A stretch of 32,122 bases of DNA from Thermoplasmata archaeon (GTDB taxonomy: Archaea > Thermoplasmatota > E2 > UBA202 > JdFR-43). Each line of letters opens with the position of its first letter. Position 1 is the first letter of the stretch. Both the position numbers and the translations under genes were made by a program. The notes beneath the pieces were generated by a model, which worked only from the letters and a program-made list of their open reading frames with translations, was not told the origin of the DNA and made no database searches. The stretch lies in assembly GCA_008297865.1 (NCBI GenBank), contig VBQI01000002.1, positions 1 to 32,122 of the forward strand, written 5' to 3'. This document shows positions 1-32,122 of this stretch, in pieces.

Positions 1-23
1 TTGTATAATATGTTGTTAAGCTT

Positions 24-53
24 GTAAAATCATCAATTCTTTTGATGATTTAC
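24..53. repeat. Short inverted repeat AAATCATCAA-ttctt-TTGATGATTT
   Basis: 10-bp arms at 27-36 and 42-51 next to the transposase remnant; could be a terminator hairpin or an IS-end relic. Confidence 0.4.
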
Positions 54-147
54 TGGAGAAAGCAGCTTTTAGCAATTATTCAACACAGCATATTTATATT
101 TATAGCACGGCACTGTCAAGAATTTGATAATTTAAAAAATAAGAAAT

Positions 148-470
148 GCCTTAGAGCAATGGTATCATAAATTTGCCCCAATTGTTCACTAATTCTAAGA
201 AAATATAGGCATTGTATAGTAATAGATGAAACAAAGATAAAAATTGGAAATGAATGATGGCATGTAGGGCAGCGATAGAAATTCCGTGGCTTCTTAGTTT
301 ATTGTGAAAATAAACCATTGATCAAAATAGACAAAGCTCCATGGTATAGATGGGCATTACAAAGAATGGGCTTGCAATATGAGTACGAAATATTTGGAGA
401 TGCAATGGAAGGATGTTCAACATTCTTAAAGCAAGATTGAAAAGATTCTGGAAACGCTTAATGCTTAAAG
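148..470 (+). pseudogene. Degenerate DDE transposase remnant (IS6/IS240-like archaeal type)
   Basis: Fragments in several frames: ALEQWYHKFAPI, VIDETKIKIGNE*WH, VYCENKPLIKIDKAPWYRWALQRMGLQYEYEIFGDAMEG, KRFWKRL. These resemble the IDETK...D-x-PWYRWAL...F.KRFWKR pattern of these transposases but are interrupted by stops and frameshifts. Confidence 0.7.
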
Positions 471-526
471 CCTATCAGGGAGAAATGTTTAAACTTCCAA
501 TAGTAGGAGATATAGCAGAAAAAGGG

Positions 527-3500
527 CTATAGAAAGTCAGTGAGCGTTGTGTCCTTCACCTTATCATTCTTAAATATAGAGTCAACAAACTTCTCAAATA
601 AAACAAGGCGTTGTTTTGTATAATCTGAGACATTAAACTTATCTAAGAGTTGCTTTGCGGGCTCTAAATATTTTTTTATTGATTTTTCATGAACTGTAAG
701 AGTTAATGAATTTCCACATTTTACACATACTCCTCTTAAAGGAACTCTTCTATACTTTGTATTACATTTAACACATCTAAACTGTTGTCTTGTAAAAGCT
801 CTCAGATTTCCCATTAAATCCGGTAAGAAATGAGTTTGTATAACTCTGTTTGCAACATCTTTTTCATCAACAGCTCTAAGCTTTACTGCAAGCCCCAGCT
901 GTGCTTTAAGCTTATCCTCCATTTTATTAAGCAATTTATATGCAGATGTTTTTGGAGCTTTTGCCACATTTTCAGTATCATGAGTGAAGCCAAAGCCAGA
1001 ATATTCTTTTTCAGTTCCTAATCTGCTTGCAACTAAATCCATTATTTCTTCCAGTTCTTTTGGATGAGGATATTCTAACGTTTTCCTATAAAATTCTAAT
1101 GGGTATTGATACAGTACATCGAGATTTAATGCTTCCTTATCTATCTCACTTGGAGAGATTCTTGTTGCTATAACAAGGGGCAAGTCCATTTTCCCTCCTC
1201 TTTTCTCTGGAATATATTCCTTAGAAAAATTTATTAGAACATCAATTAAAAGCATCAGAGCGTCTTCATCTCCATCACAATTTCTTCTTTTTGCAGCATG
1301 GAAAAATGGATGGGCACAACAAACATTGGCATCAACGAAACCAATTATTCTTCCAATCACTCCAGCAGAAGTATGAGGAGACAAGCCTACTACTAAATGC
1401 CCAATTAAATCCTCTGCTTTATCGACTTTGTAATATGGCTCAATGCCATATATTTTCTCAAGCATTTCATCAAGGAATTTCGCTACTTTCACAAAATATT
1501 CTCCACATTTTCTGGAAGGAATTATATCCTGTGGCTTAATTTCACATATTTGGTCATCTCTCTCCAGTTTGTTTCCGAGATAATCATGTTCATATCCTAA
1601 TTCATGTAGCTTTTCGACAGATGTTCCTATTTCATATGGTTTAAAATGGGTAAGAGGCATATTTGTCATATCAAAACGTGCAGTTCCATCTTTGAAAACA
1701 TATACGCCATGCTTTGCTCTGAGCACGCCTTTTTCAAGGCTTTCTGGCGTTTTGCTGTGCGATGACAGACCAATGACGCCTTTAACTTTTTGAGGAATTG
1801 AGATTCTGAAGTTCTTTTCCACATCTTTCATTTCCTTTGATACATCTACACTAAATTTCTTTATCCTTCCTGTAAAATACGCATGTCCTCCACATTCACA
1901 TCTTGCCTTATATGTTATTCTTCCGCATCTCTCACATTTTCTTTCTCCCATTTCAACTTCCACTTTCTTTGCTGAGTTGAGTAACCTTTCTTTTCCGCCT
2001 GCTGAGCCAACAGGGAGGAGGAGGTGAGGAGTTGCTTTCATCTTTCTCTCTGCAGCTTTCTCTGGCCTGCCCATTCTCGCTCCAATTCTATGCAATGACT
2101 TCGGCATTATTTTTATGCCAGCCATCTCCTGCACAGCTTCCATTGGCTCTTTATCACTTTTTCTCACTTCCACTATTTTTCCTTCTTTTGCCTCGAAACC
2201 ACAGCATTTTAGCAATACATCTGCATACTTTTCTATTACATATTCTTCTCTTTCCTTATGAAGCACTCCAAGCTTGAGTAGAATTTCCTTTAGCTTCTCA
2301 CTCTTCTCTAAATAAAGTTTACCATCATATATTCCATTTTTAACTGCTTCTCTTAACTCATTTAATTCTTCTTTACTTATGTCATGCCAGAAGAGATTGT
2401 AGGAGGGATGCAAGGGTATGTCGTATTCCTTCGCCAAATTAAAAGCCTGCTCAAAAGAAATTTCCTCGAAATTCTCTATTCCATATTTCTTCCTCACTTC
2501 CTCTTCATCTGCCTTTTCACGTAGCTCTTGAATCCACCATTCATAGCAGTAGCTTGCAGGTGGAAGTATGGCATTGTTTTCAACAAATTCTCCAAAAGGA
2601 ATTAAAATTTCTCCTAAGTCAACTATTTCTTTAACTCTGTGTGCTATTTTTTTTGCTTCTTCAACAGAATTCACCTGCACAAAGTCTCCATTGTCAAGCA
2701 GAACCATTGGTCCTTCTATAGAATCGCATGGTGTCGCTATTGTTCCCTTCCCCGGCCTCTCGGTTTTGAGCTGTGTTCCTATTGCAATAAATTCGTCTAG
2801 CAAATACATTGTTGCAGGATTCATTGCAGTTGCAGCAAGCCCACATGTTCTGCCACGCCCATAACGAAGTCTGAAACCACCTTTGCGGGAAGGATGACTC
2901 AGCACGGGGCGCCCTGCAATTAAATCTTTTACGTATTTATCAGAAGGAACTATTTCCTTCTCTTCCTCTTCTTCATATAAAAATTTTCTCAGGAAATTCC
3001 ATCCCTCAAGCTTTAAGTTTGTAACATGTTTTAACAATTTCGGAGCTTTTAAGCATAGCCCCTCTGCTATAACCAAGCATGCTCCCCCCCTGATTTTATT
3101 TGTTTTAACTCTCGGCAGATCTCTTTTCCCCATAACTTCTCTATCTTCAGTTGCCTCCCCATTAATGCAAACGGGACAATTTCTAATGATAATCTCTATT
3201 TCTTCTGGAGATGGCAGGTATTGAAGATGTGTAATTCTGTCATAAAGAGGTATTTCTTCCTTATATCTTTCAATTTCATCTTCAGTTGGTTTATACCTTT
3301 CAATGCCAAGCTTTCTCCTAACTAAATCTGCAATCAACACACTCATTGCCTCTCCAGTTCCTCCAGCTGAGCGAATGGGACCAGCAAAATATAAGTCGAC
3401 ATATCTACTCCCATCTGCATTTTTCCCAATTTCGACGCTTGATATGCCCTCGATGGGAGCGACAAGCACTCCTTCTGTTAGGATGGCTAAGCCAGTTCTA

Positions 3501-3781
3501 ACTGCCTGTTCAATTATGCTTGCAAAATCTCCTTCCATACCTTCTGCGATCTCTACTGCAATCTGCAGAGCGGTTTCCTCCCTCCCCTTTTCTTTTAAAT
3601 ATTTTCTTATTCTCTGCGCTATTCCTTTTGGTCCAACTAACTCTTCAACCCTGTCTGCCAAATCTTTTGCAAAAGATATCTCCACTTCCTTCTTTGGATC
3701 ATATCCTTTTTTTCTTGCTCTTCTTGCAATTTCATAGCACTCTCTTGCTTTTTCTTCTATCTCATGAAAATAATTTTCCAC
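527..3781 (-). CDS. polC: DNA polymerase II (Pol D) large subunit DP2
   Basis: Full-length DP2-like protein: LYFAGPIRSAGGTGEAMSVLIADLVRRKLGI, FHAAKRRNCDGDEDALMLLIDVLINFS, two zinc-finger-like segments. The ORF track starts at TTG 3841; a GTG at 3781 (VENYFHEIEEKARECYEIA) with AT-rich/TATA-like sequence upstream is a more likely start. Confidence 0.96.
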   Translation of the reverse strand: MENYFHEIEEKARECYEIARRARKKGYDPKKEVEISFAKDLADRVEELVGPKGIAQRIRKYLKEKGREETALQIAVEIAEGMEGDFASIIEQAVRTGLAILTEGVLVAPIEGISSVEIGKNADGSRYVDLYFAGPIRSAGGTGEAMSVLIADLVRRKLGIERYKPTEDEIERYKEEIPLYDRITHLQYLPSPEEIEIIIRNCPVCINGEATEDREVMGKRDLPRVKTNKIRGGACLVIAEGLCLKAPKLLKHVTNLKLEGWNFLRKFLYEEEEEKEIVPSDKYVKDLIAGRPVLSHPSRKGGFRLRYGRGRTCGLAATAMNPATMYLLDEFIAIGTQLKTERPGKGTIATPCDSIEGPMVLLDNGDFVQVNSVEEAKKIAHRVKEIVDLGEILIPFGEFVENNAILPPASYCYEWWIQELREKADEEEVRKKYGIENFEEISFEQAFNLAKEYDIPLHPSYNLFWHDISKEELNELREAVKNGIYDGKLYLEKSEKLKEILLKLGVLHKEREEYVIEKYADVLLKCCGFEAKEGKIVEVRKSDKEPMEAVQEMAGIKIMPKSLHRIGARMGRPEKAAERKMKATPHLLLPVGSAGGKERLLNSAKKVEVEMGERKCERCGRITYKARCECGGHAYFTGRIKKFSVDVSKEMKDVEKNFRISIPQKVKGVIGLSSHSKTPESLEKGVLRAKHGVYVFKDGTARFDMTNMPLTHFKPYEIGTSVEKLHELGYEHDYLGNKLERDDQICEIKPQDIIPSRKCGEYFVKVAKFLDEMLEKIYGIEPYYKVDKAEDLIGHLVVGLSPHTSAGVIGRIIGFVDANVCCAHPFFHAAKRRNCDGDEDALMLLIDVLINFSKEYIPEKRGGKMDLPLVIATRISPSEIDKEALNLDVLYQYPLEFYRKTLEYPHPKELEEIMDLVASRLGTEKEYSGFGFTHDTENVAKAPKTSAYKLLNKMEDKLKAQLGLAVKLRAVDEKDVANRVIQTHFLPDLMGNLRAFTRQQFRCVKCNTKYRRVPLRGVCVKCGNSLTLTVHEKSIKKYLEPAKQLLDKFNVSDYTKQRLVLFEKFVDSIFKNDKVKDTTLTDFL

Positions 3782-3860
3782 AACGCAAAATGAAAAAGCG
3801 AATATAAAACTATCTTTACTGTTTAAATACCTGTACTCCAAAACTTAATATAATATTTCT

Positions 3861-3986
3861 GTTATAGGCATGTCGAGTGGTGTGGCCGTGGCTGGAGCTT
3901 TGCGTATAGCAAAAAATATGGAGAATGGTGTAGTTGTTACTGTCTTGCCAGACAGGGGAGCGATATTTAAGTACTACGTTATTTAA
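3861..3986 (+). pseudogene. C-terminal remnant of a PLP-dependent cysteine synthase (CysK/CysM-like)
   Basis: In-frame VIGMSSGVAVAGALRIAKNMENGVVVTVLPDRGAIFKYYVI*, matching the G-x-SSG-A...AL..AK..ENG..VV.LPD.G C-terminal signature; an upstream in-frame stop at 3846 cuts off the rest. Confidence 0.7.
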
Positions 3987-4024
3987 ATCGATTTGTGCGA
4001 AATGCCCCCCATAGCAACCTTTTT

Positions 4025-4041
4025 ATATTACGCCGTAATAT
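4025..4041. promoter_or_regulatory. Perfect palindrome ATATTACG-C-CGTAATAT, candidate operator
   Basis: 8-bp perfect arms around a single centre base, overlapping the TATA-like TTTTATAT and ending 7 nt before ATG 4048. Core TATTAC-NCC-GTAATA recurs at 26311-26325. Confidence 0.65.
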
Positions 4042-4047
4042 CGGGGT

Positions 4048-5190
4048 ATGGAAGCCATGGGAAATAGAAAGGGAATATTGAAAAGCATAATAAAGCAGTT
4101 GCATCAGGGAGCAGGTATAGAGGAAATTAGGGAAAAGGCAAAGGAAGTGTTGAAAGAACTCAGTCCTGCTGAAATTGCTGAAGTTGAACAAGAACTTATA
4201 AAGGAAGGCATACCAAGAGAAGAAATCCGAAAGTTGTGTGACGTACATCTTGAAGTTTTTAGAGAGGGTATTGAAAAGGAGAAAATATCAGTGCCAGAAT
4301 GGCATCCATTGCATATTTTAATGGAAGAGCATAAAATATTGCTTAAGCATGCCAAAGAATTGCAAGAATCTGCAAAAGAAAAGAATACCGAGAAAATAAA
4401 AAAGATTGTTGGACATATGAAAGAAGCAGAAAAGCATTATTTGAGAGAGGAAAATATTCTATTCTCCTATCTAGAAAAGCATGGCATAACAGAACCACCT
4501 GCCATCATGTGGACCGAGCATGATAAGATAAGAGAGATTAAGAAAAGTATATACGAGATGGTGAACGAAGAAAAGTTTGAAGAATTGGAAAATTTGGCTT
4601 TTTCATTACATGAATTGCTATCTTCTCATTTTTATAAGGAAAATAAAGTGCTTTTCCCAACTGCATTAAAGGTGATGGAGCAAAATGAATGGATTGAAGC
4701 AAGAAGGCAATTTGACGAAGTTGGCTATTGCTGTTTCATGCCAGAAAAAATGCTCATTGAGGCAATAGAGGAAAAAAAGGCTGAGGGAGAAATCCAATTT
4801 GAAACTGGTAACATGAGTAAAAAAGAATTGGAAGCAATGTTAAATGCTCTGCCTGTTGATATAACCTTCATAGATAAAAATGATGAAGTTAGGTATTTCA
4901 ATCAATCAAAAGATAGGATTTTTGTCAGAACAAAGGCAATTATTGGAAGAAAAGTGCAGAATTGTCATCCTCAGAGAAGTGTTCACATTGTCAATAAAAT
5001 TCTTGAAGAATTTAAGAAAGGCTCGAAAGATAAGGCAGAATTCTGGATTGATATGAATGGAAGAAAAATATACATAAGATATTTTCCTGTAAGGAAAAAT
5101 GGAGAATATATCGGCACAATAGAAGTAACTCAGGATATCACTGATGTTAAGAAAATAAAAGGAGAAAAAAAGCTTCTTGACTGGAAATGA
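4048..5190 (+). CDS. DUF438 / hemerythrin HHE / PAS domain protein
   Basis: N-terminal DUF438-like helical region (LHQGAGIEEIREKAKEVLKELSPAEIAEVEQELIKEGIPREEIRKLCDVH), hemerythrin-like HPLHILMEEHK...HYLREENILFSYLEKHG...EHDKIRE...HFYKENKVLFP, C-terminal PAS-like region with PVDITFIDKNDEVRYFNQSKDRIF. Confidence 0.9.
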   Translation: MEAMGNRKGILKSIIKQLHQGAGIEEIREKAKEVLKELSPAEIAEVEQELIKEGIPREEIRKLCDVHLEVFREGIEKEKISVPEWHPLHILMEEHKILLKHAKELQESAKEKNTEKIKKIVGHMKEAEKHYLREENILFSYLEKHGITEPPAIMWTEHDKIREIKKSIYEMVNEEKFEELENLAFSLHELLSSHFYKENKVLFPTALKVMEQNEWIEARRQFDEVGYCCFMPEKMLIEAIEEKKAEGEIQFETGNMSKKELEAMLNALPVDITFIDKNDEVRYFNQSKDRIFVRTKAIIGRKVQNCHPQRSVHIVNKILEEFKKGSKDKAEFWIDMNGRKIYIRYFPVRKNGEYIGTIEVTQDITDVKKIKGEKKLLDWK

Positions 5191-6341
5191 TAGATAAAAT
5201 TGTTGAATTATGGCTTGATATATCGCCATATTTGCTTCTTGGCATGCTCATAGCTGGGTTGCTTCATGTTTATTTAGGAACCGATTTTATAAGAAAACAT
5301 TTAGGAAAGGGCATCAAAAATATTTTCAAAGCAAGTTTACTCGGCGTGCCATTGCCTGTTTGTTCCTGTGGTGTTATACCGATAGCCTCCTCCCTGCGAA
5401 GAGATGGAGCGAGTAAAAGCTCCACGCTTTCCTTTTTAGTTTCTACACCCACAACAGGTGTTGACTCAATATTTGCTACTTACTCGCTTTTAGGCCCACT
5501 TTTTGCCATTTTTCGTCCTCTCTTTGCTTTATTTGCAGGTATATTTACAGGATTAGTTAGTTATTTTACAGATAAAAAGGAAGAGAAAGAAATTTTTCAT
5601 GAACATGAGATGGGGCAGAAGGCGGGCTTAAAAAGTTTAAAAGAAGCTTTTCATTATGGCTTTTTTGAGCTTTCAGAGGATATAGGCAAGTGGCTTTTAA
5701 TTGGCATAATTGCAGGGGGAATAATTGCATCTATACCAATTGACTTTGCCCCTATCTTTCCTTTTGATTTTTTGTTGGCGTTAGTTGTTTCTTTGCCTTT
5801 ATATGTATGTGCCACTGGCTCCATTCCAATAGCTGTGGCTTTAATTGAAAAAGGTTTTTCACCTGGAGCGGCTCTCGTATTTTTAATTGCTGGTCCAGCA
5901 ACTAATACCATCACTCTTTCTTTTGTTAGATATAAGCTCGGGAGAAAGAGCTTCTTTACATATCTTCTTTCAATAGTATTCCTCTCTCTTTTTGCTGGAC
6001 TTGCTTTCAATTTTATCTGGAAAAGTTTTGGAGGAACAGCGTATCAGCCTTACGCTCTTCCCTACTGGCTTAAGCTTATATCTGGAATAATATTAGCCTT
6101 TTTGATAGCTAAAGGATTTATAAGTTTATTTGAAAAAGAAAAAATGGGAGTTAAAAATAAAGTAAAGGTGCCCGATATGCATTGCAAAAATTGTAAAAGA
6201 GTGATAGAAGAAGAAATAAGAAAAGCTGGAATAAAGAAATTTTATATTTCTCTTGATAAAAAAATTGTTGGATTCGAAGGCGATAAAGAAAAAGTAATAA
6301 AAGCAATAGAGAAAGCGGGATATAGTGTTAAAGAGAATTAA
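5187..6341 (+). CDS. ArsP/COG0701-type permease with C-terminal HMA-like metal-binding domain (possibly SO_0444-like Cu/Zn efflux)
   Basis: Multi-TM with GVPLPVCSCGVIPIASSLRRDGASKSSTLSFLVSTPTTGVDSI and a second half CATGSIPIAVALIEKGFSPGAALVFLIAGPATNTITLSF; C-terminal VPDMHCKNCKRVIEEEIRKAGI. ATGA overlap with the upstream gene. Confidence 0.9.
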   Translation: MIDKIVELWLDISPYLLLGMLIAGLLHVYLGTDFIRKHLGKGIKNIFKASLLGVPLPVCSCGVIPIASSLRRDGASKSSTLSFLVSTPTTGVDSIFATYSLLGPLFAIFRPLFALFAGIFTGLVSYFTDKKEEKEIFHEHEMGQKAGLKSLKEAFHYGFFELSEDIGKWLLIGIIAGGIIASIPIDFAPIFPFDFLLALVVSLPLYVCATGSIPIAVALIEKGFSPGAALVFLIAGPATNTITLSFVRYKLGRKSFFTYLLSIVFLSLFAGLAFNFIWKSFGGTAYQPYALPYWLKLISGIILAFLIAKGFISLFEKEKMGVKNKVKVPDMHCKNCKRVIEEEIRKAGIKKFYISLDKKIVGFEGDKEKVIKAIEKAGYSVKEN

Positions 6342-7503
6342 CCGTAGCCGAATGCGAGGACATCCATTGTAAGTTTATTATGAAGACATCTCGTTTCTCT
6401 GTGGCTATATTTCCTGCAGAATCATATGCAACTAATTTTATTTCATATTTTCCAAAGGAGGGCTCATCCCAAAGCCAAGAGTAAGGGGGAGATGTTGCAT
6501 TTCCTCTGTAATCTCCATCAATATAGAGCTCTAATTTTACTACTCCCGCCAAATTATCAGTGCAATCTGCTTCAATAGTTATATTTCCTATGATAATAGC
6601 ATTTTCCATTGCTATTATTTTCCTCCCAAAAATATAAAGGAAGTTTTCTGGCGAGGAGATGGTGAGATGCGGAGGAGTTGAATCTACATTTATTTCTAAC
6701 GTATGAAAAACTTCTGTATTTCCTGCATTATCCACTGAAAAATATTTAAGCATATGTCCTCCCTCTTTTATAGTAAGCGAGCCATTATAAACGCAAAAGG
6801 CCCCACCATCTATTTTATAATATGTTGCATTTACACCAGATATGTAATCAGTTGCATTTAGTATAACATGCACATCTTCTTTATACCATCCATTTGTCTC
6901 TTCCTCTCCAATATTGCATGAGGTAATAGGCGCGGTTTTATCAATTTTAATTTCTCTCTTCTTATCCTTTTCTCTATTGGAGAGGGCATCAATGGAATAA
7001 AAAGTTATGTTATATATTCCTTCTCCATTGATATAAAATATTCCTTCATATTTCTCTTCTGGAAAGTCATCTATTCTATAATAGGTTGCATTAACTATAG
7101 AGAAATTATCTCTGGCGATTAATTTAACGGCAACTTTACTTGTATACCATCCATTTCTTCCATTTACTAAGGGAATAGTTTCACATATAGTATATGGAGG
7201 GACTAAGTCAACAGCCTTGTAAACTGAACTGCTTTTGCCATTTTCATCAAAAACAGTCAACCAAACAATGTATACACTTTCATTTTTATATTCGTGGCTT
7301 ACAATCTTTCCATTTCCTACTTCTCCATCACCAAAATTCCATATGTAATCAGTAATATTTCCATGGCTCGAACTTGCATCGAATGTTACAGTAAGCCCAT
7401 CTATTTTAAAATCAAAGTCTGCAATAGGTTGCGAATCTTCAGCAATGCTTATAGAAACACTGCTAAATATGATGCACATAAGGAATGCCAGCACTCGTTT
7501 CAT
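6328..7503 (-). CDS. Secreted PKD/Ig-like repeat protein
   Basis: Signal-like N-terminus MKRVLAFLMCIIFSSVSISIA; PKD motif DYIWNFGDGEVGNGKIVSHEY; repeated TAPITSCNIG..NGWYKEDVHVILNATD Ig-like units; C-terminal PYSWLWDEPSFGKYEIKLVAYDSAGN. Confidence 0.85.
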   Translation of the reverse strand: MKRVLAFLMCIIFSSVSISIAEDSQPIADFDFKIDGLTVTFDASSSHGNITDYIWNFGDGEVGNGKIVSHEYKNESVYIVWLTVFDENGKSSSVYKAVDLVPPYTICETIPLVNGRNGWYTSKVAVKLIARDNFSIVNATYYRIDDFPEEKYEGIFYINGEGIYNITFYSIDALSNREKDKKREIKIDKTAPITSCNIGEEETNGWYKEDVHVILNATDYISGVNATYYKIDGGAFCVYNGSLTIKEGGHMLKYFSVDNAGNTEVFHTLEINVDSTPPHLTISSPENFLYIFGRKIIAMENAIIIGNITIEADCTDNLAGVVKLELYIDGDYRGNATSPPYSWLWDEPSFGKYEIKLVAYDSAGNIATEKRDVFIINLQWMSSHSATVNSL

Positions 7504-7557
7504 ACACATTTATTGTTTCTATTCTTTTATGTTTTTTGGTTGTGTTATTCATAAATT

Positions 7558-9285
7558 TTATAATTCATAATAATATTCTCCTATTGATTTCTGTTCTCTA
7601 TCAAGTCTTGAATCAATTTTATTCACCCTTGGCCTATTACTCTCCTCATCTCTCCTAAAAGTTATTCCAACATCTTTAAGAAATAGATTCATCCCCTCCC
7701 TTAAACTAAATGGTCCCCTCCCTTTCCCTCTCTTTCCAGGCTCTCCAGAAAAGACGATGAGAGATTGACTAATCATGTCTATAAAATATACATCGTGTTC
7801 AACAACGAGGGATGCCTTTCCCTCTTTTTCCATTACTCTTTTTATTGTTTTAGCAACTTTCATTCTCTGCTTAGCGTCTAAATATGCAGACGGTTCATCG
7901 ATTAGATATACATCTGCTTCAAGACTCAGGCAGTATGCAATGGCAACGCTCTGCAACTCTCCACCAGATAAGCTTTTAAGCTCGTTATCGTACAATTCCT
8001 TTATTCCTAATGGAGCTATTACCTCTTTCTCATAAAGCAGGTGAAATTTGTTTTTATTTTCTTTAAATAGCTGTTCAACAGTTCCGTCTGCTGGCGCTAT
8101 ATATTGTGGCTTGTAACTCACTTTTACTTTCTTCTCAATTTTTCCATCATCTGGCTCAATAATGCCTGCAAGCATTTTTACAAAAGTTGTTTTTCCAATC
8201 CCATTTGGTCCAAGCACACCAATAACTTCTCCTTTTTTTATTGCCCCTCCCTCCACTTCTAATTCAAATCCATTTAGTTTCTTCTTTAAATTTTCAAATG
8301 TTACAAGAGTTTCCATTTCCCTCATTTCTTTTGGAGGATGTTTTTCAAATTTAATTTCTTCTCCAAATCGGACATTCTCTTCCTTTAAATATCCTGAAAG
8401 ATATAGATTTATTCCATGTCTGACGCTTTTTGCTCCTGCAACAACACCATACACTCCTTTTTTTCCATATAAAATATGAACTATGTCTGCTAAGAAGTCC
8501 AAAACAGCCAAATCATGCTCAACAACTATAACCATTTTATGTTGTGCAAGCTTCCTTATTAATTTTGCTATTTCTAATCTATTTTTTATATCAAGATAGG
8601 AGGAAGGTTCATCAAAAAAATAAATATCTGCATCCTTTTCCAATGCAACAGTAACTGCAATTTTTTGTAATTCACCTCCAGAAACCTCACTCATTTTTCT
8701 ATCCACTATATTTTCTAATCCATTGCCTTCCACCCCCATTTCTTCCAAAAAATCTTCTACTCTTCCATCATATGAAGAGAGCTTATCTACATATTGTGGC
8801 TTGAAAGAAACTTTCAGCTTTCCATCTGCCACTTTTTTGAAAAAATTTGATAGCTCTGTGCCTCTCCACTTTTCAATTATCTCCTCCCAGCTTGGTTCTT
8901 TTTCAATGTTTCCTAAGTTTGGCATTAATTTTCCAGATAAAATTTTTAATGCGGTAGTTTTTCCTATTCCATTTTCCCCAAGCAGTCCAACAACCCTTCC
9001 AGTTTTTGGTAATGGCAGCCTAAATAAACGGAAGCCATTTTCTCCATATTGATGCACTATTTCCTCTTTCAATTCTTCTGGCAAATTCTCAATATGTATT
9101 GCATTAAAAGGGCATTTGTGGATGCATATTCCACATCCAACACACAACTCTTCAGATATTACTGGCTTTTCATCCTCAATAACAATTGCTTCTATTCCTC
9201 CTCTTACTCGCGGACAATATTTAATGCATTCCATAGCACATTTTTTTGGCTGGCATCTGTCCCTGTCGACAACAGCTACCCTCAT
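7558..9285 (-). CDS. rli1: ABC-type ribosome recycling factor ABCE1/Rli1 (RNase L inhibitor)
   Basis: N-terminal Fe-S domain MRVAVVDRDRCQPKKCAMECIKYCPRVRGG...CVGCGICIHKCPFNAI; two ABC cassettes (GENGIGKTTALK, GPNGIGKTTFVK; two SGGELQ signatures). Confidence 0.97.
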   Translation of the reverse strand: MRVAVVDRDRCQPKKCAMECIKYCPRVRGGIEAIVIEDEKPVISEELCVGCGICIHKCPFNAIHIENLPEELKEEIVHQYGENGFRLFRLPLPKTGRVVGLLGENGIGKTTALKILSGKLMPNLGNIEKEPSWEEIIEKWRGTELSNFFKKVADGKLKVSFKPQYVDKLSSYDGRVEDFLEEMGVEGNGLENIVDRKMSEVSGGELQKIAVTVALEKDADIYFFDEPSSYLDIKNRLEIAKLIRKLAQHKMVIVVEHDLAVLDFLADIVHILYGKKGVYGVVAGAKSVRHGINLYLSGYLKEENVRFGEEIKFEKHPPKEMREMETLVTFENLKKKLNGFELEVEGGAIKKGEVIGVLGPNGIGKTTFVKMLAGIIEPDDGKIEKKVKVSYKPQYIAPADGTVEQLFKENKNKFHLLYEKEVIAPLGIKELYDNELKSLSGGELQSVAIAYCLSLEADVYLIDEPSAYLDAKQRMKVAKTIKRVMEKEGKASLVVEHDVYFIDMISQSLIVFSGEPGKRGKGRGPFSLREGMNLFLKDVGITFRRDEESNRPRVNKIDSRLDREQKSIGEYYYEL

Positions 9286-10535
9286 TTTCTCATTGCGTAT
9301 TCTATTACTTTATCTAATGCTTTAACTGCTGTATGAGGCTCTTCAAAAACAGGTATTCCAAGCTCAAATAAAATTTTTTTCTGCTTTTCAACAAAATTTC
9401 CACCCATGGAAATAGCCATACAAAACTTTCTTATTTTTTTCAATCCTTCATAAAGCTCTTCCAAGCTTTCTGCAAGAGGAGCATCCTGAAACACAAATGT
9501 AAGGAGAATTATATCTGCTTCTTTCTCTTCAATAGCCTTTAAGAAATCTTTTGCTGTTGCACTACCGGTTAAGTCAACTACATTACCAACTAACTCAATA
9601 TTTCTTTTATCTTCAATAAAATCGCATGCAAGTACACTTGGCCCTGCACCATTTGTAATAATGACCAATTTTTTACCTCTTGGCAAATTGTTTACCGCCA
9701 ATATTTTTAGTATGCCAAAAAGTTCTGTAAAATCATCAGCAAAAATAATATTTTTTTGCCTGCAAACACCCTTAAATATTTCATAGCTTGACGCCATAGC
9801 TCCAGTATGAAGACTCGCCGCCTTCTGTCCAAGTTTGCTTCTTCCTGTTTTCAAAATCACTACGGTCTTTTTTCCAATGTTTTCAAAGAATTCTCTTCTT
9901 AAATCCTCTGCATAAATTGCTATCACATTTGTCTCATTATCTCTTTCCAAATAGCGAAGTAAATCTACTTCATTAACATCTGCTTTATTTCCATAGGAAA
10001 CAAATTTGCTAACTCCTACGCCCTCTCTTGCAAATTTTTCAAGTAAAGCAATTCCAAATGTTCCAGATTGAGTTAAAATTGCAATTTTACCACCTTTCGG
10101 CAAATCCATATTCCTCTGGAAAAATGTATTAAAACCATTTTTCCCATTAAATACTCCTATGCAATTTGGTCCAATAATGCGGATGCCGTAATCTCTTGCT
10201 CTCTCAACGAGTTTTCTCTCCAAATCTTCCCTACCAATTTCTTTGAAGCCCCCAGATATTACTATAACATTTTTTATTCCTTTTCTACCACATTTTTCTA
10301 CTTCCTCCACACATTTTTCAGCATCTATTGAAATAACTGCCAAATCTATTTTACCATCAATTTCTTCAACACTTGTATAACATTTTTTTCCTAAAATTTC
10401 TTTTCTACGGGGATTTATTGGATAAACTTCTATGCCACTTTTCATAATATTATATAAAATTTCATATCCAATCTTGCCTTTCTTGCCAGATGCTCCAATA
10501 ACTGCTACACTTTTTGGATTAAAGAACTTTTCCAT
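9282..10535 (-). CDS. CoA-binding protein, ADP-forming acyl/acetyl-CoA synthetase alpha-subunit-like
   Basis: MEKFFNPKSVAVIGASGKKGKIGYEILYN, GPNCIGVFN, SQSGTFGIALL, SLHTGAMA, ITNGAGPSVLACD. Overlaps rli1 by 4 bp. Confidence 0.9.
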   Translation of the reverse strand: MEKFFNPKSVAVIGASGKKGKIGYEILYNIMKSGIEVYPINPRRKEILGKKCYTSVEEIDGKIDLAVISIDAEKCVEEVEKCGRKGIKNVIVISGGFKEIGREDLERKLVERARDYGIRIIGPNCIGVFNGKNGFNTFFQRNMDLPKGGKIAILTQSGTFGIALLEKFAREGVGVSKFVSYGNKADVNEVDLLRYLERDNETNVIAIYAEDLRREFFENIGKKTVVILKTGRSKLGQKAASLHTGAMASSYEIFKGVCRQKNIIFADDFTELFGILKILAVNNLPRGKKLVIITNGAGPSVLACDFIEDKRNIELVGNVVDLTGSATAKDFLKAIEEKEADIILLTFVFQDAPLAESLEELYEGLKKIRKFCMAISMGGNFVEKQKKILFELGIPVFEEPHTAVKALDKVIEYAMRK

Positions 10536-10778
10536 TTATTCTTCACTCAAAATAACAAAATCTTTAACAGACTTCACAGCGTCGAATGGGAAAATTATGT
10601 ATCCTTCCTCATTCTGGTTATACAATCGTGGATCAATTTTATCAGATGGTTCTACAACCAGATCCAAGAGATTTCCTGTCTTTTCATCTACAGTAATATT
10701 TCTGATAATGCCCAAGTATAATCCACCGCTACTCATTACTTTTTTGCCTCTCAATTCATTTTCCATTACTTTCATCAA
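10536..10778 (-). CDS. PRC-barrel domain protein
   Basis: 80 aa: ELRGKKVMSSGGLYLGIIRNITVDEKTGNLLDLVVEPSD; directly upstream of the CoA-binding gene in the same operon. Confidence 0.85.
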   Translation of the reverse strand: MMKVMENELRGKKVMSSGGLYLGIIRNITVDEKTGNLLDLVVEPSDKIDPRLYNQNEEGYIIFPFDAVKSVKDFVILSEE

Positions 10779-10881
10779 ATAGAAATGGATTCCCCTTTTT
10801 TAAATTTGTCCTTTTCAGAAAACTCGAGTTAACCATCGTTAATTTTTAATACAATGAAGTAATTATCAGGATGGTGATAAA

Positions 10882-12177
10882 GTGAAAAAATCCATCCCAC
10901 TACTATTCGTTTTTATAATAGTTTTATCTATGCAAATTAAAGCAAATAACCCTCCTAACACACCTTCAACTCCATCTGGTCCCACTTTAGTATGGGCAGA
11001 TGAAGAAAATTATTATTCCACTTCTGCAACAGATCCAGATGGAGATAAAGTTAGATACGGATTTGATTTTGGAGATGGAACAGATATAACTTGGACAGGC
11101 TATGTAGATTCTGGAAGCACGGCATCTGCATATCATGTATGGTGCTCATGCGCTGGAGAAGGAACACGATATGTTAAAGTAAAGGCACAGGATGAAAATG
11201 GAGCAGAAAGTGGATGGTCAAACACGCTTGCTGTCTATGTAGATGTTAATGAAAAGCCTTCCGTTCCGTCTACTCCTTCTGGCCCTTCAACTGGCAAGGT
11301 TGGACGTGTTTATACTTTCACCACTTCTTCAACAGACCCTGACGATAGCAGTCATGAAAAAATAAAATATAGATTTGACTGGGGAGATGGACACTTAACA
11401 TGGACTGACTGGTATACGCCTGGAGAAACAGCATATGCATCTCATTCTTGGAGTAGCCCAGGAACATATACGATAAAAGTATATGCTGAAGATTTACACG
11501 GTTTAGAAACTACTTGGTCTCCTGGTAAAGTGATTACTATAACTTCAAACAATGCTCCATTACAACCTTCATTAAGTGGACCAACAGAAGGAGAAGCAGG
11601 CCAGAGTTATACATATACTGCAGTAACTACAGACCCAGATGAAGATAAAATATTCTATTGTTTCAACTGGGGGGATGGAACAAATGAATTCTGCACAGAT
11701 TATGTAGATTCAGGAACACAAGTGCAAGCATCTCATACATGGCAAGAGAAGGGAACATATACTATTACTGTGACTGCTGAAGATGAACATGGTGCAAAAA
11801 GTGAGCCAGCAGTATTGCAAGTTAAAATGCCTCTCGTAACATCTTCACTTGAGATAGCGAAACCGAAACATGGAATATATCTCTTTGGAATGAAAATTTT
11901 TCCATTCATTGGACAGATTGTAATAGGGGATATAAAGGTCGAGGTCTCCGCTCCACCTGACATAAAGAGAGTAGACTTTTTACTTCCGATGGCGTGTGGA
12001 TGTGGCTTAGAAATTGTTCATACTGATATGGTGGCGCCCTTTGAGTGGAATTGGAACATAGATTATGATGATAATGAAATAATTGATGAGGGTTTTACAC
12101 AGTTATATGTGAGGGGTTACGATGCAGAGTGGAATGAATACAAAGATGCGATATCCTTGTTAAAGGTGAGGATATGA
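10882..12177 (+). CDS. Secreted PKD-repeat protein
   Basis: GTG start, signal-like MKKSIPLLFVFIIVLSMQIKA; three PKD-like repeats (YGFDFGDGTDITWTGYVDSG..., YRFDWGDGHLTWTDWY..., YCFNWGDGTNEFCTDYVDSG...). Confidence 0.85.
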   Translation: MKKSIPLLFVFIIVLSMQIKANNPPNTPSTPSGPTLVWADEENYYSTSATDPDGDKVRYGFDFGDGTDITWTGYVDSGSTASAYHVWCSCAGEGTRYVKVKAQDENGAESGWSNTLAVYVDVNEKPSVPSTPSGPSTGKVGRVYTFTTSSTDPDDSSHEKIKYRFDWGDGHLTWTDWYTPGETAYASHSWSSPGTYTIKVYAEDLHGLETTWSPGKVITITSNNAPLQPSLSGPTEGEAGQSYTYTAVTTDPDEDKIFYCFNWGDGTNEFCTDYVDSGTQVQASHTWQEKGTYTITVTAEDEHGAKSEPAVLQVKMPLVTSSLEIAKPKHGIYLFGMKIFPFIGQIVIGDIKVEVSAPPDIKRVDFLLPMACGCGLEIVHTDMVAPFEWNWNIDYDDNEIIDEGFTQLYVRGYDAEWNEYKDAISLLKVRI

Positions 12178-12584
12178 AAAAAGCTTTTGTTGCACTCCTT
12201 TTATTTTTTCTTTCTCTTGCTAATGCCCAGAAGGTTACCAATTTATACTGGGAACCTGAACAGCCAAAGGTAGGAGATGACATTGTTGTATATGCAGAGA
12301 TAGAAGGAAATGTCAGTAATGTAAAGCTTAAATATTGCCCTATTGCCAATGGTAGTTGTTTCTATGAGTACATGACTTATAAAGATGGAAAATGGAGACT
12401 CAAGATATATGCAGAAAATGCGACGGAGGTGACAGATGGGAAAATAGAAATTGCAATCGTTGCAGATGGAAAAGTCCTTAAAGAAGATGAAATTATTGTA
12501 GAAGAGAAAAGCACTCCAGGATTTGAAGTTTTTATAGCATTGATAGCATTGTTTTTTATAGCAAAGATTAAAATGAAAAAATGA
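12174..12584 (+). CDS. Small secreted protein with PGF-like C-terminal TM tail
   Basis: Signal-like MKKAFVALLLFFLSLANA; tail STPGFEVFIALIALFFIAKIKMKK. Overlaps the upstream gene by 4 bp. Confidence 0.7.
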   Translation: MKKAFVALLLFFLSLANAQKVTNLYWEPEQPKVGDDIVVYAEIEGNVSNVKLKYCPIANGSCFYEYMTYKDGKWRLKIYAENATEVTDGKIEIAIVADGKVLKEDEIIVEEKSTPGFEVFIALIALFFIAKIKMKK

Positions 12585-12594
12585 ATGCGAACAT

Positions 12595-14562
12595 ATGAAA
12601 AAATATTTACTGTTGGTCATCTCATTCATTGCATTCCTTGCTATTGCTGAGGTAAAAGCAAATATATTTTGTGAGGAGGCAACAACTACAACTTGTAAAG
12701 CATGCCCTGCTGTTTCTGAGATAATATATGAAATTTATAAATCCCACGAGTATCCATTTTATTTTGTTTCCTTAGTTGCAGATAAAAGCAATGTTGCAGA
12801 TGAAAGAACAGATGAATATAATGTTTATGGATACCCAACGGTTTTTTTTGATGGAGGCTATAGAGTTGTTTTTGGCAAACAGAATAAGCAAGATTATATC
12901 AACGCAATAGAGCAATGCTTACAGAGAGATAGAGCAAATATTGAAGCGATTATGAATACAAAATGGAATGGCAATGGAATCGATGTTGATTTAACCCTCA
13001 AGAGTAAAGAAAATGATGCATATGAGGGATATCTTAAAATTTATGTTGTTGAACCAGTTTCAAGATGGAATGATTACGAGGGCAAGCCATATCATTTTGC
13101 TCTCATTGGATATGCAATTAATGAAGAGATATATATTGAAGCGGGAAAGGAAATTAAAAAACATGTTATATGGAATGCGAGCAAAGAGGATTATGTAGTA
13201 AGCAATGACAATATTATGGCAATTGCAGTCGTCTTTAATGTTGCCTCCAACACGGGCTATTCCGACCCGCCGTATAATAATCATCCATTTACTGCTTATT
13301 ATGTAGATGTATGCGTTGCTTCCTCACCCCCTGTAGATGAGCCACCTATACTTCAATTTATTGAGAAGCCATCAAGCATCGAAGGCTTTAGGAATGTAAG
13401 TTTTAAGTGGAAAGGGGAAGATGATTTTGGCGATGTACTATTTTCTTACAAACTTGTAGGATATGAAGAATGGCATGAATGGGGTAATGAAACCACCGCT
13501 TTCTACTATAACCTGCAAGATGGAGAATATGAGTTTATATTGCGTGGAAAGGATAATATCGGGCAAATAAGCCAGATAAAATGGAAATTTGTCGTTGACA
13601 CTTCTCCTCCGACTATAGTCGGTACAAGCCCTAAGGATGGTGCAAGAAATGTTCCTATTTACGAGCCAATAGTTATTAAATTCTCACACGAGATGAACAA
13701 AAAGTCTGTTAAGATTTCGATATATCCAAAAGTTGATTATACTTTGCAATGGAAAAATGGAAATGAAATCGTTATTTATCCATCCTTGGAGTATGAAACA
13801 TTATATACCGTTACCATCAAAAATGCAACCCGCATAGGCGGGCAGAAAATGCAGAAATTCTCATTTTCTTTTGAAACAGCATCTGCAGATGTGGAGGCAC
13901 CAAGCATTTTATATGTAAAGCCGTTTTTAAGCGAGCTTTATGGTGATATAAAGATAAAATTTTCTGAACCTATGGATACTATACTGCATAACTCAATCAT
14001 CATAAAGCCTTGGATCCCATTCAGCTATAAATGGGAGGAAAATGATACCCTTTTATTGATTACCTTAAGGCATTATCTGCCTGGAAATTATACCGTCGAA
14101 ATAACTAAATTTATGGAAGATAAATCTGGAAATCCAATTAAATCAAATTATTCTTTCTCTTTCTATATAACATTACCTCACATTACTTATACGAGTATTA
14201 AGAACGGAGAGGAAAATGTTTTGCCAAATACAGAAATAAGAATAAAATTTTCTCATGGCATGGATAAAAATTCTGTAGAAAAGAATCTTTCAATTCATCC
14301 TAAATGCAATTATTCAATTTCGTGGGAAGGAAACGTTCTAATAATTTCTCCACAACTTAAATGGGGTAAAAAATATTTCATAAATATATCCAGAGATGCA
14401 AAAGATAATAGGAGTATACCCCTAAATGAAAATTTCTCTATATGGTTTACAACTGAGAAGGAAGTGGAAAGAGAGGGAAAGGAAGAACAAATGCCTTCCT
14501 TTACTTTTCTTTTATTCATTATTTCAATAATCATATTTTTGTTGAGGAAGAAATCAAAATAA
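12595..14562 (+). CDS. Surface protein: N-terminal thioredoxin-like/Omp28-like domain plus SbsA-type Ig-like repeats and C-terminal TM
   Basis: FCEEATTTTCKACPAVSEIIYEIYKSHEYPFYFVSLVADK...YNVYGYPTVFFDGGYRVVFG; later TSPKDGARNVPIYEPIVIKFSHEMNKKSVKISIYP and similar repeats; C-terminus MPSFTFLLFIISIIIFLLRKKSK. Confidence 0.8.
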   Translation: MKKYLLLVISFIAFLAIAEVKANIFCEEATTTTCKACPAVSEIIYEIYKSHEYPFYFVSLVADKSNVADERTDEYNVYGYPTVFFDGGYRVVFGKQNKQDYINAIEQCLQRDRANIEAIMNTKWNGNGIDVDLTLKSKENDAYEGYLKIYVVEPVSRWNDYEGKPYHFALIGYAINEEIYIEAGKEIKKHVIWNASKEDYVVSNDNIMAIAVVFNVASNTGYSDPPYNNHPFTAYYVDVCVASSPPVDEPPILQFIEKPSSIEGFRNVSFKWKGEDDFGDVLFSYKLVGYEEWHEWGNETTAFYYNLQDGEYEFILRGKDNIGQISQIKWKFVVDTSPPTIVGTSPKDGARNVPIYEPIVIKFSHEMNKKSVKISIYPKVDYTLQWKNGNEIVIYPSLEYETLYTVTIKNATRIGGQKMQKFSFSFETASADVEAPSILYVKPFLSELYGDIKIKFSEPMDTILHNSIIIKPWIPFSYKWEENDTLLLITLRHYLPGNYTVEITKFMEDKSGNPIKSNYSFSFYITLPHITYTSIKNGEENVLPNTEIRIKFSHGMDKNSVEKNLSIHPKCNYSISWEGNVLIISPQLKWGKKYFINISRDAKDNRSIPLNENFSIWFTTEKEVEREGKEEQMPSFTFLLFIISIIIFLLRKKSK

Positions 14563-14985
14563 AATTTTTTCCATAAGATACGCAGGAGAGCCATCGGTAT
14601 AGAAATCAGGAAGCATTTGCTTTATTTTAAATCCTTTTCTTTTGTAAAACAATATCGCTTCCTTGTTATCCACTCTAACTTCTAAGTAAATTCTCCTTGT
14701 TTCAGGATGCCTCAAGATGGCTTCTCTCAGTAGAGAGCTTCCTATTCCTTGACCCCTATATTTTTCATCTACCGCTAGCATCAAAATTCTCAATTCATTT
14801 ATGCATGGTTCAATTGTAATTATAAAACCTACTACTGCATCGTTTTTTTCAGCAACTAAAAAACCATCTGGTGCAATACTCCATAGATGGAGGAAAAAAT
14901 CCGTAGTATATTTTTCTTCGAGAGAATCATGAGCAATTTTCACAACGCTTTCTAAATCTTTGTATTCAAACTTTCTTATTGCCAT
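14554..14985 (-). CDS. GNAT-family N-acetyltransferase (RimI-like)
   Basis: LMLAVDEKYRGQGIGSSLLREAI...RIYLEVRVDNKEAILFYKRKGFK: canonical GNAT acetyl-CoA binding motif. Confidence 0.9.
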   Translation of the reverse strand: MAIRKFEYKDLESVVKIAHDSLEEKYTTDFFLHLWSIAPDGFLVAEKNDAVVGFIITIEPCINELRILMLAVDEKYRGQGIGSSLLREAILRHPETRRIYLEVRVDNKEAILFYKRKGFKIKQMLPDFYTDGSPAYLMEKILF

Positions 14986-15842
14986 GTAAATTTAAAGGCT
15001 AGAGCATTTGTAGGACAGGCATCGATGCAATGCCCACATCTGATGCATTCTCCACTTTTTCTTTCATATGGCATATTTATCTGCATGGGACAAACTTTTG
15101 CACATTTAAAGCATTTTATGCATTTTTCTTCATAATATTCTAACTGCAATATGCTGACTTTATTAAACTGAGCCATCATTGCTCCAACTGGACAGAGGTG
15201 ACGGCACCAGCCCCGAGTCATTAATATTATTAAAAAGAAGAAGCCAGCTAAAATAATCATTTTTGGAAAGAAGTAGACAGTAAATGTATAGCCTCCAGGA
15301 TTTATTGCTAAATGGGGTAAAGTTGCAGTTAACCCACCTATAGGGCAAATATCTGTATATGCAAGAGTTCCTGTGACATAGCAAGCAGGAGGAATAGCAG
15401 CAAGAATTGCATACTTTAGATACCTTGCCTTTCTGTCTATCTTGCTTTTTGTTCTTCTTCCTTTTGTTAAATCCTGTAGGAAGCCAATTGGACATGCCCA
15501 TCCACATGCTGCTCTTCCAAATAAAATACTTGAAAAGCCAATTATTCCAGCAAGATATAGTAAGAGATACCATATTCTATCAGCAAATGCATGCTCTAAT
15601 ACGCCAATAGGACATGCCATAAGAGCAAAAGGGCTTTCCCAACAGTAAAAATAGGCATAAATCAAACCAGTTACTCCAAATATGAAGGCAGTATTTGTTA
15701 TAAAAAGAAAGCTTAGTTGTGAGGCTATCCTTTTCTTTTGCAACCGTCCCTTATACCTTCTGAAAGCTACTACAGCTCCAATTGCCATTGGAATGCAAAG
15801 AAAGGCAAAGGGGCAGGAAGGACAATTAAGATTGCAAATCAT
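14976..15842 (-). CDS. Membrane polyferredoxin / NapH-like 4Fe-4S protein
   Basis: CGWACPIGFLQDL, CRHLCPVGAMMAQF, then CIKCFKCAKVCPMQI and CIRCGHCIDACPTNA ferredoxin motifs with several TM segments. Confidence 0.88.
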   Translation of the reverse strand: MICNLNCPSCPFAFLCIPMAIGAVVAFRRYKGRLQKKRIASQLSFLFITNTAFIFGVTGLIYAYFYCWESPFALMACPIGVLEHAFADRIWYLLLYLAGIIGFSSILFGRAACGWACPIGFLQDLTKGRRTKSKIDRKARYLKYAILAAIPPACYVTGTLAYTDICPIGGLTATLPHLAINPGGYTFTVYFFPKMIILAGFFFLIILMTRGWCRHLCPVGAMMAQFNKVSILQLEYYEEKCIKCFKCAKVCPMQINMPYERKSGECIRCGHCIDACPTNALAFKFTWQ

Positions 15843-16416
15843 TTTTCTCCTCTTTAGCTAACTCCAGAATTTCCTTTAATTTTTCCACGGTTGGTCTGCC
15901 TCCTTTTCCATCTGCCTTGCCAGAAAAAGCATACCAATAAATGGTGCCATTTTTCTGGAATAAGATGACAGTTGTAGGAACTCTGTTACTTCTATCTTTA
16001 GTATATATTCTTATTGCATCCCCTTTCTCGTCGCCTGCCACATTTATTGAAAAAAATGCTACAAAGCTGAAATTTTTAGATATTCTTCCATTTTCTTCAC
16101 TTCCATTCACCATTCCAGCTTTTTTCATATCTTCCCATTGCTCTTCACATGATCTGCAAGCTGGCCCCCAAAAGAAGAGCATAACAACTTTGTCTGCAGA
16201 TGCATTTATTATCCATTCAGGGTGTTCCGGCATGCCCTCATTTTTATACCATGATGGATATTCAATCCAGAATTCTTTAAACTCTTTTGTTTTTGGGAGC
16301 ATTGCGATACACCCCAAACAGCGTAGTTCATTTAGAAGCTTTGTTGTTTCATATGCTACATATATACCACCAGAAAGAATTAAAGCCATTATGATTACGA
16401 GCAGTTTTTTCATCAT
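15826..16416 (-). CDS. Membrane-anchored thioredoxin-like protein
   Basis: N-terminal TM MKKLLVIIMALILSGGIYVAYE; MLFFWGPACRSCEEQWEDMKKAG CxxC site; RVPTTVILFQKNGTIYW cis-Pro-like region. Confidence 0.75.
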   Translation of the reverse strand: MMKKLLVIIMALILSGGIYVAYETTKLLNELRCLGCIAMLPKTKEFKEFWIEYPSWYKNEGMPEHPEWIINASADKVVMLFFWGPACRSCEEQWEDMKKAGMVNGSEENGRISKNFSFVAFFSINVAGDEKGDAIRIYTKDRSNRVPTTVILFQKNGTIYWYAFSGKADGKGGRPTVEKLKEILELAKEEKNDLQS

Positions 16417-17183
16417 ATCCCTATTTGGAGAGGATTTACCAGCTTTTTAAGCACTGCAATTGCAGAGAGAGAAGCTAAATAGCTTGTGCTTGGGTTCTTA
16501 GGATTTGGCAGATTTTCGACTTCCGCCCTAAGCCTTCCAAACTTTCCGTGAGCCAATATCTTATGACTATTATATTTTATTACAGGATCAGCAACTACTT
16601 TCACCTTCGTTTCATCAAACCCAACGCCAGCAAGCGAGAGGCAGGCGGCCACATTTATATTGCGCGGAAAAAGTTTCACTGCTTCTCTTGCATTTCCATC
16701 AAATAGCACTGTTCTTTTCTCAAAATGCTTTCCAAATGCCTCTGGTGCCTTAGTTGTTACAAGAGTTACTTCATGCAGACCGCCTACGCTTGCAGCTTTT
16801 ATTCCATCAATTCCCGCAACTGCTCCAGAGGGTAAATAAATTTTGCATTTCTTTTCCTTTGCTTTTTTAATTAGTCTTTCTCTAAAATCATCATCAAAAA
16901 GAGCGCCAATCGTCATTATAACTAAATCCTTTCCTGCCTCAATTATCATTTCTGCATATTCATATACTGCCTGCTGGGATGCAGCTTCAAAAACAGTATC
17001 TACTAAAGGCAAAAATTTTTCAACTTTCTCAAATTTTGCTTTCTTGAGCTGTTCCGCAAGCCTCACACCTTTCTCCTCTACAATATCATATAAATAAATT
17101 TCTTCTATATCATCCATTTCATCTGCTGTCTTTGCAACATCACCTCCTATAGCTCCACATCCAATTATGCCAAGTTTCATCAT
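16413..17183 (-). CDS. nadX: Aspartate dehydrogenase-like (L-aspartate dehydrogenase family)
   Basis: MKLGIIGCGAIGGDVAKTADEM Rossmann motif; AASQQAVYEYAEMIIEAGKDLVIMTIGAL; LPSGAVAGIDGIKAASVGGLHEVTLVTTKAPEAF; NINVAACLSLAGVGFDETKVKVVADP. Confidence 0.88.
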   Translation of the reverse strand: MMKLGIIGCGAIGGDVAKTADEMDDIEEIYLYDIVEEKGVRLAEQLKKAKFEKVEKFLPLVDTVFEAASQQAVYEYAEMIIEAGKDLVIMTIGALFDDDFRERLIKKAKEKKCKIYLPSGAVAGIDGIKAASVGGLHEVTLVTTKAPEAFGKHFEKRTVLFDGNAREAVKLFPRNINVAACLSLAGVGFDETKVKVVADPVIKYNSHKILAHGKFGRLRAEVENLPNPKNPSTSYLASLSAIAVLKKLVNPLQIGI

Positions 17184-17228
17184 TTGAATAATGAATATGA
17201 TTATAAATATATAACCAAAATTTATAAT

Positions 17229-17792
17229 GTGTTGCTCTCAAAAAAATTTTATGAAAGAGATCCGGCAATAGTTGCAATGGATTTACTTGGGTGCGTATTT
17301 GTAAAAAAGGAAAAGGAGATACTTAAAGGAAGAATTGTTGAAACAGAAGCATACTATGGCTTAAGTGACCCAGCTTCACGGGCGAGAAAGGGAAAAATCG
17401 GTGAAATAATGTGGGAGGATGCAGGAAGAGCATTTATTTATATGGTGCATGGAAACTGGCTCTTCAATATTACGACAATGCCAAAAGGAAATCCTTCTGG
17501 AGTTTTAATTAGAGCAGTTGAACCATTAAATGGCGTTTCTATTATGAAAAAAAGGAGAAAAGTAGATGATATAAGAGCTCTTACATCTGGACCAGGAAAA
17601 TTTACACAGGCTTTTGGAATAGATAAAAGCTATAACGGTATCAGAATATATACAAAAAGCTCCCCTATATTTATTACAGAAGGAGAGAAAAAATTTGATA
17701 TCGTTAAAAGCAAAAGAATAGGTGTAAAAAAAGATTTACCAATTCCATTGCGTTTTTATATAAAAGGAAACAGATTTGTATCAAAAGCGTAA
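17229..17792 (+). CDS. AAG/MPG-type 3-methyladenine DNA glycosylase
   Basis: LLGCVFVKKEKEILKGRIVETEAYYGLSDPASRARKG...IYMVHGNWLFNITT...GVLIRAVEPL...LTSGPGKFTQAFGID. Track start is TTG 17184; GTG 17229 lies downstream of a TATA-like ATAAATATATA and is more plausible. Confidence 0.92.
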   Translation: MLLSKKFYERDPAIVAMDLLGCVFVKKEKEILKGRIVETEAYYGLSDPASRARKGKIGEIMWEDAGRAFIYMVHGNWLFNITTMPKGNPSGVLIRAVEPLNGVSIMKKRRKVDDIRALTSGPGKFTQAFGIDKSYNGIRIYTKSSPIFITEGEKKFDIVKSKRIGVKKDLPIPLRFYIKGNRFVSKA

Positions 17793-18725
17793 AAGAACAT
17801 AGAAGAAGCGAGTCAGATTTTTATGCACTCTGACACAATGAATTTCTTCTATCTTAAAATATTTTTTTGCAATATCTCTATACCGTAAAGAAGGTAGTCC
17901 AACGACTGCTCTTCTCCCCTTATTAAGCATTTCTCCCATTTTTTCAAAAGCTTCTTCATATAACTTCTCCATTTCATCTGATAGATGAGAGGATCTTCCA
18001 TATGGAAAATCGGTTGCAATTGCATCTGCACCACCTTCAAATTCTCTCATATCTTCGTTAAATAGTTCGTAGTTGTGTATACCATAATAATCCAAATTTT
18101 TTTTACATCCTTCAACCATTTTTTTCTTTATATCTATTCCAATTACCTTTGCACCAATCATCCCAGCTTCTATTAAAATGCCCCCAGTGCCACAAAATGG
18201 GTCAAGAAGTGTTTCGCTTCTATGAACCCTCGTTAAATTAACCAATGCCCTAGCTATTCTTGGATGCATAGAAACGGGAGGCGAAAAAGGTCTTTTAGGC
18301 GGGCGTCTTCCTTCAAAATATCTTCTTTCAATCTTTGCAATTTCTCTTGCAAAAAATAATTTTCTCTCGGAGAAAATTTTTATTATAGTATCTGGATTTT
18401 CTAAATCCACTTTTGCCCTGCTTCTCTCCCTAATTTTTTCTCCCAATTCTTTTCGCATTGAATATGTTCCTCCTTCTACTTTAAAAGTTCCTTTTATGTT
18501 TGCATTTTCAACACATTCATCTATTGTATAGCCCAAAAATTCATTTATGCTGAAACTCATTGCAATTCTATCTGCAAACTCACTTATTCTTTTATTTATT
18601 CTTGCAAAAAAAACCGAGTTGTGATATAGTTCCTCATATTCAATATCACATGCATCTAAGCATGCCCTTACTTCAGCAACAGGTAATGTAGGATGCTCTT
18701 TTGAAAGCTCAACTATAACCTCCAT
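17781..18725 (-). CDS. tRNA (guanine10-N2)-methyltransferase, TrmG10-like (THUMP + SAM MTase)
   Basis: KRPFSPPVSMHPRIARALVNLTRVHRSETLLDPFCGTGGILIEAGMIGAKVIGIDI...ATDFPYGRSS. ATG at 18725 (MEVIVELSKEHPTLPVAEVRA) is preferred over the track start at 18797. Confidence 0.88.
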   Translation of the reverse strand: MEVIVELSKEHPTLPVAEVRACLDACDIEYEELYHNSVFFARINKRISEFADRIAMSFSINEFLGYTIDECVENANIKGTFKVEGGTYSMRKELGEKIRERSRAKVDLENPDTIIKIFSERKLFFAREIAKIERRYFEGRRPPKRPFSPPVSMHPRIARALVNLTRVHRSETLLDPFCGTGGILIEAGMIGAKVIGIDIKKKMVEGCKKNLDYYGIHNYELFNEDMREFEGGADAIATDFPYGRSSHLSDEMEKLYEEAFEKMGEMLNKGRRAVVGLPSLRYRDIAKKYFKIEEIHCVRVHKNLTRFFYVLLRF

Positions 18726-18898
18726 AAAGTTAAATAGGATATCGTAATATATATTCAATGGGTTGTTATATCTGTGGCGCTCAATCTGAGCATACATGTC
18801 ATCATTGCTATTTGCCGATATGTAAAGAACATTCTTTCTTTATAGAGACTATTTCTGCATATCTTTGTCAGAGTTGTTATGTGGCATATAAAAATGGC

Positions 18899-19555
18899 TC
18901 ACAAGATGTGATTGCTGAATAAATGTTTTACCCTGCTAAAATTTGTTGTGTAAATTTTATCCCCTTTTTTATATAACCAAAATATAACAATTTTGTCTCC
19001 TTCACAAAATTTTTTCATCTCTCGGATTTTTTCATCAACAAAATATATTTCATTTTCATCAACCAAAATTTTTTTCACGAATTTTTCCTTCCCATTTTCG
19101 AAATATATTTCTGTAGGAAACACTTTTCTCAGTTTGCCCATCAAACAAAATAATCCATCTTTTATTCCATATTCCGGGCATATATCTTTATTTACTTTTT
19201 CTATCATGCCGAATTTTCCAACATTAATCTCTATCCCATAATAACTTTCTTTTGCCCATCCATTTGCTACTTTAATTACATCCCCTATCTTTAAAAAATT
19301 AGCTATTTTTACATTATGATGCCACAATTTAAGTATGCAATACCCCGTTTCATCACCAATAATGAGAGATGCTCTATCTTTTTGTTTTTCTACGAAGTCC
19401 ATTATTTTTGCATATAAAGCGATACTTCCACTCTTAATTTCCTTTATTTTCATCCTTTTTATCTGATGTTTTTTTTCGAGAATGAGCAATTTAGCAGTTT
19501 CCTTATCAATAAGGTTATTGAATTTTCTCATTTCTTCTTCTATTTCTTCTTCCAC
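18899..19555 (-). CDS. RPA-like OB-fold single-stranded nucleic-acid binding protein
   Basis: KRMKIKEIKSGSIALYAKIMDFVEKQKDRASLIIGDETGYCILKLWHHNVKIANFLKIGDVIKVANGWAKE is an RPA-type OB-fold pattern. Confidence 0.7.
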   Translation of the reverse strand: MEEEIEEEMRKFNNLIDKETAKLLILEKKHQIKRMKIKEIKSGSIALYAKIMDFVEKQKDRASLIIGDETGYCILKLWHHNVKIANFLKIGDVIKVANGWAKESYYGIEINVGKFGMIEKVNKDICPEYGIKDGLFCLMGKLRKVFPTEIYFENGKEKFVKKILVDENEIYFVDEKIREMKKFCEGDKIVIFWLYKKGDKIYTTNFSRVKHLFSNHIL

Positions 19556-19613
19556 GAAAAAAAAATCTTGCCATATTTTTTAATCTTCCTATTTTATTTA
19601 TTAAGAAAGCTAT

Positions 19614-19725
19614 GGGCCCGCGGAGATTTGAACTCCGGACCTCTCGGTCTCCATCCTGCAAGCGAGATTGCCTCGCAAGCTGTGGATATCAGCCGAGTGC
19701 TCCAACCTGGCTAAGCTACGGGCCC
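19614..19725 (-). tRNA. tRNA-Ile(GAT) with an approximately 38-nt intron at the anticodon loop (37/38)
   Basis: Minus strand: GGGCCCG acceptor, D-arm, CTCGG-CTGATA then intron TCCACAGCTTGCGAGGCAATCTCGCTTGCAGGATGGAG, then A-CCGAG, T-arm CGGAG-TTCAAAT-CTCCG, CGGGCCC. Spliced length 74 nt. Confidence 0.92.
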
Positions 19726-19863
19726 TCAATCTTGTATATGCTTTTTATTTATATTTATTTTTGATGAACAGCATGAATTAAATCTCCACGCCCCAGTATT
19801 ACAAAGCCTATGGCAAATGTGAGAGCAGTTGTTTATTGTGCATATAAATTTCTTTCATTAGAG

Positions 19864-20397
19864 CTATTTATTATCAATGTTCTTCCTTTTTAGTTTTCTA
19901 ACATAATATTTGGCATGCTTGATTACGTGATAAATTCCTACCCATAAGAATAGTAAAGAAGCTACAGTATGAATAGTTATCCAAGTTAAATCCCTTATAA
20001 ATTCAAGCAATACTCCAGATAGAGCAGATACGATAAATAGTGTGAGTAAAATAATATTCCAAGTGTATGTAATAATGGCTTTCTTTTTCCTTGCAATAAT
20101 TTCTGTGAATAAAATCGCAACCATAGCTATGGAAAAAGTTACAATTAATTTATTTATAGCCCCATCATTTATCTTCTCTCTGCCGGCAGAAGATGAATTA
20201 TCTTCTGGTGGAGGCTGTGAGTGATCGCATATGCCATCGCCATCAGTATCAATATAGCGAGGGCATTTTCCTGGGTAGGTATCGTTCTTTATGCCATAAG
20301 GACAGTCATCCTGTACCTGAATGGCAGGTAAGAGAAACGGCATTAACAACGATGACAATGTCAGGAATAGATAGAGTAATTTTTTTTCATATCCCAT
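19864..20397 (-). CDS. Membrane protein with secreted Cys/[10 protein letters not shown] Ca-binding-like loop and C-terminal DUF4405-like TM domain
   Basis: [38 protein letters not shown] followed by four predicted hydrophobic helices including [35 protein letters not shown]. Confidence 0.7.
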
Positions 20398-20492
20398 GCG
20401 TTCTCCTTTTCATATAAATTATTTTTCCAGGATCTATTCCACTTCTATTCCAAATCTTGCCATGCATTAGATTTCTGCTTGAGTTATAATTG

Positions 20493-21011
20493 TTATCTTC
20501 GATTTGATGAATACAAAAGGGGTTCTTTTCTATTAATCCAAATGTATATTGATATAGCAATTAAAGTTACGGAAAGTATAAACAAGAAAAGGCTTATGTA
20601 AATAAGATTACTGGACGTTGAAGTTAAATTTTTTGCAACAGCACTTTCATATGAGATATTTGTCCCACGCATTCTACTGACCATCCATAACGTTGCTATT
20701 GCCCCGATTAAAGATATAAGAGAGGTTGATAAAAGTAAAATTATTTTCACTCTCTCTGGATGCAAAATATTTTTCCCCTTCATTGTTAAAGCATAATATA
20801 CCCATTTCCTCTCACTCTCCACTTTTTTAACCAGTCCCGCCTCTACAAGTTTTGTTAGATGCTTTAACACTGCAGGCTTACTCATTTCAAGTTCTTTTGA
20901 AAGCTCTGTAACTGTCATTCTTCGCTCATCCAACTTTTTTAAAAGCTTCACTCTACTCTCAGAGGCGAGAGCCATGAAACTACCTTTATCCAACAATATT
21001 TTATCATCCAT
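20493..21011 (-). CDS. ArsR-like winged-helix regulator with C-terminal membrane anchor
   Basis: MALASESRVKLLKKLDERRMTVTELSKELEMSKPAVLKHLTKLVEAGLVKKVESERKWVYYALTMKGKNIL followed by two hydrophobic segments. Confidence 0.85.
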   Translation of the reverse strand: MDDKILLDKGSFMALASESRVKLLKKLDERRMTVTELSKELEMSKPAVLKHLTKLVEAGLVKKVESERKWVYYALTMKGKNILHPERVKIILLLSTSLISLIGAIATLWMVSRMRGTNISYESAVAKNLTSTSSNLIYISLFLFILSVTLIAISIYIWINRKEPLLYSSNRR

Positions 21012-21048
21012 TTATTCTTAGATGACTAAAATATATATAAGAATATGG

Positions 21049-21084
21049 TTTTCGTTATCCTCACGGTTATTCTTTTCGTTATCC
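21049..21084 (-). promoter_or_regulatory. Two direct repeats GGATAACGAAAA, 24-bp spacing, upstream of the winged-helix gene
   Basis: Plus strand TTTTCGTTATCC at 21049-21060 and 21073-21084. TATA-like TTATATATATTTTAG lies between them and the start at 21011. Confidence 0.5.
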
Positions 21085-22446
21085 CATATCTTTCTTCAGT
21101 ATTCCTCTCGCTGCAATTATTCCTGTTGCTGCAGACGCCACTATACCACGAGACAAACCCGCGCCATCTCCAGCTACAAAAAAGTTTTGCACGTTTGTCT
21201 CCAAATTTTTGTTTACAATAAAACGCATTGAATAGAATTTTATCTCTGGAGCATATAGCAATGTGGAATCTTCTGCAACTCCTGGAATGACTTTTGAAAG
21301 CTTATCCAGCCCTTCTATTATATCCGTAACTATTCTGTGAGGCAATGCCATTGAAATATCTCCGGGCGTAGCATTATTTAGCGTAGGCTCAACATAAGAT
21401 TTTTTAATTCTCTGCCAGGTAGAGCGGCGTCCAGCCTTTAAATCGCCGAGTCTCTGTAAAATTGGCATTTTGCCTCCCAAAACTGTTGCCATTGATGCAA
21501 TTGCCATCCCATAAGCAGTTGTATTTTCTATGGGCTCGGTAAGTTCTACTCTCACCAAAAGAGCAAAGTTTGTATTGCCTGACTTTTCATTTATTGATGA
21601 GTGTCCATTGACAGAAATATAATTTCCATAATCTTCCATGACAACAAATCCATTTGGACAAGTGCAGAATGTGCGAACAAAATCATCATATGTTGGCGTA
21701 TAAATATGAAATTTTGGATCCCATATTCTAGCTATTATATCTTCCATGACTACAGAGGGCACCTCCACTCTTACTCCAATATCTATGGGAGCATGCTTTG
21801 TTTTTATTCCTAATTTCTCTGCCTGCTTACTCAACCATTCTGCTCCACTTCTTCCAACAGCGGCAATAATATAATCTGCTTCTATAATTTCATCTTCCAT
21901 AATTAAAGAAAATCGCTCACCTTTTTCAATTTCCTTTACTTCTTTTTCAAGTAGAAATCTGACCCCTTTTCCCTCTAACTCTCTTCTTAAAGAGGATATT
22001 ACTGAAGGAAGTTTATCTGAACCAATATGGCGCTGAGGTATTGGAATAAATCTTATTCCATGCTGGGAAGCAATTTTTTCAAGCTCATCAAAATTTTTTC
22101 CATAAAGTTTCTTCGATGCTCCATGTTTAAGAAAAATTTTATCAATCTTTTCTATAAGCGATTGTGCATCTTCTGTAAATTCATTTAAATTTCCGCCGAT
22201 ATCTGCTCTCAAGTTAAGTTTGCCATCAGAAAGTCCGCCTGCTCCTCCCAGGCCACAAAGCACATTGCATGGCTCACGTTTTAAGCATTTAGTATAGCTC
22301 TGCAGAGGGCATTTTCTTTTATTAATATCCTTTCCCTTATCAATAATGATGATGCTATTTTCCCCATTTAAAACTAATTCATATGCTGCAAATAATCCCG
22401 CAGGTCCCGCTCCAACAATTGCAACTTTATAGCAATCTCTTTGCAT
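21079..22446 (-). CDS. FAD-dependent dehydrogenase (COG2509-like)
   Basis: YKVAIVGAGPAGLFAAYELVLNGENSIIIIDKGKDI dinucleotide fold; CGLGGAGGLSDGKLNL; C-terminal FFVAGDGAGLSRGIVASAATGIIAARGIL. Confidence 0.9.
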   Translation of the reverse strand: MQRDCYKVAIVGAGPAGLFAAYELVLNGENSIIIIDKGKDINKRKCPLQSYTKCLKREPCNVLCGLGGAGGLSDGKLNLRADIGGNLNEFTEDAQSLIEKIDKIFLKHGASKKLYGKNFDELEKIASQHGIRFIPIPQRHIGSDKLPSVISSLRRELEGKGVRFLLEKEVKEIEKGERFSLIMEDEIIEADYIIAAVGRSGAEWLSKQAEKLGIKTKHAPIDIGVRVEVPSVVMEDIIARIWDPKFHIYTPTYDDFVRTFCTCPNGFVVMEDYGNYISVNGHSSINEKSGNTNFALLVRVELTEPIENTTAYGMAIASMATVLGGKMPILQRLGDLKAGRRSTWQRIKKSYVEPTLNNATPGDISMALPHRIVTDIIEGLDKLSKVIPGVAEDSTLLYAPEIKFYSMRFIVNKNLETNVQNFFVAGDGAGLSRGIVASAATGIIAARGILKKDMG

Positions 22447-22975
22447 TGAGTTCTTCTATTATTCTTTTTATTGCTTCTTCAACTTGCTCTGCTTTCCTTG
22501 CACCGGTGCAAACAAGCTTGCCAGAGCCAAAAAGGAGTATGACAACGCGAGGCTCTTCCATTCTGTAAACTAAGCCAGGAAACTGCTCTGGCTCATATTC
22601 TATTTTCTCCAAACCAACAGCTTGAGCAATTGCAATTAAATTAAGCTGGGCATGAAGATTTGCAGAAGCAACAATATTCTGCACTGTAATCTCTGGTTTC
22701 TTATAAACTTTAAATCCAGCTTTCTCAACTTTATTGCATACCTTCTTAATTGCTCTTTCTACATCCTCTATAGTCTTTGCTCCAGTGCATACAACTTTAC
22801 CACTCCTGAAAAGCAATGCAGCAGTCTTTGGCTCATCAAGGCGCAGTACTAAGCCAGGAAACTGCTCTGGCTCATATTCGCTTTCTGGAAGAGATTTTTT
22901 AAGCTTTGCCAAGTCAAGCTCCCTTGCAATCGTTGTTGAAGCAACAACATTCTCAATTTTCATATCTACTTTCAT
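22427..22975 (-). CDS. tbp: TATA-box-binding protein
   Basis: Two TBP repeats: IENVVASTTIARELDLAKL...YEPEQFPGLVLRLDEPKTAALLFRSGKVVCTGAKTIEDVERAI and IQNIVASANLHAQLNLIAI...YEPEQFPGLVYRMEEPRVVILLFGSGKLVCTGARKAEQVEEAI. ATG at 22975 (MKVDMKIENV) preferred over the track start. Confidence 0.97.
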   Translation of the reverse strand: MKVDMKIENVVASTTIARELDLAKLKKSLPESEYEPEQFPGLVLRLDEPKTAALLFRSGKVVCTGAKTIEDVERAIKKVCNKVEKAGFKVYKKPEITVQNIVASANLHAQLNLIAIAQAVGLEKIEYEPEQFPGLVYRMEEPRVVILLFGSGKLVCTGARKAEQVEEAIKRIIEELNAKRLL

Positions 22976-23021
22976 GTGACTCAAGGCTATATATAAATGG
23001 TCTTTATAAATATTTGGAGGA

Positions 23022-23047
23022 GATAACCAAAAGGGGATAACCAAAAG
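23022..23047 (+). promoter_or_regulatory. Two direct repeats GATAACCAAAAG, 14-bp period, between tbp and the 23087 gene
   Basis: GATAACCAAAAG at 23022-23033 and 23036-23047. Confidence 0.5.
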
Positions 23048-23086
23048 CTCACTGAAAAAATTATTATATCAAATGCATATAATAGT

Positions 23087-23932
23087 ATGCAAAAATTGGC
23101 TTTATTAATGCTTGTTTTATTTTTACTTCCATATGCCAATGCATGTTTTGTTTCAACAGATATAGAGCTTCAAATGGAGGAAACACCAACTGTGCCGTTA
23201 GGCGGAAAAACAACAGCTGAAATAAATGTTACTATTTCATGGGGAATGGGCCTATTTATTCCTCTCCCACTCATGATTCATCTGGAAGTTGAGGAAATAC
23301 CATCCTGGCTTACTATAAGTTTGTCGCCAACATCCTTCAATATTACGCCTATTGGATTTTTTGGTGGGCAGATAAGTAAGAATGTCGAACTCACATTTTA
23401 TGCTCATAAGGAGACGGAAGCTTTTATTCCAAATTCTTTCACAATTTATGCATATACTGATAAAAACTTTCTTATGAGGGCATCAGAGAAAAGGAAAGAA
23501 TTTTATGTAATGCAGGATTTTTATGATGGTGGAATTGTTGCAGAATTTCCAAATAATGTAAAGGTTATAAAAGGAGAAAGCACGCAAGTGAATATGAATA
23601 TCACAAACAATTGTAATTCACCTGTCGTTATAGAAATAAAAGATGAAAATACAACCAACTTTACACTTATTTATTCCGATAAGTTCACAATTTCTTCTCA
23701 TTCTGAAAAATCAGTTTCCTTTAGAATAAGTTCAGATAAAATAGGAAGAGAAAATGCAAGAATTAAAATCACCTATTATCCATCACAAAAGCCATCTGCC
23801 AGAAATAGCATTGAAGTTCCAGTGCTTTTAATAAGCGCGAGCAAGGGAATGGCAGGCGGCTCAGCTATTTCTGTAGCTATAATCATAATCATTATAGCAA
23901 TTATAATTTATGCAATATGGAGAAGAAAATAA
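23087..23932 (+). CDS. Secreted/surface protein with C-terminal TM anchor
   Basis: Signal-like MQKLALLMLVLFLLPYANAC; beta-rich Asn-rich ectodomain; C-terminal ISVAIIIIIIAIIIYAIWRRK. Confidence 0.75.
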   Translation: MQKLALLMLVLFLLPYANACFVSTDIELQMEETPTVPLGGKTTAEINVTISWGMGLFIPLPLMIHLEVEEIPSWLTISLSPTSFNITPIGFFGGQISKNVELTFYAHKETEAFIPNSFTIYAYTDKNFLMRASEKRKEFYVMQDFYDGGIVAEFPNNVKVIKGESTQVNMNITNNCNSPVVIEIKDENTTNFTLIYSDKFTISSHSEKSVSFRISSDKIGRENARIKITYYPSQKPSARNSIEVPVLLISASKGMAGGSAISVAIIIIIIAIIIYAIWRRK

Positions 23933-25034
23933 AGGAACTGGTTAGAAAGCATGAGGCATATAAGCTCTCTGGAATAAATTTGATAGCTTCTGAAAAAGAA
24001 TAATTAAGGAAGCATTGAATGCACTGGCAAGTGATTTAGCGGGAAGATATGGAGATGGATGGTATGGTGGGAGTAAATATGCTATCGAAATATATGAAAA
24101 AGTAGAAAAGCTTGCCAGAAAAATTTTTAATACAAAACATGCCTTTATAACTCCTATATCTGGTAATATATGCGATTTAGCCATTATTTTTTCATTTACA
24201 AGAGCAGGAGATGAAATTGTGTCCATACCAAAAGAGCATGGTGGCTATCCCCTTTCATTCAAAAAATTCGAGAGGAGGTTTTATCCCCTGCCAATGAAAG
24301 ATTATGTTATAGACGAGGAAAAAATTGAGGAAAGGAAAGTGCCACTAGTTCTAATTGCTTCCTCTATCATTCTTTTTCCTCACCCGTTAAGAAGAATAGC
24401 AAAAAAATTTGATTCAGTAATTGCATATGATGCCTCGCATGTCCTCGGCTTAATAGCTGGAGGCCAATTTCAGCAACCATTGAAGGAAGGAGCAAATATA
24501 ATGATCGGCTCACCACACAAATCCTTTCCAGGGCCACAAGGAGGAATAGTTTTAACGAATGATGATGAAATTGCAGAGAAGCTTGCCCCTTATCTCCTTT
24601 TCGATTATGAACAAGGAATTGGTTTAATCGATAATCCCCATCTAAATAGAATTGCTTGCTTAGGCATAGTCATGGAAGGGATGAATGGCAAGCATCATGC
24701 AAAGCAAATTGTAAGAAATGCAAAATACCTTGCCAAATGCTTAGATGAACTAGGTATTGCAGTTAAATATGCTGAAAAAGGATATACAGAAAGTCATCAA
24801 ATTTTACTCGATTTCGAGGCCTTTAATTATTTTAAGAAGCTGGAAGAGAATAACATATTCATTGATTGCATAGGCAGAATGGGGGTGGCGGAGGCAACCT
24901 ATATTGGCATGAAAGAAAAAGAAATGGAGAAAATAGCACATATGATGGCAGATGTTTATAAGGGAAAAAATGTGAAAGAAGAAGCATCAAAAATGGCAAG
25001 AGAATTTTATATGTCCATAGGCAACATTATATAG
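23917..25034 (+). CDS. Serine hydroxymethyltransferase-like PLP enzyme, frameshifted near 23993-24003
   Basis: 5' part ATG 23917: MEKKIKELVRKHEAYKLSGINLIASEKE*; downstream ORF continues IIKEALNALASDLAGRYGDGWYGGSKYAIEIYEKVEKLARKIF...AYDASHVLGLIAGG...MIGSPHKSFPGPQGG (PLP Lys). The two parts are in different frames. Confidence 0.82.
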
Positions 25035-25158
25035 CCCAAGAAAGAAGTAGTTGCTGTCTCCCAATAGTTATTATGACTTTCTTCATTAGCATCTGCAGAT
25101 ACATTTTTGGTAGTTAAAAAAGATGCTCCTCATGCTTTTAAAATACTGGCAGAAAGCC

Positions 25159-26310
25159 TCAGGCCTTCCACATGGGAGAAATTTCTCTCAGCTTGTGTAT
25201 AACGCCTGGCAGCACTTCAAGTAAGTAATCAATATCATCCTCATCATTTTCTCTACCGAGCGTGAGACGAAGCGAGCCATGCGCATCTTCTGGCTTTATT
25301 CCTATAGCTAACAGAACATGGGATGCTTGAAGTTTTTTTGATGAGCAAGCTGAGCCGGTTGAAGCTGCTATGCCCTTTGCATCAAGCATTAAAACTAAGC
25401 TTTCCCCCTCTATGCCTTTAAAATAGAAGCTTGCATTATTTGGCAATCTTTTTTCTGGATGCCCGGTCAAATATGCCTCTTCTATTTCAAGTACGCTTTT
25501 TATTATTTTATCCCTAAGCCTCCTCATTTTTGCAGAATCTTCTTTCAATCTTTTCTTGGCCAGCTCACATGCTTTGGCAAAGCCAACTATGCCAGCAATA
25601 TTTTCTGTTGAAGAGCGCATGCCCTGTTCATGCCCTCCGCCGTGCAAAATAGGTTCTAATTTTGTTCCTCTCCTTACATATAAAGCTCCAACACCTTTTG
25701 GACCATAAATTTTATGTGAAGAAATGGAAAGTAAATCGACATTTAATTTTTTTACGTCTATATCTATTTTTCCTATGCTTTGAACAGCATCTGTATGGAA
25801 AATTATGCCATGTTTTTTTGCTATCTTTCCTATTTCTTCTATTGGTTCTATGGTTCCAATTTCATTGTTTGCATGCATAATTGAGATGAGAATGGTATCT
25901 TCTCTTATTTCCCCCTCTAAATTTTCAATATCTATCAAGCCATATTTATCAACTGGTAAATAGCTAATTTTAAATCCCTTTTTTTCTAAATATTTACAAG
26001 TTTCAAGAGCTGCGGGATGCTCTATTTTACTCGTTATTATATGTCCTTTTCCGTGCTTGAATGCTATCCCCTTTATTGCAAGATTATCACTTTCCGTCCC
26101 TCCTCCCGTAAAAACTATTTCGTTAGCATCTGAATTTATTAAATCTGCGACTTTTTGCCTTGATTCTTCTAAAGCTTGCTTAGCTTCTCTTCCCCAAGAG
26201 TGTAAGCTTGATGCATTTCCAAATTTTTTGCTGAAAAAAGGTATCATTGCCTCTAATACCTCCGCATCAACAGGAGTTGTGGCTGCATGGTCTAAATATA
26301 CTTTTCTCAT
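25159..26310 (-). CDS. iscS: Cysteine desulfurase, IscS/NifS family
   Basis: MRKVYLDHAATTPVDAEVLEAM; FTGGGTESDNLAIKG; SSHKIYGPKGVGALYVRRG; ASTGSACSSKKLQASHVL (active-site Cys). ATG at 26310. Confidence 0.96.
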   Translation of the reverse strand: MRKVYLDHAATTPVDAEVLEAMIPFFSKKFGNASSLHSWGREAKQALEESRQKVADLINSDANEIVFTGGGTESDNLAIKGIAFKHGKGHIITSKIEHPAALETCKYLEKKGFKISYLPVDKYGLIDIENLEGEIREDTILISIMHANNEIGTIEPIEEIGKIAKKHGIIFHTDAVQSIGKIDIDVKKLNVDLLSISSHKIYGPKGVGALYVRRGTKLEPILHGGGHEQGMRSSTENIAGIVGFAKACELAKKRLKEDSAKMRRLRDKIIKSVLEIEEAYLTGHPEKRLPNNASFYFKGIEGESLVLMLDAKGIAASTGSACSSKKLQASHVLLAIGIKPEDAHGSLRLTLGRENDEDDIDYLLEVLPGVIHKLREISPMWKA

Positions 26311-26325
26311 TATTACACCGTAATA
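26311..26325. promoter_or_regulatory. Palindrome TATTAC-ACC-GTAATA, candidate operator in the iscS/HTH divergent promoter
   Basis: 6-bp arms; immediately upstream of the iscS ATG and 28 nt before the HTH ATG at 26354; same core as 4026-4040. Confidence 0.65.
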
Positions 26326-26353
26326 GTTAAAAAGCATTTAAGGTTTTCTATTT

Positions 26354-26668
26354 ATGAAATTTCCATGCGAAGAAATGGCAAATAAAATTCTCCCTGCTTT
26401 ACGGGCAGAGATTGCAATAAAACTTGCAAAGGAATATAATAAAAGGCAGGTTGAAATATCTAAGCTATTAGGCATAACTCAAGGAGCAGTTAGCCATTAC
26501 ATTTCCTCTTTTAGAGGAAAGGATAGAGAAAAATTATACAAGCATCCAGAAATGGAGAAATACATAGATGAAATTACAAGGGAAATTGCTGAAGGAAATT
26601 TTGAAAGCGAAGATTTCTGCAAATATTGTAATAAGATAAAGAAATTAATCTCCTCTTCCGATATCTAA
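26354..26668 (+). CDS. HTH transcriptional regulator with C-terminal CxxC (COG2522-like)
   Basis: LPALRAEIAIKLAKEYNKRQVEISKLLGITQGAVSHYISSFRGKDREKL HTH; N-terminal PCEEMANKIL and C-terminal EDFCKYCNKIKKL cysteines. Confidence 0.88.
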   Translation: MKFPCEEMANKILPALRAEIAIKLAKEYNKRQVEISKLLGITQGAVSHYISSFRGKDREKLYKHPEMEKYIDEITREIAEGNFESEDFCKYCNKIKKLISSSDI

Positions 26669-27538
26669 CATTCTTTGCAAAGGTTTTTTTGCCTTTTCAA
26701 TAACTTCATCATCAAGCAATATCTCAGGCTTCATATTTTCAAGGCTTTTAATAACTTTCTCTAAAGTTATTTTCTTCATTGTTGGACATATTGCATTTGC
26801 GATAGGATAAAATTCTTTCTCAGGCATTTCCTTTTTCATTCTATAGCAAAGTTCTTTTTCAGTTGCAACGATAAACTCCTTTGCATCCGTCTGCTTTGCA
26901 TATTTTACCATTCCTTCTGTTGAGGCAACTTTATCTGCAATGTCAATAACATCTTCTGTGCATTCAGGATGGGCAAGTATTTGGGCAGAAGGATGCTTTT
27001 CTTTAAGTTTTAGTATATCTTTTTTTGTTATTCCCTGATGTGTTGGACAGAAGCCGGGCCATAAGACCATGTTCTTATCTTTCACGAATCTCATTACATA
27101 CTTGCCGAGATTTTCATCTGGAGTAAATATTACTCCATTTGGCATATTTTCCACTACCTTTACTGCATTTGATGAAGTACAGCATATATCGCTTACCGCC
27201 TTGACATCAGCGGTGGTGTTAATGTAAGAAACAACATCATAATCATATTTCTCCTTCAATTTTATCACCGATTCTGCATCAATCATTGCTGCCATAGGAC
27301 ATTTTGCCTTATTATCTGGATGTAAAACGATTTTATCTGGGTTAAGTATTTTAGCTGACTCTGCCATGAAATCGACACCGCAAAAAACAATAACATCTGC
27401 ATCAGTTTGCTGGGCTTTCATTGCCAGGGCAAGAGAATCACCAACAAAATCTGCAACATCCTGTATTTCTGGACGTTGATAATTGTGAGCAAGTATAATT
27501 GCGTTCCTCTCTTTTTTCAATTTTTCTAATTTTTTCAC
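26645..27538 (-). CDS. nadA: Quinolinate synthase A
   Basis: KKERNAIILAHNYQRPEIQDVADFVGDSLALAMKAQQTDADVIVFCGVDFMAESAKILNPDKIVLHPD...CCTSSNAVKVV...HPECTEDVIDIAD...NAICPTMKKITLEKV. Confidence 0.97.
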   Translation of the reverse strand: MKKLEKLKKERNAIILAHNYQRPEIQDVADFVGDSLALAMKAQQTDADVIVFCGVDFMAESAKILNPDKIVLHPDNKAKCPMAAMIDAESVIKLKEKYDYDVVSYINTTADVKAVSDICCTSSNAVKVVENMPNGVIFTPDENLGKYVMRFVKDKNMVLWPGFCPTHQGITKKDILKLKEKHPSAQILAHPECTEDVIDIADKVASTEGMVKYAKQTDAKEFIVATEKELCYRMKKEMPEKEFYPIANAICPTMKKITLEKVIKSLENMKPEILLDDEVIEKAKKPLQRMLDIGRGD

Positions 27539-27571
27539 AATTTATATATCAAAATGGAATATAAATTTTGC

Positions 27572-30376
27572 CTAAAGTTTCTCTCCACAGTTTGGGCACT
27601 CCTTTATACGAGTAGCACAGCTTTTATGAAATGTTGCTCCACACTTACATTTAACAATTTTAGCCCCTTCTTTAAATCTTCCCAAACATACTATGCACTT
27701 TTCTTCTGCCTCGCCTCTTTCAATCAAAATCTCCTTTTTTCTAAATATGGAAAAATATGTTACAAGGGTAACAAAGGCAATTATAACAGGGATAAGAAAG
27801 TAAAGGTAATTTAGTCCACCTGCCGACGCAGCTTTTATAAAAATAATCCCTTCATTGTTACCCTCATTTTTTTCCTCCTTTTCATTCTTTTCATCCACCA
27901 CAATTTTTATTTCGTTTTCTTCATCGATATCCACATAAAATCCTATTTCTTTTTCCTCATTGTATGAGATATTGAAAATTGAAAAATCAATAAGTTCATT
28001 ATTTAAAAATATGGAGCAATTTACATTTTCAGCGTATCCTCCTACATTTTTTATTTTTACCTCCACATATATCTTATCTCCTTTTTTAGCATCTTTTGGT
28101 GTATAGCTAATATTTTCCACAATAAAGTCAGGAAGATAGATGCCTATTTGTTTTACTGTCTCGTTTTTGTTTCCTGCATCGTCGGTAATAGAAAGTTTTA
28201 CTGTATAATTCCCCTCCCTTGCATATGCATGTATAGGATTTTTTTCATAGCTTATATTTCCATCCCCAAAATCCCAAGTGTAGTTTACTATAGCGCCGTT
28301 AGTATAACTGTTAAAATGAACGATGACTCCAGGAGATGGATGTGTAGGTGTAAAACCGATGGAAACAATTGGGATGACACTGCTGAAATAAGCTACAATA
28401 TGTTTATCTGAATCCATTATAATTGTAGTTGAATTATTGGTATCGCCATTACTCCAATGGTCGAATTTATAGCCGGCATTTGCATGAGCGGTTAACTTCA
28501 CAACAGTTCCTTCATCATAAACTCCTCCTGCTGGGCTTACATAACCTGCATCGCTTGGCTCAACGGAAACGGTTAAGGTATAACCAAATTTTTCAAAATT
28601 GGCAACAATGCTCTTATTGCCATCTATTGTAATATTTATTGTTGTTTGACTTCCTGTAGCATCTCCACTCCAATGGTCGAAAACATAGCCTTCATTAGCT
28701 ATGGCAGTTAACGTTACAACAGTTCCTTCATCATATATTCCACCAGATGGACTAACATTTCCCGCTCCCACAGGATTTATTGCAACTGTGAGGGTATATT
28801 TTATAGCAGTTGTTGTAAAACTCCATACCGGAGAAGTTATTGTAGCTACGCCATCGCTAACAATAACATACCATTGATAGGTTGTTGAGTGTTGTAAGTG
28901 GGACCATGTTATGCTTGCTGTATTTCCTGAGGCAACTGTAACATTTCCTATCTCTGAGTTACCATTATAAAATGATACTGTAAGCATATCTCCATCGGTA
29001 TCGTTAACAAAAATGCTTAAAGTTGGATTTATTGAAACATCAATACTTCCATTTTCAGGCACGGGATTTTTTACATATGGAGGACTATTGATTCGGAATT
29101 GATACAATCCTGATTTATTTCCATTTCCAGAAGCATCTATTGCGTAGATATAAAAAGAGTAGTTTCCTGCATAGCTATATGTTCTGTTACAGAAATAAAC
29201 ATTTCCAGTGTTGTTCATGCTTAAATTTATATGGTTACCATTAGGATATGTTACATTTAGAAAAACATCAGCAACGCCAACATTATCTTCCACAATGCAT
29301 GAAATATTAACTTCCCTTCCTTTATTTTGCAATGGCGTATAGATAACGGAGGTTATAACTGGAGGAACATCATCAATTATTTCAAAGCTGTATGTAGCAG
29401 ATGTATTTACATTTCCGTTGACATCTTTTGCAAATATGGAAAAGTTATACAATCCTGGCGAATATGTAGTATTGTAGAAGTAAATGTTTCCAACATTGTC
29501 CATTGTAATGTTATATACAACGCCATCACTTATTCTTACTTTTGCAAACTCTACACCAAAATCGTCAGTGATTATGCATGAAATATTTACGTATTCATTA
29601 ACACATGCAACAACATTGGTTATTTCAGGAGGAGAAACATCTGTAATTTCAAATGAATAATTAAGATGGCCAATATTTCTAGCATCATCTTTTGCCTTTA
29701 TTTTAAATGTATAGTTACCTGCTGGCAAATTGTTATAAGCTTTCATACTTTCATTGCTCCAATTGCTCCAAGTATCGTAGCCTTCGAGCATATATGAGAA
29801 GATGATATTCGACGATGTATCATCGGTAGCATTCCATTCAAAATAAACATTTCTTACATGTATGACTGGTGAGGGAAATTCAATAAGCGTTATTACTGGA
29901 CTTGTATTATCAACTATTATACTCCCATTTATAATTTCTATTTCGGTAACATTTCCCTCCTCTGTTATAATTGCATTTGTAATATTTATATATGAAATCC
30001 CATCCTGAATAGCTTCAAAATATATAATAGCGAGGATCCCGCTCTCATTTGTTGCATTTGCTGAGAAGGCAACGATGTTGCGTATACTCCCATTTTCGTT
30101 ATCTATTTTTGTAAAATTTTCTATAATATCGTTTGCCCAATACTCAAACATATGACCATTTACAACCTCTTTTGCCCGCAATACATCTTTATTGAATATG
30201 ACATCGCACTGTGCACCTCTTATTGCATCAGATGGCTGTATGGAAATATTGACTGCTATGGTTTCGCCTGGTTTTGTTATGCTAACAGGGGGCTCTATTC
30301 TCATTATGTGTTTACCTTCTGCACTGACAAAAAATAAGATAAGAAGAAAGAAGAAAAGGAAAATCAGCTTTCTCAT
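27572..30376 (-). CDS. Large surface protein: cohesin-like, Ig-like, two bacterial-repeat domains, PKD, CARDB, TM, cytoplasmic RING/PHD-like zinc finger
   Basis: Signal peptide; PPVSITKPGETIAVNISIQPSDAIRGAQCDVIFNKDVLRAKEV (cohesin-like); duplicated YTLTVAINPVGAGNVSPSGGIYDEGTVVTLTAIANEGYVFDHWSGD; YTWDFGDGNISYEKNPIHAYAREGNYTVKLSITD (PKD); FIVENISYTPKDAKKGDKIYVEVKIKNVG (CARDB); TM; CIVCLGRFKEGAKIVKCKCGATFHKSCATRIKECPNC. Confidence 0.85.
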   Translation of the reverse strand: MRKLIFLFFFLLILFFVSAEGKHIMRIEPPVSITKPGETIAVNISIQPSDAIRGAQCDVIFNKDVLRAKEVVNGHMFEYWANDIIENFTKIDNENGSIRNIVAFSANATNESGILAIIYFEAIQDGISYINITNAIITEEGNVTEIEIINGSIIVDNTSPVITLIEFPSPVIHVRNVYFEWNATDDTSSNIIFSYMLEGYDTWSNWSNESMKAYNNLPAGNYTFKIKAKDDARNIGHLNYSFEITDVSPPEITNVVACVNEYVNISCIITDDFGVEFAKVRISDGVVYNITMDNVGNIYFYNTTYSPGLYNFSIFAKDVNGNVNTSATYSFEIIDDVPPVITSVIYTPLQNKGREVNISCIVEDNVGVADVFLNVTYPNGNHINLSMNNTGNVYFCNRTYSYAGNYSFYIYAIDASGNGNKSGLYQFRINSPPYVKNPVPENGSIDVSINPTLSIFVNDTDGDMLTVSFYNGNSEIGNVTVASGNTASITWSHLQHSTTYQWYVIVSDGVATITSPVWSFTTTAIKYTLTVAINPVGAGNVSPSGGIYDEGTVVTLTAIANEGYVFDHWSGDATGSQTTINITIDGNKSIVANFEKFGYTLTVSVEPSDAGYVSPAGGVYDEGTVVKLTAHANAGYKFDHWSNGDTNNSTTIIMDSDKHIVAYFSSVIPIVSIGFTPTHPSPGVIVHFNSYTNGAIVNYTWDFGDGNISYEKNPIHAYAREGNYTVKLSITDDAGNKNETVKQIGIYLPDFIVENISYTPKDAKKGDKIYVEVKIKNVGGYAENVNCSIFLNNELIDFSIFNISYNEEKEIGFYVDIDEENEIKIVVDEKNEKEEKNEGNNEGIIFIKAASAGGLNYLYFLIPVIIAFVTLVTYFSIFRKKEILIERGEAEEKCIVCLGRFKEGAKIVKCKCGATFHKSCATRIKECPNCGEKL
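28390..28800 (-). repeat. Tandem intragenic duplication of an approximately 65-70-aa domain
   Basis: Two adjacent units with GxVSPxGGxYDEGTVVxLTAxANxGYxFDHWSxGD and similar DNA (CAACAGTTCCTTCATCATA in both copies). Confidence 0.75.
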
Positions 30377-30458
30377 TTTGTCTCACCATTGGGATGCACG
30401 CCATTAAATACTTATGACCTTTTAAATTTATTGCATTCTAAGACAAAAATATAAGAAG

Positions 30459-30533
30459 TGCTCCCGTCGGGATTTGAACCCGAGTCTTCGGCTCGAAAGG
30501 CCGAAATGATTGGCCGGGCTACACTACGGGAGC
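30459..30533 (-). tRNA. tRNA-Glu(TTC)
   Basis: Minus strand GCTCCCGTAGTGTAGCCCGGCCAATCATTTCGGCCTTTCGAGCCGAAGACTCGGGTTCAAATCCCGACGGGAGCA; anticodon loop CTTTCGA. Confidence 0.95.
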
Positions 30534-30536
30534 ACA

Positions 30537-30609
30537 TAGCCCCGGGCAGATTCGAACTGCCGTCGGCGGATCCAAAGTCCGCCATGCTTGACCACTACAC
30601 CACGGGGCT
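30537..30609 (-). tRNA. tRNA-Gln(TTG)
   Basis: Minus strand AGCCCCGTGGTGTAGTGGTCAAGCATGGCGGACTTTGGATCCGCCGACGGCAGTTCGAATCTGCCCGGGGCTA; anticodon loop CTTTGGA. Confidence 0.94.
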
Positions 30610-30650
30610 CGATGGCATTGGTTTATATACAAACTCATATTTAACCTTTA

Positions 30651-31916
30651 ATGATTGCTGAACCTGGCGACATTGTTGAAGTAGAAAAGGAGGGGAAAAT
30701 TTATAGGGGAATGGTTATGCCTAAGCATGCATTTAGCGGGAAAAACATTATTGTTTTAAAACTCGAGAATGGATATAATGTTGGAATAAAAATAACTAAG
30801 GATTGTTCTATTAAAATTATAAAAAAAGGCAAGAAAAGAAAAAAAATGAGAAAAGATATAAGAGTTAGCAAAGGAAAACCAGCGATTTCAATAATTGGAA
30901 CAGGAGGAACAATTGCCAGCTATGTTGACTACAAAACTGGAGCAGTCCATCCTGCTACAACTGCTGAAGAACTTGCATTTGCTGTTCCAGAAATATTTGA
31001 GTTTTGTAATGTAGAAGCTGAAATTCTTTTTCAGAAATTAAGTGAAAATATCTCTCCAAAGGATTGGCAGAAAATGGCAAGACGGGCAGCGCATCATTTA
31101 AACAATGGCAAAGGCATAGTTATTGCTCATGGAACAGATACAATGGCATATAGCGCAACTGCTCTCGCTTTTATGCTGAGAAATTTAAATGCCCCTGTAG
31201 TCTTCACTGGCTCTCAACGCTCTTCTGATAGGCCAAGTAGTGATGCTTTTCTGAATTTACTCTCTTCAGCTAAAGTTGCATTAAGTGATTTAGGTGAGGT
31301 AGTTGTTGTCATGCATGGAAGCATTTCTTCCGAGGCATGCTTTATTCATAGAGCTACCAAAGTAAGAAAAATGCATTCATCACGAAGGGATGCATTTGTT
31401 TCCATAAATGCTGAGCCAATAGGAGTTGTGAGAGGAGATGTTAAATTTTATGGAAATTATAGAAGAAAGAGCGAGGGAAAAGTAAAGATAAAAGATTCAT
31501 TAAATGAAAATGTAAGCCTTCTATATTATTATCCTGGGATGAAAAAAGAAGATTTTGAAGAAATTGTAAATGGAAGCGATGGCGTTGTAATTGCAGGCAC
31601 AGGTCTGGGACATGTAAAAGATGAAATTATATCTTCAATTAAAAAACTTACACGCCAAGGAGTACCAGTTGTAATGACAACGCAATGTTTATGGGGAAGA
31701 GTAAACTTAAATGTATATGCAACAGGAAGAAAATTGCTTAAAGCCGGAGTGATAGAAGGTGAAGATATGCTACCAGAAGTAGCTTGGATAAAATTAATGT
31801 GGGTTCTTGCAAATGAAAAGAATATTGAAGAAGCGATGAAAAAGAATATAGCAGGCGAAATATCAGAAAGACGTACAATAGGCAATGCAATGCATAAAGG
31901 ATTTAATTTTGTCTGA
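30651..31916 (+). CDS. gatD: Glutamyl-tRNA(Gln) amidotransferase subunit D
   Basis: N-terminal small domain (AEPGDIVEVEKEGKIYRGMVMPK) plus asparaginase-like IIGTGGTIASYVDYKTGAVHPATTAEEL, IVIAHGTDTMAYSATALAFML, VVFTGSQRSSDRPSSDA. Confidence 0.95.
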   Translation: MIAEPGDIVEVEKEGKIYRGMVMPKHAFSGKNIIVLKLENGYNVGIKITKDCSIKIIKKGKKRKKMRKDIRVSKGKPAISIIGTGGTIASYVDYKTGAVHPATTAEELAFAVPEIFEFCNVEAEILFQKLSENISPKDWQKMARRAAHHLNNGKGIVIAHGTDTMAYSATALAFMLRNLNAPVVFTGSQRSSDRPSSDAFLNLLSSAKVALSDLGEVVVVMHGSISSEACFIHRATKVRKMHSSRRDAFVSINAEPIGVVRGDVKFYGNYRRKSEGKVKIKDSLNENVSLLYYYPGMKKEDFEEIVNGSDGVVIAGTGLGHVKDEIISSIKKLTRQGVPVVMTTQCLWGRVNLNVYATGRKLLKAGVIEGEDMLPEVAWIKLMWVLANEKNIEEAMKKNIAGEISERRTIGNAMHKGFNFV

Positions 31917-31923
31917 GAATTAA

Positions 31924-32122
31924 GTTAGCATTACTTTCACAACATTGTTAACTCCAAAAGAGACTCAAATTGCCATTTTTGCAATAAAAGATTACATTGA
32001 AGAAAATTTATGCAAGGAATTAAATTTAATAAGAGTAACTTATCCTCTTATTGTTGATGCAGAAAGTGGAATCAATTAAATGGCGAACTTCCTTAAGCAT
32101 TGGCGGTGGCATTGGGCAGTCG
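31924..32122 (+). pseudogene. asnA: Internally deleted remnant of AsnA-type aspartate-ammonia ligase
   Basis: Frame at 31924: VSITFTTLLTPKETQIAIFAIKDYIEENLCKELNLIRVTYPLIVDAESGIN* (AsnA N-terminal pattern), then in other frames NGELP (32079-32093) and SIGGGIGQS (32096-32122), the AsnA C-terminal GE.P.TIGGGIGQSR pattern; about 200 aa of middle sequence is absent. Confidence 0.75.

Follow-up and report, generated by a model that had tools for sequence, protein, structure and literature searches.

The window (the whole stretch of DNA analysed, 32,122 nt) carries on its minus strand a gene for a large surface protein that ends in a cysteine-rich finger. The gene and the parts of its product are listed below, each with the evidence on which it rests.

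27572..30376, minus strand: surface-protein gene with the finger, 934 aa, single-pass (open reading frame and translation)
30320..30376, minus strand: signal peptide, residues 1-19 (hydropathy)
29887..30319, minus strand: N-terminal cohesin-like domain (AlphaFold model and Foldseek cohesin matches, probability 1.00)
29378..29539, minus strand: bacterial Ig-like domain, residues 280-333, best of three stretches (Pfam PF19077)
28589..28789, minus strand: InlB B-repeat-like domain, residues 530-596, best of two (Pfam PF18998, E 2.6e-29)
28157..28312, minus strand: PKD domain, residues 689-740 (Pfam PF18911, E 3e-18)
27851..28132, minus strand: CARDB domain, residues 749-842 (Pfam PF07705, E 1e-9)
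27743..27799, minus strand: transmembrane (TM) helix, residues 860-878, followed by RKK (hydropathy 2.43)
27587..27697, minus strand: RING-type C4HC3 finger, C894 to C930 (Pfam PF13639/PF14446, invariant ligands, AlphaFold/Foldseek RING-H2 match)

The product is a type I membrane protein and the finger is its cytoplasmic tail. Hydropathy, the RKK that follows the helix and the distribution of N-glycosylation sequons agree on the single TM helix and the cytoplasmic C-terminus claimed in the original prediction; a C-terminus outside the cell, which would have refuted it, did not appear. All 41 sequons lie N-terminal of the helix and none C-terminal of it, which supports a cytoplasmic tail, and basic residues directly follow the helix in each of the 10 homologues examined. 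The ectodomain is probably glycosylated. Its predicted cohesin/Ig/PKD/CARDB composition was recovered as well, the Ig, PKD and CARDB parts by Pfam (matches to Big_13, the InlB-type Flg_new_2, PKD and CARDB) and the cohesin by predicted fold only. For the latter, the first 144 residues past the signal peptide gave an AlphaFold model with a pLDDT of 74, for which the PDB fold search was headed by cohesins (E 2e-7), Archaeoglobus fulgidus 2xdh among them; neither Pfam nor a further sequence search gave a cohesin match for this N-terminal region.

The finger lies within the final 41 residues, four of which follow the last ligand. Its ligands are C894, C897, C910, C912, H917, C920, C927 and C930 (nt 27697 down to 27587), spaced x2, x12, x1, x4, x2, x6 and x2, exactly as in the ending C-x2-C-x12-C-x1-C-x4-H-x2-C-x6-C-x2-C claimed at the outset. 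The last long spacing, between ligands 6 and 7, had been described as short; it is x6, which falls inside the RING range of x4-48 (PMC11354881). The C4HC3 order, also correctly predicted, is the form reported for prokaryotic RINGs. The assignment to the RING-CH/PHD type did not stand: the protein gave no match to the RING-CH profile PF12906 at E up to 1 and scored 14.2 bits against the PHD profile PF00628 (E 0.047), under the cut-off of 24, so that both assignments were rejected. The finger fits RING profiles. The isolated tail reached 33.5 bits against PF13639, above the cut-off of 27.3, and the full-length protein 26.1 bits, just under it. Against PF14446 (Prok-RING_1, cut-off 29.1) the tail with its linker scored 31.6 bits and the full-length protein 24.6. 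The best PDB sequence matches of the finger were RING E3 ligases.

The predicted structure points the same way. For the tail, AlphaFold gave a model with a pLDDT of 82, built from an alignment of two sequences, that of the window protein and that of one named relative, Thermoplasmata archaeon AUK247 (L019), retrieved by a contig scan with a single-sequence query. The top Foldseek PDB matches were RING-H2 E3 ligases, many of them solved with an E2 (probability 1.00), and not the unrelated zinc ribbon that would have spoken against the original prediction. The highest TM score was that of RNF12-Ube2d2 (6w7z, 0.81), with 0.79 for RNF13-E2~Ub (5zbu), RNF13 being of the PA-TM-RING family; Ark2C and RMR1 were other RING-H2 matches. 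The domain being so short, the best E-value was only 1.9e-3. Within the limits of such a model, a RING fold, rather than a RING-CH or PHD one, is supported. That the finger is some other treble-clef zinc module (PHD, RING-CH or zinc ribbon), resembling a RING by chance, could draw on the weak PHD match and on the C4HC3 order and the x4/x2 spacing around the histidine, which are PHD-like; with PHD under its cut-off, PF12906 unmatched, the tail over the PF13639 cut-off and a fold search that yields RING-H2, we regard this as highly improbable.

None of the eight ligands varies among 13 relatives, which argues that the finger pattern is not due to chance; alignment positions G7, K10, G21, A22, A29 and R31 are invariant beside them. 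Pairwise identity between genomes is 57-83% for the finger against 31-63% for the ectodomain, making the finger the best-kept part of the protein. Matches at E <= 0.01 were found in 16 of the 59 genomes searched, two of them (G026 and G049) weak and probably unrelated. A profile search placed the finger in 14 of the 80 genomes of the class, every one within the window's order. Across the phylum the pattern is kept in 81 of 86 finger segments; there are always four residues between ligands 4 and 5 and always six between ligands 6 and 7. Other families, too, have proteins in which a TM helix is combined with a C-terminal finger, as in G126, G147, G360, G111, G105, G087 and G123. In two genomes, G003 (L021) and G015 (L023), the surface-protein reading frame is interrupted immediately ahead of the TM helix, and the helix and finger are intact in another frame. 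Weak PF13639 matches in genomes without the TM finger proved to be 36- to 41-residue LIM-like or unrelated zinc proteins and not missed members. One such conserved protein of 36-41 residues, MKCAYCNKEI...YWHRECFKKWLRKKGC, scores as half a LIM domain; within the window's family at least seven genomes have it (L107, L108, L110, L111, L114, L115 and L117).

The original prediction had proposed a search of the genome for genes of a ubiquitin-like protein (Ubl), E1 and E2. Relatives of the window's genome do possess an operon for E1 (ThiF, PF00899), Ubl (PF00240), E2 (PF00179) and the JAB protease (PF01398), in the order E1-Ubl-E2-JAB, or Ubl-E2-JAB with E1 elsewhere, which in the window's family usually adjoins an apparent class I lysyl-tRNA synthetase gene. 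The Ubl, of the ubiquitin family, has 77 residues and a C-terminal PDPEGG; some genomes add a short extension beyond the GG. The E2 profile was above its cut-off in 16 of 22 genomes around the window's lineage and in none of 14 well-known control genomes. Seven genomes of the window's order have the E2 without the TM finger, which counts against the ligase reading discussed below. In G075:C4 (L067:1438-2157) and G366 (L168:6330-7007) Ubl and E2 are fused in one protein, the gene of which adjoins JAB and E1 in G075.

For the window's own genome (G000) the outcome was partial: profile searches of this 81%-complete assembly gave no E1, E2 or operon-Ubl match, and only the 3' end of a JAB gene was recovered. 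It opens contig C67 (G000:C67:89-192; TQPFHAAVVIDPIKMEVK / KAFRLHNDECIEIPYAVF, with one apparent frame change near the contig end) and is convergent with a class I lysyl-tRNA synthetase gene, the same arrangement as in relatives. Because this remnant lies at a contig end and in the conserved position, the operon is very probably present yet cut by the assembly. G015 and G016 show the same contig-end arrangement with a full JAB gene. True absence of the operon from these three genomes was rejected, given the contig ends and the JAB sequence found there.

The finger and the E2 tend to occur together. Of 390 genomes from the phylum, 82 matched the finger profile and 81 had the E2: 61 had both, 21 the finger only, 20 the E2 only and 288 neither (Fisher test, odds ratio 42, p = 1.4e-35, not corrected for phylogeny). 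Family-level counts were 22/4/6/22 (p = 3e-6, again without correction for relatedness), and the completeness of the metagenome-assembled genomes compared varies. Genomic linkage is more telling than co-occurrence for the association of the finger with conjugation. In five genomes from three families the finger gene stands in line with the E2 genes, the gene order being E1-RING-Ubl-E2-JAB in G083 and G094, RING-E1-Ubl-E2-JAB in G099 and RING-E2-JAB in G110 and G115; in a fourth family (G362 and G366) a divergent RING gene lies beside the Ubl-E2 fusion gene. The operon RING of G083:C3 (L163:1164-10631) and G094:C3 (L164:619-10170) is the end of a reading frame of 3155-3183 residues, in which Pfam, tested in G083, found no domain besides the C-terminal finger. 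G083 shares with the window's group 57% identity in the Ubl, 59% in the E2 and 52% in the finger, which indicates the same system. In the window's own family the operon is not adjacent to the finger gene, a point against the ligase reading, and the neighbourhood of the latter gave no clear functional signal, as it differs between genera.

The fingers were also compared at residues that matter for ligase function. The E2-contact position C1+2 is Val in the window's finger and hydrophobic (I/V/L/F) in 77 of 81 fingers, and a Pro follows ligand 7 in 62 of them. The linchpin position past the last Cys is Gly in the window's finger; Arg is found there in none of the 81 fingers and Lys in five, and a basic residue stands at +2 beyond the last ligand in 35. 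The Trp of the RING helix is absent from the window's finger, and V, I or L takes its position in 49 of the 81. The missing linchpin Arg and the replacement of the helix Trp weaken the case for catalytic stimulation without excluding it, and are the main reason why we grade the ligase reading no higher. They also suit a finger that is a RING-fold interaction module devoid of ligase activity, tying the surface protein to a partner in the cytoplasm or to another zinc-finger protein. Such a module would be consistent with the five f19 genomes that encode a similar TM-plus-finger protein and have no E2 match, and with the C-x2-C-G finger variants of f32 and f40, found in large soluble proteins, also without E2. 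It remains an unlikely explanation in our judgement: linkage to E1, Ubl, E2 and JAB genes in four families and so strong a co-occurrence with E2 would not be expected of a general scaffold, and among solved structures E3 ligases have the closest folds. Ligase activity, which had been called speculative with scaffolding equally possible, thus remains an inference, but the two no longer stand level, the ligase now being better supported than plain scaffolding.

Three known systems invite comparison. The closest archaeal one is the RING protein srfp of Caldiarchaeum subterraneum, from a lineage that also has Ubl, E1, E2 and JAB (PMC5654768, PMC6043591) and whose E1/E2/RING cascade is active in vitro (PMC5654768). 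In that RING, ligand 3 is shifted by two residues and there is an extra Cys (PMC5654768), which the C-x-C-G arrangement of the window's finger resembles; a hydrophobic residue at C1+2 is common to both. The linchpin and helix Trp positions both mattered in the Caldiarchaeum RING (PMC5654768), and here the two part company: srfp is small, operon-encoded, equipped with W58 and R69 and proven active, whereas the window's finger lacks both Trp and linchpin and is the C-terminal part of a large surface protein with one TM helix, encoded, in the window's group, away from the operon. The PA-TM-RING proteins (RNF13, GRAIL, plant RMR) have the layout of the window protein, in which a signal peptide and an ectodomain are followed by a single TM helix and a RING on the cytoplasmic side, and the best structural matches include the RINGs of RNF13 and RMR1. 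However, the definition of that family includes a PA domain in the ectodomain (PMC4021871); none is found among the Pfam matches of the window ectodomain, and the window protein is for that reason not a member. It differs further by its cohesin/Ig/PKD/CARDB ectodomain, the position of the finger at the extreme C-terminus, the C4HC3 order and the x6 between ligands 6 and 7. Prok-RING_1 (PF14446) is likewise a prokaryotic RING-type finger with a C-G...[FY]-H-x2-C core. Its consensus has C-x2-C at ligands 3-4, where the window's finger has C-x-C, and the latter sits behind the TM helix of a surface protein.

Starting from what computation gave directly (the RING fold, the topology, the conservation, the operon of the lineage and the genomic linkage of the finger family), we favour, with some reserve, a membrane-anchored RING E3-like protein. 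Its zinc binding, E2 binding and ligase activity are inferred, in the absence of biochemical data, as are any substrates and any control by the ectodomain. The finger would recruit the lineage's own Ubl-loaded E2 to the membrane's inner face, where it would promote Ubl transfer onto proteins close by, whether in the membrane or in the cytoplasm. The role of the ectodomain might be to localise the protein, to bind partners or to act as a trigger, and the Ubl would be removed again by the JAB protease. The same E2-coupling evidence would also suit a finger that serves as a handle for self-regulation, through which the protein would bind E2 for its own ubiquitylation and so for its removal or sorting. 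Several lysines in the tail and the contrast between a conserved finger and diverging ectodomains are compatible with this; no data separate self from other substrates, the protein would still be a RING E3, and we give the idea little weight. Extending the membrane-anchored E3 reading, one may speculate, doubtfully, that Thermoplasmatota possess receptor-type ubiquitin ligases, single-pass proteins in which the state of the ectodomain controls cytoplasmic Ubl conjugation, with an origin independent of, or before, that of the eukaryotic PA-TM-RING proteins. If true, surface-coupled ubiquitin signalling would not be a eukaryotic invention, and would occur in a phylum outside the Caldiarchaeum and Asgard groups. 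A short expressible finger domain and a defined E2 allow the ligase reading to be tested directly.

The archaeal RING ligases described so far in the accessible literature are small proteins from Caldiarchaeum and Asgard archaea (PMC6043591, PMC5654768). Our literature search, which left subscription papers outside its scope, turned up no description of an archaeal RING anchored in the membrane, nor of an E1-Ubl-E2-JAB operon in Thermoplasmatota; because of that scope, the novelty of a membrane-anchored archaeal RING in this phylum is provisional. The finger family also comes in other arrangements. In G116:C136 (L231:7802-13765), three fingers of the family follow one another near the C-terminus of a 1987-aa protein. 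In f25 and f38 (e.g. L198:573-1358 and L171:5376-5882), proteins of only 170-290 aa combine the finger with an N-terminal membrane helix; this is a second way in which the finger is membrane-bound, and it co-occurs with E2.
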